A stretch of DNA of 64,000 nt, taken from positions 62,001 to 126,000 of the forward strand of contig NZ_BONW01000049.1 in NCBI RefSeq assembly GCF_016862915.1, written 5' to 3'. The stretch is from Plantactinospora endophytica. Lineage in GTDB: Bacteria > Actinomycetota > Actinomycetes > Mycobacteriales > Micromonosporaceae. Under the pieces are notes generated by a model, which was given only the letters and a program-made list of their open reading frames with translations, was not told the DNA's origin and made no database searches. The position numbers and the translations under genes are program-made. Position 1 is the first letter of the stretch. Each line of letters opens with the position of its first letter. Below are positions 1-64,000 of the stretch, in pieces.

Positions 1-1417
1 GCAGGTGGCTGGCCGGGTCGGTGCCGCCGTTCACGACGAACGACCCGATCCGGCCCATGTCGTGGTTGCCGAGGAAGGTCGGCAGCCGGCCGGCGTCGGT
101 GTCGCGGGCGGTGTAGAGGTCGTCCCGGGCGAAGCCGTCGGCCAACGCCTTCGCCGAACCGCCGTTCGCCACGTAGCTCCGGGCGGCGTCGGAGAAGGTG
201 AAGTCGAGGGTGGCCGGCAGCCCGCCCCGGCGGACGTACGTCGAGGCGACCTCGGGGTTGGCGTCGTAGACCTCGCCGAACATGAAGAAGTCCGGCTTGC
301 CGGCCCGCTGGGCGGCCTGTTCGACGCCGGCCCGGAACTGCGGCCAGAAGTCCAGGTTGACGTGCTTCGCGGTGTCCAGCCGGAAGCCGTCGACGCCGAG
401 GTCGGTGACCCAGTCGGCGAAGATCTTCGTCATTCCCCGGACCACCTCGGGGCGCTCGGTCCACAGGTCGTCCAGGCCGAAGAAGTCGCCGTACTCGCTG
501 TTCTCGCCGACGAAGGTCGAGTCGCCCCGGTTGTGGTACATGGTCGGGTCGTTCAGCCAGGCCGGCACCTTGACCTGCCGGTCCGCCGCGCTGGCGAAGG
601 TCGGCCGGTACGGGAAGGACTCCTCGTCCACCGCCGGGAACGCGCGGCTACCGTCGGCGTAGTTGCGGTCCTCGAACGGCCGGCCCTGCGCGTCCCGGTA
701 CGGCCGGGTCGCCTTGTCCTGGTAGCCGGTCTGCCCGCCGTCGTACCGGAGAACGTCGGCGGTGTGGTTGACGATGACGTCCAGATAGATCCTGATGCCC
801 CGCCGGTGTGCCTCCCGGACCAGCTTGCGCAGGTCGTCGTTGCTGCCGAAGTGCGGGTCGACCTGGGTGAAGTCGGTGATCCAGTAGCCGTGGTAGCCGG
901 CGGAGGCGTCCGCCCCGCTGCCCTGCACCGGCCGGTTCTTGAAGACCGGGGCCAGCCAGATGGCGGTGGTGCCGAGCCCCTGGACGTAGTCGAGCCGGTC
1001 GAGCAGCCCGCGCAGGTCACCACCGTGGTAGAACCCCTTGTCGGTCGGGTCGTGTCCGTGGCGCAGCCGGTCGCCGGTCAGCCCGCCCCGGTCGTTGCGC
1101 GGGTCGCCGTTGGCGAACCGGTCCGGCAGGACGAAGTAGAACTGCTCGGCCCGGCCCTGGTCGGCGGTGGCGGCGTCGAGCAGCGCGTCGGCCGACGGTT
1201 CCGCCGTCCACTGTGCCGCGAGGCCGGCACCGGCCGAGTCCGGCCCGCCCGCCGAGTCCGGCCCACCTGTCGCACCCGCCGTGCCCGCGCGATTGGTCGG
1301 GTCGAGCCCCGGGCCGGCGACCGCGCCGGCGCCGGCCAGCGACAGGGTGAGCGTGGCGGCGAGGAACAGCAGGACGGTACGCGGCAGCACGGTGGACGGT
1401 AGCGGCAGCGGCTTCAT
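1..1417 (-). CDS. Secreted alpha-amylase, GH13 family (C-terminal end outside window)
   Basis: Extracellular glycoside hydrolase acting on alpha-1,4-glucans. The reading frame starts at ATG 1417 behind GAAGGAAGG and runs off the window edge after about 472 codons, so the 3' end is missing. A signal peptide (MKPLPLPS, then a hydrophobic stretch ending near AGAGAVAGP) is followed by an Ala/Gly/Ser-rich linker. The (beta/alpha)8 barrel carries the four GH13 blocks: DVIVNH (about residue 213), GFRLDTAKH with the Asp nucleophile (about 342), GEVYD with the acid/base Glu (about 380) and FLGNHD (about 447). Family and function are clear; exact product specificity (alpha-amylase, maltogenic or pullulanase-like) is not. 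It follows the DapA-like gene on the same strand and has its own promoter and operator-like dyad. Confidence 0.92.
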   Translation of the reverse strand, partial: MKPLPLPSTVLPRTVLLFLAATLTLSLAGAGAVAGPGLDPTNRAGTAGATGGPDSAGGPDSAGAGLAAQWTAEPSADALLDAATADQGRAEQFYFVLPDRFANGDPRNDRGGLTGDRLRHGHDPTDKGFYHGGDLRGLLDRLDYVQGLGTTAIWLAPVFKNRPVQGSGADASAGYHGYWITDFTQVDPHFGSNDDLRKLVREAHRRGIRIYLDVIVNHTADVLRYDGGQTGYQDKATRPYRDAQGRPFEDRNYADGSRAFPAVDEESFPYRPTFASAADRQVKVPAWLNDPTMYHNRGDSTFVGENSEYGDFFGLDDLWTERPEVVRGMTKIFADWVTDLGVDGFRLDTAKHVNLDFWPQFRAGVEQAAQRAGKPDFFMFGEVYDANPEVASTYVRRGGLPATLDFTFSDAARSYVANGGSAKALADGFARDDLYTARDTDAGRLPTFLGNHDMGRIGSFVVNGGTDPASHL

Positions 1418-1450
1418 CGACGGCCTTCCTTCGGTCGCTGATTCGCCCGC

Positions 1451-1489
1451 ACGCTAGTCCCTTGCGGAAAGTCTATGCAAGACCTTGCA
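1451..1489 (-). promoter_or_regulatory. Amylase promoter with MalR-like dyad
   Basis: Reading on the minus strand, TTGCAT (1475-1480) and TAGCGT (1451-1456) are separated by 18 bases, a plausible -35/-10 pair about 30 bases before the amylase start. An inverted repeat TGCAAG-GT-CTTGCA (1476-1489) covers the -35, and a further GCAAGG lies just downstream (1460-1465). Streptomyces maltose/amylase genes are controlled by LacI-family MalR at CTTGCAG-type repeats, so a similar repressor is inferred. The dyad overlaps the last codons of the DapA-like gene. Confidence 0.55.
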
Positions 1490-2369
1490 ACGAAAGCGTC
1501 CGCCATCCATCATCTTGCGCAAGCCGCAGTGCCGCCCGTACCGCGTCCGGCCGGGCCGGCACCAGCGGCAGCCGTACCGAGGCGGTCGGGATGCGGCCCT
1601 GCGCGTGCAGCACCGCCTTGATGACCGTGGGATTCGGCTCGGCGAAGAGCGCGGTCGAGAGCGCGGCGAGGCGGTGCCCGAGTGCCCTGGCCCGAGCCGA
1701 TCCGCCGACCCGCCACGCCTCGACCAGCTCCACGAAGGCCGCCGTGCCGACGTGTGCCGAGGCCAGGATGCCGCCGTGCGCGCCGAGCGCCAGCAACGGC
1801 GAGATCAGCGCGTCGTCGCCGCCCAGTACCGCGAAGTCGGGCGGCAGCTCCGCCAGCAACCCGACCGTGTCGGCGTCGATGCCGCCGACCGAGTACTTGA
1901 TCCCGGCCACCCCGGGCAGCTCGGCCAGCCGGCGGATCGCGTCGGTGGACAGGTGCTGACCGGTCCGGTACGGCACGTGGTAGACCACCACCGGCACCGG
2001 ACTGGCGGCGGCGAGCGCGGCGAAGTGCGCGAGTACGCCCGCCTCGCCGGGGCGCAGGAACGGCGGTACCACGCTGAGCGCCGCCACCACCTCGGCCCGG
2101 CCGGGCAGCGCCGCCACCGCCTCGACCGCGTTCGCTCCGACGATCAGCGGAGCCGTCCGTTCCCGGCACACCCGGGCCAGCAGGTCGACGACGGCCTGCC
2201 GCTCGCGTACGTTCAGCGACGCCGGCTCCGCCGTGGTGCCGAGGGCCACCAGTCCGGACGCACCGGCGTCGAGTACCTGGTGGGCCAGGGCTTCGAGCGC
2301 GCCGAGCGCCACCGCGCCGGTGCCGTCGAACGGGGTGATCAGTGGTACGTACACACCGGTAAACGTCAT
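1473..2369 (-). CDS. DapA-family aldolase/lyase (dihydrodipicolinate synthase-like)
   Basis: Class I Schiff-base aldolase of the DapA/NanA family, 298 residues, close to the usual 290-300. Visible family motifs are the GTTAE loop, YHVPYRTG (the Tyr that relays protons) and GIKYS with the Schiff-base Lys. The gene stands alone, divergent from a LysR regulator and away from lysine genes, so it is more likely a catabolic 2-keto-acid aldolase or dehydratase than the biosynthetic DapA; that is inference. ATG 2369 is preferred; an in-frame GTG lies at 2375. Its 3' end carries the operator-like dyad of the downstream amylase. Confidence 0.85.
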   Translation of the reverse strand: MTFTGVYVPLITPFDGTGAVALGALEALAHQVLDAGASGLVALGTTAEPASLNVRERQAVVDLLARVCRERTAPLIVGANAVEAVAALPGRAEVVAALSVVPPFLRPGEAGVLAHFAALAAASPVPVVVYHVPYRTGQHLSTDAIRRLAELPGVAGIKYSVGGIDADTVGLLAELPPDFAVLGGDDALISPLLALGAHGGILASAHVGTAAFVELVEAWRVGGSARARALGHRLAALSTALFAEPNPTVIKAVLHAQGRIPTASVRLPLVPARPDAVRAALRLAQDDGWRTLSLQGLA

Positions 2370-2397
2370 GATCACAGCGTCGGACAGACAGACCCGT

Positions 2398-2414
2398 AAG
2401 GTCTAGTAAACCTT
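2398..2414. promoter_or_regulatory. Inverted repeat between lysR and dapA-like gene
   Basis: AAGGT-N7-ACCTT sits in the 71-base divergent spacer. It lies where the -35 of the LysR gene should be: a -10-like TAAGCT is at 2429-2434, six bases before its ATG. Position and symmetry suit a LysR-type binding site controlling both genes, but the assignment is inferred from placement alone. Confidence 0.4.
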
Positions 2415-2440
2415 TCTGAACAGAAGCGTAAGCTCTACTG

Positions 2441-3364
2441 ATGCTCGACGTACGCCGACTCCGGCTGCTGTGCGACCTCGCCCGGCTCGGCACGATCGCG
2501 GCGGTGGCACAGGCGCACACGTACACCCCGTCGGCGGTCTCCCAGCAGCTCTCCAGATTGGAGCGCGAGGTGGGGATGCCACTGCTGGAGCGCACCGGAC
2601 GACGGGTCACCCTCACCACCGCCGGCCGGGTGCTGGTCGGGCACGCCGAGACGGTGCTCACCGCCCTGGAACAGACCACCGCCGCGCTCGCCGCAGTCGC
2701 CACCGGCCTGACCGGCCCGCTGCGCATCGGCGCCTTCCCCACCGCCGTCCGTACGCTGCTGCCGGCAACCCTGGTCACACTCGGTCAGCAGCATCCCGGG
2801 CTCGAACTGCGGGTCACCGAACTGGACCCGGTCGCGGTGCCGGCCGCACTGCACGAGCGGCGCCTCGACGTCGGGCTGCTCAACGACTACGACGTCGTAC
2901 CGGTCGAGCCCGATCCCGAGCTGGAAACCGTGCCGCTGCTGGACGAGACGGTCTTCCTCGCCCTGCCCGACGGCGCCCCGCCCGACCCGGCACAGCGCGG
3001 CGGCGGTCCCGGGGCCGCAGATCCGCTCGGGGACACCCGGGATGCCGCCTGGGTCATGGCCACCCCGGGCACGCTGTGCCACACGGCGACCCTGCACGTC
3101 TGCCGGGCCGCCGGTTTCACGCCCCGGCCCCGGCACCACGCCGACGACTTCGTCACCGTGCTGGCGCTGGTCGCCGCCGGCCAGGGCGTCTCGCTGATCC
3201 CGCAGCTCGCCGCCGCGCACCCGCCGGCCGGTGTCCGGCTGGTTCCACTGACCACCCGACGGCGGACCCGGATCGCCTACCGGCGCGGCGCCGCCGAGCA
3301 TCCGGCGACCGCCGCCTTCGTCACCGCGATCCAGGCCGCGACCAGCACCTTCCTCGGGCGCTGA
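2441..3364 (+). CDS. LysR-family transcriptional regulator
   Basis: DNA-binding regulator of 307 residues, the normal LysR length. The N-terminal winged helix-turn-helix spans about residues 1-60 (LDVRRLRLLCDLARLGTIAAVA, then SAVSQQLSRLEREVG), and the rest is a periplasmic-binding-protein-like effector domain starting at about residue 90 (GPLRIGAF). The start has no Shine-Dalgarno; TAAGCT six bases upstream suggests a leaderless mRNA. Divergent orientation makes the DapA-like gene its most likely target, with a small carboxylic or keto acid as ligand (inference). Confidence 0.93.
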   Translation: MLDVRRLRLLCDLARLGTIAAVAQAHTYTPSAVSQQLSRLEREVGMPLLERTGRRVTLTTAGRVLVGHAETVLTALEQTTAALAAVATGLTGPLRIGAFPTAVRTLLPATLVTLGQQHPGLELRVTELDPVAVPAALHERRLDVGLLNDYDVVPVEPDPELETVPLLDETVFLALPDGAPPDPAQRGGGPGAADPLGDTRDAAWVMATPGTLCHTATLHVCRAAGFTPRPRHHADDFVTVLALVAAGQGVSLIPQLAAAHPPAGVRLVPLTTRRRTRIAYRRGAAEHPATAAFVTAIQAATSTFLGR

Positions 3365-3365
3365 A

Positions 3366-3462
3366 CCAGGCCGCCGAACCGAGCGACTGAACGGCCGCTA
3401 ACCCGGGCCGCTGAACCGAGCGACTGAACCGGCCACTGAACCGGGCCGCTGAACCGAGCGGC
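3366..3462. repeat. Degenerate short tandem array downstream of lysR
   Basis: About four imperfect copies of a roughly 22-24 base unit, recognisable by the words CCGCTGAACCGAGCG and ACTGAAC. It starts just after the LysR stop. No coding potential is apparent. It resembles in style, but not in sequence, the arrays at 22161, 30945, 58201 and 62943. Confidence 0.65.
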
Positions 3463-3595
3463 GGCGACGCATCCGACCCGAGCGCGCTGCGCCGGGCAAG
3501 TCCCGCTCGTCGGGCCGGACGTGCGGCCGGGTCGCCGCGCACCCCTGAGCGGATATCCGGAGGCGGCCGGCGCCCCTGACTCCTACCCTCGGCGG

Positions 3596-4069
3596 GTGCG
3601 GACGCGACGGCAGGCAAGGCTCGGGATGCGGCGGCGGACGAAGCTCGGGGCGCGACGGCGGAAGAAGCTCGGCAAGCGGCTGGCGAACGCGCTGCTCCGG
3701 GCCGATCTTCCGGAGGTGGTCGCCCTGCTGGCCGCCGGTGTCGACCCGAACGCGGCGACCCCGGACGGCAGCACTCCGCTGTACCGGGCGTCGGTGCAGG
3801 GCCTGGCGCCGGCCGTACTGCTGCTGTTGGCCGCCGGGGCGGCCCCGGACACGGAGAGCGGACACGGCGACGAGGGCACCCCGTTGACCGGCGCGGCGGC
3901 CTGGGGCCACACCGAGGTGGTACGCCACCTGCTGGCGTACGGCGCCGACCCGGACCACCGGGAGGACTCCGGCACCGGCGCGTCCCCACTCGACTGGGCG
4001 GTACGCGGCGACCACCGGGAAACGGCCGAGCTGCTCCGGGCGGCTGACCGGACTACTTCGGAGAGTTAA
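3596..4069 (+). CDS. Ankyrin-repeat protein
   Basis: Protein of about 157 residues with a basic N-terminus rich in Arg/Lys followed by three to four ankyrin repeats (units LLAAGVDPNAATPDGSTPL, LLAAGAAPDTES and LLAYGADPDHREDSG). Ankyrin repeats bind protein partners; no catalytic domain is present and the partner is unknown. GTG 3596 is chosen because TACCCT stands about six bases upstream, a typical leaderless arrangement. An upstream in-frame start (3521) would add low-complexity sequence and ATG 3627 is an alternative. Its TAA and the stop of the convergent gene share the four bases TTAA. Confidence 0.82.
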   Translation: MRTRRQARLGMRRRTKLGARRRKKLGKRLANALLRADLPEVVALLAAGVDPNAATPDGSTPLYRASVQGLAPAVLLLLAAGAAPDTESGHGDEGTPLTGAAAWGHTEVVRHLLAYGADPDHREDSGTGASPLDWAVRGDHRETAELLRAADRTTSES

Positions 4070-4761
4070 CCGAGGTCGCAGGCCCGTCCGTTGACCGTGC
4101 AACTGATCGGCCGTTCGCTGTCGCCCCAGCGTTCGAGGTGGAACCGCAGCGGATCGGAGCGGTTGCCGGACAGCGGCACACCACTGCGGAAGACGTACCG
4201 TCCGTCGTCACGGTCCGCCGACGGCCGGGGCGCACCCTCGATCCAGTAGTTGCGCAGGCCGTGCACCTCGTTGCGGAACCGCAGCTCCACCGTCCAGGAC
4301 TGCGCCGCGCCGCCGGTGTTCCGGACCAGCACCTCGGCGATGAACGAGTCACGGTAGTCGGCGAGTACCCGGTAACGGCCGGTCAGTGCGGGCTCCGCCG
4401 GCTTCGGTGCGGCGGTGGTCGGCCGGAACGACGGCGGCGGTGTCGTGCCCCGGGACGGCGTGGTCCGGGACGGTGCCGGGTTGCGGGCGCCGGCCGGCCG
4501 CGCCGTGGTGGGTGTCGGCAGCGCGGGCTCGACGGTCGGCACCCCGTCCGTCGGGCTGGCCGGCCCGGCCGCCGAGGACGGGGTCCCGCCCTGGGCGAAC
4601 GGCCAGGCCGGATCGGGTACGCCCGAGGTGCGCCGCAGGTCGCTGGAGAAGTAGCCGGTGGCGAGTACGAAAAGGATGATCATGACCAGGACGCCGGCCA
4701 GTACGACCAGCCACGGCGCCGCCGCGAGGAACCGCGGCCGGGTCGGTTCGGGTGCGCTCAC
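4066..4761 (-). CDS. Membrane-anchored protein with C-terminal CBM2-like domain
   Basis: Of 231 residues, the first part holds one transmembrane segment (about 10-35, PWLVVLAGVLVMIILFVL), giving a type II anchor. A Pro/Thr/Ser-rich extracytoplasmic linker follows to about residue 125. The last 105 residues resemble a family 2 carbohydrate-binding module (SWTVELRF near the middle, CTVNGRAC near the end, like the FTLNGTAC ending of that family). There is no catalytic domain. The GTG start overlaps the stop of the upstream NlpC-like gene in GTGA, so the two are translationally coupled and probably act together at the cell surface. The CBM assignment is by pattern and moderately secure. Confidence 0.7.
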   Translation of the reverse strand: MSAPEPTRPRFLAAAPWLVVLAGVLVMIILFVLATGYFSSDLRRTSGVPDPAWPFAQGGTPSSAAGPASPTDGVPTVEPALPTPTTARPAGARNPAPSRTTPSRGTTPPPSFRPTTAAPKPAEPALTGRYRVLADYRDSFIAEVLVRNTGGAAQSWTVELRFRNEVHGLRNYWIEGAPRPSADRDDGRYVFRSGVPLSGNRSDPLRFHLERWGDSERPISCTVNGRACDLG

Positions 4762-5438
4762 CGAGCCGGGACCCGCACCGAGATCTCGTCGCCGAGCCGC
4801 CGCCCGGCGGAGAGTTCCAGGTCGTCGCCGCTCCAGAACCTGCCGGGGTCGTACCAGTTCGGCCGGCGCCCGGCCGGCAGCAGTCCCATCGCCTGGTAGG
4901 TCGCCGCGACGACCTCGGCGCAGTACGCCGTCTCCAGGGTGCTGTCGTCCGGGCGGCGACGCACGGCGGGTGCCCGGCCACGCAGCCACCGCCAGGCGAG
5001 CTGGGCGGTGGACGGGAACGGTGTTCCGTCCAGGCGGGCGATGGTACGCAGCACCCCGTTCTCCATCTCGTCGTCGGCCGGCGGTTCAAGTTGCCGCAGC
5101 CAGGCGCGCTGCCCGTAGCGGATTCCCCAGACCCGGACCGCGTCGCGCAGGTCGTGCAACTGCACGCCCCGGTGGTTGTTGCCCGACCACATGTCAGGCA
5201 ACGACCGGCCGAGTTCGGCGTGCCACATTAACGGCGGCAGGTCCTCGATAACCACGGACATTCCGACATGGTTCACCGGACTGTTCGTGGTGATCTGGAT
5301 CGCCCGATCCGGCACACTCCGGCCCCGGAAGACCCACACGTCGCCGGTACGGGTCAGCTCGACGGCCTCGTCGAGGCTGAGTTCGCTGCGCTCTTCGGCC
5401 ATCGCCCCCACCTCGGTCCGCCCGTCCGCCCCGGGCAT
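4758..5438 (-). CDS. Permuted NlpC/YiiX-like papain-fold protein
   Basis: Protein of 226 residues resembling the circularly permuted NlpC/P60 (YaeF/YiiX-like) group. GDVWVFRG begins the domain, NHVGM supplies a candidate His and YCAEVVAATYQAMG the candidate Cys. Members are amidases or acyl-handling enzymes; the substrate here is unknown. No signal peptide or membrane segment is seen, so it is likely cytoplasmic unless held by its coupled partner downstream. ATG 5438 is preferred because TAGGGT lies seven bases upstream on this strand; ATG 5402 is an alternative. The function is suggested, not proven. Confidence 0.65.
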   Translation of the reverse strand: MPGADGRTEVGAMAEERSELSLDEAVELTRTGDVWVFRGRSVPDRAIQITTNSPVNHVGMSVVIEDLPPLMWHAELGRSLPDMWSGNNHRGVQLHDLRDAVRVWGIRYGQRAWLRQLEPPADDEMENGVLRTIARLDGTPFPSTAQLAWRWLRGRAPAVRRRPDDSTLETAYCAEVVAATYQAMGLLPAGRRPNWYDPGRFWSGDDLELSAGRRLGDEISVRVPAR

Positions 5439-5444
5439 CCCGAC

Positions 5445-5456
5445 TACCCTAGGCGG
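5445..5456. promoter_or_regulatory. Overlapping divergent -10 elements
   Basis: TACCCT (5445-5450) serves the plus-strand gene at 5457, and its near mirror TAGGGT (5446-5451 read on the minus strand) serves the gene starting at 5438. Each lies six to seven bases from its start codon, so both mRNAs would be leaderless and the two promoters share five bases. Simultaneous firing should be mutually exclusive. Confidence 0.55.
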
Positions 5457-5669
5457 ATGCGCTGGTGGAAGGTAATCGGTGTGGCAAGCGTCGTCGGGGT
5501 CGCGGCGACCGGAGTGGTGCTGGCCCGGGCGGAGCGGCGTCGCCGGGCGTACACCCCGGAGCAGATCCGCGACCGGTTGCGGGAGCGACACGCGGACGCG
5601 GTGGGCGGCGGGATTTCCCCGACGGGTCCGGAGTCCGCCGGGCCGAACAAAACCCAAACCTCGCAGTAA
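5457..5669 (+). CDS. Small single-pass membrane protein, unknown function
   Basis: A 70-residue protein: MRWW, then a hydrophobic segment at about residues 5-22 (VIGVASVVGVAATGVVLA), then a charged stretch (RAERRRRAYTPEQIRDRLRERHADA) and a Gly/Pro-rich tail. Topology is probably N-terminus out or buried, with the basic part in the cytoplasm. No family is recognised. Start and length are supported by the -10 element six bases upstream and the lack of other good starts. It is transcribed toward the PfkB-TIR genes, but these have their own promoter. Confidence 0.6.
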   Translation: MRWWKVIGVASVVGVAATGVVLARAERRRRAYTPEQIRDRLRERHADAVGGGISPTGPESAGPNKTQTSQ

Positions 5670-5690
5670 GTACGCTCGCCGCAGGATCGG

Positions 5691-5725
5691 TTGCGGGCCG
5701 GATAACGAGTCAACATTATCGATAG
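5691..5725 (+). promoter_or_regulatory. Promoter of the PfkB-TIR gene pair
   Basis: TTGCGG (5691-5696), a 17-base spacer and CATTAT (5714-5719) precede ATG 5726 by six bases, so transcription should begin at or next to the start codon (leaderless). The stretch from 5702 is unusually AT-rich for this window. The same -35 hexamer TTGCGG is used by sufR. Confidence 0.55.
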
Positions 5726-7339
5726 ATGGCGGTGCCGCAACCGGGGGCGGGGCGGACAGGCGTCGGCGGGGACGCTTCCGCCGCACCCGAGATCGTGGGG
5801 TTCGGCGCGCTGAACGTCGACTACATCGCGAGCGCGTCCCGACTGTCGCAACGGATGGCGGAGCGGGTCACCGAGTCCGTCGCGCGCTTCGAGTGGAACC
5901 GCGAGGGCCCGGTCGCGCAGGAGGTCATCGACGAGGCGATCCGGCATCTCGGGGTGGCCTCCCTCGGGTACTCGCTGGGCGGGTCGGCCTGGCTCACCAT
6001 CTTCGCGCTGGCCCAGATGGGGGTGAGTCTGCGGCTCGGCTACGTGGGCGTGGTCGGCCGGGTGGAGGCGCCGGGGCTCTCCTTCGTCAGCCAGATGGAG
6101 GAGCTGCGCATCGACCACACCTGGGTGGAGCGCCGGCCGGACCTGCTCAGCGGGGTGTGTCTGTCCTACATCGACGACACCGACCGGGTGATGCTCACCC
6201 ATCCGGGCGCGAACTTCGAGATGTGCGCGTACATCCGGGAGAACGTGGACGAACTCGCCGCCTATCTGGCCACCGCCCGGTACGTGCACGTCACCTCGTT
6301 CCTGGACGAGGAGACCCCGGGGCAGGTGCTGGCGGTACTGACCCTGGCGAAGCGGCTGAACCCGAGGCTCTGCCTGAGCTTCGATCCCGGCTTCGACTGG
6401 GCGGAGCATCCGAGTGCGGCGATCGAGGGGATCCTGCGCCTCACCGACCTGCTGTTCGTGAACTACCGGGAGTTCAAGGCCCTCGGCCGGTACGTCTACG
6501 GCGAGCCGGACGACCTGATCGCCCGTAAGACGCTGGCCCGGTGCAGCCCTGGCTGTACCGCCTTCGTCACGAAGCGGTACGACGTCATCGAGGTCTTCCG
6601 CGCCGTGCCGGCGGGCGTGCTCGCCTCCCGGTTCCAGTTGCAGCGCCCGCCGAGGGAGACGGAGTTGGAGGACGCCACCGGGGCCGGTGACGTCTTCGCG
6701 GCCGGTGTCCTCTCCGCGCTGGCGTCCCGGCGGCTACAGGTCGAACTCGGCGCGTTCGTCGGGCTCAGCCTGGCCCGGCACAAGCTGCGGCACCGGGGAC
6801 CGGGTGCCGACCATCCGGGGCTGCCCGACCTGAGCAAGGGATTCCTCCAGAAGACCGAACGGCTGGGCGGGACCGGCCCGGGGCCGCCGGGGGTGTTCAT
6901 CGCCCACGACGAGCATCCGCAGTGGCGGGTCGTACGCCGATTCGTCGAGGAGAATTGCGGGCTGCCGACGTACGAATTGAAGTCCTCGGACGTGGACGAG
7001 CACAACCTCGCGGATCTCATGCGCCAGACTCTGGCCCGGTGCAGCTTCGCGGTCTGTCTGCTCAGCGCCAAGGACACCGGCCCGGGCAGGCGGAGCCCGG
7101 CCGACCAGAACATTGTTCACCAGGCTGGCATCTTTCAGGGTCGCTACGGGTTCGGGCGAGTCGCGATACTGGCCGAAGAGGGCTGCGATACGTTTTCGAA
7201 CATCGCGGGCCTGATCCGGATGGACTTCCCTCCCGGCCGGATCACCAGCACGTTCCTCGAACTGGAGCGCATGCTGCGGCGCGAGGGCCTGATGCGGCGA
7301 TGGGGTGGCAGACGTGACGGATTTTCCCATTCACATTGA
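5726..7339 (+). CDS. PfkB-family kinase fused to TIR-like (CAP12-type) domain, diverged copy
   Basis: A 537-residue fusion. Residues about 22-375 are a ribokinase/PfkB fold: GFGALNVDY at the start, GYSLGGSAWL (82-90), the NYRE motif (246-249) and DATGAGD (316-322) with D322 as expected catalytic base. Residues about 388-520 match the TIR-like domain found in CBASS/Pycsar TIR effectors: VFIAHD (390-395), a CLLSAKD strand and ADQNIVHQAGIFQGRYG (459-474). Two positions differ from active relatives: the Asn of the PfkB GGxAxN signature is Leu90, and the TIR Glu is Gln466. It overlaps the next gene by 35 bases, so the pair is probably co-translated. The first copy may be a regulatory or sensing subunit; a role in antiphage defence is inference. 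Confidence 0.85.
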   Translation: MAVPQPGAGRTGVGGDASAAPEIVGFGALNVDYIASASRLSQRMAERVTESVARFEWNREGPVAQEVIDEAIRHLGVASLGYSLGGSAWLTIFALAQMGVSLRLGYVGVVGRVEAPGLSFVSQMEELRIDHTWVERRPDLLSGVCLSYIDDTDRVMLTHPGANFEMCAYIRENVDELAAYLATARYVHVTSFLDEETPGQVLAVLTLAKRLNPRLCLSFDPGFDWAEHPSAAIEGILRLTDLLFVNYREFKALGRYVYGEPDDLIARKTLARCSPGCTAFVTKRYDVIEVFRAVPAGVLASRFQLQRPPRETELEDATGAGDVFAAGVLSALASRRLQVELGAFVGLSLARHKLRHRGPGADHPGLPDLSKGFLQKTERLGGTGPGPPGVFIAHDEHPQWRVVRRFVEENCGLPTYELKSSDVDEHNLADLMRQTLARCSFAVCLLSAKDTGPGRRSPADQNIVHQAGIFQGRYGFGRVAILAEEGCDTFSNIAGLIRMDFPPGRITSTFLELERMLRREGLMRRWGGRRDGFSHSH

Positions 7340-8933
7340 CGACCGTGCCGATCTAGCCGGTTTCGCCCTTGATGTGGTCGGCGTCGGTGCACTGAATCTC
7401 GACTATCTCGTGAGCGCACCGTCGGTCGGCGCATCCGATTCACCCCGGTCACTGACCGAACGGATCTCCCGACTCGTCGAACGGACCGGGCCGCCGTTGG
7501 AACCGGGTACGGAACGGGCGGTCGACGCGGGGACGATCCACGCCGCGATCGAGGCCGCCGGCTTCGCCCGCCCGGAGACGCTGCTCGGCGGAACGTCGTT
7601 CAGTCTCGGCGGATCCGCCTTCAACGCGATCTTCGCGATCGCGCAGACCCAGGTCGGGCTCCGGCTCGGCTACGTCGGGGTGGCGGGGCGGGTGCCGGTG
7701 ATCGGGCTCTCCACCGTGGCGCAACTCGAAGCGCTCGGCATCGACCACCGGTACGTCTTCTCGGACGACGAGCACCTCTGCGGGATCTGCCTCTCGCTGG
7801 CCGAGGACGGCGACCGCACCCTGCTCACCCACTCCGGCGCCAACGAGTACCTGGCCGACCATCTGGACCGGGAGTTCGACCAGGTGGTCGGTTATCTGGC
7901 CGGGGCCCGGGTGGTGCACGTGACGTCGTTCCTGGACGACCGGACGCCGGGCCGGCTGCTCCGGGTGCTGCGGGCGGTGAAGCAGGCGGCCAGCGGTACG
8001 GCGATCTGTTTCGACCCGGGCCACGTGTGGAGCGCGGCGGCCACCCCGGAGATCGAGGCGCTGCTGGGGCTGAGCGACTACCTGCTGGTCAACTACCGCG
8101 AGTTCCGGGAGTTGGGCCGGCACGTCGAGGGCGAGTCGGACGAGACGGTGGCGGGCCGGCTGGTGGCCCGGACGGCCGGCGGGCGGGGCGTGGTGGTGGT
8201 CAAGCTGCCCACCGGGATCTGGTCCTACCAGCGGGAGGACGGCAAGCTGGTCAGCGACTTCTACGCCCAGGCGCAGGTCGCTCCGGCCGACGTGAAGGAC
8301 GCCACCGGCGCCGGGGACGTCTTCGCCGCCGGTCTGCTCACCGTGCTGACCAGCGACCGGTTGCAGGTCGAACTCGGCTCGTTGCTCGGCATGCGGCTGG
8401 CCCGGCACAAGCTGCGGCACGTGGGCAGCGGCGGTCACGCCCAGTTCGCCGAGGTCACCCGCGAGTTTCTCCGGTCGCTGGCCATGCAGCGCCGCGCCGA
8501 CGGGCTGCCGAACGGCGTCTTCATCGCGCACGGCGCCCGCCCGGAGTGGCTCGCGGTGCAGCGGTTCATCGAGGAGCGCTTCGAGCTGCCGGTGTACTCG
8601 TTCGAGAGCGGGTCCTGGGGCGGGCGTCAGGTGACCGAGGCGCTGGCTGACTACCTCGACCGGTGCGGGTTCGCGATCTGCGTGTTGACCGCCGAGGACT
8701 TCACCGGGGACGGCCGGCGGCTGGCCCGGCAGAACGTGGTGCACGAGGTCGGGCTCTTCCAGGGCCGGCACGGCTTCGACCGGGTGATGGTGCTGGCTGA
8801 GGAGGGCTGCGACTTCGTGCCGCAGGCTGCCGGGCCGTACACCATCTCTTTTCCGCGTAACGGCATCAGCCGGACGTTCTACCAGCTCGACGAGATGATC
8901 CGGGCCCAGGGTTTCGGGCCCGTCGAGCACTGA
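7305..8933 (+). CDS. PfkB-family kinase fused to TIR-like (CAP12-type) domain, intact copy
   Basis: A 542-residue paralogue of the preceding protein, same architecture. The kinase part (about 20-390) has VGVGALNLDY, LGGSAFN (101-107, Asn107 present), NYRE (263-266) and DATGAGD (332-338, Asp338). The TIR-like part (about 403-535) begins VFIAHG (405-410) and has ARQNVVHEVGLFQGRHG (474-490) with Glu481 at the position of the NAD-hydrolysing Glu. The likely activity is NAD+ cleavage controlled by the ligand or product state of the kinase domain; this is inferred from domain families. GTG 7305 is inside the previous gene; GTG 7314 is an alternative. After the stop come 231 non-coding bases before aconitase. 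Confidence 0.86.
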   Translation: MADVTDFPIHIDDRADLAGFALDVVGVGALNLDYLVSAPSVGASDSPRSLTERISRLVERTGPPLEPGTERAVDAGTIHAAIEAAGFARPETLLGGTSFSLGGSAFNAIFAIAQTQVGLRLGYVGVAGRVPVIGLSTVAQLEALGIDHRYVFSDDEHLCGICLSLAEDGDRTLLTHSGANEYLADHLDREFDQVVGYLAGARVVHVTSFLDDRTPGRLLRVLRAVKQAASGTAICFDPGHVWSAAATPEIEALLGLSDYLLVNYREFRELGRHVEGESDETVAGRLVARTAGGRGVVVVKLPTGIWSYQREDGKLVSDFYAQAQVAPADVKDATGAGDVFAAGLLTVLTSDRLQVELGSLLGMRLARHKLRHVGSGGHAQFAEVTREFLRSLAMQRRADGLPNGVFIAHGARPEWLAVQRFIEERFELPVYSFESGSWGGRQVTEALADYLDRCGFAICVLTAEDFTGDGRRLARQNVVHEVGLFQGRHGFDRVMVLAEEGCDFVPQAAGPYTISFPRNGISRTFYQLDEMIRAQGFGPVEH

Positions 8934-8965
8934 CCACCGGACCACCGTCCCGGTATCCGGGCAGG

Positions 8966-8982
8966 CTTGCGTTAATAGCAAG
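8966..8982. other. Small hairpin after the PfkB-TIR pair
   Basis: CTTGC-GTTAATA-GCAAG forms a five-base-pair stem 33 bases after the stop at 8933. It lacks a T-run, so it is a weak terminator candidate at best; the AT-rich loop could equally be part of the aconitase promoter region. Confidence 0.3.
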
Positions 8983-9013
8983 ACGGACGTACGGTTTTGT
9001 TGAGTACGAACGT

Positions 9014-9048
9014 CGGTAAGGGTTACCTCAGCCCGGTGGCCAGGTAAC
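9014..9048. promoter_or_regulatory. Possible iron-regulator (IdeR/DmdR-like) box upstream of aconitase
   Basis: GGTAA-GGG-TTACC (9015-9027) is a perfect dyad, and its surroundings match about 13 of 19 positions of the actinobacterial IdeR/DtxR consensus TTAGGTTAGGCTAACCTAA. A further half site GGTAAC lies at 9043-9048. Aconitase is an Fe-S enzyme whose expression is often tied to iron, which makes the reading plausible; it is not proven. No separate -10 could be fixed with confidence. Confidence 0.35.
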
Positions 9049-9164
9049 GGGTAGGAAAGACTGCTCGGTACTACGCCCGGTCGCCCGCCGGTCGAGGGCC
9101 GGTCGGACCCGCCCCGGAGACCGACGACCTGGGCCGGGACGAAGACAGCGTGAAGGAGTACGAC

Positions 9165-11954
<2,790 letters not shown>

Positions 11955-11978
11955 CCGCCAGCTCGACGGGACCGGGCC

Positions 11979-12086
11979 GGTCACCCGATCGGGGTGGCCG
12001 GCCCGGTGGGCAACACGATGCCGGCGATGCTGATCGCGTCGACCTGGATCGGTCACCCGATCGGGGTGGCCGGCCCGGTGGGCAAC
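11979..12086. repeat. Two perfect 36-base direct repeats after acnA
   Basis: Positions 11979-12014 and 12051-12086 are identical over 36 bases and spaced 72 bases start to start. Each begins GGTCACCCGATCGGGG and holds a near-palindrome CACCCGATCGGGGTG, so each can fold. They lie 25 bases after the aconitase stop and end just before the ribosome binding site of the next gene. Confidence 0.85.
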
Positions 12087-12104
12087 GGGACGAGGGGAGC
12101 CGGC

Positions 12105-12887
12105 ATGCGGCAGGGTTCGGCGCAGGCGGGCGGGGTGCCGGCACTGTTCGCGTCGGCGCTGGCCACGGATCCGGTCCGGCCGCTGCTCACCTACTACGAC
12201 GACGCGACCGGCGAACGCACCGAACTCTCCGCCGAGGCGCTGGCGCAGTGGGTCGCCCGGACGGCGAACCTGCTGGTCCGGGGCTGCGGACTCGGCATCG
12301 GTGCCCGGGCCGCCGTGCTGCTGCCGCCGCACTGGCAGACCGCCGCCGTACTGCTCGGCACCTGGTCGGCCGGGGTCTCGGTGAGCTTCCACGGCACCGC
12401 CACCGCCGGGCTGCCCCAGCTCGGCCCCGGCGTCGAGGAGCCGTTCGACGTCACGTACGCCGCGCTGGGCCGGATCGACGACTGGCTCGACCACGTACCC
12501 GAGGCGGAGCACCGGTTCGTGCTCGGCTTCGCCCCGGACGCCGCCCCGCTGGCCGAGCCGCCCGCCGGCTACCGGGACTACCTCACCGAGGTACGCGACC
12601 ACGACGCCAACCTGCGGCCGTACGTGCCGCTGCATCCCGACGACGCGGCCAGTGTCGACGGCACCAGCTACGCCGAGTGGGGTCGGCTGGCCCGGTTGAT
12701 GGCGACGGAGGTGTTCGACCTGCGCCCCGGCGACCGGGTACTCGTCGACGCCGCCGAACACGAGCACCCGGTGAAGTGGCTGCTGGCGCCGCTGGCGGCC
12801 GGTGCCTCGGTGGTGCTCTGCGCCAACCTCGATCCCGGCACGGTGCAGCGGCGCACCCGGGACGAGCGGGTGACCCGGGTGCTGTGA
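12105..12887 (+). CDS. TIGR03089 family protein (truncated AMP-binding-like)
   Basis: Protein of 260 residues matching the actinobacterial TIGR03089 family, which looks like the N-terminal part of an acyl-CoA synthetase/AMP-binding enzyme (LTYYDDATGERTELSAEALAQWVARTANLL, then GARAAVLLPPHWQTAAVLLGTWSAG) but lacks the catalytic adenylation motifs and C-terminal lid. Function is unknown. ATG 12105 is supported by GAGGGGAG (12092-12099). A longer frame reaching back to 11994 would translate the repeats and is rejected. Confidence 0.8.
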   Translation: MRQGSAQAGGVPALFASALATDPVRPLLTYYDDATGERTELSAEALAQWVARTANLLVRGCGLGIGARAAVLLPPHWQTAAVLLGTWSAGVSVSFHGTATAGLPQLGPGVEEPFDVTYAALGRIDDWLDHVPEAEHRFVLGFAPDAAPLAEPPAGYRDYLTEVRDHDANLRPYVPLHPDDAASVDGTSYAEWGRLARLMATEVFDLRPGDRVLVDAAEHEHPVKWLLAPLAAGASVVLCANLDPGTVQRRTRDERVTRVL

Positions 12888-12959
12888 CGCCGGCCGCCGG
12901 TACGACACCGTGCCTCGCGGCGCGGTGGCGACGCCCGACCGGGCAACCGGCGTACCGGG

Positions 12960-13916
12960 TCAGCGTGCGGTGGAGGTGTCCGGCAGCAGGCTTGTCGCCC
13001 CGGGCACGTACGGGTCGAGCAGGTGGGTGGCGAGCACGATCCGTTGCCAGCGGCTGACCGGTACCCCGGTCGACTCGGCCAACCGCAGCACCGTCCGCCA
13101 GTCCGTGGAGCAGCGGGCCCGGATCCGGGCGATCAGCGACACGAGTTCACCGGTTGCCCGGCCCGAAGCGTCCGGCCGGCGCGTCCGGGCCACCTCCTCC
13201 AGCTCACCGAGGGTCCGGTCCAGTTCGAGGTCCACCTCCGGGGTGGCCGCCTCCAGCCGGTCGGCCAGGGCGAACGCCTCCGACCGACCGTCCGGGGCGG
13301 GACCCGCCGAGCCGCCCAGCCGCCGGAAGAGGCCGGCCCGGGTCTCGTGGGTGCAGAGCACGGCCAGCTCCCGCAGCAGGTCGGCCGGCTCGTCGGCGGC
13401 GTGCACCAGGTTGAGTTGGTAGTTGAAGCTGCCGACGTCGTAGCGGAGCTGTCCGGGTCGACATCGGACCGGGTCGGCCGGCCCCTTGGCCGCGCTGAGC
13501 ACCAGCGAGGCCGGTTCGGGGCGGCCGGGCAGGGCGAGCAGCAGGAGCAGGCACTCGCACGCGGTCACGTAGAGGTCGGCGGCATCCCGCCTGTCCCGGC
13601 TGGCGGCGTTCAGGCCGTACTGCCACAGTGCCCGTACGCCGTGCCGGTCGATGGTCACGGTCGCCGCCCAGACGATGCTGAAGCCGTACGCCAGCACCCA
13701 GCGCAGCACCGGACCGAGCCGGCGGCTGACCACGGCGTCCGGCTTCAGCAGCAGCAGTGCGTGGTCGTGGCAGAACTCCTCGATCCGGCCACCACCGACG
13801 GCGACCAGGTCCTCGAAGCTCTCCCGGAAATACGTGTCGACCGCGTAGAGGGACCGCTTCCGGGGAAGCGTCGACAGGAAGGCGGGGATTTCCTGGGCGC
13901 CGGGGGTGGTGGCCAT
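12960..13916 (-). CDS. Nucleoside-diphosphate-kinase-domain protein with C-terminal extension
   Basis: Of 318 residues, about 50-190 follow the NDP kinase fold: HALLLLKPDAVVSRRLG (52-68, Lys58), then KGPADP and CRPGQLRYD, and NLVHAADEPAD (169-179) with His172 where the phospho-His lies in NDP kinases. Ordinary NDP kinase is about 140 residues; here an N-terminal 50 and C-terminal 130 residues are added, the latter charged and helical. It begins six bases after the eIF2B-like gene, so the two form an operon. Whether it phosphorylates NDPs or another acceptor is unknown. Confidence 0.68.
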   Translation of the reverse strand: MATTPGAQEIPAFLSTLPRKRSLYAVDTYFRESFEDLVAVGGGRIEEFCHDHALLLLKPDAVVSRRLGPVLRWVLAYGFSIVWAATVTIDRHGVRALWQYGLNAASRDRRDAADLYVTACECLLLLLALPGRPEPASLVLSAAKGPADPVRCRPGQLRYDVGSFNYQLNLVHAADEPADLLRELAVLCTHETRAGLFRRLGGSAGPAPDGRSEAFALADRLEAATPEVDLELDRTLGELEEVARTRRPDASGRATGELVSLIARIRARCSTDWRTVLRLAESTGVPVSRWQRIVLATHLLDPYVPGATSLLPDTSTAR

Positions 13917-13922
13917 CGCGGG

Positions 13923-14567
13923 TCACTCACGCAGTTCCGTGGCTCGGCGGCCGACCTCTCCCGGGCTGAGCAACTCGCCGTCGAGCACCACACCGACGAA
14001 GCCGTCCAGCGGGATGTGCTCGAACACCGGCGCACCGAGGCGGGCGAAGACCGGCGCCGGGACCAGCTTCAGCGCGGTGGTGACGATCAGGGTGGGCAGT
14101 TGCTCCGCCAACTCCCGGGTGCCCCGGATGTTCAGCACCGTGTCCGGGCCGATCGCGTCGGCGCCGGCCAGCGCGATCGTCGGCTCGCCGACCCGCAGCG
14201 ACTCCGGCAGTTGGGCCAGGATCTGCTTGACGATCGAACTGCTCGGCGCGTAGGTGACCACGCCACCCTGTTCGCCGACCCAGGTGACCGCCGTCTTCAC
14301 GGTGTTCTCCACCGCGTGGTCCAACTCGGCCCGGATCCGGCGCAGCGCCTCGGCCGGCTCGGCGGAGCGTACCGCGTTGGCGATGTGCCACATCGGCGCG
14401 TAGCCGGGCAGCTTGGCGGTCAGGAACTCGGTCGCGTCGGCCGCCGCGCCGGGGTCGTCGATCAGCTCCAGCAGACCCTGGATAACCAGCCGGGCCACTC
14501 CGGTGGCCCCGGCCGTGGTGACCGTGACGGCCTCGCGAAGCGATGTCGGCAACGAAGCTTGGTCCAT
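13923..14567 (-). CDS. eIF2B/ribose-1,5-bisphosphate isomerase-like protein
   Basis: A 214-residue protein of the IF-2B superfamily, which includes eIF2B alpha/beta/delta, methylthioribose-1-phosphate isomerase and ribose-1,5-bisphosphate isomerase. Recognisable are VVTYAPSSSIVKQIL, GADAIGPDTVLNIRGTRELAE with the conserved Asp, and a closing VVTTALKLVP stretch. It is shorter than the enzymes (about 300 or more residues). It is the first gene of a two-gene operon with the NDP-kinase-like protein, which points to sugar-phosphate or nucleotide chemistry (inference). ATG 14567 follows GGAAAGAG. A folded leader lies upstream. Confidence 0.62.
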   Translation of the reverse strand: MDQASLPTSLREAVTVTTAGATGVARLVIQGLLELIDDPGAAADATEFLTAKLPGYAPMWHIANAVRSAEPAEALRRIRAELDHAVENTVKTAVTWVGEQGGVVTYAPSSSIVKQILAQLPESLRVGEPTIALAGADAIGPDTVLNIRGTRELAEQLPTLIVTTALKLVPAPVFARLGAPVFEHIPLDGFVGVVLDGELLSPGEVGRRATELRE

Positions 14568-14741
14568 TATGCGGGCTCTTTCCGTTCCGGGTCTGGTCCC
14601 CTGAGGACAGGACTACCTTCCCGGCATCGAGAATGCCCGATCTGCGGGCTTCTCGGCACCGGGTTTGGTAGTTCATATCAAACGGACACTCCCGCCGGAG
14701 CGAAATGACCAAATGGCAGCGGCGGTCACCGGACGGCGACG

Positions 14742-14774
14742 CGCGGTGCCCCCGCGCCGTGCGGGGGCACCGCG
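14742..14774. terminator. Perfect 14-bp stem, first of twin terminators
   Basis: Arms 14742-14755 and 14761-14774 (centre GGTGCCCCCGC / GCGGGGGCACC) with a five-base loop. No T-run follows, as is common in high-GC actinobacteria. It is the distal member of a pair after the pectate lyase operon. Confidence 0.55.
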
Positions 14775-14783
14775 AGTGGCCAC

Positions 14784-14819
14784 GGTGGACGGCCGGGACC
14801 CACCTCCCGGCCGTCCACC
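14784..14819 (-). terminator. Perfect 15-bp stem downstream of pectate lyases
   Basis: Arms GGTGGACGGCCGGGA (14784-14798) and its exact complement (14805-14819) around a six-base loop, about 58 bases beyond the lyase stop at 14877. Most likely the terminator of the two-gene lyase operon. Confidence 0.65.
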
Positions 14820-14876
14820 CCGGCTGGCCAATGGCCGACCGGTCGGGCAACCGACCTGGTCAGCCAGGGGATCGGG

Positions 14877-15911
14877 TCAGCCGGAGATCCTTCCGGTACC
14901 GGCGCCGGCCCGGACCGAGGCCGGCACCCCGGCCGCCGGGTCGAGCTGGTACGCGTAGTACGTACGCGGCTCGACCACCGAACCGGCCGTCTCCGGTACG
15001 CCGGAGTTCACGAAGATGTTGTTCCGCTGTACCGCCCGGCCGGGTCCACTGTCGGCATAGCCGCTGGCGGAGATGAGCGGGTACGGCACGTTCTCGAAGT
15101 AGTTCCCCTCGACCACCACCCCGGCGTTCTCGGTCGAGGCGACGCCGTACAGCTCGTTGCCGAGGAAGTAGTTGTTGTAGACGTGCACCGGCTCGCCGAA
15201 CCGGATCCGGGGGTGCCGCTGCCGGCTGTTGTCGAAAAAGTTGTGGTGGATGCTGACCTTCAGGTGCCCGACGTCGGTCCCGGCAGCCCCGTCCGAGTGG
15301 CTGATCAGCATGCTCTTGTCGGCCCGGTCGAAGTGGTTCCAGGAGACCGTGACGTAGTCGGCGCCCCGGACGATGTCCACCGATCCGTCGACCGCGCCGG
15401 TGAAGCGGTTGTGGTCGATCCAGATGTGGTGCGACTGCTGCCCCACGTTTACCGCGTCGTCCTCGGCGTTGGTGAAGTTCAGGTTCTGCACGATCACGTT
15501 GTACGACCGGTAGAAGTCCAGCCCGCCGCCGTTGATCGTGGCGTTCGGCCCGACGCCGATGATCGTCTTGTTCGGCCGTACCCCCTGCTTGCTGCTGATC
15601 TGGATGGTCCCCTGCACCCGGATCACCAGCGGCCCGACGGTGTCGATGTAGTCCAGGAAGTCGTTCGAGTTGGTGGCGGTGACGACCGGTCCACCGGCCC
15701 CGCCGGTGGTGCCGTTCTGGCCGAGCGCGTTGACGCTGGCGAAGCCGACCGGCTGCCCGACCAGCGGAACCGCGCCGGTGGGCGGTACGGCGGCGCCGGC
15801 CGGGTTGGTGCCGACCAGTGCGGCGGCCACCGTCACGGCCAGCGTTCCGGCGAGGGCGGCGGCGAGCAGGCGCCGACGGGGCGCATGGCGTACGAGGAGA
15901 TCGGTGTTCAT
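14877..15911 (-). CDS. Secreted pectate lyase, polysaccharide lyase family 1
   Basis: Extracellular Ca-dependent lyase cleaving polygalacturonate. The 344-residue product begins with a twin-Arg-like basic region and signal peptide (RRRLLAAALAGTLAVTVAAALVG, cut near AGA), then a single right-handed beta-helix. PL1 hallmarks: KTIIGVG, HHIWIDHNRF, DYVTVSWNHF, HHNFFDNSRQRHPRIRFG and HVYNNYFLG. It starts four bases after the stop of the larger lyase, so both are one operon. The two share the segment FASVNALGQNGTTGGAGGPVV nearly unchanged, indicating tandem duplication with loss or gain of the accessory domain. Confidence 0.93.
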   Translation of the reverse strand: MNTDLLVRHAPRRRLLAAALAGTLAVTVAAALVGTNPAGAAVPPTGAVPLVGQPVGFASVNALGQNGTTGGAGGPVVTATNSNDFLDYIDTVGPLVIRVQGTIQISSKQGVRPNKTIIGVGPNATINGGGLDFYRSYNVIVQNLNFTNAEDDAVNVGQQSHHIWIDHNRFTGAVDGSVDIVRGADYVTVSWNHFDRADKSMLISHSDGAAGTDVGHLKVSIHHNFFDNSRQRHPRIRFGEPVHVYNNYFLGNELYGVASTENAGVVVEGNYFENVPYPLISASGYADSGPGRAVQRNNIFVNSGVPETAGSVVEPRTYYAYQLDPAAGVPASVRAGAGTGRISG

Positions 15912-15915
15912 CGGG

Positions 15916-17712
15916 TCAGCCCAGCTTTCCCACCCCGGCACCGGCCGGGACGATTGTCGGGACGTCGGCGGCGTTGTGCGCCGTGTAGCGGTAGAAGCCG
16001 CTCGGCTCGGGTACGCTGCCCCGGGTTTCGATCGGGTGGTTGCAGTCGACGAGGATGTTGCCCCGCTCGAGGATCCTGCCCAGGTCACCGCTGAACTCGA
16101 CCCGTCCGGGGTTGTTCACGCTGTAGAAGTAGTTGTTCTCGACCAGCACGGCGGCGTCGTACGTGGAGGCCACGCCGTAGCTGTTCTCGTAGTAGTAGTT
16201 GTTGTAGACGTGCGTCATCGCCGAGAAGCGCACCCGGGGATGCCGCTGGTCCGAGGCGTTGAACCAGTTGTGGTGGTATGTCACCCGCAGCCGCCCGATG
16301 TCCTGCGCCCCGGCGTCCTCGTCGTGGGAGAGCAGCAGCGTCTTGTCGTGGTCGTGGAAGTGGTTCCACGAGACGGTGACGTAGTCGGAGCCGCGCTTGA
16401 TGTCGACCGCGCCGTCGTCGCCGTTGGAGAACTCGTTGTGGTCGATCCAGATGTGGTGCGAGAACATCTGCACGTTGAGCAGGTCGTCGGTGGCCCCGGT
16501 GAGGTGCAGGTTGCGGATGATCACGTTGTGTACGGCGTCGGCCGGCGGCGAGGTGGTGGCGTCGTTCACCGGCAGCCCGATGTTGAGGCCACCACCGGAG
16601 AGGGTGGCGTTCGACCCGATGCCGACGATCGTCTTGTCCGAGCTGACGTTGTGCATGCCGTCGCTGGTGCCGGTCGGCAGGGTGATGGTGCCGGCGACCT
16701 GGATGACGTACGGGCCGGGTCGGGCGATGTAGTCGAGGAACGCCGCCGAGCTGTTCACCGTCACCACGGGTCCGCCGGCACCGCCGGTGGTGCCGTTCTG
16801 GCCGAGCGCGTTGACGCTGGCGAAGCCGTCCGCCTGGCCGGCCGGCACCGGCACGCTCGGGCCGGGGGTGCTGGGCGTCGGGGTGGGCGGGGTCGGCGTG
16901 GGCGACGCCGGGGTGGTCGGGGCCGGCGTGGTCGGCGGCGGGGTCGGGCCGGGCGGGGCGGTCTCGACCGCGACGTCGTCGAAGTGCGCCGAGGCGTACC
17001 GGCCGAGCAGGGCGATCTGACCACTGCCGAACTGGGCGTCGCTGGCGGTGAGCGCGGTGCCGCCGTTCACCTGTCCGGTCAGGCTGGTGCCGGACGCCTG
17101 GAGGCGCAGCGCGTACCAGGTGCCGGTGCTGACGGTCAGTGCGGCGCTGGCCAGGGTGCTGGCGACGCCGCCGGAAACCTTGCCGAGCACCGCGACGTTG
17201 TCGTTGCGTACCGCGAGGAAGTAGTAGCTGCTGCTGCCCTGCGCCCGGGCGGCGACCCCGGCGAACCGGCCGGCGCCGCCCCAACCGGTCGGCTTGACCC
17301 GGGCGGTGACGGTGTAGTCGGTCCAGCCGCTCTGGCCGGCCCGGACCCGCGCGTCCGCGCTGGTGCTGGCCTGGCGCAGCACCTGGCTGCCGTCGGCGGT
17401 GACGCTCCACGAGCCGCCGGAGCTGCTCCAGCCGTTGGAGTTGCCGTCCTCGAAGGTGTCGGTGAACAGGGTGGCGGCCTGTGCGGTGCCGGCGCCGTGG
17501 ACGAGGGCGGCGACGACCACGGCGACCAGCCCCACGGCGGCTGATCGGCGCCAGCGTCGAGCGGCCGGTCCGCTCGGGCCTCCCGAGCCGCTGGGGCCGC
17601 TGGGGCCGCTGGGGCCGCCCGGTCCGCTCGGGCTGCCCGGGCCTCCCAGGCCGCTGCGGCCTCCCGGTTCGCTCGGAACGGCCGTTCCGGCTCTGATGTT
17701 CGGTGGGATCAC
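15916..17712 (-). CDS. Secreted pectate lyase (PL1) with N-terminal LamG/CBM66-like module
   Basis: A 598-residue modular enzyme. After a Gly/Pro/Ser-rich N-terminus and signal peptide (VGLVAVVVAALVHGAGTAQA), a beta-sandwich of about 180 residues follows (TLFTDTFEDGNSNGW to HFDDVAVET), similar to LamG/CBM66-type sugar-binding modules. A Pro/Thr linker then leads to the PL1 beta-helix with HHIWIDHNEF, DYVTVSWNHF and QRHPRVRFS. GTG 17712 is chosen because GGAAAGG stands ten bases upstream. It is first in the lyase operon and has a palindromic LacI-type operator about 250 bases before it. Confidence 0.88.
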   Translation of the reverse strand: MIPPNIRAGTAVPSEPGGRSGLGGPGSPSGPGGPSGPSGPSGSGGPSGPAARRWRRSAAVGLVAVVVAALVHGAGTAQAATLFTDTFEDGNSNGWSSSGGSWSVTADGSQVLRQASTSADARVRAGQSGWTDYTVTARVKPTGWGGAGRFAGVAARAQGSSSYYFLAVRNDNVAVLGKVSGGVASTLASAALTVSTGTWYALRLQASGTSLTGQVNGGTALTASDAQFGSGQIALLGRYASAHFDDVAVETAPPGPTPPPTTPAPTTPASPTPTPPTPTPSTPGPSVPVPAGQADGFASVNALGQNGTTGGAGGPVVTVNSSAAFLDYIARPGPYVIQVAGTITLPTGTSDGMHNVSSDKTIVGIGSNATLSGGGLNIGLPVNDATTSPPADAVHNVIIRNLHLTGATDDLLNVQMFSHHIWIDHNEFSNGDDGAVDIKRGSDYVTVSWNHFHDHDKTLLLSHDEDAGAQDIGRLRVTYHHNWFNASDQRHPRVRFSAMTHVYNNYYYENSYGVASTYDAAVLVENNYFYSVNNPGRVEFSGDLGRILERGNILVDCNHPIETRGSVPEPSGFYRYTAHNAADVPTIVPAGAGVGKLG

Positions 17713-18107
17713 GATGCGTCTGCCTTTCCGGTGGTGGCGGGGGCGCGCGGGCGGTTGCCGGCCGGCCGGGCCCAGACCGACCGGATGGTGCGGCGGGCTC
17801 GACGGAGCAGGCGCCACCGGCGCGGCGGGGTGCGGCGGTGTGTGGGCAGGAGGCAGCGCCAACCGGGGGCGGTTGAATCGGGTACGCCGGCCGGACGGGA
17901 AGTCTCCGCACTTCAGGTGTCGAGCGGTCCTTCGGGTGGGAAGGTCCGTGGATCGACTGGAAAGCGCTTTCCTATCGCCACCATAGGAACCGGAGGGAAC
18001 TATGTCAATGAATGCGTTCCGCCCCGGCCGGGCACCGCCACCGCACGTGCCGCCCATCACCCGCAGATGGTGGGCGGCACCTTCGGCGCTGTGCCAGGAT
18101 CTTGGAC
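17713..18107. other. Regulatory region between pectate lyases and DUF2630 gene
   Basis: These 395 bases hold no convincing gene. They contain the LacI-type palindrome at 17959-17972, an adjacent CCTAT-N7-ATAGG dyad (17971-17987), and near the right end a possible leaderless -10 (CAGGAT, seven bases before ATG 18108). The -35/-10 of the lyase operon could not be fixed. Confidence 0.55.
17959..17972. promoter_or_regulatory. LacI-type operator palindrome
   Basis: GGAAAGCGCTTTCC is a perfect 14-base palindrome with the central CG typical of LacI/CcpA-family operators. In actinobacteria such sites control plant-polysaccharide genes. It most likely represses the pectate lyase operon. No LacI regulator is encoded in the window. 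Confidence 0.65.
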
Positions 18108-18353
18108 ATGGACGACAGGACGATTCTCAGCCGGATCTCCGACCTGGTCGACGAGGAACACCGGCTCCGCAACCACGCCCAGCAGGTCGAGAACTCCACC
18201 GACGAGGACCGGACCCGGCTGCGGGAGCTGGAGGAGTCGCTCGACCAGTGCTGGGACCTGCTCCGCCGACGCCGGGCCGCCCGCCAGGCCGGCAGCGACC
18301 CGGACACCGCCGGCACGCGCAGCGTGAACGAGGTCGAGAAGTACCTCCAGTAG
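18108..18353 (+). CDS. DUF2630 family protein
   Basis: An 81-residue, highly charged helical protein (MDDRTILSRISDLVDEEHRLR, ending NEVEKYLQ) matching DUF2630, a small actinobacterial family with coiled-coil character and no known function. No signal or membrane segment, so cytoplasmic. ATG 18108 has CAGGAT seven bases upstream and no Shine-Dalgarno, suggesting a leaderless mRNA. Convergent with the RIO kinase gene 40 bases away. Confidence 0.82.
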   Translation: MDDRTILSRISDLVDEEHRLRNHAQQVENSTDEDRTRLRELEESLDQCWDLLRRRRAARQAGSDPDTAGTRSVNEVEKYLQ

Positions 18354-18393
18354 CGGTTGGACGAGCGGTTGGCGGTGCGGCTTCGGTGACCGG

Positions 18394-19347
18394 TTAACGC
18401 AGCCCCGCCTCGCGGAGCAGTTGCCCGGTCAGCGCGGCCGGATCGACCAGGTCACCGGCGAGCCCTCGGGCGGCGAACCAACCGGCCACCACCCGTACGT
18501 CCCGGGCCAGGAACTCCCGCCCGGTCGGGTTGGCGACCACGTCCACCACCTGCGGCAGGTCGATCAGCACCAGCCGCTCCCCCTGCACCAGCAGGTTGTA
18601 CGGCGACAGGTCGCCGTGCGCCAACCCGGTCCGGGCCAGTACCACCAGCGCGTCCACGAGCTGGTCCCAGAGCCGGCGCAGCAGCACCGGATCGGGCCGG
18701 AGCTGGGCCAGTCGCGGGGCCGCCCGACCCTCGTCGGCCGGGTCGGCGACGAACTCCAGCATCAGCTCCGTCCCGATCAACTGCACCGGGTACGGCACCG
18801 CGATGCTGCCCAGTTCGCGCCCCACCTGCCAGAGCCGGGTCAGCGCGGCGAACTCGGCGGCGGCCCACTGACCGGCGATCATCTGCCGGCCGAACGCCGT
18901 ACGCCCCTCCATCGCCCGGTTCTCCCGGGACCGGCGTACCCGCCGCCCCTCCAGATAGCCGGCGTCCCGGTGGAAGAGCCGGTGCTCCGGATCGCGGTAG
19001 CGCTTGGCGGCGAGCAGGCAGCTCCGGTCACCGTCCGGCACGGCCCGGCGCACCAGGTGTACGTCCGCCTCCTTGCCGGTCTTCAGCACACCCAGCTCGG
19101 TGTCGGTGGCGGCCAGCTCGGTGACCAGCCAGTCGGGGTACGGTTCCGGGCCGCGCACCGCCTGGTCCCAGGTCGACCAGCGGTCGCCGGTCTCCGGCAG
19201 GTCGGTGTCGGCGTTGGTGTCGAACGCGGTCGGGCCGGCGTGCCGGGCCCGTTTCAGGAAGCGCGGTTCGTCGTCGTCGAACCGGCGGGTGGCACGGCCG
19301 CCACGGGAGCGGGCCGAGCCGGAAATGTCGTCAAAATCGCGTGGCAC
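18394..19347 (-). CDS. RIO-family (RIO1-like) protein kinase
   Basis: An atypical Ser/Thr protein kinase of 317 residues. Motifs: GVLKTGKEADVHLVRR (nucleotide loop, about residue 82), AAKRY (Lys), HGDLSPYNLLV (catalytic Asp and Asn, about 250) and LIDLPQ (metal-binding Asp). The N-terminal 70 residues are charged and likely disordered. In bacteria RIO kinases are of unknown role; the eukaryotic members act in ribosome maturation. GTG 19347 is taken as start; no upstream in-frame ATG/GTG fits better. Upstream on the same strand lies a GGAGGAG that could serve a leader peptide in another frame. Confidence 0.88.
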   Translation of the reverse strand: MPRDFDDISGSARSRGGRATRRFDDDEPRFLKRARHAGPTAFDTNADTDLPETGDRWSTWDQAVRGPEPYPDWLVTELAATDTELGVLKTGKEADVHLVRRAVPDGDRSCLLAAKRYRDPEHRLFHRDAGYLEGRRVRRSRENRAMEGRTAFGRQMIAGQWAAAEFAALTRLWQVGRELGSIAVPYPVQLIGTELMLEFVADPADEGRAAPRLAQLRPDPVLLRRLWDQLVDALVVLARTGLAHGDLSPYNLLVQGERLVLIDLPQVVDVVANPTGREFLARDVRVVAGWFAARGLAGDLVDPAALTGQLLREAGLR

Positions 19348-19682
19348 TGGAGGAATCCCTTGGTCGAGTGGAAAGAAGACAGGTGAGGGCGCAGCACAAC
19401 GACAGCCACGGTCACTCCTCCTTCCACTCGGCCGGGCGAGGCCCGGGATGCGATTCGACCTGGAGAGACCAGGCAGAGTCGCTCCGACGCGCAATCTTCG
19501 TGGCCACTCCGGCGGCCGTCAACAGAATTACCGCCCGACCGGCGCTCCCGGCCCGCTCGCGGGACGCGTCCGGTCCCGGGCGTACGTCAGATCCGGGGAC
19601 GGGACGCGTTCGGTCCCGGGCGTACGTCAGCTCCCGGGAACTGCCGGACGTCAGCTCCCGGGAACCGCCGGACGGTCCCGGG
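19348..19682. other. Intergenic region with inverted and direct repeats
   Basis: No gene is supported in these 335 bases. CGAGTGGAA / TTCCACTCG pairs across about 45 bases in the RIO kinase leader. The right part holds direct repeats, listed separately. Confidence 0.5.
19560..19672. repeat. Direct repeats downstream of the HAD gene
   Basis: A 31-base unit beginning CGGGACGCGT and ending CGTACGTCAG occurs at 19560-19590 and 19600-19630 with one mismatch (period 40). It runs into two copies of a 24-base unit (CGTCAGCTCCCGGGAAC core) at 19625 and 19649. It sits just 3' of the HAD-hydrolase stop. Confidence 0.8.
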
Positions 19683-20327
19683 TCAGGCGGCGAGCACCGT
19701 GGCGACGGCAGCGATCAGCCCGTCCACGGTCTTGGTCGGGGCGTACCGGCGCTCCATCCAGCGGCGGCCCCGGTGCAACCAGACGCTGGGCAGCCCGACC
19801 GCGGCGGCACCGCCGATGTCCGCCTCCGGGCTGTCCCCGACCATCCAGGCACCACGCAACCGCATCCGGGCCCGTTCGGCGGCGAGCGCGAAAATCCGGG
19901 GATTCGGCTTGCTGACGCCGACCTCCTCGGAGATGACCCAGTCCGCCAGATAACGGTCCAGCCCGGTACGCCGGATCTTCATCTCCTGAAGCCGTTCGGT
20001 GCCGTTGGTCACCGCCACCGGCACCCAGCCGGCGTCGTCGGCGATCCGCAGCGCGCAGGCGATCAACGGATCGAGGCGGGTGTATTCCACCACTCCCTCG
20101 TGCAGGGCCTCGACCAGGTCGATGGAGGGGATCCGGAGACGGTACCGGTCGCGGATCGCGTCGGCCACGTCCCAGCGGTTGGTGAGGCCGTCGGCGTCCA
20201 CGGAAAGCAGCCAGTCGATGTCGCTCTCCGGTGCGCCGATCTCGTCCAGGAACCCCTGTGCCCAGGTCCGGAACGGGCCCGCCCGGTCGAGCAGAGTGTT
20301 GTCCAGATCGAGGAGCAACAGCGGCAC
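19683..20327 (-). CDS. HAD-superfamily hydrolase
   Basis: A 214-residue phosphatase-like protein of the HAD class with a helical cap. Motif I is LDLDNTLLD (Asp nucleophile near residue 6), motif II VTNGT, motif III SKPNPRIF (Lys) and motif IV VGDSPEADI. Such enzymes dephosphorylate small metabolites; the substrate is not predictable. GTG 20327 is chosen since TACTGT lies six bases upstream (leaderless) and the nucleophile motif begins immediately; extending to 20603 would add a Cys-rich low-complexity stretch. Confidence 0.88.
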   Translation of the reverse strand: MPLLLLDLDNTLLDRAGPFRTWAQGFLDEIGAPESDIDWLLSVDADGLTNRWDVADAIRDRYRLRIPSIDLVEALHEGVVEYTRLDPLIACALRIADDAGWVPVAVTNGTERLQEMKIRRTGLDRYLADWVISEEVGVSKPNPRIFALAAERARMRLRGAWMVGDSPEADIGGAAAVGLPSVWLHRGRRWMERRYAPTKTVDGLIAAVATVLAA

Positions 20328-20410
20328 TTGCGCACAGTACGGGACGCACCCGGTCGGAGAACAGTCCCAGCATGTAAACAACCCGGGTTGTCCGGAGGGA
20401 CAACCGGCGG

Positions 20411-21283
20411 TCAACCGGTCAACAGCGTCCGTACCCCGCCCTGGTCGGGCAGCCGGTCGGCGAGCATCCGGTGCGCGTCGCGTACCCGGTGCAGCTCGGC
20501 CGGGTCGAACCGGCCGACCACGACCGCCTCGCCGGAGTCCGGCGCCCGGTGCAGGACCCGGCCCTCCGGGTCGTAGACCGCCGCGCCACCGTTGAACCGC
20601 CACGGCTGCGCACCGCCGACCGCGTTGGCGAAGACCACGTACATGGTGTTGTCCAGGGCCCGGGCGCGGTAGTAGAGGTCACGGCGGTGTTCGGAGCCGA
20701 CCAGGTAACCGCTCGGGCAGAGGTAGCCGTGCGCCCCGTCGACCGCGGCGGCCCGCCCGTGCTCCGGGAAACAGCCGTCGTAGCAGATCCCGAGACCGAG
20801 CCGCCAACCGTCGACCAGCAGGGTCGCCCCGCACCGGCCCGGAGTGAACAGCGCGTTCTCGTCCGGGCCCCAGAGCTGCTGCTTGGCGTACCCGGAGTGC
20901 ACCCGGCCCGCGCCGTCCAGCACCAGTGCCGAGCAGGTACGCCGACCGTCGGGATGCCGGACCGACGCGCCGACCACCACCACCGTCCGGCGGTCCCGGG
21001 CGACCGTGCGCAGCGGGTCGAGCCGGGGATCGACCACCTCGCCGTCGTCGGCGGCGGCCACGTCGGTGCCGTCGGGGTCGGCGGCCAGGGTCGGCGGATG
21101 GTAGGCCGGCAGGAACAACTCCGGAAGGACGACCACCCGGGCTCCGTCGTCGGCGGCCCGCCCGACCAGCCGGGCCGCCGTACCGGCGTTGCCGGCCACG
21201 TCGCCGGGCACGGGTTCGGCCTGGACTGCGGCGACGTGCAGCGGTGCGGCCGGCAGCGGCCCGGCGGTGGTGGGGTACGTCAC
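20411..21283 (-). CDS. Carbon-nitrogen hydrolase (nitrilase superfamily)
   Basis: A 290-residue amidase/nitrilase-fold enzyme. The catalytic triad is visible as Glu in LPELFLPAY, Lys in YAKQQLWGPDE and Cys in GLGICYDGCFPE, and the Glu of the tetrad in YLVGSEHRRDLYY is likely. It hydrolyses a carboxamide, nitrile or carbamoyl compound; the substrate is unknown. GTG 21283 follows TATCAT by seven bases (leaderless). The 72-base spacer to the divergent thioesterase gene holds both promoters. Confidence 0.88.
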   Translation of the reverse strand: MTYPTTAGPLPAAPLHVAAVQAEPVPGDVAGNAGTAARLVGRAADDGARVVVLPELFLPAYHPPTLAADPDGTDVAAADDGEVVDPRLDPLRTVARDRRTVVVVGASVRHPDGRRTCSALVLDGAGRVHSGYAKQQLWGPDENALFTPGRCGATLLVDGWRLGLGICYDGCFPEHGRAAAVDGAHGYLCPSGYLVGSEHRRDLYYRARALDNTMYVVFANAVGGAQPWRFNGGAAVYDPEGRVLHRAPDSGEAVVVGRFDPAELHRVRDAHRMLADRLPDQGGVRTLLTG

Positions 21284-21355
21284 GGCGGCGATGATAACCG
21301 CCCGCGAACCGAGGGCCGATCTTGCGAACCGGCCACCGGTGAGGAAAATCGGGCC

Positions 21356-22153
21356 GTGCCCGACGCCTTCTACCTGCCCACCGACGACCCCGAGCGGTAC
21401 GTCGCCACCCCGTCGACCGAGGGGCCGTGGAACGCGGACCTGCAACACGCGGGGCCGCCGTGCGCGCTGCTGACCCGGGCGGTGGAACAGGTACCCAGTT
21501 CGCTGGACGGGCCGGCCCAGGTGACCCGGCTGACGGTGGAGATCCTCGGCGGGGTACCGGTGGCCGAGGTCGCCGTCCGGGCCACCCTGGTCCGGCCCGG
21601 CCGCTCGGTCGAACTCGTCGAGGCCGAACTGCACGCCGCCGGGCGCCCGGTGCTGCGGGCCCGGGCCTGGCGGATCCGCCGTACCCCGGTCGGGCTGCCC
21701 GCCGAGGCGGTCGACGCCCCGACGCCGCCACCGCCCCGACCGGCGACACCGTCGGAGTTCACCGAGCCTCGCTGGCAGATCGGCTACCTGCGGGCCGTCG
21801 ACTGGCGGTTCGTCGATGGCCACTTCGAGCGGCCCGGCCCGTCCTCGGTCTGGGCCCGGCAACGGATCCCGCTGGTCGCCGGAGAGGAACCCAGCCCGCT
21901 GCAACGGGTCGCCCTGATCGCCGACTCCGGCAACGGCCTGAGCCGGCTGCTGGACATGGAACAGTGGTGGTTCATCAACACCGAACTGACCCTGCACCTG
22001 CACCGCCAGCCGGTCGACGAGTGGGTGCACGTGCGGGCCGGCACGATCCTGGACGAGCAGGGGTTCGGGCTGGCCGAGACGGTGCTCTCCGACGCCGCCG
22101 GCCGACTGGGCCGGGGCGCCCAGTCCCTGATGGTCGGCCGCCGACCCGGCTGA
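21356..22153 (+). CDS. Thioesterase family protein (double hot-dog, TesB-like)
   Basis: A 265-residue acyl-CoA thioesterase-like protein with two tandem hot-dog units. WNADLQHAGPPCALLTRAVE opens the first and VALIADSGNGLSRLLDMEQWWFINTELTLHLHRQP the second. Likely hydrolyses or binds acyl-CoA in the cytoplasm. GTG 21356 is preceded by GAGGAAAA at about ten bases. It is divergent from the nitrilase-like gene, with a short repeat array directly after its stop. Confidence 0.82.
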   Translation: MPDAFYLPTDDPERYVATPSTEGPWNADLQHAGPPCALLTRAVEQVPSSLDGPAQVTRLTVEILGGVPVAEVAVRATLVRPGRSVELVEAELHAAGRPVLRARAWRIRRTPVGLPAEAVDAPTPPPPRPATPSEFTEPRWQIGYLRAVDWRFVDGHFERPGPSSVWARQRIPLVAGEEPSPLQRVALIADSGNGLSRLLDMEQWWFINTELTLHLHRQPVDEWVHVRAGTILDEQGFGLAETVLSDAAGRLGRGAQSLMVGRRPG

Positions 22154-22160
22154 GCCGACC

Positions 22161-22275
22161 GGCTGGTCCCGTGGCCGGTTCCGCAGGCGGTCCCGTGGCT
22201 TGAACCGGTGGCTGGTCCCGCTGGCGGTTCCGTGGCTGGTCCCGCAGGCGGTTCCGTGGCTGGTCCCGCCGCCGG
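22161..22275. repeat. Degenerate 24-base tandem array after the thioesterase gene
   Basis: Five imperfect copies of a 24-base unit, itself two related 12-base halves (GGCTGGTCCCGT and GGCGGTTCCGCA types). It starts seven bases after the stop at 22153 and ends about 65 bases before the TetR promoter. Confidence 0.8.
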
Positions 22276-22327
22276 TCGGACCGGGCCGGAGGGCCGGCGA
22301 CCTGGCGCGAGGGGCGACAACCCAAGA

Positions 22328-22374
22328 CGTACGTACGGATTGCATACCCGGTGCTCGCCTGGCACCATCGGGTG
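22328..22374 (+). promoter_or_regulatory. tetR promoter with palindromic operator
   Basis: TTGCAT (22340-22345), a 17-base spacer and CACCAT (22363-22368) lead to GTG 22375 six bases on (leaderless). CGTACGTACG (22328-22337), a 10-base palindrome, abuts the -35 and is a likely autoregulatory operator. Confidence 0.5.
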
Positions 22375-22953
22375 GTGCCCAGGGTAAGTCAGGACCAGCT
22401 CGACGCCCGCCGTCAGGAGATCCTCGGCGCGGCACGGGCCTGCTTCGCCCGACACGGCTACGAGGGCGCCACCGTGCGGCGGCTCGAAGAGGCGACCGGC
22501 CTCTCCCGGGGCGCGATCTTCCACCACTTCCGGGACAAGGACTCACTCTTCCTCGCCGTCGCCGAGGACGACGCCGCCGCGATGGTCGCCACGGTGGCCC
22601 GCAACGGCCTGGTGCAGGTCATGCGCGACCTGCTGGCCGGCGCCACCTCACCGGACACCACCGGCTGGCTGGGCAGCCAACTCGAGGTGTCCCGGCGACT
22701 GCGCACCGATCCGGCCTTCGCCAGGCGCTGGGCCGAACGCTCGGCGAGTCTCGCCGAGGCCACCCGGGAACGGCTGGCCCGGCAGCGGGACGCCGGGGTG
22801 CTGCGCGACGACGTACCGATCGAGACGCTGGCCCGGTTCCTGGAGCTGGCGTACGACGGGCTGGTGCTGCAACTGGCGATGGCCCGCCCGGCCGGCGACC
22901 TCGGCCCCGTACTCGACCTCGTCGAGGAGGCGGTCCGCCGGCCGGGTCACTGA
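22375..22953 (+). CDS. TetR-family transcriptional regulator
   Basis: A 192-residue one-component repressor. The N-terminal HTH (QEILGAARACFARHGYEGATVRRLEEATGLSRGAIFHHFRDKDSLFLAV, about 10-58) matches TetR, followed by an all-helical ligand domain. It resembles the AcnR/FasR-like group of actinobacterial TetR proteins in its HTH wording, but the target is not known. GTG 22375 suits the promoter spacing; GTG 22372 and 22351 are in-frame alternatives. Confidence 0.9.
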   Translation: MPRVSQDQLDARRQEILGAARACFARHGYEGATVRRLEEATGLSRGAIFHHFRDKDSLFLAVAEDDAAAMVATVARNGLVQVMRDLLAGATSPDTTGWLGSQLEVSRRLRTDPAFARRWAERSASLAEATRERLARQRDAGVLRDDVPIETLARFLELAYDGLVLQLAMARPAGDLGPVLDLVEEAVRRPGH

Positions 22954-22981
22954 CGGTCGGCCGCGCTCGGGCGCCGGCCGC

Positions 22982-23015
22982 CCCTGATTGTCGGCCAGCC
23001 CTGATTGTCGGCCAG
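22982..23015. repeat. Two 17-base direct repeats after tetR
   Basis: CCCTGATTGTCGGCCAG occurs twice head to tail (22982-22998 and 22999-23015), 30 bases beyond the TetR stop, followed by a partial third copy. No gene lies between 22954 and 23176. Confidence 0.85.
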
Positions 23016-23176
23016 CCCTGACGGGCGGTCGCGCTTGAGCGCTGGCCGCCCCCGAGCGCCGTTGCCGGCGGAGTCGGGGCGGCGACGCCGAGGTTTGCCG
23101 AACCGCGACTCGGAACCCTGGCGTGACCGATCCACAATGAAGGCGGTCCCACCTCGAACGGCTGGAGGTCCCCCCG

Positions 23177-24118
23177 ATGGACGTGCGTGCCGGAGTGCTC
23201 CCGACGGACGTGCTGGCGGTGCAGGCCGAGACCTGGGGTGTTCCCGGACCGGCCTTCCTGACCGGCTACCTGACGGTCGCCGGGCTGGTCCTGCTCGGCA
23301 CCCTGGCCCACCGGCTGGTCGGGTTCGCCGGGCACCGCCCGCACGGGACCGACCTGCTCCATCCCGTGCAACTCGCCTGGCTGGCCGGCGGGGACCGGCT
23401 CGCCGTACACGCCACGCTCGGCGGATTGCGGGCCGCAGGGGCGGTCGGCACGACACCGCAACGGCGGCTGGCCGCGACCGGGCCGCTGCCGGTCGGGGCC
23501 ACACCGCTCGACATCGCCGTGCACCAGGCCGCCGGGCGGGGCGTACGCGGCGGGAAGCTGGTTACTGACGCCGGGGTACGCGCCGCGCTCGCCGACCTCC
23601 GCGCCGGCCTCGCCCACACCGGGCTGGCGCTGCCCCGATCGGCCCGGCCGGTCGCCCGGATCGGGCCGGTACTGCTGCTCGGGCTGCTGGCGATCGGTCT
23701 GGCCCGGCTGGTCACCGGCCTGCTCGGCGACCAGCCGGTCGGCTACCTCGTGCTCGGCCTGCTCGTGCTGGCTCCCGTCGCACTGGTGCTGCTCTTCGCC
23801 GTTCCCCGGCGGACCCGGGCGGCGAACCGGCTGCTGCGCGACCTCCGGCGCCGGCACCATCACCTCGCCCCCCGGCACTCGCCCGCCTACGCCACCTACG
23901 GCGCGGCCGGCGCGGCGCTGGGCGTCGCCCTGTTCGGCACGGCGGCGCTGGTCGGATTCGACCCGGCGTTCGCGGCCGAGGCGGAGGTACAGCGCGCGAT
24001 GAGCGGTACGGCGGCCGGCGGCAGCTCGGGCGGCGGTGACAGTTCCGGTGGCGGCGACGGTTCGGGCAGCGGCTGCGGCGGTGGCGGCTGTGGTGGCTGC
24101 GGTGGGTGCGGCGGATGA
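23177..24118 (+). CDS. TIGR04222 domain membrane protein with Cys/Gly-rich tail
   Basis: A 313-residue membrane protein. There are hydrophobic segments at about 29-44, 160-178 and 190-206, a TIGR04222-type region in between, a weaker hydrophobic segment near 244-262, and a C-terminal tail of about 30 residues made of Gly, Ser and Cys (from about residue 283, ending GCGGGGCGGCGGCGG). Members of this family are known to sit beside DUF692 proteins, as here. The tail looks like a substrate for post-translational modification at Cys (inference). GGAGG (23164-23168) eight bases upstream fixes ATG 23177. Its end overlaps an alternative start of the DUF692 gene. Confidence 0.85.
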   Translation: MDVRAGVLPTDVLAVQAETWGVPGPAFLTGYLTVAGLVLLGTLAHRLVGFAGHRPHGTDLLHPVQLAWLAGGDRLAVHATLGGLRAAGAVGTTPQRRLAATGPLPVGATPLDIAVHQAAGRGVRGGKLVTDAGVRAALADLRAGLAHTGLALPRSARPVARIGPVLLLGLLAIGLARLVTGLLGDQPVGYLVLGLLVLAPVALVLLFAVPRRTRAANRLLRDLRRRHHHLAPRHSPAYATYGAAGAALGVALFGTAALVGFDPAFAAEAEVQRAMSGTAAGGSSGGGDSSGGGDGSGSGCGGGGCGGCGGCGG

Positions 24119-24162
24119 CGACCGTGCACGGAGCAACGGCGGCCGGGGACGGAGGAATAGCC

Positions 24163-24978
24163 ATGGAATCCGGTTACGGCGTGGGGATCGGGTGGCGGCC
24201 GGAGATCGCCGGCTTCGTCGCGGACCTGCCCGGCCTGCGGTTCGTCGAGGTGATCGCCGAGTCGGTGCCGGCAACCGGGCCCGCACCGGGGCTGGCCGAG
24301 TTGCGGGACCGGGGCGTGGCGGTGGTGCCACACGGGGTACGGCTCTCGCTCGGTGGCGCCGAGCCGGTCGAGCCGGCCCGGGTACGGCAGTTCGCCCGGG
24401 CCGCCGAACTGCTGGACGCGCCACTGGCCAGTGAACACATCGCGTTCGTCCGGGCCGGCGGGGTCGAGGCGGGGCACCTGCTGCCGTTGCCGCGTACCCG
24501 GGAGGCGGTCGACGCGGTGGTCGGCAACGTCGCCCGGGTGCAGGCCGAGCTGAGCGTTCCACTCGCCCTGGAGCCGATCGCCGCCATCTTCGACTGGCCG
24601 GACGACGAGTTGGACGAGGCGGAATTCCTCACCGAGATCCTCGACCGTACCGGCGCGCTGCTGCTGCTCGACATCGCCAACGTCTACGCCAACGCCCGCA
24701 ACCGGGGCACCGATCCGCTCGACCTGCTGGACCGGCTGCCGTTGGAGCGGATCGGCTACGTACACGTGGCGGGCGGGTCGGCCAGCGACGGGATCTACCA
24801 CGACACGCACACCGACCCGGTGCCGCAGGAGGTGTTGGACCTGGTCGCCGAACTCTCCGCCCGGCACCGGCCGCCGGCCCTGCTGCTGGAACGCGATGGG
24901 CACTATCCGCCGGCCGCCGCCCTGCGCGCCGAACTCGACGCGATCGCCGCCGCCTCCGGCTACCCCACGGTCACCTGA
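24163..24978 (+). CDS. DUF692 family protein (multinuclear non-heme iron oxygenase, MNIO)
   Basis: A 271-residue TIM-barrel protein of the DUF692/MNIO group (relatives include MbnB), whose characterised members modify Cys or other residues of ribosomal peptides using a di- or tri-iron centre. Likely metal ligands: His in PHGVRLSLG, His in SEHIAF, Glu in ALEPIAAIF, Asp/Asn in LLDIANVYANARN, His in VHVAGG and in YHDTHTDPV, and Glu in LERDGH. GGAGGA (24151-24156) six bases before ATG 24163 decides the start; ATG 24115, overlapping the previous stop in ATGA, is the alternative. It sits between the Cys-tailed membrane protein and a SCO6045-like gene. Confidence 0.86.
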   Translation: MESGYGVGIGWRPEIAGFVADLPGLRFVEVIAESVPATGPAPGLAELRDRGVAVVPHGVRLSLGGAEPVEPARVRQFARAAELLDAPLASEHIAFVRAGGVEAGHLLPLPRTREAVDAVVGNVARVQAELSVPLALEPIAAIFDWPDDELDEAEFLTEILDRTGALLLLDIANVYANARNRGTDPLDLLDRLPLERIGYVHVAGGSASDGIYHDTHTDPVPQEVLDLVAELSARHRPPALLLERDGHYPPAAALRAELDAIAAASGYPTVT

Positions 24979-24979
24979 G

Positions 24980-25522
24980 ATGACTGGCGGAACGCGACCG
25001 GAAGCCGAGCCCCTCGACCCGTACGTCGATCGGCCGGGGTCGGCGGGCACGCTGGGCGAGCGGCAGGCCGCACTGGTGGCCGCCCTGGTGGCCGGGGCGC
25101 CGCTGCCGCCGGGCTTCGACGCCCGGCTGGTCGGGGTGGCCCGCTCGGCGCTGCTGCACAAGCGGTCCGGTGAGGTCGCCCGACACTGGCCGCTGCTCGC
25201 CGCCGGTCACGGCCGGCACTGGACGGCCGTCTTCGCGGCCTGGGCCGCCGGTCGGCCGACGTCGGGCTCGATCCGGGACGGCTGGGACCTGGCCCGCCAA
25301 CTTGCCGCCGAGGGCAGGCTGCCGGCATCCGGCGCCGAGGAGCTGGCCGTCCGGGAGGCCGGCTGGCGGTACGACGGCCGGACCGCGCCCCGCCGTCGAC
25401 GGCTGCCGACGCTGCGCCGCACCGGAAACGCGGTGGTGGTACAGGTCGCCGGCCGGGTACGGATGTGGATCGTCCCCGGGCTACCCGGGGCGAAGATCGA
25501 CTCGGCGCCGCCCGGGCCATAG
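24980..25522 (+). CDS. SCO6045-like protein, third gene of the MNIO cassette
   Basis: A 180-residue soluble protein beginning one base after the DUF692 stop. It resembles the Streptomyces SCO6045 group, found next to DUF692 and TIGR04222 genes. Two parts are seen: a helical N-terminal half (LGERQAALVAALVAGAPLPPGFDARLVGVARSALLHKRSGEVARHW) that may act as partner or recognition domain, and a basic C-terminal part ending in short strands (AVVVQVAGRVRMWIVPGL). No catalytic motif was recognised. Confidence 0.72.
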   Translation: MTGGTRPEAEPLDPYVDRPGSAGTLGERQAALVAALVAGAPLPPGFDARLVGVARSALLHKRSGEVARHWPLLAAGHGRHWTAVFAAWAAGRPTSGSIRDGWDLARQLAAEGRLPASGAEELAVREAGWRYDGRTAPRRRRLPTLRRTGNAVVVQVAGRVRMWIVPGLPGAKIDSAPPGP

Positions 25523-25532
25523 GATCTCCTCC

Positions 25533-26294
25533 ATGGATCTCGGACTCGCGGACCGGGTGTACGTGTTGACCGGCGCCTCGAAGGGACTCGGCTTCGCCAC
25601 CGCGCGTGCCCTGGTGGCCGACGGTGCCCGGGTGGTGATCTCGGCCCGGGGCGCCGACCAGGTGGCCACGGCGGCACAGCGGCTCGGCCCGCCGGACCGA
25701 GTGGTCGGGCTCACCGCCGACCTGACCGACCCGGAGACCGCGCCCCGACTGGTCGACACCGCCCTGGAGCGGTTCGGCCGGCTCGACGGCGCGCTGGTCT
25801 CGGTCGGCGGACCACCCCGGGGCACCGCCGCGCAGACCAGTGACGAGCAGTGGCGGATCTCCTTCGAGACGATCTTCCTCGGCACGGTCCGTACCGCCCG
25901 TACCGTCGGGGCGGCGCTCTCCACCGGCGGGGCGCTCGGCCTGGTGCTGTCCAACTCCGCCCGCTCGCCGATCACGGGACTCGGCATCTCGAACGGGCTG
26001 CGGCCGGGGCTGGCCGGGGTGGCAAAGGACATGGCCGACGAGTACGGTCCGCGCGGCGTACGCGTGGTCAGCCTGCTGCCGGGCCGGATCCTCACCGACC
26101 GCAACCGGGAGCTCTTCGCCGCCACCGGTGACCCGGAGCGGGCCCGGGCCGAGGCGGAGGCGGACATCCCGCTGCGTCGGATCGCCGACCCGGACGAGTT
26201 CGGCCGGGTGGCCGCGTTCGTGCTCTCCCCCGCCGCCAGTTACCTGACCGGGATCACCCTGCCGGTCGACGGCGGGGCGCTGCGCGGGCTCTGA
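25533..26294 (+). CDS. Short-chain dehydrogenase/reductase lacking the YxxxK pair
   Basis: A 253-residue Rossmann protein. The cofactor loop TGASKGLG (about 12-19) and SARG after strand 2 suggest NADP(H). VSVGGPP replaces the usual NNAG. The Ser strand is LSNSARSP, but the place of Tyr-x-x-x-Lys reads SNGLR, so both the proton-donating Tyr and the Lys are replaced (Ser and Arg). The rest is normal (VVSLLPGRILTD, YLTGITLPVDGG). It may be a divergent reductase using other residues, or a non-enzymatic member. TAGGAT, overlapping the preceding stop codon, lies seven bases before ATG 25533 (leaderless). Confidence 0.85.
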   Translation: MDLGLADRVYVLTGASKGLGFATARALVADGARVVISARGADQVATAAQRLGPPDRVVGLTADLTDPETAPRLVDTALERFGRLDGALVSVGGPPRGTAAQTSDEQWRISFETIFLGTVRTARTVGAALSTGGALGLVLSNSARSPITGLGISNGLRPGLAGVAKDMADEYGPRGVRVVSLLPGRILTDRNRELFAATGDPERARAEAEADIPLRRIADPDEFGRVAAFVLSPAASYLTGITLPVDGGALRGL

Positions 26295-26487
26295 CCCGCC
26301 CGGTCCCGCGCACCGCCGACGGGGGCCGACCCGCGTCCGGGCCGGTGCCGACTGCCTCACCCGACTGCTCCGGCCAACGGGCGACGGCACCGACCCGGTT
26401 CCGGCGAGGTCGACCAGCCACGCCACCGGCTACAGTTGCCAGCCGGCGTTCCGGAAAGCAGCGTTCTGGAAAGAAGTCTCGATCAAG
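26295..26487 (+). promoter_or_regulatory. Spacer with promoter of the small membrane ORF and mug
   Basis: No gene. TACAGT at 26431-26436 is a -10 candidate. The words GCGTTCCGGAAAG and GCGTTCTGGAAAG (from 26447) form an imperfect direct repeat just before the ATG at 26488. Confidence 0.4.
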
Positions 26488-26598
26488 ATGGCGTCCCTGA
26501 CAGTTTTCAGCATCGCGGCGGCACTCTGCTGCCTGTTCGTGGTGACAGCGGTGGTCGTGGCGGTGGTGTGGGCGGTCAGGCAGAACGGACGGCGCTGA
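26488..26598 (+). CDS. Predicted 36-residue single-pass membrane peptide
   Basis: MASLTVFSIAAALCCLFVV is followed by a Val-rich stretch and the basic end RQNGRR: one transmembrane segment with a positive tail. GGAAAGAAG lies about 11 bases upstream. It overlaps the start of mug by 31 bases in another frame, which could couple the two. No family recognised; it could be fortuitous. Confidence 0.42.
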   Translation: MASLTVFSIAAALCCLFVVTAVVVAVVWAVRQNGRR

Positions 26599-27236
26599 CG
26601 CCGGCCCGGCGGCGCGGGTTCCGGCCGACTCCGGCCGAGGTGGCGGCGGCAGGCGACCGGCTGCTGCCCGACCTAATCGCCCCGGACCTGGACGTGCTCT
26701 TTTGCGGCATCAACCCGGGCCTCTACTCGGCGGCGACCGGGTGGCACTTCGCCCGACCGGGGAACCGGTTCTGGCCGGCGCTGCACCGGGGCGGCTTCAC
26801 GCCGCACCAGGTCGACCCGGCCGACCAGGCGGAGCTGCTCGACCACGGGCTCGGCATCACCAACCTGGCGGCCCGGGCCAGCGCGCGGGCCGACGAACTG
26901 ACCCGGGACGAACTCGCCGAGGGTGGCCGGCTGCTGGTCCGCAAGGTCCGGCGGTACCGGCCGCGCTGGGTGGCGATCCTCGGGGTCACCGCGTACCGGA
27001 CGGCGTTCGAGCGGCGTACGGCGGTGATCGGGCGGCAGCCGGAGACGCTCGGTGGCGCGCAGCTCTGGGTACTGCCGAACCCGAGCGGGCTGAACGCGCA
27101 CTTCACGGTGCCCGGGTTGGCCGCCGAGTTCGCGGCGCTGCGGGCGGCGGTCTCGGCCGACTCGGTGACCGGTGCCCGGGCGGTCCCGAACAGTGGCGGT
27201 CAGGAACAGCGGCAGGTCGGTCAGACCGGGTCGTAG
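26568..27236 (+). CDS. mug: G/U mismatch-specific DNA glycosylase (Mug/TDG family)
   Basis: Removes uracil, thymine or ethenocytosine from G mismatches in DNA base-excision repair. The 222-residue product has VLFCGINPG (catalytic loop of the family, Asn present), WHFARPGNRFWPALHRGGFTP, LGITNLAARAS and the DNA-intercalating loop LPNPSGLNAHF. GTG 26568 gives a length near that of actinobacterial Mug; an upstream start at 26436 would add non-homologous sequence. The 3' end overlaps the convergent ABC transporter gene by 16 bases. Confidence 0.9.
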   Translation: MGGQAERTALTPARRRGFRPTPAEVAAAGDRLLPDLIAPDLDVLFCGINPGLYSAATGWHFARPGNRFWPALHRGGFTPHQVDPADQAELLDHGLGITNLAARASARADELTRDELAEGGRLLVRKVRRYRPRWVAILGVTAYRTAFERRTAVIGRQPETLGGAQLWVLPNPSGLNAHFTVPGLAAEFAALRAAVSADSVTGARAVPNSGGQEQRQVGQTGS

Positions 27237-29188
27237 TCGGGGCGCGGCATCATGATCAACGGCTCGGGGCCGACCGCGTCGGTGTGCGGTGCCGGGGAGT
27301 CGGCGACCGCGAACTGCGTCCGGTACAGCTCGGCGTAGAGGCCGCCGACGGCGACCAGTTCGTCGTGCCGGCCGCGTTCGACGATCCGTCCGCCGTCCAG
27401 CACCAGGATCTGGTCCGCCTCCCGTACGGTCGACAGCCGGTGCGCGATGACCAACGCCGTACGCCCACTCAACGCCACCGACAGCGCCCGCTGCACCGCC
27501 GCCTCCGACTCGGAGTCGAGGTGTGCGGTCGCCTCGTCGAGGATCACGATCGACGGGGACTTGAGCAGCAGCCGGGCGATGGCGATGCGCTGCTTCTCCC
27601 CGCCGGAGAACCGGTAGCCCCGCTCGCCGACCATGGTGTCGAGCCCGTCCGGCAGCGCCCGGACCAGCTCCTCCACCTGGGCGCCGCGCAGCGCCGCCCA
27701 GAGTTCGTCGTCGCTCGCGTCGGGCTTGGCGTAGCGCAGGTTCTCGGCGATCGTCTCGTGGAACAGGTGCGAGTCCTGGGTCACCACCCCGATGGTGTCC
27801 CGCAGCGAGTCCAGGGTGGCGTCCCGGACGTCGACGCCGCCGACCCGGACCGCGCCGTCGGTCACGTCGTAGATCCGGGAGACCAGCATCGAGGTGGTGG
27901 ACTTGCCGGCGCCGGAGGGGCCGACCAGGGCCACCATCTGGCCCGGCTCGACGGTGAACGAGACGCCGCGCAGCACCGGCTCCTGCACCGTACGGTCGAG
28001 CGTGGCGACGTCCTCCAGCGAGGCGAGCGACACCTCGGCGGCGGCTGGATAGCGGAACCGCACGTCGGAGAACTCCAGTCGTCCGGCGCCGCGCGGGATG
28101 GCCACGGCGTCCGGCTTCTCGGCGATGGACGGGCGCAGGTCGAGCACCTCGAAGACCCGGTCGAACGAGACCAGGGCGCTCATCACGTCCACCCGGACGT
28201 TCGACAGCGCGGTCAGCGGGCCGTAGAGGCGGGTGAGCAGCAGGGCGAGCGTCACCACCGTACCGGCGCTGACGTTGCCGCGGACGGCCAGCCAGCCGCC
28301 GAGGCCGTAGGTCAGGGCCTGGGCCAGCGAGGCCACCAGCAGCATCGCGACGAAGAAGGTGCGGGAGTACATCGCCGACTGGATGCCGATGTCGCGGACC
28401 CGTTCGGCCCGGTCGCCGAACCGCCGCGCCTCGACGTCGGGCCGGCCGAAGAGCTTGACCAGCAGCGCACCGGCCACCCCGAACCGCTCGGTCATGGTGG
28501 CGTTCATCTTGGCGTCGAGGTCGTACGACTCCCGGGTGATCTCGGCCAGCCGACGGCCGACCCGGCGGGCCGGAATGATGAAGATCGGCAGCAGCACCAG
28601 GGAGAGCGCGGTGATCTGCCAGGAGAGCGTGAACATGACGGCGGCGGTGAGCACGAGCTGGATGATGTTGCTGACCACCCCGGAGAGGGTGCTGGTGAAG
28701 GCCCGCTGCGCGCCCGTCACGTCGTTGTTGAGCCGGCTCACCAGCGCCCCGGTCTGGGTACGCGTGAAGAACTGCAACGGCATCCGCTGGACGTGGTCGT
28801 AGACCCGGGTCCGCAGGTTGAGGATGATCCCCTCGCCGATCCGGGCCGAGTACCAGCGCTGGACCAGCGAGAGCAGCGCGTCCAGCACCGCGAGACCGGC
28901 GATCACCAGGGCGAGCCGGACGACCAGGCCGCCCGCGTCGGTGCCGCCCCGCGAGATGGCGTTGATCACGTCACCGGCGAGGACCGGGGTGGCCACCCCG
29001 ATGATCGCGGCGAGGACGACGGTGACCAGGAACACCGTGATGTCGCGGCGGTAGGGGCGGGCGAACTCGACGACCCGCCGTACGCTGCGCCGGCTGACCC
29101 GGTGCGCGGTCACCTCGTCGCGGTTGCGCAACGCACGCAGCATGTTCCAACCGCCCATGCTGCTACCGGCGCCCATCGGGTTCACCAC
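27221..29188 (-). CDS. ABC transporter, fused permease/ATPase (exporter type)
   Basis: A 655-residue half-transporter that should homodimerise. Six transmembrane helices span about residues 45-335, followed by the nucleotide-binding domain with Walker A GPSGAGKST, the Q-loop TQDSHLF, signature FSGGEKQR, Walker B IVILDEATAHLD and switch IAHRLST. Resembles MsbA/MDR-type exporters; substrate unknown. An extra segment of about 20 residues (SLASLEDVATLDRTVQEPV) sits before Walker A. GTG 29188 follows GGGAGG by six bases. Confidence 0.93.
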   Translation of the reverse strand: MVNPMGAGSSMGGWNMLRALRNRDEVTAHRVSRRSVRRVVEFARPYRRDITVFLVTVVLAAIIGVATPVLAGDVINAISRGGTDAGGLVVRLALVIAGLAVLDALLSLVQRWYSARIGEGIILNLRTRVYDHVQRMPLQFFTRTQTGALVSRLNNDVTGAQRAFTSTLSGVVSNIIQLVLTAAVMFTLSWQITALSLVLLPIFIIPARRVGRRLAEITRESYDLDAKMNATMTERFGVAGALLVKLFGRPDVEARRFGDRAERVRDIGIQSAMYSRTFFVAMLLVASLAQALTYGLGGWLAVRGNVSAGTVVTLALLLTRLYGPLTALSNVRVDVMSALVSFDRVFEVLDLRPSIAEKPDAVAIPRGAGRLEFSDVRFRYPAAAEVSLASLEDVATLDRTVQEPVLRGVSFTVEPGQMVALVGPSGAGKSTTSMLVSRIYDVTDGAVRVGGVDVRDATLDSLRDTIGVVTQDSHLFHETIAENLRYAKPDASDDELWAALRGAQVEELVRALPDGLDTMVGERGYRFSGGEKQRIAIARLLLKSPSIVILDEATAHLDSESEAAVQRALSVALSGRTALVIAHRLSTVREADQILVLDGGRIVERGRHDELVAVGGLYAELYRTQFAVADSPAPHTDAVGPEPLIMMPRPDYDPV

Positions 29189-29351
29189 ACGCGACCTCCC
29201 AGTCGTGCTCGACGACTACGACAACCGGCGCGGCGGCCCGATTCTTCCCGAATGGTCCTCCTGATCACGCACCACGTCGGGTGATCACGAATCGGCTGAT
29301 CATGAACTCGGCTGACCGCGACGTCGACTGCGCTCGCCGTCGGCGTACAGC

Positions 29352-30116
29352 CTATTCGCCGGCTCCGACAAGATCACGCATACGGCGGGTCTGCGCCTCC
29401 CGCTCGGCCCGCTGCTGCTCCGCCGGGGAGCGCCCGGCCGCGCCGGCCAGCAGTGCCTTGATCTCCACCACCGCGTCCCGGCTGCCGCTCAGGATCGCCG
29501 CGGTCAGGTCCTGGACCGCCGCGTCGAGGTCGTCCGGCGGTACCACCACCGTGGCCAGGCCGAGCCGCTCGGCCTCGGCGGCGTCGATCCGCCGGCCGGT
29601 CACGCAGATCTCCAGGGCCCGGGCATAACCGACCAGGTCCACCAGCCGCTTGGTGCCGGCGAGGTCGGGCACCAGACCGAGGGTCACCTCGGCCATCGTG
29701 AAGGTGGCGTCCCGGGTCAGCACCCGGAGGTCACAGGCCAGCGCGAGCTGGAAGCCGGCCCCGATGGCGTGCCCCTGGACCGCCGCGACCGAGATCAGGT
29801 CGGGGCGGTGCAGCCAGGTGAAGCCGGCCTGGAAGCCGGCGATCCGCTCGGCGCACTCCTCGGGCGGCAACGCGGCCAGCTCGGCCAGCGAGTCGCCCGC
29901 CCCGGAGCGCCCGGTGGCCACCGAGAGGTCGAGCCCGGCAGAGAAGGCTCGACCCTCGCCCCGTACCACCACGACGCGTACGCCGCCCGGGAGGTCCCGG
30001 GAGAAGTCGTGCATCGCCCGCCACATCTGCGGCGTCTGTGCGTTGAGTACGTCGGGCCGGCACAACGTCACTGTCGCGACCGGCCCGTCGCAATTCAGTC
30101 GTACGCCGACGGTCAC
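29352..30116 (-). CDS. Enoyl-CoA hydratase/isomerase family protein
   Basis: A 254-residue crotonase-fold enzyme. RGEGRAFSAGLDLS forms the first oxyanion-hole segment, VQGHAIGAGFQLALACD the second (Gly-Ala-Gly), and TFTMAEVTLGLVPDLAGTKRL places a Glu like that of 2-enoyl-CoA hydratases (E in MAEV), with Asp in VPDLAG. Probably hydrates an enoyl-CoA in fatty acid breakdown. GTG 30116 is used because homologous sequence begins there; a longer frame to 30212 overlaps the small HTH gene. Confidence 0.88.
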   Translation of the reverse strand: MTVGVRLNCDGPVATVTLCRPDVLNAQTPQMWRAMHDFSRDLPGGVRVVVVRGEGRAFSAGLDLSVATGRSGAGDSLAELAALPPEECAERIAGFQAGFTWLHRPDLISVAAVQGHAIGAGFQLALACDLRVLTRDATFTMAEVTLGLVPDLAGTKRLVDLVGYARALEICVTGRRIDAAEAERLGLATVVVPPDDLDAAVQDLTAAILSGSRDAVVEIKALLAGAAGRSPAEQQRAEREAQTRRMRDLVGAGE

Positions 30117-30162
30117 GAATGGAGCCGTGGGCGTACGGCTCCGGACCAGGCTGCTGAACGGG

Positions 30163-30390
30163 TCACGCCTTCTTACGACGACGCGCGCCGCCACGCTGAC
30201 GAAGCTGTACACCAGACTCGGTGAGCACCCGGTGGATGAACCCGTAGGAACGGCCGGTCGAGGCCGCCAGGGCGCGGATGCTTTCGCCGGAGGTATACCG
30301 CTTGACCAGGTCCTTGGCGAGCGTCTGGCGCTCGGCTCCGACGATCCGGCGACCCTTCTCAGTGCTGGTGGCTGTGCCAGTGGCTGCCAT
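30163..30390 (-). CDS. Small helix-turn-helix DNA-binding protein
   Basis: A 75-residue basic protein of a type widespread in actinobacteria. A compact HTH is seen at about residues 22-62 (TLAKDLVKRYTSGESIRALAASTGRSYGFIHRVL), followed by a basic tail RQRGGARRRKKA. Likely a nucleoid-associated or regulatory protein. ATG 30390 has GAGG about ten bases upstream. The leader holds GTTCGA / TCGAAC arms 24 bases apart that may be autoregulatory. Confidence 0.85.
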   Translation of the reverse strand: MAATGTATSTEKGRRIVGAERQTLAKDLVKRYTSGESIRALAASTGRSYGFIHRVLTESGVQLRQRGGARRRKKA

Positions 30391-31047
30391 GTTGATTCCT
30401 CACGTCCCAGACTGTGCGGTTCGATACGGTCCCACCTATTAGACCGCCTCGAACGATCATGCGCTAGATATCAACTCTTCGCCAACCGACACGCACAGCA
30501 GTGTCGGTTTCCCGATTGAGTGATTGCGCCGCCGAAGCCGTCCACCCCGGCGACCAGGGTTTGCACCCCGTCTCAGCAGGGGTTTCAGGTTTCGGCGGCC
30601 GCTGCGCCGGCTCGGGCGGTGCGGTTTTCCCGCCCGCAGGTTGAGTTTCCTTCCACGTCACCCGACTTTCGCCTCATCATCCGGCGAGTTTCGTTCCTCC
30701 AACGTCAGGTTTCGGCTCACGGCGTGCGGAGTTTCGTTCCCGGCTCGGATTCCGTCGGGCCGGATTCCACATAATGGTGTTCCACCCGGGAGTGTCGTCT
30801 GTGCTCACCGCCGGCAACCCCGAGACATTGTCGTACTGACCGTCCTCATCGTCACCCCGGGGACGGCGGGACGCCCCGCGTCCTGGCAGATCGTCGTCGG
30901 TCAGTACGCGGGAATCGCTCCGCCGCTCGGCACCCGGAGCGGCCCCGGCCAGCCCGAGCGGTGCGGGCCAGCCCGAGCGGTGCGGAGCGGCCCGAGCGAG
31001 TCGGGCCAGTCCGAGCGATGCGGGCCGGCCCGGCCAGCCGGTGCGGC
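30391..31047. other. 657-base intergenic region, no supported gene
   Basis: Short frames on both strands lack homologous features and sensible starts. Present are the HTH gene's leader and promoter (30391-30470), a stretch with repeated GGAACGAAACTC words on the minus strand (30685-30745, spacing 20-23 bases), and the tandem array at 30945-31046. Codon use does not resemble neighbouring genes. Confidence 0.55.
30945..31046. repeat. Degenerate 19-base tandem array downstream of the ABC-F gene
   Basis: About five imperfect copies of a unit close to CAGCCCGAGCGGTGCGGGC, ending one base before the stop codon of the ABC-F gene. Same style as the other arrays in the window but a different unit. 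Confidence 0.75.
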
Positions 31048-32655
<1,608 letters not shown>

Positions 32656-32678
32656 GTCGGAGAACTCGCTCTCGGGGT

Positions 32679-32750
32679 CGAAGGCTGACTCAGGGCACAC
32701 GAACGAGCCGGCGGACCACGGATCCGTCGGCTCGGGGCGTTCAGCCTTCG
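32679..32750 (-). promoter_or_regulatory. Nested hairpin leader of the ABC-F gene
   Basis: Outer arms CGAAGGCTGA (32679-32688) and TCAGCCTTCG (32741-32750) enclose inner arms CGAGCCG (32704-32710) and CGGCTCG (32728-32734). On the minus strand, between the inner loop and the outer arm, a ten-codon frame GTG...TGA (32719 to 32690) can be read. The whole lies 24 bases before the ABC-F start. An attenuator is possible; terminator and uORF function are inferred. Confidence 0.4.
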
Positions 32751-32880
32751 CAGAGCAGCACGGTCCGATTGTACCGGGCGCCCGCCGGGAACCGGCGCCG
32801 GATTACCGATCAAGATCATCGGGTATCGACATCGGCGACATCCGGCAAGGCATCGGCGGTCAGGGCGATCGGGGTACGGA

Positions 32881-33795
32881 ATGGAACTCAACGAGGACGC
32901 ACGGATCGATACCAGTCAGGTGGAGGACCGACGCGGCTCCGGCGGCGGCGGGCTGGCCGGGATCCCCATCCCGATCGGCGGTGGCCGGGGCGGACTGGTC
33001 GGCCTGGTCGTCGCCGTCCTGGTCGCCCTGGCCGGCGGCGGCTTCGGCCTCAGCCAGCTCACCGGCGGAGGTGGCGAGGAGCAGGGCGACAACACCGTAC
33101 TGGAGCAGCGGTGCGCCGCCGACGACGCGCTTCGGCAGCTCGACTGCCGCAACACCCTCTTCGTCAACTCGATCCAGGCGTACTGGCAGCGGGCGATGCC
33201 GGAGCACTTCGACCGGCCGTACCAGGCGTCCGAGACCGTCTTCTTCGAGCAGGCGGTGAGCACCGGCTGCGGGCAGGCCGACTCCGGGGTCGGGCCGTTC
33301 TACTGCCCGCTCGACGACCAGGTCTACATCGACCTGAGCTTCTACCGGGTACTCGCCGAGCAGCTCGGCGCCCCCGGCGAGTTCGCCCAGCCGTACGTGC
33401 TGGCGCACGAGTACGGCCACCACGTGCAGGACCTGCTCGGCACCGAGGGCAAGGTACGCGACCAGCGGCAGGCCGATCCCGACGGGGCGAACCGGCTCTC
33501 GGTGCTGCTCGAACTCCAGGCCGACTGCTATGCCGGCGCCTGGGCCCGCAACGCCACCGGCACCGCCGACGAGCGGGGCGTGAAGATCTTCACCAGCCTC
33601 ACCGACCAGGACATCCAGCAGGGCCTGGACACGGCGGCGGCGATCGGCGACGACGCGATCCAACGGAAGTCCGGCGGCCGGATCGACGAGTCGCAGTTCA
33701 CCCACGGCAGCTCGGCGGACCGGCAGAAGTGGTTCGGCACCGGCTACTCCAGCGGCGACCCGACCGCCTGCGACACCTTCGGCACCGCCCGATAG
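32881..33795 (+). CDS. Neutral zinc metallopeptidase (YpfJ type)
   Basis: A 304-residue membrane-anchored protease-like protein. It has a Gly-rich cytoplasmic N-terminus and one transmembrane helix at about 38-56 (GGLVGLVVAVLVALAGGG). The extracytoplasmic domain has HEYGHH (zinc ligands and catalytic Glu, about residue 175) and a downstream ELQADCYAGAW that supplies the third ligand. Four or more Cys suggest disulfides. Physiological substrate unknown. ATG 32881 has a GGGG-type ribosome site six bases upstream. Confidence 0.9.
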   Translation: MELNEDARIDTSQVEDRRGSGGGGLAGIPIPIGGGRGGLVGLVVAVLVALAGGGFGLSQLTGGGGEEQGDNTVLEQRCAADDALRQLDCRNTLFVNSIQAYWQRAMPEHFDRPYQASETVFFEQAVSTGCGQADSGVGPFYCPLDDQVYIDLSFYRVLAEQLGAPGEFAQPYVLAHEYGHHVQDLLGTEGKVRDQRQADPDGANRLSVLLELQADCYAGAWARNATGTADERGVKIFTSLTDQDIQQGLDTAAAIGDDAIQRKSGGRIDESQFTHGSSADRQKWFGTGYSSGDPTACDTFGTAR

Positions 33796-33816
33796 CAGTC
33801 GTAGCGGCAGCGCTTG

Positions 33817-34476
33817 CTACGGGTCGCGGAGCAGTACCCGTACCGCCCGGGCGGCGGAGATCGCGTCGACCAGTACGGCGTGCCGGGGCTCGGGCACGTC
33901 GAGCAGCCGCTCGACCCGCAGGGCCGCCACCGGGGCCAGCCGCCGGTCGGCCAGGATGGTGTCCACCGCCCGCCGATCGCCACCGGCCACCACCGAGTCG
34001 AGCCGGCCCACCTCGGGCAGCAGCAGCCGGACGGCCAACTCCGCCCCGTCGGCGGCGGCGGCCTTCGCCTGGTTGTCCCGCCGCCGGGCGAACCGCTGCT
34101 GGGACCAGCCGCCGGCCGCGGTGCGGCCCTGCACGTACCGACTGTCCACCTTGGAGACGACCAGCCGGTCGCCGTCGGCGACCCCGACCGCCACGGCGCC
34201 CTTGCGGGCCAGCAGCAGACCCAGCCGGCGGGGCGCCTCGGCAGCGGCCAGGAAGGTCGGCAGGTCGGCGGGCAGATCGTCCGGGCCGGGCACGCCCGGC
34301 GGCGGGTGGAGGACCGCCACGGTGCCGTCCGGGGCGGCGAGCCGGAGCCCGTCCGGCCCGGCGGTGACCTCGGGCGACCCGCCGTGCCGCTCGGCGAAGC
34401 CGTCGAGCCAGCGGGCGAGCCGGGCAGGTGGCACGTCCACCCACCGGCCGCCGCCGGCAGCGGGTCGGCTGTTCAT
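33817..34476 (-). CDS. acVLRF1 family peptidyl-tRNA hydrolase (ribosome rescue)
   Basis: A 219-residue protein of the Vms1-like release factor (VLRF1) family as found in actinobacteria. Members cleave peptidyl-tRNA on stalled large ribosomal subunits through a conserved Gln in a loop; here GGWSQQRFARRRDNQ (about residue 125) fits. The fold is eRF1 domain 2-like. ATG 34476 lies six bases after TACCGT (leaderless). Convergent with the metallopeptidase gene. Confidence 0.85.
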   Translation of the reverse strand: MNSRPAAGGGRWVDVPPARLARWLDGFAERHGGSPEVTAGPDGLRLAAPDGTVAVLHPPPGVPGPDDLPADLPTFLAAAEAPRRLGLLLARKGAVAVGVADGDRLVVSKVDSRYVQGRTAAGGWSQQRFARRRDNQAKAAAADGAELAVRLLLPEVGRLDSVVAGGDRRAVDTILADRRLAPVAALRVERLLDVPEPRHAVLVDAISAARAVRVLLRDP

Positions 34477-34541
34477 CACCGAACGGTACGACGTCCCGCA
34501 CCCACACCCACCCGCCGGGGCCCGTTCGGCAGGCCGGGTCG

Positions 34542-35168
34542 TCAGCTCAGCAGGACGTGGACGGCGAGTACCGCGATCAGGGTGCTGGAGGCGAGGGCGG
34601 TGCCGAGCCGGCCCCGGCGACCGGAGAGCACCCGGCCGACCAGCGAACCGCCGGAGGCGACCAGCAACTGCCAGCTCGCCGAGGCGGCGAAGGCGGCGGC
34701 CACGAAGACCACCTCCCCGCTGGCCGGCCAGTCAGCGGCGGCCCGCCGACCGAGTACCAGGGCGGCGAAGTAGAGGATCGTCATCGGGTTCAGCAGGGTC
34801 AACGCCAGCAGGCCGGCGTACGCCCGGATCGGCGTACCGAGGCTGCGGTCGGTACTGGCCGCCCGGCCGGGATCGGCCCGGTGCCGGACGGCACCCCAGG
34901 CACCCGTACCGGCGAGCAGCAGGAGTATGCCGACCGCGATCCAGCGCAGCGGCTCGGCGACCGGCTCGATCAGGCCGGCCAGCGCGGCACCGCCGAGCAC
35001 GGCGACGGCGGCGTACAGCCCGTCGGCGGTGGCCACCCCGAGGGCGGCGGCTGCGCCGACCCGGATCGAGGTACGCGCGGTCAGCCCGAGTACGAGGATG
35101 GCGATGGCGCCGACCGGGACGGCGACGCCGTATCCGGCGAGCAGGCCGGCAACGAGCGCGTCGGTCAT
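34542..35168 (-). CDS. LysE/RhtB-family exporter
   Basis: A 208-residue integral membrane protein with about six transmembrane helices: VAGLLAGYGVAVPVGAIAILVLG, then AAALGVATADGLYAAVAVLGGAAL, WIAVGILLLLAGTGAWG and so on. The N-terminal GYGVAVPVGAIA matches the PGP-type start of LysE family amino-acid exporters, and LLNPMTILYF the second half motif. Likely exports an amino acid or related metabolite. ATG 35168 is taken. Confidence 0.87.
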   Translation of the reverse strand: MTDALVAGLLAGYGVAVPVGAIAILVLGLTARTSIRVGAAAALGVATADGLYAAVAVLGGAALAGLIEPVAEPLRWIAVGILLLLAGTGAWGAVRHRADPGRAASTDRSLGTPIRAYAGLLALTLLNPMTILYFAALVLGRRAAADWPASGEVVFVAAAFAASASWQLLVASGGSLVGRVLSGRRGRLGTALASSTLIAVLAVHVLLS

Positions 35169-35429
35169 GACGGTGTCGGGGTGATCGAGGCCGGCCAGGT
35201 GCGCTTCCACTGTCGCCGGTCGGCCCGGACGGCCACGACGACAGAGCCGGAGGTGCACGAGGAAGTCCTGATCACGCGACGATTCTGGCCCAGCCGGCGG
35301 GCAGCCGCGACGGATTATCCGTACCGTCGGAACCGCTGATCCAGGGCTATCTATCGAGCCGGGGAACTGACTACCATCCAGTAGGCGAATGATGCTCACA
35401 TTCGGCCGTACCCGGCGGAAGGATCTTCG
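35169..35429. other. Divergent spacer between LysE-type and acylase genes
   Basis: Around 260 bases without a gene. CTAC-N6-GTAG (35370-35383) includes the -10-like TACCAT, and GGAAGGA (35416-35422) is the ribosome site of the acylase. Confidence 0.4.
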
Positions 35430-38400
35430 ATGGCCCACCGTCCCCGACGCCGCGCCGTCGCCGGGATCGCGCTGCTCAGCGCGGCCCTGCTCGCGGTGAC
35501 CGCCGCCCCTGCCCCGGCCGCCCCGGCGACCGCGCCCGCCGGCCCGCTCGGCACGACCGCCGCGCCCGCCGCCGCACCGGCAGTTTCCGCCTTCGCGGCG
35601 AACGACCACTGCCTCGGCGAGTGCGCCGACATCCTGCCGCCGGGCCAGAACGGCAACGCCACCCTGGTCGAGGTGCTCGCCAACCAGGCGCTCGGAGTGC
35701 TGCCCCGGCACGCGGGCGACCAGCTCGACCGGTACGCCAGTCTGGTCTACGGCTACGCCGGTCTGCGCGAGGACCAGCTCGGCGCGTTCTTCAACGACGC
35801 GTCCTTCGGAGTGCCGCCCGGCCAGGTCGAACGCAGCTACTCGCCGCGCGCCGACGTCACCGTGCTGCGGGACCGGGCGACCGGCGTCCCGCACGTCACC
35901 GGTACGACCCGGGGCGGCACCATGTTCGGCGCCGGGTACGTCGGCGCGGAGGACCGGCTCTTCACCATGGACCTGCTCCGGCACGTCGGCCGGGGCACGC
36001 TCACCCCGTTCGCGGGCGGTGCACCGGGCAACCGGGCACTGGAGCAGAGCGTCTGGCGGAACTCGCCGTACACCGAGGCGGACCTGGCCGCCCAGGTCGC
36101 GGCGCTGCGCCAGCGCGGTCCCCGGGGCGAGCAGCTCTACACCGACGTGCAGGAGTACATCGCCGGGATCAACGCGTACATCCGGCACTGCATGGCGAAC
36201 CGGAACTGCCCCGGCGAGTACGTCCTCACCGGACACCTGGACGCGATCACCAACGCGGGCGGGCCGGAGCCGTTCCAGATGACCGACCTGATCGCGATCT
36301 CCGGCGTGGTCGGCGGGCTGTTCGGCGGCGGTGGCGGGCACGAGATGGAGTCGGCGCTGGTCCGGATCGCCGCCCGGGCGAAGTACGGGCCGGTCGAGGG
36401 CGACCGGGTGTGGACGGCGTTCCGACAGCAGAACAACCCGGAGACGGTCCTCACCCTGCACGACGGGCAGAGCTTCCCGTACGGCGCCGCCGACCCGGAC
36501 GCGCCCAGCGTGGTGCTGCCGGACGCCGGCTCCGCCCGGCCGGAGGCGGTCACCGCCAACCCCACCGGCTCGGCCCGACAGGCCACCGGCGGACCGTCCG
36601 AACTGGCCGCCGCGCTCTCCGGGCTGACCGTCACCCCGCGCGGGATGTCGAACGCCGCCGTGATCTCCGGCGCGCACTCCACCAGCGGGCATCCGATCGC
36701 CGTCTTCGGACCGCAGACCGGCTACTTCGCGCCGCAACTGCTGATGGTGCAGGAGTTGCAGGGCCCGGGGATCAGCGCCCGGGGCGCCGCGTTCGCCGGG
36801 GTCAACCTCTACGTGCTGCTCGGCCGGGGCCAGGACTACGCCTGGAGCGCCACCTCCGCCACCCAGGACATCACCGACACCTACGCCGTGCCGCTGTGCA
36901 CCACCGACGGCAGCGCCCCGACGCTGGCCAGCAACTCCTACCGCTATCGGGGACAGTGCCTGGCGATGGAGGAGATCTCGCACGTCAACTCGTGGCAGCC
37001 GACGGTCGCGGACGGCACGGCGGCCGGCTCGTACACGATGGTCGCCCGGCGGACCAGGCTGGGGCTGGTGGGCTGGCGGGGCACGGTCGGCGGGGTGCCG
37101 CACGCGTTCACCCAGCTCCGGTCGACGTACCGGCACGAGGCCGACTCGGCGATCGGGTTCCAGATGTTCAACGACCCCGCCGCGATGGGCACCGCCGCCC
37201 AGTTCACCAGCGCCGCCGCCGAGATCGGGTACGCCTTCAACTGGTTCTACGTCAACTCGCGCCAGTCGGCGTACTACAACTCGGGGCTGAACCCGGTCCG
37301 GGCCGCCGGCAGCAACCCGAACCTGCCGATGCGGGCCGAGCCGGCGTACGAGTGGCAGGGTTTCGACGCAGGCACCAACACCGCCGCCTACCACCCCGCG
37401 TCGGCGCACCCGAACTCCGTCGACCAGGACTACTACGTGAGCTGGAACAACAAGCCGGCCGCCGACTACGGCGCCGCGGACGGCAACTTCAGCTTCGGCC
37501 CAGTGCACCGGGGCGACCTGCTGGACAAGCCGATCCGGGCCGCGCTCGACGCCGGGCAGAAGTTCGACCGCGCCTCGCTGACCGCGCTGGTGCAGCGGGC
37601 CGGGCTGACCGACCTGCGCGGGATCGAGGTGCTCGACGAGCTGGTCCGGGTGCTGGAGAGCCAGCCGGTCACCGACGCCGGGTTGACCGCGACGATCGGC
37701 CGGCTCAAGGCGTGGCGGCAGGCCGGGGCGCTCCGGGTGGAGACCTCGGCCGGGTCGAAGACCTACCAGCACGCCGAGGCGATCCGGGTCTTCGACGCCT
37801 GGTGGCCGCTGCTGGTCCGGGGGCAGTTCGCCGGGCCGCTCGGCAGCGGGCTCTACCAGGCGCTGGTGAACGCGATGCAGATCAACGAGTCACCCTCCGG
37901 GCACCAGCAGGGCGACACCTCGGACCTGCCCGGTTCGGCCGCCGCCGCGCAGACGCACAAGGGCTCGTCCTTCCAGTACGGCTGGTGGGGCTATGTCGAC
38001 GCCGACCTGCGGGCGGTGCTCGGCGAGCCGGTCTCCGGCGGGCTCGGCCGGACGTACTGCGGGGACGGCGCTCTGGCCGCCTGTCGGCAGATGCTGCTGG
38101 ACACGCTGCGCACCGCCGCCGCCCAGCCGGCCGGTGCGGTCTATCCCGGTGACGAGCACTGCGCCGCCGGGGACCAGTGGTGCGCCGACGCCATCGTGCA
38201 GTCCCCGCTGGGCGGGATCCGGCACCCCGCCATCGCCTGGCAGAACCGGCCGACGTACCAGCAGGTGGTGTCGTTCCCGGCCGGGCGCGGCGACGACCTG
38301 GGCAACCTCGCCGTCGGGCGGCCGGTCTCCGCGTCCAGCAACCAGCTCGGCAACGGCGCCGCCCGCGCGGTGGACGGCGATCCGGGTACCCGTTGGGCCA

Positions 38401-38684
38401 GCTCCTGGTCCGACAACCAGTCGATCACCGTCGACCTCGGCTCGGCCCGTACCGTCGGCCGGGTGGTGCTGCACTGGGAGGCGGCGTACGCGCGGTCGTA
38501 CCGGATCGAGGTCTCCACCGACGGCACCACCTGGCGTCCGGTCTGGTCGACCACGGCCGGCGACGGCGGCACCGACAACAACGCCTTCCCCGCCACGACG
38601 GCCCGCTACCTGCGGATGCAGGGCCTCACCCGGGCCACCGGCTACGGCCTCTCCCTCTGGGAGTTCCAGGCGTACCCGCACTGA
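35430..38684 (+). CDS. Secreted penicillin acylase family protein with discoidin (F5/8 C) domain
   Basis: A 1084-residue exported Ntn-hydrolase. Signal peptide RRRAVAGIALLSAALLAVTAAPAPAA, then the alpha-chain region with VLRDRATGVPHVTGTT, and the maturation site GMSNAAVISG with Ser407 as presumed N-terminal nucleophile of the beta chain. Later the substrate-side HQQGDTSDLPGSAAA and a closing F5/8 type C (CBM32-like) domain at about 955-1084 (LAVGRPVSASS to LWEFQAYPH). The family contains beta-lactam and acyl-homoserine-lactone acylases; the substrate is unknown. GGAAGGA supports ATG 35430. The discoidin tail suggests attachment to a glycan. Confidence 0.9.
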   Translation: MAHRPRRRAVAGIALLSAALLAVTAAPAPAAPATAPAGPLGTTAAPAAAPAVSAFAANDHCLGECADILPPGQNGNATLVEVLANQALGVLPRHAGDQLDRYASLVYGYAGLREDQLGAFFNDASFGVPPGQVERSYSPRADVTVLRDRATGVPHVTGTTRGGTMFGAGYVGAEDRLFTMDLLRHVGRGTLTPFAGGAPGNRALEQSVWRNSPYTEADLAAQVAALRQRGPRGEQLYTDVQEYIAGINAYIRHCMANRNCPGEYVLTGHLDAITNAGGPEPFQMTDLIAISGVVGGLFGGGGGHEMESALVRIAARAKYGPVEGDRVWTAFRQQNNPETVLTLHDGQSFPYGAADPDAPSVVLPDAGSARPEAVTANPTGSARQATGGPSELAAALSGLTVTPRGMSNAAVISGAHSTSGHPIAVFGPQTGYFAPQLLMVQELQGPGISARGAAFAGVNLYVLLGRGQDYAWSATSATQDITDTYAVPLCTTDGSAPTLASNSYRYRGQCLAMEEISHVNSWQPTVADGTAAGSYTMVARRTRLGLVGWRGTVGGVPHAFTQLRSTYRHEADSAIGFQMFNDPAAMGTAAQFTSAAAEIGYAFNWFYVNSRQSAYYNSGLNPVRAAGSNPNLPMRAEPAYEWQGFDAGTNTAAYHPASAHPNSVDQDYYVSWNNKPAADYGAADGNFSFGPVHRGDLLDKPIRAALDAGQKFDRASLTALVQRAGLTDLRGIEVLDELVRVLESQPVTDAGLTATIGRLKAWRQAGALRVETSAGSKTYQHAEAIRVFDAWWPLLVRGQFAGPLGSGLYQALVNAMQINESPSGHQQGDTSDLPGSAAAAQTHKGSSFQYGWWGYVDADLRAVLGEPVSGGLGRTYCGDGALAACRQMLLDTLRTAAAQPAGAVYPGDEHCAAGDQWCADAIVQSPLGGIRHPAIAWQNRPTYQQVVSFPAGRGDDLGNLAVGRPVSASSNQLGNGAARAVDGDPGTRWASSWSDNQSITVDLGSARTVGRVVLHWEAAYARSYRIEVSTDGTTWRPVWSTTAGDGGTDNNAFPATTARYLRMQGLTRATGYGLSLWEFQAYPH

Positions 38685-38685
38685 G

Positions 38686-39222
38686 TCAGGGGATCAGCCT
38701 GTCGAGCAGCTCGAAGGTCTCGTACGGCTGGTCGATGTCGCCGAAGTGCCCGTCGTCGCGGACGATCTGCGTGCCGCCGAGCCGCTCGAACATGGCGCGT
38801 CCCTGCCGCTCGTCGCACCCGTAGGGATCGCGCCGGGAGTTGACGAAGTAGATGTCGCGGACGCTCGCCCTGATCGCGGCCCAGTCGTAGGCCGGTTGCA
38901 GCACGGGTTCGTCGTCGGTGTTCGGCTGGGTCGAGTAGCCGGCCACCAGAATCGCCTGGGAGACCGTGGTGTCGAGGTGCTCCAGCAGCGCCAGCAGCAG
39001 CGCCGCGCCCCCGGAGTGCCCCACCAGCACCGTCTGCTCGTCGAACTCGTGGTCGGCCAGCACCTTCGGCAGGAACGTGGCGATCGGTTCCACGTTCAGG
39101 CCGGGATAGTGCGGGATCTCCACGGCATATCCCCGCTCGGCCAGTCGCCGACCCAGCCACGGGTACCAGACGACGCCGGGGTTCGCCCCCGTGCCGTGGA
39201 AGATGATCGCCTTCCGTGCCAC
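38686..39222 (-). CDS. RBBP9/YdeN-type alpha/beta hydrolase
   Basis: A 178-residue serine hydrolase. IIFHGTGANPGVVWYPWL opens the fold, GHSGGAALLLA holds the nucleophile Ser, NSRRDPYGCD the likely Asp and RDDGHFGD the His. Such small hydrolases act on unknown esters or peptides. GAGAGGAC supports GTG 39222. The stop lies one base from that of the convergent acylase gene, so the two 3' ends abut. Confidence 0.85.
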   Translation of the reverse strand: MARKAIIFHGTGANPGVVWYPWLGRRLAERGYAVEIPHYPGLNVEPIATFLPKVLADHEFDEQTVLVGHSGGAALLLALLEHLDTTVSQAILVAGYSTQPNTDDEPVLQPAYDWAAIRASVRDIYFVNSRRDPYGCDERQGRAMFERLGGTQIVRDDGHFGDIDQPYETFELLDRLIP

Positions 39223-39325
39223 CGGATCGTCCTCTCGCCGTACTCCGGGAAAGCCCACCGGAAAAGTCTCGACGGCCCGTGGCCGCACAGGCGACCGCAG
39301 GCCGTCGAGGAGCCGCCGGATCGGC

Positions 39326-39721
39326 TCAGACGTTGAAGCCGAGGGCGCGGAGCTGGTCGCGGCCCTCGTCGGTGATCTTGTCCGGGCCCCACGGGGGAAG
39401 CCAGACCCAGTTGATCCGGATGTCGTTGACGAGACCGCCGCCGGGGCCGGTGGTCAGCGCCGACCGGGCCTGGTCCTCGATCACGTCGGTCAGCGGGCAG
39501 GCCGCCGAGGTGAGCGTCATGTCCAGGGTCGCCACGTTCTCGTCGTCGACGTGCACGCCGTAGACCAGACCCAGGTCGACCACGTTGATGCCCAGCTCGG
39601 GGTCGACGACGTCCTTCATCGCCTCTTCGATGTCCGCGACCGCCGCCTTGCCAGCCGCACCGGTCGCACCGTCCACACCGGTCGACTCGGCCGACGGGGC
39701 CTTCGTGTCCTGATCAGTCAT
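39326..39721 (-). CDS. sufT: SufT/MIP18-family iron-sulfur assembly factor
   Basis: A 131-residue DUF59 protein, the last gene of the SUF operon. The domain begins at about residue 30 (EEAMKDVVDPELGINVVDLGLVYGV) and contains the conserved Cys in SAACPLTDV; it ends with WVWLPPWGPDKITDEG. It helps load or target Fe-S clusters. An Ala/Gly/Ser-rich leader of about 28 residues precedes the domain. The ATG overlaps the sufU stop as ATGA. Confidence 0.93.
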   Translation of the reverse strand: MTDQDTKAPSAESTGVDGATGAAGKAAVADIEEAMKDVVDPELGINVVDLGLVYGVHVDDENVATLDMTLTSAACPLTDVIEDQARSALTTGPGGGLVNDIRINWVWLPPWGPDKITDEGRDQLRALGFNV

Positions 39722-40206
39722 GCCGTCTTCACCTCGCTCCGCTCGTTACTGTCCTCGTCGCCGGCCTCGACGTCCACGCCCGCCCGGGCCGCCGCGTCCT
39801 TGAACGCCATCCACGGCAGCAGCGCACACTTCACCCGGGCCGGATAGCGGGCCACCCCGGCGAACGCCACCGCGTCGCCGAGCAGCTCCTCGTCCGGAGT
39901 CACCTGACCCCGCCCCGACATCAGCTCGACGAACGCGGCGTGCACCTCGAACGCCTGCCCGGTGTCCCGGCCGGTGAGCAGTTCGTGCAGCACGCTCGCC
40001 GATGCCTGGCTGATCGAGCAACCCATTCCGTCGTACGACACGTCACTGAGCGTGTCGTCGTCCAGGGCCACCCGGATGGTCACCTCGTCCCCGCAGGTGG
40101 GGTTCACGTGGTGCGCCTCGGCGGCGTACGGCTCGCGCAGCCCCCGGCCGTGCGGATGCTTGTAGTGATCCAGGATGATCTCCTGGTAAAGCTGGTCGAC
40201 CTGCAT
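39718..40206 (-). CDS. sufU: SufU, zinc-dependent sulfur transfer protein
   Basis: Accepts persulfide from SufS and passes it to SufBCD. The 162-residue product has the three Cys ligands in NPTCGDE, YDGMGCSIS and RYPARVKCALLPW, plus the region VTPDEELLG as in the SufU (not IscU) group. Start ATG 40206 shares its T with the TAA stop of sufS (TAATG). A charged tail of about 25 residues is beyond the usual length. Confidence 0.95.
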   Translation of the reverse strand: MQVDQLYQEIILDHYKHPHGRGLREPYAAEAHHVNPTCGDEVTIRVALDDDTLSDVSYDGMGCSISQASASVLHELLTGRDTGQAFEVHAAFVELMSGRGQVTPDEELLGDAVAFAGVARYPARVKCALLPWMAFKDAAARAGVDVEAGDEDSNERSEVKTA

Positions 40207-41510
40207 TACCCGAACACCTTCCGTACCTGTTCCAGCCCGCGCACCAAGGCATCGACCTCACCGGTCGTGGTGTACAGGTAGAACGAGGCGCGGGTCGTCG
40301 CCGGTACGCCGAACCGGACGCAGACCGGTCGCGCACAGTGATGGCCCACCCGCACCTCGACGCCCTCCGCGTCCAGCACCTGACCGACGTCGTGCGGGTG
40401 GATGCCGTCCAGTGCGAACGAGATCGTCCCGCCCCGGCCCACCGGTACGGTCGGACCGAAGATCCGCAGCCCGGGGACCGTCGCCAGCGCGTCCAGCGCG
40501 TACGCGGTCAGCTCCTTCTCGTGCCACTGGATCGCCCGCATGCCGATCCCGGTCAGGTAGTCCACCGCCGCGCCCAGCGCCACCGCCTCGGCGATCGGCG
40601 GGGTACCCGCCTCGAACCGGGCCGGCGGCGGGGCGTACGTCGAGCCGGACATGCTGACCGTCTCGATCATCGAACCGCCGCCGAAGACCGGTGGCATCGC
40701 GGCCAGCAGCTCCGCCCGGCCCCAGAGCACCCCGATGCCGCTCGGCGCGCACATCTTGTGCCCGGTGAAGGCGATGAAGTCGGCGTCCAGGTCGACCACG
40801 TCGACCGGCAGGTGCGGCACCGACTGCGAGCAGTCGAGCAGCAGCAGCGCACCGACCTGCCGGACCCGCTCGGTGATCCGGGCGGTGGCGTTGACCGTGC
40901 CGAGGATGTTGGACATGTGCACGAACGAGACCAGCTTGGTCCGCTCGTTGACCAGCTCCTCCAGCCCGGACTCGTCCAGCCGGCCGCCGTCGGTGACCGG
41001 GAACCAGCGCAGCGTGGCGCCGGTACGCTCGCAGAGGAGCTGCCACGGCACGATGTTCGAGTGGTGCTCCATCTCGGAGATCACGATCTCGTCGCCGGGG
41101 CCGAGCCGGAACCGCGGGTCGCCGCCCGCGCCGACCGAGGCGTTGGAGAAGGCGTACGCGACCAGGTTGATCGCCTCGGTGGAGTTCTTGGTGAACACCA
41201 CCTCGTCCGGGCTCGGCGCGTTGATGAAGGCCGCGACCTTCGCCCGGGCCCCCTCGTACGCCTCGGTCGCCTCGGTGCCGACGGTGTGCACCGAGCGGGA
41301 GACGTTGCCGTTGTGCCGCTCGTAGTGCGCGCGCAGCACGTCCAGCACCTGGAGGGGCTTCTGCGAGGTGTTCGCGCTGTCGAGGTAGACCATCGGGTGG
41401 CCGTTGACCTCGCGTCCCAGGATCGGGAAGTCCGCGCGTACCGCCTCGACGTCGTAGCGCGGCACGTCGTCGTACTGTGGCATCCCCGGCGGGATCGCGA
41501 TCGTGGTCAT
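40206..41510 (-). CDS. sufS: SufS cysteine desulfurase
   Basis: PLP enzyme taking sulfur from cysteine to form a persulfide. The 434-residue product is of normal group II type: YLDSANTSQKP near the N-terminus, SEMEHHSNIVPW, TGHKM with the PLP Lys, and HHCARPVCVRFG with the persulfide Cys. Group II desulfurases need SufU, encoded next. GGAAGGG lies upstream of ATG 41510; 23 bases separate it from sufC. Confidence 0.97.
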   Translation of the reverse strand: MTTIAIPPGMPQYDDVPRYDVEAVRADFPILGREVNGHPMVYLDSANTSQKPLQVLDVLRAHYERHNGNVSRSVHTVGTEATEAYEGARAKVAAFINAPSPDEVVFTKNSTEAINLVAYAFSNASVGAGGDPRFRLGPGDEIVISEMEHHSNIVPWQLLCERTGATLRWFPVTDGGRLDESGLEELVNERTKLVSFVHMSNILGTVNATARITERVRQVGALLLLDCSQSVPHLPVDVVDLDADFIAFTGHKMCAPSGIGVLWGRAELLAAMPPVFGGGSMIETVSMSGSTYAPPPARFEAGTPPIAEAVALGAAVDYLTGIGMRAIQWHEKELTAYALDALATVPGLRIFGPTVPVGRGGTISFALDGIHPHDVGQVLDAEGVEVRVGHHCARPVCVRFGVPATTRASFYLYTTTGEVDALVRGLEQVRKVFG

Positions 41511-41533
41511 CTCGACGGTGCCCTTCCGGTCTC

Positions 41534-42307
41534 TCAGGCCCGGGCCGTGCCGGCGCCGGCGACGTACCGCTCGTAGCCCTCGGCCTCGAGCTTCTCGGCC
41601 AGCTCCGGCCCGCCCTCCTCGACGATCCGGCCGGCGACGAAGACGTGCACGAAGTCCGGCCTGATGTAGCGGAGGATCCGGGTGTAGTGCGTGATCAGCA
41701 GCAGGCCGGTCTCGCCGGTCTCGCGGACCCGGTTGACGCCCTCGCTGACCACCCGCAGGGCGTCGATGTCGAGGCCGGAGTCGGTCTCGTCGAGGATCGC
41801 CACCTTCGGCTTGAGCAGTTCGAGCTGCACGATCTCGTGCCGCTTCTTCTCGCCGCCGGAGAAGCCCTCGTTGACGTTGCGCTGGGCGAACGCCGGGTCC
41901 ATCTGGAGCCGCTCCATCGCGCCGCGCAGCTCGCCGGCCCAGGTGCGCAGCTTCGGCGCCTCGCCGTCCACCGCCGTCTTCGCGGTGCGAAGGAAGTTCG
42001 CCACCGAGACGCCGGGCACCTCGACCGGGTACTGCATGGCCAGGAAGAGGCCGGCCCGGGCCCGCTCGTCGACGGCCATCGAGAGTACGTCCTGACCGTC
42101 CAGCAGCACCTCGCCGCCGGTGATCTCGTACTTCGGGTGCCCGGCGATCGAGTAGGCCAGGGTCGACTTGCCGGACCCGTTCGGGCCCATGATCGCGTGG
42201 GTCTCCCCCGCCCGCACGGTGAGGTCGACCCCGGCCAGGATCGGCTTCAGCTCGCCCTCGGGCAGCCTGACCGACACCTGCAGGTCACGGATCTCAAGAA
42301 CGCTCAT
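41534..42307 (-). CDS. sufC: SufC, ATPase of the Fe-S scaffold
   Basis: A 257-residue ABC ATPase working with SufB and SufD. Walker A GPNGSGKST, the signature FSGGEKKRHE (SufC-specific), Walker B VAILDETDSGLD and the H-motif THYTRI are all present. It powers cluster assembly in the cytoplasm. ATG 42307 overlaps the Rieske gene stop by four bases. Confidence 0.97.
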   Translation of the reverse strand: MSVLEIRDLQVSVRLPEGELKPILAGVDLTVRAGETHAIMGPNGSGKSTLAYSIAGHPKYEITGGEVLLDGQDVLSMAVDERARAGLFLAMQYPVEVPGVSVANFLRTAKTAVDGEAPKLRTWAGELRGAMERLQMDPAFAQRNVNEGFSGGEKKRHEIVQLELLKPKVAILDETDSGLDIDALRVVSEGVNRVRETGETGLLLITHYTRILRYIRPDFVHVFVAGRIVEEGGPELAEKLEAEGYERYVAGAGTARA

Positions 42308-42633
42308 GGTGCGGTAACTCCATTACTCGGCGTGAGACTCAGGTAGATGTCGCCGTCGCGGATCTCGACGGGGTAGACGGGTACGGGTTCGGTCGCGGGC
42401 AGCCCGGTCGGCTCGCCGGTACGCAGGTCGAAGCGGGAACCGTGCAGCCAGCACTCCAGGGTGCAGCCGTCGACCTCGCCCTCGGAGAGCGCCACGGCGG
42501 CGTGCGAGCACTCGTCGCGTACGGCGTAGAAGTTGCCGTCCTCGGCGTGCACGACGGCGACCTCGGTGCCGTCCACGTCGGCGGAGATGGCGGTGCCCTT
42601 CGGCACGTCCTCGGTCGAGCAGATCCGGATCAT
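42304..42633 (-). CDS. Rieske-type ferredoxin within the SUF operon
   Basis: A 109-residue soluble Rieske [2Fe-2S] protein. Cluster ligands: CSHAA (Cys, His) and CWLHGSRFD (Cys, His). Such non-heme dioxygenase-type ferredoxins are standard in actinobacterial SUF operons between sufD and sufC and likely supply electrons for assembly or repair. ATG 42633 shares one base with the sufD stop; a TTG at 42636 is an unlikely alternative. Confidence 0.93.
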   Translation of the reverse strand: MIRICSTEDVPKGTAISADVDGTEVAVVHAEDGNFYAVRDECSHAAVALSEGEVDGCTLECWLHGSRFDLRTGEPTGLPATEPVPVYPVEIRDGDIYLSLTPSNGVTAP

Positions 42634-43817
42634 CAAACGGCCGCCTTGGCAAGCCGCAGTTCGATCTGCTCGCCGAGGCGGTCGCGCAGGGCCTCGGCCG
42701 GGATCTTGTTGAGCAGTTCGGCAAAGAAGCCCCGGACGACCAGCTTGCGGGCCTCGTCCTCGGGGATGCCCCGGGCCATCAGGTAGAAGAGTTGCTCGTC
42801 GTCGAAGCGCCCGGTCGCGCTGGCGTGCCCGGCACCGGCCACCTCGCCGGTCTCGATCTCCAGGTTGGGTACCGAGTCGGCCCGGGCGCCGTCGGTCAGC
42901 ACCAGGTTGCGGTTGATCTCGTACGTGTCGGTGCCGGTCGCGGCGGCCCGGATCAGCACGTCACCGACCCAGACGGTGTGCGCGCTGGCGCCCTGCAACG
43001 CGCCCCGGTAGCCGACGTAGCTGCGGCAGTCCGGCACGCTGTGGTCGACCATCTGCCGGTGCTCCAGGTGCTGCCCGGCGTCGGCGAAGTAGAGGCCGTA
43101 CAGCTCGGCCTCGCCGCCCCGACCGGTGTATTCCACGCTGGTGTACTGCCGGACCAGTTCCCCGCCCAGGCTCACCTGCACGTGCGTCACCTTGGCGTCC
43201 CGGCCCAGCCGCACCTTCAGATGCTGCGCCTGCACCGCGTCCGGCGCCCAGTCGGCGACGGTGACCAGGGTCAGCCTCGCGCCCTCGTCCACCGCGACCT
43301 CGACGTTGTCGGCCAGGGTCACCGAGCCGGTCTGCTCCAGCACCAGCGTCACCTCGGCGAACCGGCCGACGTCGACGAAGGTGTGCCCGAACGAGGCGCC
43401 GTCGGCGCCCTGCCCGACCAGCCGGACGGTCACCGGCTCGGCCGGTCGGGTCTCCGGGGCCACCGCGACGACGACCGCCTCGCCGACCCGGCCGTACGCC
43501 AGCGCGCTGACCCGGTCGAACGGGGTGAGCACGCTGCCGACCCGGGCGTCACCCTCGTGTACGCCGCCGAAGGTCACCCCGTCCGGCAGCGCGGCGACCT
43601 CGTAGCGCAGCCGGCCGTCGGTGGGGGTGAACCCGTCGTCGGCGAGGCCGCGCAGCCGCTTGAGCGGGGTGAACCGCCACTCCTCCTCCAGGCCGGTCAG
43701 GGCCGGGAAGTCGCGGACGTCGTACGAGCGGAGCGTCTGCGCCTTGGTCTGCGCGACCTGCGCGGCGGGCGCTTGCTGCGCATCGGGCGCTTCGGGCGCG
43801 AATGCTTCGGTAGTCAT
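42633..43817 (-). CDS. sufD: SufD, Fe-S scaffold subunit
   Basis: A 394-residue beta-helix protein forming SufBC2D. The conserved C-terminal region (GVLIRAAATGTDTYEINRNLVLTDGARADSVPNLEIETGEVAGAGHASATGRFDDEQLFYLMARGIPEDEAR, in part) identifies the family, with the conserved His in GAGHA. The N-terminus is Ala/Gln-rich. Separated by 54 bases from sufB, the largest gap in the operon apart from none elsewhere above 30. Confidence 0.96.
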   Translation of the reverse strand: MTTEAFAPEAPDAQQAPAAQVAQTKAQTLRSYDVRDFPALTGLEEEWRFTPLKRLRGLADDGFTPTDGRLRYEVAALPDGVTFGGVHEGDARVGSVLTPFDRVSALAYGRVGEAVVVAVAPETRPAEPVTVRLVGQGADGASFGHTFVDVGRFAEVTLVLEQTGSVTLADNVEVAVDEGARLTLVTVADWAPDAVQAQHLKVRLGRDAKVTHVQVSLGGELVRQYTSVEYTGRGGEAELYGLYFADAGQHLEHRQMVDHSVPDCRSYVGYRGALQGASAHTVWVGDVLIRAAATGTDTYEINRNLVLTDGARADSVPNLEIETGEVAGAGHASATGRFDDEQLFYLMARGIPEDEARKLVVRGFFAELLNKIPAEALRDRLGEQIELRLAKAAV

Positions 43818-43871
43818 CTCTTCCTTGGTCTTGTCTCGCGAGGTCCGAGGCGGGGTCGGGGTGGGCCGGCG

Positions 43872-45302
43872 TCAGCCGACCGCGCCCTCCATCTGCAGCT
43901 CGATCAGCCGGTTGAGCTCCAGCGCGTACTCCATCGGGAGTTCCTTGGCGATCGGCTCGATGAAGCCGCGCACGATCATCGCCATCGCCTCGTCCTCGGT
44001 CAGGCCCCGGCTCATCAGGTAGAAGAGCTGGTCCTCGCTGACCTTGGAGACGGTCGCCTCGTGCCCCATCGCCACGTCGTCCTCGCGGATGTCGACGTAC
44101 GGGTAGGTGTCCGACCGGGAGATGGTGTCGACCAGCAGCGCGTCGCACTTGACGGTGCTCTTGCTGTGGTGCGAGCCCTCCAGCACCTGCACCAGGCCGC
44201 GGTAGGACGTACGTCCACCGGCCCGGGCGATCGACTTGGAGACGATCGTGCTGGAGGTGTGCGGCGCGGCGTGCACCATCTTGGCGCCGGCGTCCTGGTG
44301 CTGGCCCTCGCCGGCCATCGCGACCGAGAGCACCTCGCCCTTGGCGTGCTCGCCGGTCATCCAGACCGCCGGGTATTTCATGGTCACCTTGGAGCCGATG
44401 TTGCCGTCGATCCACTCCATGGTCGCGCCCTCGTGGCAGACCGCCCGCTTGGTGACCAGGTTGTAGACGTTGTTCGACCAGTTCTGGATGGTGGTGTAGC
44501 GGCAGCGCGCGTTCTTCTTGACGATGATCTCGACGACCGCGCTGTGCAGCGAGTCGGAGGAGTAGATCGGCGCGGTGCAGCCCTCGACGTAGTGCACGTA
44601 CGCGCCCTCGTCGACGATGATCAGCGTCCGCTCGAACTGGCCCATGTTCTCGGTGTTGATCCGGAAGTACGCCTGCAGCGGGATCTCCACGTGCACGCCC
44701 TTCGGCACGTAGATGAACGAGCCGCCGGACCAGACCGAGGTGTTCAGCGCGGCGAACTTGTTGTCGCCGACCGGGATCACCGTGCCGAAGTACTCCTTGA
44801 AGATGTCCTCGTGCTCCTTGAGCGCGGTGTCGGTGTCCAGGAAGAGGACACCCTGCTCCTCCAGGTCCTCACGGATCTTGTGGTAGACCACCTCGGACTC
44901 GTACTGGGCGGCGACACCGGCAACCAGGCGCTGCTTCTCGGCCTCCGGGATGCCCAGCCGGTCGTAGGTGCTCTTGATGTCCTCGGGCAGGTCCTCCCAG
45001 CTGGTGGCCTGCTTCTCGGTGGACCGTACGAAGTACTTGATGTTGTCGAAGTTGATCCCGCCGAGGTCGGCGCCCCAGTTCGGCATCGGCTTGCGGCCGA
45101 ACAGCCGCAGCCCCTTGAGGCGCAGGTCGAGCATCCAGGCCGGTTCGTTCTTCTTGGCCGAGATGTCCCGGACCACCGCCTCGTTCAGGCCACGCTGGGC
45201 AGCGGCGCCGGCGACGTCGGAGTCGGCCCAGCCGTACTCGTAGCGTCCCAGGGCGGCGAGCTGCTCCTCCTGCGTCATGGGCTGGACGATCTGCTCGGTC
45301 AT
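43872..45302 (-). CDS. sufB: SufB, Fe-S scaffold subunit
   Basis: A 476-residue protein where the cluster is built. [39 protein letters not shown]-like [16 protein letters not shown] and KCDALLVD (functional Cys) are as in other SufB proteins, and the end [23 protein letters not shown] is typical. No intein is present, unlike in mycobacteria. ATG 45302 overlaps the sufR stop by four bases (ATGA). Confidence 0.97.
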
Positions 45303-46063
45303 CTATCTGTCCTCACACTGCTGACGGAAGGTTTCGGCTGGGTCGGGATGTGCGTGGTGCACACACCGTCACCGTGGGCGATGGTGGCCAGGCGCTGCAC
45401 GTGGGTGCCAACCAGGCGGGAGATGACCGCCGTCTCGGCCTCGCACAGCTGGGGAAACTCCACGGCCACGTGGGCCACCGGGCAGTGGTGCTGGCACAAC
45501 TGGCCGCCGGTCGCGATCGCGGACGCGTTGGCAGCGTAGCCCTCCGCGGTCAGCGCCTCGGCAAGTGCCTCGGCCCTGGCCAGCGGGTCGTCCCCGGCGT
45601 CCTCCAGTGCCGCCCGGCACCGGGCCTCCAGCGCCGCGACCTGCTCGGCGGCGAAGGCGTCGACCGCGTCGGGCCCACCGTGCCGGAAGATCCAGCGCAG
45701 CGCGGCGGTGGCCATCCCGTCGTAGGTGTGGGTGCCGCAGCGCCGTCGACCGGAGTCGGTGAGTCGGAAGATCCTGGCCGGCCGGCCACGGCCACGCTGG
45801 CCGCGGACGACCTGGTCACGGGCGATCACGTCGCCGTCGGCGAGCATCGCGTCCAGGTGTCGACGGATCGCCGCCGGACTGAGACCCAGCTCCGCGCCGA
45901 GCTGCGCGGCGGTGGCCGCGCCGTGCTCCAGCAGCAGGTGGGTCACCCTGTCCCGGGTGGGTCGGCCCTCCGGCCCGGCGACCCCGGCAGCGGCGGTCAC
46001 GGCGGAACCGGCGACCGGATCGGTCACCCGCTCCCGCCCCGAGAACGCCGCCAGGTTTTTCAC
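45299..46063 (-). CDS. sufR: SufR, Fe-S-sensing repressor of the SUF operon
   Basis: A 254-residue DeoR/ArsR-like winged-helix regulator at the head of the operon. HTH at about 40-85 ([34 protein letters not shown]) and the C-terminal cluster-binding Cys set in [23 protein letters not shown]. Known SufR proteins bind a cluster and repress suf when it is intact. GTG 46063 is chosen: TTGCGG-17-TAACGT stands seven bases upstream (leaderless). A longer TTG start at 46099 is unlikely. Confidence 0.92.
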
Positions 46064-46099
46064 TACGCCAACGTTACGTATTTCATCCAAGGTCCGCAA
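46064..46099 (-). promoter_or_regulatory. sufR promoter, leaderless
   Basis: On the minus strand TTGCGG (46094-46099), a 17-base spacer, TAACGT (46071-46076), then seven bases to the GTG. AACGTT at the -10 is palindromic and within a looser TACG...CGTA dyad, a possible SufR operator. Confidence 0.55.
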
Positions 46100-46179
46100 A
46101 CCCGGGGTCCGGTGATCCGGACCACCGGACGGCGGACGCGCCGCCCAGCATGATCACATTTGCACGTACCATGGCCGGC

Positions 46180-47121
46180 GTGAGCCGATTCGGCGAATTT
46201 TCTGGCAAACCCACCCTATCGCGACTGGCCCTCGCCTCCGTGGTGGGGAACGTGCTGATCGTCGGCACCGGCGGTGCGGTCCGGCTGACCAAGTCCGGGC
46301 TCGGCTGCCCGACCTGGCCCCGGTGCACCGACGAGTCGTACGTGGCGACCGCCGAGATGGGCGTGCACGGGGTGATCGAGTTCGGCAACCGGCTGCTCAC
46401 CTTCGTACTCGCCGCCGTGGTGATCGCCGGGGTGGTGGCCGCCTGGCGGCAGCGTCCGGCCCGCCGGGGGCTCCGCTGGCTCAGCGTCGGCGCCGCGTTC
46501 GGCATCCCCGCCCAGGCGGTGATCGGCGGGATCACCGTGCTCACCGACCTGAACCCGTGGGTGGTCGGGCTGCACTTCCTCGCCTCGATGGCGGTGATCG
46601 CCGCCGCGTACGCGTTCTGGCGCCGGACCCTGGAGTCGGACGAGCCGGCCCGGCCGACCGTACCGGCCCCGCTGCGTACCCTCGGCTGGGTCGTCGCCGG
46701 GGTGACCGCCGCCGTACTGGTGGTCGGCACCTGGGTCACCGGCAGCGGCCCGCACTCCGGCGACTCCGGGGCGGCCCGCAACGGGCTCGACCCGGAGACC
46801 ATCTCCCAGGTACACGCGGACACGGTCTTCCTGCTGCTGGGGCTCTCGATCGCGGTCTGGTTCGCGTTCCGCGCGGTCGGCGCACCGGCCGGCGCGGTCC
46901 GGGCGGCCGGGCTGCTCCTGCTGGCCGAACTCGGCCAGGGCCTGATCGGGTTCGTGCAGTACTTCACCGGCCTGCCGGTCGCACTGGTCGGCGCGCACAT
47001 GATCGGCTCCTGCCTGGTCTGGCTCGCCGCCCTCGCGGTGCTCTGGTCGACCCGGGAACGCGGCGCCCCGACCGCCCCGCCGGCACCGGCCGACGCCGCC
47101 CGCCAACTCGAAACGGTGTGA
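46180..47121 (+). CDS. ctaA: Heme A synthase (CtaA/Cox15)
   Basis: Oxidises heme O to heme A for cytochrome aa3. About 313 residues with eight transmembrane helices. GGAVRLTKSGLGCPTWPRC near the N-terminus has the paired Cys loop, GVHGVIEFGNRLLTF and LHFLASM provide heme His ligands, and the second half repeats the pattern (HADTVFLLLGL, HMIGSCLVWL). TACCAT (46167-46172) lies seven bases before GTG 46180; ATG 46171 and 46150 are in-frame alternatives. Divergent from sufR and near ctaB. Confidence 0.9.
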   Translation: MSRFGEFSGKPTLSRLALASVVGNVLIVGTGGAVRLTKSGLGCPTWPRCTDESYVATAEMGVHGVIEFGNRLLTFVLAAVVIAGVVAAWRQRPARRGLRWLSVGAAFGIPAQAVIGGITVLTDLNPWVVGLHFLASMAVIAAAYAFWRRTLESDEPARPTVPAPLRTLGWVVAGVTAAVLVVGTWVTGSGPHSGDSGAARNGLDPETISQVHADTVFLLLGLSIAVWFAFRAVGAPAGAVRAAGLLLLAELGQGLIGFVQYFTGLPVALVGAHMIGSCLVWLAALAVLWSTRERGAPTAPPAPADAARQLETV

Positions 47122-47154
47122 CGGGCCGGCGCCGCGAAGCATCGTGCCGGGCGG

Positions 47155-48066
47155 TCAGTCCAGCCGGGCGGCGATGGCGTCGGCCAACCGGTCGGCCGCG
47201 TCCGGGGCGTGGCCCAGGAACAGGGACGGCTCGGTCAGTTCCACCTCGACCAGCACCGGTGCGCCGTCCGGCCCCGGGATGAGGTCCACCCGGGCGTAGA
47301 GCGGGCGGTCCGGCCCGGAGGGCAGCGCCGCCAGTACCCGCTCGGCGACCGCGAGTTCGGCCGCCGCCGGGGTACGCGGAGTGATCTGCTCCGGCCGGAA
47401 CAGCCCGTCGACGCCGTAGTCCGGACCGACCAGCATCGGCCCCTTCCGGACGGCGTGGCTGAACCGCAGCCCGTCCGGGCCGGCGAAGAAGAGCAGCCCG
47501 GTCTCCCCGGCGGTGTCCACGGCGCTCAGGTACGGCTGCACCATGACCCACCGGCCGGCCGCCCGGAGCCGCTTCACATGTGTACCGGCAAGTTCCCGCT
47601 GTGCGGCGTCGGCCAGGTCGTACCGGCCGGCGTCCAGGCTGCCGGCCCCGACCACGGGTTTGACCACGTACTCGCCGGGCTCGGCGGGGAGGGTCCAGTC
47701 GTCGTCCGGGCCGAGCCAGGTCGTCGGCACGGTGGGTACCCCGGCCGAGGCGAGTTCCCGCAGGTAGCGCTTGTCGGTGTTCCACCGCACCAGGTCGGCC
47801 GGGTTGGCCAGCCGGGGCACCGTACGGGTCCAGGCGACGAACTCGGCGCGCCGGGTCGGGTAGTCCCAGGGCGAGCGGAGCACGGCCAGGGCGTAGCCGG
47901 CCCAGTCCACGTCCGGGTCGTCCCAGATCGCCGCCTCGGCCCGGATTCCGCGTTGCGCGAGCGGGGGCAGCAGCAGCCGGTCGTCGGGGTCGAGCCCGGG
48001 CATTTCGGCGCAGGTAATAAGAGCGACCCGGGGCTCGCCCCGGGTCGCGCGGATGTTGTCGGACAA
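47155..48066 (-). CDS. ATP-grasp domain protein
   Basis: About 303 residues with the ATP-grasp fold: ALITCAEMPGLDPDDRLL at the start, DWAGYALAVLRSPWDY, NTDKRYLRELASAGVPTVPT, VVKPVVGAGSLDAGRY (ATP Lys) and LYARVDLIPG...LVEVELTEPSLFL (metal Glu/Asn site). Members ligate carboxylates to amines, e.g. RimK- or cycloserine-type ligases; the partners are unknown. TTG 48066, six bases past the upstream stop, is the best start since ATG 48002-48003 would remove the first strand. A 12-bp stem lies inside its first codons. Confidence 0.75.
   Translation of the reverse strand: MSDNIRATRGEPRVALITCAEMPGLDPDDRLLLPPLAQRGIRAEAAIWDDPDVDWAGYALAVLRSPWDYPTRRAEFVAWTRTVPRLANPADLVRWNTDKRYLRELASAGVPTVPTTWLGPDDDWTLPAEPGEYVVKPVVGAGSLDAGRYDLADAAQRELAGTHVKRLRAAGRWVMVQPYLSAVDTAGETGLLFFAGPDGLRFSHAVRKGPMLVGPDYGVDGLFRPEQITPRTPAAAELAVAERVLAALPSGPDRPLYARVDLIPGPDGAPVLVEVELTEPSLFLGHAPDAADRLADAIAARLD
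48023..48048 (-). terminator. Near-perfect 26-base palindrome with T-rich trailer
   Basis: GCGACCCGGGGC and its exact complement around TC, followed on the minus strand by TCTTATTA. It looks like an intrinsic terminator for the gene ending at 48072, yet it lies within the first 15 codons of the ATP-grasp frame, so it may instead regulate that gene. Confidence 0.5.
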
Positions 48067-48071
48067 AGTTA

Positions 48072-48407
48072 TCAACGAGCCAGGACACGCCGAGACATCG
48101 ACTGCCACAGATCATTACTCGGACGCATCTGGTCCATCAGTTCCCGCTCCCATTCGTTCTCCACGGCCACCCCCGCCTTGGCGCAGGCCAGTCGCGCGAC
48201 ATCCGTGCTCTCCGCGAACTGGTCAGCCCACACGCCGTCCTCCCCCACCAGGACAATGCGTGCGCCCCGCTTGCCGACGTACTCGATGACCGCCTTCGCG
48301 CCGCCGTGGCCGGCGGCAAACGACTGGATGCCGGCGACCAGACCGTTGGGGGTCTGGCCCGCGACGGTCTGCTCGGCCGTCGGCGTCGTATCGGAACCAT
48401 CTGCCAT
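48072..48407 (-). CDS. Conserved small actinobacterial protein, unknown function
   Basis: A 111-residue protein: MADGSDTTPTAEQTVAGQTPNG, then GIQSFAAGHGGAKAVIEYVGKRGARIVLVGEDGVWADQF and a charged helical end (NEWERELMDQMRPSNDLW). No signal peptide or membrane segment. I do not recognise a characterised family. ATG 48407 follows TAGGCT by seven bases (leaderless); the AT-rich upstream region holds no earlier start that fits. Confidence 0.72.
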   Translation of the reverse strand: MADGSDTTPTAEQTVAGQTPNGLVAGIQSFAAGHGGAKAVIEYVGKRGARIVLVGEDGVWADQFAESTDVARLACAKAGVAVENEWERELMDQMRPSNDLWQSMSRRVLAR

Positions 48408-48602
48408 AACGCGAAGCCTAAGCAGAGTTCGACCGCCACGAGGGGCAGCTACCGATAATTTGTGACTCCGATTACGCTGACGTTTACCGGAACTAACCAC
48501 CATGTTTGGCCGATTTTTCGGTGTATATGTGATTAATTCAAAACCATCATTCACCTTCAAGCCCGTCAAACAGGACGAACGGGCACGAAAGCCCCAGGTT
48601 CG
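48408..48602. other. AT-rich spacer between ctaB and the small conserved gene
   Basis: Positions about 48450-48580 are the most AT-rich stretch in the window (e.g. GTGTATATGTGATTAATTC). It contains the leaderless promoter of the 48407 gene at its left end and the 3' flank of ctaB at its right. No gene. Confidence 0.5.
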
Positions 48603-49544
48603 TCAGAGCAGGGCGTCGACCGCGACCGCGGCGAAGACGATCGTCAGGTAGGTGATGGACCAGTGGAAGAGCCGCATCGGCTTCACCGGCTCGCCCCGAC
48701 CGGCCCGCTGGCTCAACCGGTGCGCCTCGACGATGAACATCCCGCCCGCCGCCAGCACCGTGAGGCCGTAGATCGGGCCCATGCCCAGCGGCCAGACCAG
48801 CACCGACGCCGCCACGGTCAGCCAGGTGTAGACCACGATCTCGGTCGCCACCCGACGCATCGACCTCACCACCGGCAGCATCGGGATGCCGGCCCGGGCG
48901 TAGTCGTCCTTGAACTTGATAGCCAGGGCGTAGAAGTGCGGCAACTGCCAGAAGAAGACCACCGCGAACAGCCCCCAGGCGCGCGGCGCCAGCGAGCCGG
49001 TCACCGCCGCCCAGCCGATCAGCACCGGCGCGGAGCCGCAGATGCCGCCCCAGAAGGTGTTCTGCCAGGTGGTCCGCTTCAACCACATGGTGTAGACGAG
49101 GTCGTAGTAGAGGATGGCGCCCAGCGTCAGGCCGGTGGCCAGCCAGTTGGTGAAGACCGCCATCAGGGTCACCGAGACCACCGCCAGCACCAGCCCGAAG
49201 ACCAGCGCGTTACGGGGCGCCACGGTGTGCGTCGGCAGCGGCCGGCGCTTGGTCCGCTTCATCACCTGGTCGATGTCGCGGTCGATGTAGCAGTTCAGCG
49301 CGTTCGCCGCGCCGGCCGCCAGCGATCCGCCGACCAGCACCACCGCGACCAGCCAGAGCGACGGGATCCCGCCGGCCGCCAGCATCATCGTCGGCACCGT
49401 GGAGATCAGCAGCAGCTCGACGATCCGCGGCTTGGTCAACGCGACGTACGCCCGGATCAGGGCGGCGACGTCGCGACGCCGGGTCACCTCGTCCGGAGTG
49501 CCCGCAGCCGGGGCACCGCCGGTCACGGGGCGCTCGGTGATCAT
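48603..49544 (-). CDS. ctaB: Heme O synthase (protoheme IX farnesyltransferase)
   Basis: Attaches farnesyl to heme B for cytochrome oxidase. 313 residues, UbiA prenyltransferase fold with about eight transmembrane helices. The two Asp-rich loops are [20 protein letters not shown] and [15 protein letters not shown]. The extra N-terminal 25 residues are disordered. ATG 49544 is used; GTG 49550 is also possible. Divergent from tkt, the usual actinobacterial order. Confidence 0.96.
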
Positions 49545-49763
49545 GCTCACGGATTGCCACCTTCCGGCGTCGGGCACACGGGTGAGGTCCGCTGTGGGAA
49601 CAGCGGAGGGTGGCGGGCGGCCGGGGGCCAGCACGCCGACCGACAGCCTACGCGTCGTCGTTTTCGCTGCCCGGGCGACCCTTCTTCGGTGCGAACGATC
49701 ACACTTCCGGCGAACCGCACCCCGGGTGGTGAGATCCGGGGGTTGGCGCGCGGAAGCGGTCGC

Positions 49764-49803
49764 TAGGGTCGTGAGGGAGGGTTCCGCCCATCACGCCGAG
49801 GAG
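49764..49803 (+). promoter_or_regulatory. tkt promoter region
   Basis: TAGGGT at 49764-49769 is the -10 candidate, giving a leader of about 40 bases with GAGGAG close before the GTG at 49815. The 270-base divergent spacer 49545-49814 also holds the ctaB promoter. Confidence 0.45.
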
Positions 49804-49814
49804 CACACACGATC

Positions 49815-51953
49815 GTGGCTGACAACCGACCCGAGCACACCTCGCTGAACTGGTCCGATCTCGACCAGCGAGCCGTCGACACCGCCCGCGTGCTGGCCAT
49901 CGACGCCGTGGAGAAATCCGGCAACGGCCATCCGGGTACGGCGATGAGCCTGGCACCGGCCGCGTACCTGCTGTTCAACCGGGTGATGCGGCACGACCCG
50001 ACGCACCCCGACTGGACCGGCCGGGACCGGTTCGTGCTGTCGGCCGGGCACAGCAGCCTCACCCTCTACGTCCAGCTCTACCTCAGCGGTTACGGCCTCG
50101 GCCTGACCGACCTCAAGGCACTGCGGCAGTGGGGTTCGCTGACCCCCGGCCACCCCGAGCACGGCCACACCCGGGGCGTCGAGACCACCACCGGCCCGCT
50201 CGGCCAGGGCCTCGGCAACGCGGTTGGGATGGCGATGGCCGCCCGCCGCGAGCGGGGCCTGCTGGACCCCGACGCCGCCCCCGGCACCTCCCCGTTCGAC
50301 CACCACATCTGGTGCATCGCCTCGGACGGCGACATCGAGGAGGGGATCAGCCACGAGGCCAGCGCGCTCGCCGGCCACCAGCAGCTCGGCAACCTGATCC
50401 TGATCTACGACGACAACGAGATCTCGATCGAGGACGACACCCGGATCGCCAAGAGCGAGGACGTGGCCGCCCGCTACCAGGCGTACGGGTGGCACGTGCA
50501 GACGGTGGACTGGCGCAGCGGTGACGCCGACCAGGGCCACTACCACGAGGACGTCGAGGCGCTGCATGCCGCGCTGCTCGCCGCGAAGGCGGAGACCGGC
50601 CGGCCGTCGTTCATCGCGCTGCGTACCATCATCGGCTGGCCGGCGCCGACCAAGCAGAACACCGGCAAGATCCACGGCTCGGCGCTCGGTGCCGACGAGG
50701 TCGCCGAGACCAAGAAGCTGCTCGGCTTCGACCCGGCCCAGCACTTCGAGGTCTCCGACGAGGTGCTGACGCACGCCCGCCAGGTGCTGGAGCGGGGCCG
50801 GGCCGCGCACGCCGAGTGGGACACCGCGTACCAGGCGTGGGCCGACGCCAACCCGGACGGCAAGGCGCTGCACGACCGGCTGGCCACCCGTACGCTCCCG
50901 GTCGGCTGGACCGACGCGCTGCCGGAGTTTCCGGCGGACGCCAAGGGGATCGCCACCCGGGCCGCCTCCGGCAAGGTGCTCCAGGCCCTCGCCCCGGTGC
51001 TGCCGGAACTCTGGGGCGGCTCGGCCGACCTGGCCGAGAGCAACAACACCACCATGGAGGGCGAGCCGTCCTTCATCCCGAGCGAGTACGCCACCAAGGC
51101 GTTCCCGGGCAACGAGTACGGCCGGACCCTGCACTTCGGCATCCGCGAACACGCGATGGGCGCGATCCTGAACGGCATCGCGCTGCACGGCGGCACCCGC
51201 CCCTACGGCGGCACCTTCCTGGTCTTCAGCGACTACATGCGCCCGTCGGTCCGGCTCGCCGCGCTGATGAAGCTGCCGGTGGTCTACGTCTGGACGCACG
51301 ACTCGATCGGTCTCGGCGAGGACGGCCCCACCCACCAGCCGGTCGAGCACCTGACCGCGCTGCGGGCCATCCCCGGCCTGGACGTGATCCGGCCGGGCGA
51401 CGCCAACGAGACCACCTGGGCCTGGCGGCACGCGCTGGAGCACACCGACCGGCCGTCCGCGCTGGCGCTGAGCCGGCAGCCGCTGCCGACGCTGGACCGC
51501 GCCGAACTCGCCGGCGCCGACCAGACCGTCCGGGGCGGCTACGTACTGGCCGAGGCGTCGAACGCGCAGCCGGCGGTGATCCTGATCGGCACCGGCTCCG
51601 AGGTGCAGCTCTGCCTGACCGCCCGGGAGCGGCTGGAGGCCGAGGGCACCCCGACCCGGGTGGTCTCGATGCCCTGCCAGGAGTGGTTCCGGGCGCAGGA
51701 CATCGCATACCAGGACTCGGTGCTGCCCCGCGACGTCAAGGCCCGGGTCAGCGTCGAGGCCGGCATCGCGATGTCCTGGCGGGACCTGATCGGCGACACC
51801 GGCGAGGCGGTCAGCCTGGAACACTACGGCGCGAGCGCACCGCACAGCGTGCTCTTCGAACAGTTCGGATTCACCCCTGACCGGATCGTCGCGGCGGCAC
51901 ACGCGTCGCTGACCCGGGTGGGCCAGATCACCGGTGAGACCACCGGCAACTGA
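49815..51953 (+). CDS. tkt: Transketolase
   Basis: Thiamine-diphosphate enzyme of the non-oxidative pentose phosphate pathway. 712 residues, normal length. GNGHPGTAMSLAPAAYLLF, GPLGQGLGNAVGMA, the ThDP/Mg motif SDGDIEEGISHEASALAGHQQLGNLILIYDDN, HFGIREHAMGAI (catalytic Glu and His) and the phosphate-binding HDSIGLGEDGPTHQPVEHL. GTG start. First of tkt-tal-pgi, followed by tal after 15 bases. Confidence 0.97.
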   Translation: MADNRPEHTSLNWSDLDQRAVDTARVLAIDAVEKSGNGHPGTAMSLAPAAYLLFNRVMRHDPTHPDWTGRDRFVLSAGHSSLTLYVQLYLSGYGLGLTDLKALRQWGSLTPGHPEHGHTRGVETTTGPLGQGLGNAVGMAMAARRERGLLDPDAAPGTSPFDHHIWCIASDGDIEEGISHEASALAGHQQLGNLILIYDDNEISIEDDTRIAKSEDVAARYQAYGWHVQTVDWRSGDADQGHYHEDVEALHAALLAAKAETGRPSFIALRTIIGWPAPTKQNTGKIHGSALGADEVAETKKLLGFDPAQHFEVSDEVLTHARQVLERGRAAHAEWDTAYQAWADANPDGKALHDRLATRTLPVGWTDALPEFPADAKGIATRAASGKVLQALAPVLPELWGGSADLAESNNTTMEGEPSFIPSEYATKAFPGNEYGRTLHFGIREHAMGAILNGIALHGGTRPYGGTFLVFSDYMRPSVRLAALMKLPVVYVWTHDSIGLGEDGPTHQPVEHLTALRAIPGLDVIRPGDANETTWAWRHALEHTDRPSALALSRQPLPTLDRAELAGADQTVRGGYVLAEASNAQPAVILIGTGSEVQLCLTARERLEAEGTPTRVVSMPCQEWFRAQDIAYQDSVLPRDVKARVSVEAGIAMSWRDLIGDTGEAVSLEHYGASAPHSVLFEQFGFTPDRIVAAAHASLTRVGQITGETTGN

Positions 51954-51968
51954 GGGAGCGTTGCAGAC

Positions 51969-53159
51969 ATGACTGACCGGTTGGGTGAGCTCACCGCTGC
52001 GGGAGTGGCGGTCTGGCTCGACGATCTTTCGAGGGTACGGCTGAGTTCCGGCAACCTGGACCAGCTACGCAGGGAGAAGCACCTGGTCGGGGTGACCACC
52101 AACCCGACCATCTTCGCCAAGGCGCTCAGCGACGCGGACGAGTACAACTGGCAGCTGCGGGACCTGGCGGTGCGCGGGGTCAGCGTGGAGGAGGCGGTAC
52201 GCGCGCTCACCACGTACGACGTGCGGTGGGCCTGCGACGTGATGCGCCCGGCGTACGACAGCAGTGCCGGAGTGGACGGTCGGGTCTCGATCGAGGTGGA
52301 CCCGCGGCTGGCGTACCAGACCGAGCCGACGGTGGCCGAGGCGAAGGCGCTGTGGTGGCTGATCGACCGGCCGAACCTGTTCATCAAGATCCCGGCGACC
52401 GAGGCCGGGCTGCCGGCCATCACCGCGACCCTGGCCGCCGGGATCAGCGTCAACGTCACGCTGATCTTCGGGCTGGAGCGCTACTCGCAGGTGATGGAGG
52501 CGTTCCTGGCCGGCCTGGAGCAGGCGAAGGCGAACGGGCACGACCTGACGAAGATCGCCTCGGTCGCCTCGTTCTTCGTCTCCCGGGTCGACACCGAGGT
52601 CGACAAGCGGCTGGACAAGCTCGGCGGCGGCGCCGGCCGTCCTGACCTGGCCGCGCTGAAGGGCCGGGCGGCGGTCGCCAACGCGCAGCTCGCCTACGAG
52701 CGGTACTCCGAGGTCTTCTCCTCGGACCGGTGGCAGGCGCTGGCCGACGCCGGTGCCCACCCGCAGCGCCCGCTCTGGGCCTCCACCTCAACGAAGAACC
52801 CGGAGTACCGCGACGTGATCTACGTCGAGGAGCTGATCGCCCCCGGCACCGTGAACACCATGCCGGAGCCGGTGATCGACGCGTTCGCCGAGCACGGCGA
52901 GACCCGCCCGGACACCGTCACCGGCGCCTACACGTCTGCCCGGGAGGTCTTCACCGGGCTGGCCGCCGCCGGCGTCGACTTCGACGACGTGATCGCCACC
53001 CTGGAGCGGGAGGGCGTGGAGAAGTTCGAGGCGAGCTGGCTCGAACTGCTGGACGGGGTCCGCAAGTCGCTGGAGGCCGCGGCCAGCGGTGCCGGCGAGC
53101 CGAACCGGGCCGCCGGGGACAACGCCGACGCCGCCCTCCGGGCGGGAGGCAACGCGTGA
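51969..53159 (+). CDS. tal: Transaldolase
   Basis: Class I aldolase of the pentose phosphate pathway, long actinobacterial type of 396 residues. [10 protein letters not shown] start, [13 protein letters not shown], the Schiff-base Lys in [28 protein letters not shown] and [15 protein letters not shown]. The extra C-terminal Ala/Gly-rich residues are weakly conserved. Ribosome site GGGAG before ATG 51969. Its stop overlaps the pgi start (GTGA). Confidence 0.97.
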
Positions 53160-54829
53160 GCGAGGACCTCTTGGCCGGGGGCTGCGAGGGCGCGGCCGGA
53201 CTCGCCGTCTACGGGGCGGAGGCGGTCGACGCCGCCGCCCCGGCGTCGGCCCGGGCCGCGCTGCTCGCCGAGGACGTACCGGCCCGGCTGGTCGCCAAGG
53301 ACCCGACGCTGTGGGGGCCGGACGCCCAGGACGAGGCGGCGATCCGGCTCGGCTGGGTGGACACCTTCCGGCGTGGCCGGGACCTGCTCCCCCAGCTCGC
53401 CGAGTTGAAGGCCGAACTGGCCGACCTCGACCACGTCGTACTCGCCGGGATGGGCGGCTCGTCGCTGGCCCCCGAGGTGATCACCCGTACCCTCGGCAGG
53501 TCGCTGACCGTGCTGGACACCACCGACCCCGGGCAGGTACGCGCGGCGATCGCCGACCGGCTGGACCGGACCGTCGTGGTGGTGGCCAGCAAGTCCGGCT
53601 CGACGGTGGAGACCGACAGCCACCGCCGGGCGTACTGGCAGGCGTTCCTCGACTCCGGGCTGAGCGAGGCGGAGGCCGGCCGGCGCTTCGTGGTGGTCAC
53701 CGACCCCGGCTCGCCGCTGGCCGACACCGCCGCCGAGATGGGCGCCTTCGTGGTGCTCGCCGACCCGGACGTCGGCGGGCGCTACTCGGCGCTGACCGCG
53801 TTCGGGCTGGTCCCGTCGGCACTGGCCGGGGTCGAGGTGGTCGAACTGCTCGACCAGGCCGAGGAGTTGCTCGGCGCGCTGGGCGGGCCGCAGGACAACC
53901 CCGGGCTGGCGCTCGGTGCCGCGCTCGGCGCCGCCGCCACCACCGGCCGGGACAAGGTCGCGCTGATCTCCGACGGCACCGGCATCGACGGCCTCGGCGA
54001 CTGGGCCGAACAGTTGATCGCCGAGTCCACCGGCAAGAACGGCGTCGGCATCCTGCCGGTGGTGGTCGAGGACCCGGCCAGCCCGGGTGCGACCGGTCCG
54101 GACGTGCTGACCGTCACCTACGGCGGCGGGCTCGTCGCGGGCGCGGTGCCGGGCGGCGGGATCCGTCCCGACCTGGCCGTCAACGGCCCGCTCGGCGCCC
54201 AGTTCCTGACCTGGGAGTACGCGACCGCAGTCGCCGGAGTGGTGCTCGGGATCGACCCGTTCAACCAGCCGAACGTGACCGAGTCCAAGGAGAACACCAA
54301 CCGGCTGCTCGGCAGCGGGCTGCCGATCGAGTCGCCGACCTTCGTCGACGACGGGATCGAGGGGTACTGGGTTCCGGGCCAGTCGCAGCAGGGCGCTCCA
54401 CTCCCCGGCGACCTGGCCGGTGCGCTGCGGCTGCTGCTGGACGGGCTCGGCGAGGACGGCTACCTGGCCGTGATGGCGTACCTCGACCGGTTCGGCGACG
54501 CCAAGACCGCACAGGTACGCCCCGGGCTGGCCGCCGCCTCCGGCCGGCCGGTCACCTTCGGCTGGGGACCCCGGTTCCTGCACTCCACCGGGCAATACCA
54601 CAAGGGTGGCCCGCAGCTCGGCGCGTACCTCCAGATCACCGGGGACGTGGCCGAGGACCTGCCGGTGCCCGGCAAGCCGTACTCCTTCGGGCAGTTGCAG
54701 GCCGCGCAGGCCGCGGGTGACCGCGAAGCCCTCGCCCAGCGGGGCCGGCCGGTGCTCCGGCTGCACCTGACGGACCGGGGCGCCGGAATTCCCCACCTGC
54801 TCGATGCGGTACGGGGTCTGCGGAGTTGA
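53156..54829 (+). CDS. pgi: Glucose-6-phosphate isomerase
   Basis: Converts glucose-6-P and fructose-6-P. 557 residues of the type fused or coupled to transaldolase in some bacteria. [26 protein letters not shown] (phosphate binding), the catalytic Glu region [13 protein letters not shown] and the C-terminal [14 protein letters not shown] with [16 protein letters not shown] start with GGGAGG upstream, overlapping the tal stop by four bases. Confidence 0.95.
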
Positions 54830-54878
54830 CGACGACCGGGCATGCTGACAATGACCGTTCGAGCGAAGAGGGGGAGCC

Positions 54879-56393
54879 GTGAATCCGCTGCGCGACCCGC
54901 AGGACCGGCGGTTGCCACGGATCCCGGAGCCGTGCGCACTGGTGATCTTCGGCGTCACCGGGGACCTGGCCCGCAAGAAACTGCTGCCGGCGGTCTACGA
55001 CCTGGCCAACCGAGGGCTGCTGCCGCCGGGCTTCGTGGTGCTCGGGTTCGCCCGCCGCGACTGGGGTGACGGCGACTTCGAGTCGATGGCCCGGGACGCG
55101 GCACAGGCGCACGCCCGGACGCCCTGGCGGGAAGAGGTGTGGGGCCGGCTCGCCGGCAACATCAAGTTCGTCGGCGGCGCCTTCGACGACGACGACGCCT
55201 TCGACAAGCTGGCGAGCACCCTGGACGAGCTGCGGGACACCCACGGGATCGGCGGGAACGCCGCGTTCTACTTCTCGATCCCGCCGGCCGCGTTCCCGAC
55301 CGTGCTCAAGCAGCTCGCCCGGACCGGCATGGCCGACAACGACAAGTGCGGCGGCTGGCGGCGGGTGGTGGTGGAGAAGCCGTTCGGGCACGACCTGCCC
55401 TCGGCGAAGGCGCTCAACGACCTGGTCGACGACGTCTTCACCCGGGAGGACGTCTTCCGGATCGATCACTACCTGGGCAAGGAGACCGTCCAGAACATCC
55501 TCGCCCTGCGGTTCGCCAACAACCTCTTCGAACCGCTCTGGAACTCGAAGTACGTCGACTCGGTGCAGATCACCATGGCCGAGGACGTCGGCATCGGCAC
55601 CCGGGCCGGCTTCTACGACGCCACCGGCACCGCCCGGGACGTGTTGCAGAACCACCTGCTGCAACTGCTCGCCCTAGTGGCGATGGAGGAACCGACCAGC
55701 TTCGACGCCAGCGAGATCCGGGCCGAGAAGCTGAAGGTGCTGCGCGCGATCACCCTGCCGAAGGACGTGCACGCCGGCACCGTACGCGGGCAGTACCTCC
55801 CGGGCTGGGTGGCCGGCAAGCGGGCCGTCGGCTACCTCGACGAGGAGGGCGTACCGGCCGACTCGACCACCGAGACCTACGTCGCGGTCCGGCTCGGCAT
55901 CCAGAACCGGCGCTGGGCCGAGGTGCCGTTCTACATCCGGGCCGGCAAGCGGCTGCCGCGCCGGGTGACCGAGGTCGCCATCATGTTCAAGAAGGCGCCG
56001 CACCTGCCGTTCAACCCCGCCGACATGGAGATGCTCGGCAACAACCAGCTCGTGATCCGGGTACAGCCGGACGAGGGCGTGGTGCTGAAGTTCGGCTCCA
56101 AGGTTCCCGGCACCACCATGGAGGTCCGGGACATCGCGATGGACTTCCAGTACGGCGAGGCGTTCACCGAGTCGAGCCCCGAGGCGTACGAGCGGCTGGT
56201 GCTGGACGTGCTGATCGGGGACCGGACGCTCTTCCCGGACGCCGCCGAGGTCGAGCAGAGCTGGCAGGTGATCGACCCGCTGGAGGCCGCCTGGGAGGGC
56301 GTCAAGCCGGAGCCGTACCGGGCCGGTGAGTGGGGTCCCCGGGCCGCCGACGAGTTGCTGGCCCGCGAGGGCCGGGCCTGGCGACGGGCGTGA
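54879..56393 (+). CDS. zwf: Glucose-6-phosphate 1-dehydrogenase
   Basis: First oxidative step of the pentose phosphate pathway, making NADPH. 504 residues. NADP site [26 protein letters not shown] (Lys and Pro), and the catalytic [13 protein letters not shown] with the His. Start GTG 54879 follows GAGGGGGAG. Next is opcA, needed for its activity in actinobacteria. Confidence 0.97.
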
Positions 56394-56436
56394 CCTCCCG
56401 AGGGTCTCAACCACAAAAAACAACCAGGAGGCACCG

Positions 56437-57420
56437 TTGATCGGCCTGTGGGACACCACCGGTAACGAGGTGGTCAAGGCGCTGGCCGCCGAGCGGCGTA
56501 GTGCGGGCGGAGTGGCCAGCGGCATGGCGCTCACCCTGATCGTGGTGGTCGACGAGGCACACGTCCGGGAGGCCGAGGCGGCGGTGACGATCGCCTCGGC
56601 CGCGCACCCGTGCCGGATGGTGGTGGTGGTCCGCTCCGACATCGAACGCGACCGCAACCGGCTCGACGCCGAGATCGTGGTCGGCGGCCGGCTCGGCCCG
56701 GGCGAGGCGGTGGTGACCCGGATGTACGGCCGGCTCGCCCTGCACGCCGAGTCGGTGGTGATGCCGCTGCTGGTACCGGACGTACCCGTGGTGACCTGGT
56801 GGCACGGCGAACCGCCGGCCGAGATCGCCAACGACTTCCTCGGCGTGGTGGCGGACCGCCGGATCACCGACTCCGCGCAGGCGGCCGATCCGGTGGAGGC
56901 GCTGCGGCAGCGGGCCCGCGACTACGCACCGGGCGACACCGACCTGGCCTGGACCCGGATCACCCCGTGGCGCACCCTGGTCGCGGGCGCCTTCGACACC
57001 ACCGAGGGCAACCGGGTCGTCTCGGCCACCGTCGTGGCGCCGCACACCGACCCGACGGCGGCGCTGATGATCGGCTGGCTGAAGTCCCGGCTGGGGCTGC
57101 ACCCGCACTGGGAGCACACCGGCGAGTTCCCCCGGATGCGTTCGGTGGAGCTGCACTGCGCCAACGGCGACGAGCTGGTGCTGACCCGGGACGACAACCG
57201 GGCGACGTTCCGGCGTACCGGGCAGGCCGACCGGCAACTGCCGCTGGTACGCCGGCCGCTCGGCGACGAACTCGCCGAGGAGTTGCGCCGGCTCGACCCC
57301 GACCAGATCTACGCCGACGCGCTGGGTGCCGCCGCCGGGGTGGCCGGGCTGGACGCCCGGCCGGCGCAGCGGGTGCACGTCTGGAAGGACCCGACCAAGC
57401 AGCCGCAGGGCGTCGCGTGA
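56437..57420 (+). CDS. opcA: OpcA, glucose-6-phosphate dehydrogenase assembly protein
   Basis: A 327-residue OpcA protein that promotes activity or oligomerisation of Zwf. Conserved blocks: GLWDTTGNEVVKALA, CRMVVVVRSD, VVTWWHGEPP, DLAWTRITPWR and GEFPRMRSVELH. The start is TTG 56437, decided by a perfect AGGAGG (56426-56431) five bases upstream; this is the only strong TTG case in the window. The stop overlaps pgl by four bases. Confidence 0.95.
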   Translation: MIGLWDTTGNEVVKALAAERRSAGGVASGMALTLIVVVDEAHVREAEAAVTIASAAHPCRMVVVVRSDIERDRNRLDAEIVVGGRLGPGEAVVTRMYGRLALHAESVVMPLLVPDVPVVTWWHGEPPAEIANDFLGVVADRRITDSAQAADPVEALRQRARDYAPGDTDLAWTRITPWRTLVAGAFDTTEGNRVVSATVVAPHTDPTAALMIGWLKSRLGLHPHWEHTGEFPRMRSVELHCANGDELVLTRDDNRATFRRTGQADRQLPLVRRPLGDELAEELRRLDPDQIYADALGAAAGVAGLDARPAQRVHVWKDPTKQPQGVA

Positions 57421-58187
57421 CCGAAACCGCGGTGGAGGTGCACGCCGATCCCGACCTGCTGGCCCAGGCGGTCGCGGCCCGGCTGCTGGTCAGGATCATC
57501 GACGCACAGGCGGAACGCGGCGAGGCCGGCATCGTGCTGACCGGCGGCCGGATCGCGGCCTCGGTCTACCGGGCGGTCCGGGATCTGCCCGCCCGGGACG
57601 CGGTCGACTGGTCCCGGGTCGACGTCTGGTGGGGCGACGAGCGTTTCCTGCCGGCCGGGGACCCGGAACGGAACGAGACCCAGGCCCGGGAGGCGTTCCT
57701 CGACGCGTTGCCGCTGGCGCCGAACCGGGTGCACCCGATGCCCGCCTCCGACGGCCCGGACGGCGCCGATCCGGAGGCGGCTGCGGCCCGGTACGCGGCC
57801 ACGCTCGCTGCGGCGGCCGGCCCGGGTACGGCCACGCTGCCCTACTTCGACGTGCTGATGCTCGGGGTGGGCGAGGACGGCCACATCGCCTCGATCTTCC
57901 CCGAGCATCCGGTCTCCTACGAGAACCGGCCGGTCAGCGCGGTCCGGGGCAGTCCCAAACCGCCGCCGGTCCGGATCACGCTCACCCGGAGCGCGATCAA
58001 CACCGCCGAGGACGTGTGGCTGATCGCCAGCGGCAGCGGCAAGGCGCGGGCGGTCGGGATGGCGCTGGGCGGTGCCGGCCCGGTGCAGGTGCCGGCGGCC
58101 GGGGTCGCCGGGGTGCAACGGACCCGGTGGCTGCTGGACCGGGCGGCGGCGACCGAGGTGAAGCCGAGCTTCCGCAGCCTGCGCTGA
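57417..58187 (+). CDS. pgl: 6-phosphogluconolactonase
   Basis: Hydrolyses 6-phosphogluconolactone to 6-phosphogluconate. 256 residues of the NagB/Pgl type. LTGGRIAASVYRAV, DVWWGDERFLPAGDPERNETQAREAF and the C-terminal VLMLGVGEDGHIASIFPEHP. GTG 57417 overlaps the opcA stop (GTGA). Followed by a repeat array. Confidence 0.95.
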   Translation: MTETAVEVHADPDLLAQAVAARLLVRIIDAQAERGEAGIVLTGGRIAASVYRAVRDLPARDAVDWSRVDVWWGDERFLPAGDPERNETQAREAFLDALPLAPNRVHPMPASDGPDGADPEAAAARYAATLAAAAGPGTATLPYFDVLMLGVGEDGHIASIFPEHPVSYENRPVSAVRGSPKPPPVRITLTRSAINTAEDVWLIASGSGKARAVGMALGGAGPVQVPAAGVAGVQRTRWLLDRAAATEVKPSFRSLR

Positions 58188-58200
58188 GGCTCCGTCGCTC

Positions 58201-58378
58201 GCGCCGAGCTACCGGCGTCTGCGCCGAAGCCGCCGGAGTTTGCGCCGAGCTACCGGCGTCCGCGCCGAATTGCCGGACTCTGCGCCGAGCCACTGTCGTT
58301 CGCGCCGAGCTGCCGGAGCTGCGCGGAGCTACCAGCGTCTGTGCCGAACTGCCGGAGTCTGCGCCGAGCTGCCGGGCT
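58201..58378. repeat. Nine-copy 20-base tandem array after pgl
   Basis: Imperfect units of 18-21 bases, consensus GCGCCGAGCTGCCGGAGTCT, fill the gap between pgl and the convergent SnoaL-like gene up to its stop codon. The unit is not a multiple of three and no spacer-repeat alternation is present. Confidence 0.88.
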
Positions 58379-58790
58379 ACCGGGCCGGCTGCCGGTCCGT
58401 GTAGTCCAGCAGGTCCTGGTAGCTCTGCCCGTCCGGGCGGTAGAAGCGGGCGGGATCCTCGGCCTGACCGATCGGGGATTCCGCCAGCAGCCGCGAGAAG
58501 GTGAGGGTGGCCGAGAGTGGCCAGTGGTTGACCACCACCCGGTCGAACCGGCCGTCGCCGTCCCGGTGCATCAGCGCGATCGCCTGGACGGGGCGGCCGG
58601 CGACCGTCGCCGAGTACTGCTCGACGACGTACTCGCCCTGGTCGAAGCGGGCGATGTCGACGCGGTCCCGGTAGAACTCGTTCACCACCGCCAACTGGGC
58701 GAGCACGGCGTCCCGTCCCGTGAGCACGCCGTTCATCACGGCGCCCTCAAGGGTCACGTTCTCGGCGAGGTTGTCTCGGAACGAGGCCAC
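58377..58790 (-). CDS. SnoaL/NTF2-like protein
   Basis: A 137-residue alpha+beta cone protein. SFRDNLAENVTLEGAVMNGVLTGRDAVLAQLAVVNEFY and ALMHRDGDGRFDRVVVNHWPLSAT fit the SnoaL-like family, which contains small-ligand binding proteins and cyclases. Catalytic role cannot be given. GAGAGGAG precedes GTG 58790; a frame to 58862 also exists. Lies beside rbpA. Confidence 0.75.
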   Translation of the reverse strand: MASFRDNLAENVTLEGAVMNGVLTGRDAVLAQLAVVNEFYRDRVDIARFDQGEYVVEQYSATVAGRPVQAIALMHRDGDGRFDRVVVNHWPLSATLTFSRLLAESPIGQAEDPARFYRPDGQSYQDLLDYTDRQPAR

Positions 58791-58851
58791 CGGTGCTCCT
58801 CTCGTCCCGACCACCCTACGGCCGGCCCGGGCGTCACCGGTCCGGGATCGG

Positions 58852-59196
58852 TCAGGCTTCACCCCGGCGGGCCCGCAACGCGGCCAGCGCCTCGGCGAGG
58901 ATCGCCTCGGCGTCCGCCTCGCTGCGCCGCTCCTTCACGTACGCCAGGTGCGACTTGTACGGCTCCGTCCGCTGCCGCCCCGGCGGGTTGTGCACGTCCT
59001 GCCCGGCCGGCTGCCCGCAGTGCGGGCAGTCCCAGGTCTCCGGGATCTCGGCCTCGGCCGCCAGCAGGATCTCCAGCATGTGGCCGCTGCCGCACCAGTA
59101 GGTGACCGGACGGCGGGGGGCGGGTTCGCATCGCTCGGTCGGCCGGGCTGGACCGGCGCCGACTCGGCTGCCACGGATAGCGCTGCCACTGGGCAT
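58852..59196 (-). CDS. rbpA: RbpA, RNA polymerase-binding transcription factor
   Basis: Actinobacterial factor that binds RNA polymerase and the principal sigma factor. 114 residues. AIRGSRVGAGP near the N-terminus, the central barrel with the zinc Cys in YWCGSGH and WDCPHCGQPAG, and the sigma-interacting end RTEPYKSHLAYVKERRSEADAEAILAEAL. GGAGCGAGC before the ATG. Found downstream of secG as in other actinomycetes. Confidence 0.97.
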   Translation of the reverse strand: MPSGSAIRGSRVGAGPARPTERCEPAPRRPVTYWCGSGHMLEILLAAEAEIPETWDCPHCGQPAGQDVHNPPGRQRTEPYKSHLAYVKERRSEADAEAILAEALAALRARRGEA

Positions 59197-59239
59197 CGCT
59201 GCTCGCTCCGTTCGTCAGAGGGGGTCCCCAAGGGGCATG

Positions 59240-59283
59240 ACAAACTGCGCGCGGCCCACGTTAGCGGACCGCGCGCAGTTTGT
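59240..59283 (-). terminator. 15-bp stem between secG and rbpA
   Basis: Arms ACAAACTGCGCGCGG (59240-59254) and its exact complement (59269-59283) around a 14-base loop, 12 bases after the secG stop. Likely terminator of the gap-pgk-tpiA-secG transcript, without a clear T-run. Confidence 0.7.
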
Positions 59284-59294
59284 ACGCCCTGTGG

Positions 59295-59549
59295 TCAGGT
59301 GGTCTCGGCGAGCCGCAGCCAGAGACCCAGGCCGACGATGCAGGCGAACCAGACAAGACCCACCAGAACGGTGTAACGGTCGAGGTTCTTCTCGGCCACC
59401 GAGGAGCCGGCCAGGCTGGAGCTGACCCCTCCGCCGAACATGCTCGACATCCCGCCGCCCTTGCCCCGGTGCAGCAGGATCAGCAAGGTGAGCAGCACGC
59501 TCGTGATCACCAGCAACACGATCAACGTGTATGCGAACCAGATCGGCAT
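59295..59549 (-). CDS. secG: SecG, preprotein translocase subunit
   Basis: An 84-residue membrane protein with two helices (FAYTLIVLLVITSVLLTLLILLH at 5-27 and YTVLVGLVWFACIVGLGLWL near 59-78) and between them RGKGGGMSSMFGGG, the typical SecG loop. Part of the SecYEG channel. Next gene after tpiA, the standard actinobacterial order. Confidence 0.95.
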   Translation of the reverse strand: MPIWFAYTLIVLLVITSVLLTLLILLHRGKGGGMSSMFGGGVSSSLAGSSVAEKNLDRYTVLVGLVWFACIVGLGLWLRLAETT

Positions 59550-59600
59550 GGTAGGGGTCAGTCCTCTCAGCTACGCGGGGCTCGTCAAGGATAGCGACCG

Positions 59601-60392
59601 TCAGCGGGCGATGTGCTCCGGGAACCGGCAGATCTGCGCGAACTCCTCGGCATCCAGGCTCGCCCCGCCGACCAGTGCGCCGTCGACGTCCGGCTGCGCC
59701 ATGATCGCGGCGATGTTGGCCGCCTTCACCGAGCCGCCGTAGAGCACCCGGACCTGGTCAGCGGTCTCCTGACCGTGTACCTCGGCGAGCCGCTCCCGGA
59801 TCGCGCCGCAGACCTCCTGGGCGTTCTCCGGAGTGGCGGTCTTGCCGGTGCCGATCGCCCAGACCGGCTCGTACGCCACGACGACCTTGGTCAACTGCTC
59901 GGCGGTCAGCCCGGCCAGCGAGCCGTCGAGCTGGTCGCGCACGTACGCCACCTGGCCCTCCTGCTCACGGATGTCCAGGCCCTCGCCGACGCAGACGATC
60001 GGGATCAGCTCGTTGGCCAGCGCCGCCTTGACCTTGGCGTTGACCAGCGCGTCGTCCTCGTTGTGGTACGTCCGCCGCTCGGAGTGCCCGACCACCACGT
60101 AGGTGCAGCCCAGCGCGGTCAGCAACGCGGCCGAGATCTCCCCGGTGTACGCGCCGCCCTTGTGCGGCGAGAGGTCCTGCGCGCCGTACCCGATCATCAG
60201 CTTGTCGCCGTCGACCAGGGTCTGCACCGTCCGCAGGTCGGTGTACGGCGGCAGTACCACCGTCTCCACGTCGGTCAACTGCTTCTCGTTGAGGCTCGCG
60301 GCGAGCTTCTGGATCACCAGGTTGGCTTCCCGGTGGTTGAGGTTCATCTTCCAGTTGCCGGCCATCAGCGGACGGCGGGTGGGGGTGGCCAC
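59601..60392 (-). CDS. tpiA: Triosephosphate isomerase
   Basis: Interconverts dihydroxyacetone phosphate and glyceraldehyde-3-phosphate. 263 residues. GNWKMN (Asn, Lys), VVGHSERR (catalytic His), [23 protein letters not shown] (Glu) and [11 protein letters not shown] plus GASLD phosphate sites. GTG 60392 shares a base with the pgk stop (TAGTG). Confidence 0.98.
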
Positions 60393-61591
60393 TACTGCTC
60401 CAGAGCGACGATGCCGGGGAGGGCTTTGCCCTCCAGGTATTCCAGCGAGGCGCCCCCGCCGGTGGAGATGTGCCCGAACGACGACTCGTCCAGACCGAGC
60501 GCGCGTACCGCCGCGGCGGAGTCACCGCCACCGACCACGGTGAAGCCCTTCACCGTGGTGATCGCCTCGGCCACCCCTCGGGTGCCGGCGGCGAACGGGG
60601 CCAGCTCGAAGACGCCCATCGGGCCGTTCCAGAAGACCGTCCGGGCGGTGCCGACCGCCTCGGCGAACTCGGCGACGGTCCGGGGGCCGATGTCCAGGCC
60701 GAGCCGGTCGGCCGGGATCGCGTTCACCGGTACGGTGTCGTGCGCGGCGTCGGCACTGAACTCGGTCGCCGCCACCACGTCCACCGGAAGCACGATCCGA
60801 CCCTCGCCCCGGGCCAGCAGCTCCCGGCAGGTCTCGACCATCTCCTCTTCGAGCAGCGACTTGCCCACCTCGTGCCCCTGGGCACGCAGGAAGGTGAAGC
60901 ACATGCCGCCGCCGATCAGCAGCTTGTCGACGGTCGGCAGCAGCGCCTCGATCACCGCGAGCTTGTCGGAGACCTTGGAGCCGCCGAGCACCACCACGTA
61001 GGGGCGGTCCGGCTCGTGCCGCAGCCGGGCCAGCACCTCGACCTCGCGCAGCACCAGCCGGCCGGCGAAGTGCGGCAGCCGGGCCGGTACGTCGTAGACG
61101 CTGGCGTGCTTGCGGTGCACGGCGCCGAACGCGTCGTCGACGTACGCCTCGGCGAACGCGGCGAGCTGGTCGGCGAAGGCGCCCCGCTCGGCCTCGTCCT
61201 TGCTGGTCTCGCCCGGGTTGAACCGCAGGTTCTCCAGCAGCGCGACCTGGCCGTCGCCGAGCCCCTCGACCGCCTTGCGGGCCGCCTCGCCGACCGTGTC
61301 GGTGGCGAAGGCGACGTCGGCGCCGAGCAGCTCACCGAGGCGCGCGGCGACCGGGGCGAGGCTGTACTTCGGGTCGGGCGCGCCCTTGGGGCGGCCCAGG
61401 TGCGAGCAGACGACGACGGCCGCCCCGGCGTCCCGCAGCGCGGTCAGCGTCGGCAGCACGGCCCGGATCCGGCCGTCGTCCGTGATCGACCCGGTCTCCT
61501 TGTCGAGGGGCACGTTCAGGTCGGCGCGCACCAGCACGCGCCGACCCGACACCCCCTCGGCAAGCAGATCGTCGAGGTTGCGGATGCTCAC
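60392..61591 (-). CDS. pgk: Phosphoglycerate kinase
   Basis: Makes ATP from 1,3-bisphosphoglycerate. 399 residues in two domains. [22 protein letters not shown], the hinge, [22 protein letters not shown] and the nucleotide-binding [11 protein letters not shown] with [20 protein letters not shown] 61591 after GGAAG. Stop overlaps tpiA. Confidence 0.98.
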
Positions 61592-61694
61592 GGAGCTTCC
61601 TTTCCGTTCACGACTGCGGGGCTCGCAGGCTCTACTCGCGTCCCGGCGCGACCGCGTCGCACGCGAGCCGCCCCGGAACGCTCGTTGCTCGCGC

Positions 61695-63173
<1,479 letters not shown>

Positions 63174-64000
63174 TCAGACCGCAAGCATGTCCGGGGTGAC
63201 CGCCGCCTCGGTGTCCGGGATGCCCAGGTCACGGGCCCGCTTGTCGGCCAGCGCCAGCAGCCGGCGGATCCGGCCGGCGATCGCGTCCTTGGTCAGCGGC
63301 GGCTCGGCCAGCGCACCCAACTCCTCAAGGGACGCCTGTCGGTGCTCCAGGCGCAGCCGGCCGGCCGAGGTGAGGTGGTTGGGGGCATCCTCGGCGAGGA
63401 TCTCCAGCGCCCGGGTCACCCGCGCGGCGGCGGCGACGGCAGCCCGGGCCGAACGGCGCAGGTTGGCGTCGTCGAAGTTGGCCAGCCGGTTGGCGGTGGC
63501 CCGCACCTCGCGGCGTACCCGGCGCTCCTCCCAGGAGAGCACGCTGGAGTGGGCACCGATCCGGGTCAGCAGCGCGGCGATCGCGTCACCGTCCTTGACC
63601 ACCACCCGGTCCACCCCGCGCACCTCGCGGTACTTGGCGGTGATGCCGATCCGGCGGGCCGCGCCGACCAGGGCGAGCGCGGTCTCCGGGCCGGGGCAGG
63701 TGATCTCCAGCGCGCAGGAGCGGCCGGGCTCGGTCAGCGAGCCGTGCGCCATGAAGGCACCCCGCCAGGCCGAGACCGCGCAGCAGACGTTCGCCGCCAC
63801 CACGTGCGGGGGCAGTCCGCGTACCGGCCGGCCGCGCACGTCGAGCAGGCCGGTCTGCCGGGCCAGCGCCTCGCCGTCCTTGACCACCCGGACGATGTAG
63901 TGGCTGCCCTTGCGCAGCCCGCCGGAGGCGAGTACGTGGATCTCGCTCGGATATCCGTAGACCTCGGCGATCTCCCGGCGCAGCCGGCGGGCCACCGCGC
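63174..64000 (-). CDS. whiA: WhiA sporulation/division regulator (N-terminus outside window)
   Basis: DNA-binding protein that activates ftsZ and other division genes during sporulation. The visible 275 residues start in the LAGLIDADG-like N-terminal domain ([25 protein letters not shown], with [13 protein letters not shown]) and end in the C-terminal HTH ([33 protein letters not shown]). About 50 N-terminal residues lie beyond the window edge. Order whiA-gap is standard in actinobacteria. Confidence 0.96.

Follow-up and report, generated by a model that had tools for sequence, protein, structure and literature searches.

Opposite halves of a predicted TIR active site in tandem PfkB-kinase/TIR proteins of Plantactinospora endophytica

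The window analyzed here, a stretch of 64,000 nucleotides from Plantactinospora endophytica, contains two overlapping genes, A and B, which each code for a PfkB-type kinase domain followed by a TIR domain. According to the alignments the two TIR domains are not equivalent, as the half of the active site missing from one is retained by the other. With slightly less than even confidence we propose that the proteins act as an obligate A:B NADase whose composite site is divided between the paralogues and which is gated by kinase-fold sensors.

Domain architecture of genes A and B

Gene A (5726..7339, plus strand) starts with ATG, codes for a protein of 537 amino acids and fell into an A clade in quick trees. 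Gene B (7305..8933, plus strand; 542 amino acids) overlaps A by 35 nt, and its GTG start is located within the 3' end of A. The Pfam profile PF00294 (PfkB, cut-off 25.8 bits) matched A with 68.8 bits at residues 77-336 (5954..6733, plus strand) and B with 82.6 bits at residues 96-350 (7590..8354, plus strand). PF10137 (CAP12-PCTIR_TIR, gathering cut-off 24.7 bits) scored 45.1 bits in A (residues 390-501; 6893..7228, plus strand) and 62.1 bits in B (residues 405-516; 8517..8852, plus strand), and a profile search of the whole genome (E <= 0.001) revealed PF10137 at the A and B loci only. Together with alignments to the solved chains of Cap12 and PycTIR, these matches point to a TIR fold of the CAP12/Pycsar type in both proteins; searched against solved TIR chains, the profile of A gave weak matches (E 0.4 and 0.75).

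The original prediction of two overlapping reading frames coding for tandem PfkB and CAP12/Pycsar-type TIR fusions was confirmed. The motifs quoted there (GGSAFN, NYRE, DATGAGD, VFIAHG and ARQNVVHEVG) are all found in B, for which the numbering of Glu481 and Asp338 is also correct. The claim that both proteins have the same architecture stands for the PfkB-TIR arrangement, but not for the motifs: A reads GGSAW and NIVHQAG, with Gln466 at the position of B Glu481.

Both kinase domains contain the typical PfkB features (GG motif, NxxE and the GAGD base) in the motif columns, and Asp33, Gly102/103, Lys300, NxxE and GAGD are kept by both paralogues. Gene A retains GG, NxxE and the complete DATGAGD motif, but the Asn of GGSAFN, which we take to be the substrate-pocket Asn of the PfkB/ribokinase family, is replaced; the Asn of GGSAxN was found in 10 of 10 B sequences and in 1 of 10 A sequences. 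About 25-45 extra residues precede GGSA, as estimated from the start of the Pfam match. The best NCBIfam matches of the kinase domains were ribose-1-phosphate kinases, far under their cut-offs. With PF00294 scores over the cut-off and conserved catalytic motifs, A and B resemble the PfkB/ribokinase family (ribose-1-phosphate kinases, adenosine kinase, ribokinase), from which they differ by the fused TIR domain and, in nine of ten A proteins, by the missing Asn. The conserved kinase catalytic residues would also be compatible with a metabolic enzyme.

Active-site residues of the two TIR domains

In SfSTING the catalytic E84 is completed by D110 from the other TIR mate, as described in PMC9402430. 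In the alignment, B Glu481 (8745..8747, plus strand) is the equivalent of E84, and B R475 and N477 align with R78 and N80. The corresponding position of E84 and B E481 is occupied by Gln466 in A (7121..7123, plus strand). At D110 the situation is reversed: A has Asn492 (7199..7201, plus strand) within the DD loop FSNIAGL, whereas B Gln507 (8823..8825, plus strand) takes this position in the alignment.

To compare these columns, ten A and ten B sequences were aligned with 13 other PF10137 TIRs. Glu was present in the E84 column of 10/10 B, 0/10 A and 13/13 other TIRs, and Arg in the R78 column of 10/10 B, 0/10 A and 12/13 others. The pocket Asn of the N80 column is usually absent from A as well. 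The D110 column contains Asn in 10/10 A and Asp or Asn in 0/10 B and 13/13 others; its assignment in B was made by alignment, and a gap in B of locus L040 leaves the column uncertain by one. Three additional loci (G058, G113 and G001) match the same residue pattern, so that B has the catalytic Glu at all 13 pair loci and A has lost it at all 13 (12 Gln, 1 Leu). The original prediction of two TIR enzymes is not supported for A, which is without the pocket Glu, the Arg and usually the Asn. B, with its pocket residues kept, is the predicted NADase half. Both motifs occur in a single protein in seven reads of near relatives, including tandem copies; two of these seven are also counted among the 13 other TIRs.

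The conservation of the TIR domains is mirrored between the paralogues (A minus B: -0.29 over the catalytic half and +0.16 over the half with the DD loop; none of 129 circular shifts was equally extreme). An interpretation of this pattern as specific for the TIR domain was ruled out, since the kinase domain is also unevenly conserved between A and B in different regions; mirrored divergence is therefore not unique to the TIR.

Distribution, inheritance and neighborhood of the pairs

The A-B pair was found in the same order at 13 loci, which span four named actinobacterial families in addition to the family of the window. A comes first and overlaps B at ten of these loci; in the others the genes are adjacent or nearly so. 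Both genes are co-inherited (Mantel r 0.92, 0 of 5000 permutations as high). In comparison with G058 and G113 the dN/dS values of each of the four domains ranged from 0.05 to 0.17, with 0.08 and 0.11 for the TIR of A, so that purifying selection acts on both genes in these close relatives. Given the conserved order at 13 loci and the low dN/dS, the architecture is not a chance read-through.

Comparison with G032 defined an accessory unit (5649..8946) consisting of the two genes and short flanks. Seven genomes of the genus were compared, and in four of them the site is empty and the two-gene unit absent. Among 150 genomes sampled from the family the pair was present in four, and at the level of the class it was present in three of 394; an aconitase tree required three changes of pair presence. 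The pair has a higher dS than the YiiX-like and aconitase flanks and a dS similar to that of the CBM-like flank. The reading frame of B is open at 13/13 loci, and A is frameshifted at two of the 13, in the TIR domain in G113 and in the kinase domain in G001; at these two loci B may function on its own, or the frameshifts may be assembly errors. Two genomes with kinase-only relatives of B that lack the TIR domain were searched in full, with nine candidates scored in each, and no A was detected. The genes adjoining such kinase-only relatives include GAPDH (two species) and a condensation-domain gene (two genomes). A candidate promoter palindrome common to the pairs, TATCGATA, was rejected: it is located directly 5' of A in the window and at two loci of the same genus and is absent at the other ten.

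Genes at the other loci were called with a simple script which misses genes, among them A of L040, and places starts roughly. An all-against-all BLAST of 20 loci, with L019 and L045 representing one region, revealed no third gene widely shared beside the pair; some neighbor groups recur in four to six of the 20 loci. Pair contexts differ between genera. Several neighbors are ordinary metabolic genes, an SsgA-type sporulation gene lies directly upstream of the pair at one locus, and a SLATT effector gene adjoins the pair at one locus. A single metabolic operon shared by the pairs, which the original prediction had named as evidence against it, was not seen.

The survey for defense islands was performed with 63 neighbors, comprising up to four genes per side at nine named loci (six picked by hand at L040) and excluding genes shorter than 60 or longer than 1400 amino acids, which dropped one gene of 1523 amino acids. 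PADLOC matched 14 families with one neighbor per family, a raw count of families and not of neighbors; Pfam yielded 99 families for the same set, 25 of them among the matches listed. The survey suggested in the original prediction provided these 14 families and the SLATT neighbor, but the count is thin; the defense-island signal around the pairs is weak and, being uncorrected for background, is not counted as support. Viral contigs contained zero confirmed relatives, and a phage collection contained one match, to the TIR only.

Relation to known systems and possible modes of action

The closest counterparts belong to CBASS and Pycsar. Cap12 (TIR-STING; SfSTING 7un8, ElSTING) has a PF10137-type TIR as found here, with the equivalents of R78, N80 and E84 kept in B, and the site in its solved relatives is built from two TIR protomers. 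It differs in its sensor, a STING instead of a kinase fold, and no CD-NTase was detected by Pfam among the 11 neighbor ORFs in the window. TIR-STING is, moreover, one protein forming filaments, whereas the site halves of A and B reside in two proteins. The TIR of PycTIR (8jsj) is also alike, with a PDB match and a PADLOC PycTIR score of 30 bits for B; here the N-terminal domain is PfkB and not a cyclic-nucleotide-binding sensor, Pfam detected no pyrimidine cyclase among the same 11 ORFs, and alignments place both motifs of 8jsj in one protein. The nearest TIRs, PF10137 proteins on plasmids of Rhizobiaceae, Klebsiella and Hymenobacter and in one phage record (34-43% identity), share the wording ARxNVxHExG and FSNIxG. 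They carry both motifs per protein, even in tandem copies, and the three that were scanned gave no PfkB match. As originally predicted, the arrangement appears to be without a named system: no kinase-TIR pair was found in the open-licence PMC literature, and the PADLOC matches, including the candidate system PDC-S35, cover only the stretch of the TIR, which corresponds to the later part of the profiles. FAM118A and FAM118B offer a functional parallel, as these paralogues are weakly active alone and process markedly more NAD together (PMC12700824), but they are vertebrate proteins with a sirtuin fold instead of a TIR.

From these data we infer that A and B would assemble as an obligate hetero-oligomer. 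The TIR of B would give the NAD-cleaving 'head' (BB-loop side, R475, N477 and E481), and the TIR of A would give the 'tail' in trans, with Asn492 and Gly495 of the DD loop acting like the neighboring protomer in TIR-STING. The full site would be absent from each protein alone; activity should therefore require A and B, and the interface should not allow open-ended head-to-tail growth. Sensing and dimerization would be the task of the kinase-fold domains. A ligand, be it a sugar, a nucleoside or a nucleotide, would rearrange them and join the two TIR halves, which would then cleave NAD+, and the cell would stop or die. Such an A:B module would probably be of the suicide type and perhaps anti-phage. 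That duplication and complementary loss divided the site, with the head left to B, the tail to A and an own kinase-fold sensor to each, is in our judgment somewhat less likely than not.

Three other readings were weighed. B could be a self-sufficient NADase restrained by A as a pseudo-enzyme, an antitoxin-like or sensor partner using its DD loop for docking, in line with the missing Glu of A at 13/13 loci and with the position of A ahead of B, overlapping at 10/13. In plants, RRS1 restrains RPS4. PMC7282519 describes the TIR of the plant NLR RRS1 as having no catalytic Glu and states that sensor-type TNLs act via a paired competent partner; its passages on such pairs mention no split active site. 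We consider this reading unlikely, as it leaves unexplained why B has lost the DD-loop residue kept in 13/13 other PF10137 TIRs, and the frameshifted A genes beside open B frames at two loci are hard to reconcile with a lethal unrestrained B, unless they are assembly errors.

Clearly improbable, in our judgment, is a signal maker, in which the TIR pair would release a product of the ADP-ribose type. Phosphorylation of this product, or of a ribose compound related to it, by the kinase domains would yield a messenger for an unlinked receptor. The kinase catalytic residues kept by both paralogues, the distant similarity to ribose-1-phosphate kinases and the signaling nucleotides produced by the ThsB TIR proteins of Thoeris (PMC11204291) agree with it, but a conserved third gene as possible receptor was not seen and the unit is gained or lost as two genes. 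We give similarly little credence to an actinomycete metabolic or developmental accessory enzyme, coupling nucleoside or ribose salvage to NAD turnover with no immune role. The GAPDH and condensation-domain genes beside kinase-only relatives, the many metabolic genes near pairs and the SsgA-type gene would fit; the rare and patchy occurrence, the presence or absence at one site and the contexts varying across genera speak against it.

If the preferred reading of an obligate A:B NADase is true, the kinase fold would represent a new sensor class for immune-type TIR proteins and may indicate that a nucleoside or sugar serves as a danger signal that has so far gone unrecognised. The split site would work as a two-key switch that fires only upon A and B meeting, and head-to-tail polymerization of the TIR-STING kind would be impossible. 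Head and tail seem to have been parted by evolution into two proteins, and the pair would be a natural test of the two-protomer rule for TIR active sites. An obligate-heteromer TIR would also be a useful tool for the study of TIR enzyme switching.

Paired PfkB-TIR fusions

Gene A (5726-7339, + strand, 537 aa) and gene B (7305-8933, + strand, 542 aa, GTG start) overlap by 35 nt. As the original prediction proposed, both encode a PfkB carbohydrate kinase fused to a TIR domain: PF00294 (A 68.8 bits, B 82.6 bits; Pfam cut-off 25.8) and, C-terminal to it, PF10137 (A 45.1 bits, B 62.1 bits; cut-off 24.7) were identified in both proteins, which are the sole PF10137 matches in the 9.68-Mb genome (E <= 0.001). 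The claim of one identical architecture held at the level of the PfkB-TIR fusion but not within the TIR domains, which keep complementary site residues. Sequence searches of solved chains matched the TIR of B to CD-NTase-associated protein 12 (9lmq, 7un8) and PycTIR (8jsj), and its kinase domain to adenosine kinases, ribokinases and one fructokinase; the A-TIR profile matched PycTIR and 9lmq weakly (E 0.4 and 0.75). PADLOC matches were confined to the TIR. The top NCBIfam kinase matches were ribose-1-phosphate kinases at 47-59 bits, so far under the cut-off of 500 that the kinase substrate cannot be named. Asp33, Gly102-Gly103, NxxE, Lys300 and the GAGD motif are conserved in 10/10 A and 10/10 B, and both share a conserved E-W-(G/N)-x-E-like stretch N-terminal to GGSA; the Asn of GGSAFN is present in 10/10 B and 1/10 A.

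The full fusion was detected in 4/150 genomes of the family (any match in seven, the remaining three with a kinase-domain match only), in 2/396 genomes of a phylum sample (any match in eight, six of them distant kinases), in 3/394 genomes of a class sample and in at least 9 of 13 loci from a contig scan, a lower bound because the scan was pattern-based. Genomes G256 and G814 are apparently those of loci L034 and L035 (identical BLAST values, same frame lengths) and were counted once. The 13 distinct pair loci are the window, genomes G058, G113 and G001, and loci L033-L041 from Actinoallomurus, five Streptomyces, Bailinhaonella, Nocardia and one Streptosporangiaceae MAG. At every full-fusion locus the fusion occurs as an A-B pair, in the order A then B on the same strand in 13/13. 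With script-chosen starts, A and B share 4-35 nt in 10/13 loci and are separated by 7 nt in L040 and 33 nt in L039; G001 was left out of this judgement as its A is broken. Pairwise identities of ten A and ten B proteins were correlated with r 0.92 (Mantel; 0/5000 permutations as high).

Complementary residues in the two TIR domains

In SfSTING, a solved TIR-STING (7un8), E84 is the catalytic Glu, R78 and N80 help to coordinate the substrate, and the opposite TIR mate contributes D110 to complete the pocket, according to passages of PMC9402430. In the 7un8 alignment R, N and E stand at chain positions 8 above these numbers, an offset inferred from their spacing. With this offset E84 equals Glu481 and D110 equals Gln507 of B; Gln466 and Asn492 of A were placed by the A-B alignment and A-profile matches. 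For comparison, 13 other PF10137 TIRs were used, namely all ten non-pair matches and three Rhizobiaceae plasmid TIRs, some with other N-terminal parts. The E84 column contains Glu in 10/10 B, 13/13 others and 0/10 A (9 Gln, 1 Leu), the R78 column Arg in 10/10 B, 12/13 others and 0/10 A, and the N80 column Asn in 10/10 B, 13/13 others and 3/10 A. In the D110 column 10/10 A have Asn and 13/13 others have Asp (nine) or Asn (four). Neither occurs there in any of the ten B, which have Gln in four, Ala in three and Pro, Leu or Tyr in one each, the B residue of L040 being uncertain by one position due to an alignment gap. The G113 column has Gly in 10/10 A, 2/10 B and 11/13 others. The three further pair loci (genomes G058, G113 and G001) agree, with Gln and FSNIAGL in A and Glu in B. 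Judged by these columns, the TIR halves of A and B are complementary.

Seven near-relative reads (Agrobacterium, Ciceribacter, Klebsiella and Hymenobacter plasmids and a Microcystis phage record; two also among the 13 others) combine ARxNV(V/I)HExG and FSNIxG(L/I) within one protein, and the ancestral TIR probably had both motifs. Three plasmids with tandem TIRs have both motifs in both copies, thus duplication in tandem alone does not yield the split pattern; on a fourth plasmid the second copy diverges past the catalytic motif and then reaches a stop. The Rhizobiaceae plasmid loci L046, L047 and L087 each have two neighbouring PF10137-type TIR frames, both with intact motifs. Another PF10137 TIR lies in a 531-aa frame of L073 (G256:C17), whose genome also has an A-B pair.

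Conservation in A is lower than in B over the catalytic half of the TIR (mean difference -0.29, 79 columns) and higher over the DD-loop half (+0.16, 41 columns), and 0/129 circular shifts were equally extreme. The kinase domain differs regionally too, A being the more conserved near the N-terminus and B the more conserved at residues 331-380, so that this test is not sufficient by itself; its weight comes from the match to the known head and tail residues. The dN/dS values of A kinase, A TIR, B kinase and B TIR were 0.13, 0.08, 0.17 and 0.05 against G058 and 0.15, 0.11 (100 codons, up to a frame break), 0.17 and 0.06 against G113. By rate, A is not decaying. Counting against this, A is frameshifted in 2/13 loci, in the TIR of G113 and the kinase domain of G001, by either assembly error or recent loss, whereas B is open in 13/13.

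Descent, mobility and surroundings of the pair

In a quick kinase tree A formed a single clade (SH-aLRT 96), sister (97) to B with kinase-only relatives partly nested inside. A quick TIR tree supported A with 99 and B with 94 and does not settle the branching order among A, B and rhizobial TIRs. The simplest reading of these trees is that the whole fusion was duplicated once and that A and B were then inherited jointly. The Actinoallomurus pair grouped among Streptomyces pairs and that of Streptomyces JJ36 fell outside, placements consistent with transfer of the unit.

Relatives without TIR occur in two Winogradskya species, Paractinoplanes, Dactylosporangium and G081, with broken pieces in G057. 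Three nest within B, beside Bailinhaonella B (86), and from this position have likely lost the TIR; two branch at the base of B on a long branch. A was not found in the two such genomes searched whole (G044, G081; nine candidates scored per genome). In both Winogradskya species the kinase gene adjoins GAPDH and overlaps its gene end (L042 9006-10972, L043 394-2387; script-chosen starts), possibly as a coupled metabolic pair. In Dactylosporangium (L045 8618-11059) and G081 (L020, about 7854-10300) it follows a lone condensation-domain gene.

Within the genus the pair is present in 3/7 genomes and the adjacent aconitase (Pfam) in 7/7. Homology of G032 to the window ends at 5648 and restarts at 8947, with about 30 nt in between; the same flanks enclose about 50 nt instead of both genes in G078 and about 180-220 nt in G104 and G092. 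Carriers and non-carriers are interleaved in the aconitase tree, with three changes. From these comparisons, the two-gene unit comes and goes, by gain or loss. Pair dS (0.41-0.51, window versus G058 and G113) exceeded that of a YiiX-like gene (0.27-0.32) and aconitase (0.13-0.20) and was similar to that of a CBM-like gene (0.40-0.45). The latter encodes a CBM_2-like protein (4066-4761, - strand, under the Pfam cut-off) that evolves fast, with a dN/dS of 0.46-0.62 against five genus genomes, compared with 0.09-0.17 for the YiiX-like gene and aconitase. The protein of 4758-5435 (- strand), adjoining the pair, gave a weak YiiX permuted papain-like match (NCBIfam 18.5 bits, cut-off 216) and no Pfam match at 0.01. 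The 318-aa protein of 12963-13916 (- strand) has a nucleoside diphosphate kinase match (PF00334, 38.9 bits) that is limited to residues 52-187.

The original prediction envisaged an antiphage system. The neighbours of the pair are mixed: in Streptomyces sp. JJ36 a SLATT_3-SLATT_1 gene of the two-membrane effector type (L035 7554-8396) lies directly upstream and extends into the pair start, in Nocardia the pair is near a giant WD40 gene and an 8xMP gene, and elsewhere ordinary metabolic genes adjoin it. PADLOC on 63 neighbours returned 14 families of one member each; the case for a defence island is weak. No third gene widely common to pair loci was seen across genera.

A proposed joint active site

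Two TIRs that are inherited together, are under selection and show mirror-image losses are most simply explained by contact between them, the head of B (the catalytic BB-loop side) facing the tail of A (the DD loop). A+B would form one competent site and A+A or B+B none, because activity of the TIR-STING relatives needs head-tail contact between TIR mates (passages of PMC9402430). Sensing, and bringing A and B together, would be the task of the kinase folds. In the main rival explanation A is an inhibitor of B, which predicts that B is active alone; B has lost its own DD-loop residue, and this counts against a self-active B.

Neither a PfkB-TIR system nor a pair of bacterial TIRs that divide one site between them was found in the open-licence literature (PMC), which omits most subscription-journal papers, and the main text of a PF10137 domestication paper contains neither 'kinase' nor 'PfkB' (PMC13142454). 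Analogies exist. The TIR of RRS1 is without the catalytic Glu, as is A here, and works with RPS4 (in sections of PMC7282519), and FAM118A and FAM118B, weak singly, process markedly more NAD together (in excerpts of PMC12700824). As its output, A-B may deplete NAD, make a signal or carry out a metabolic reaction.
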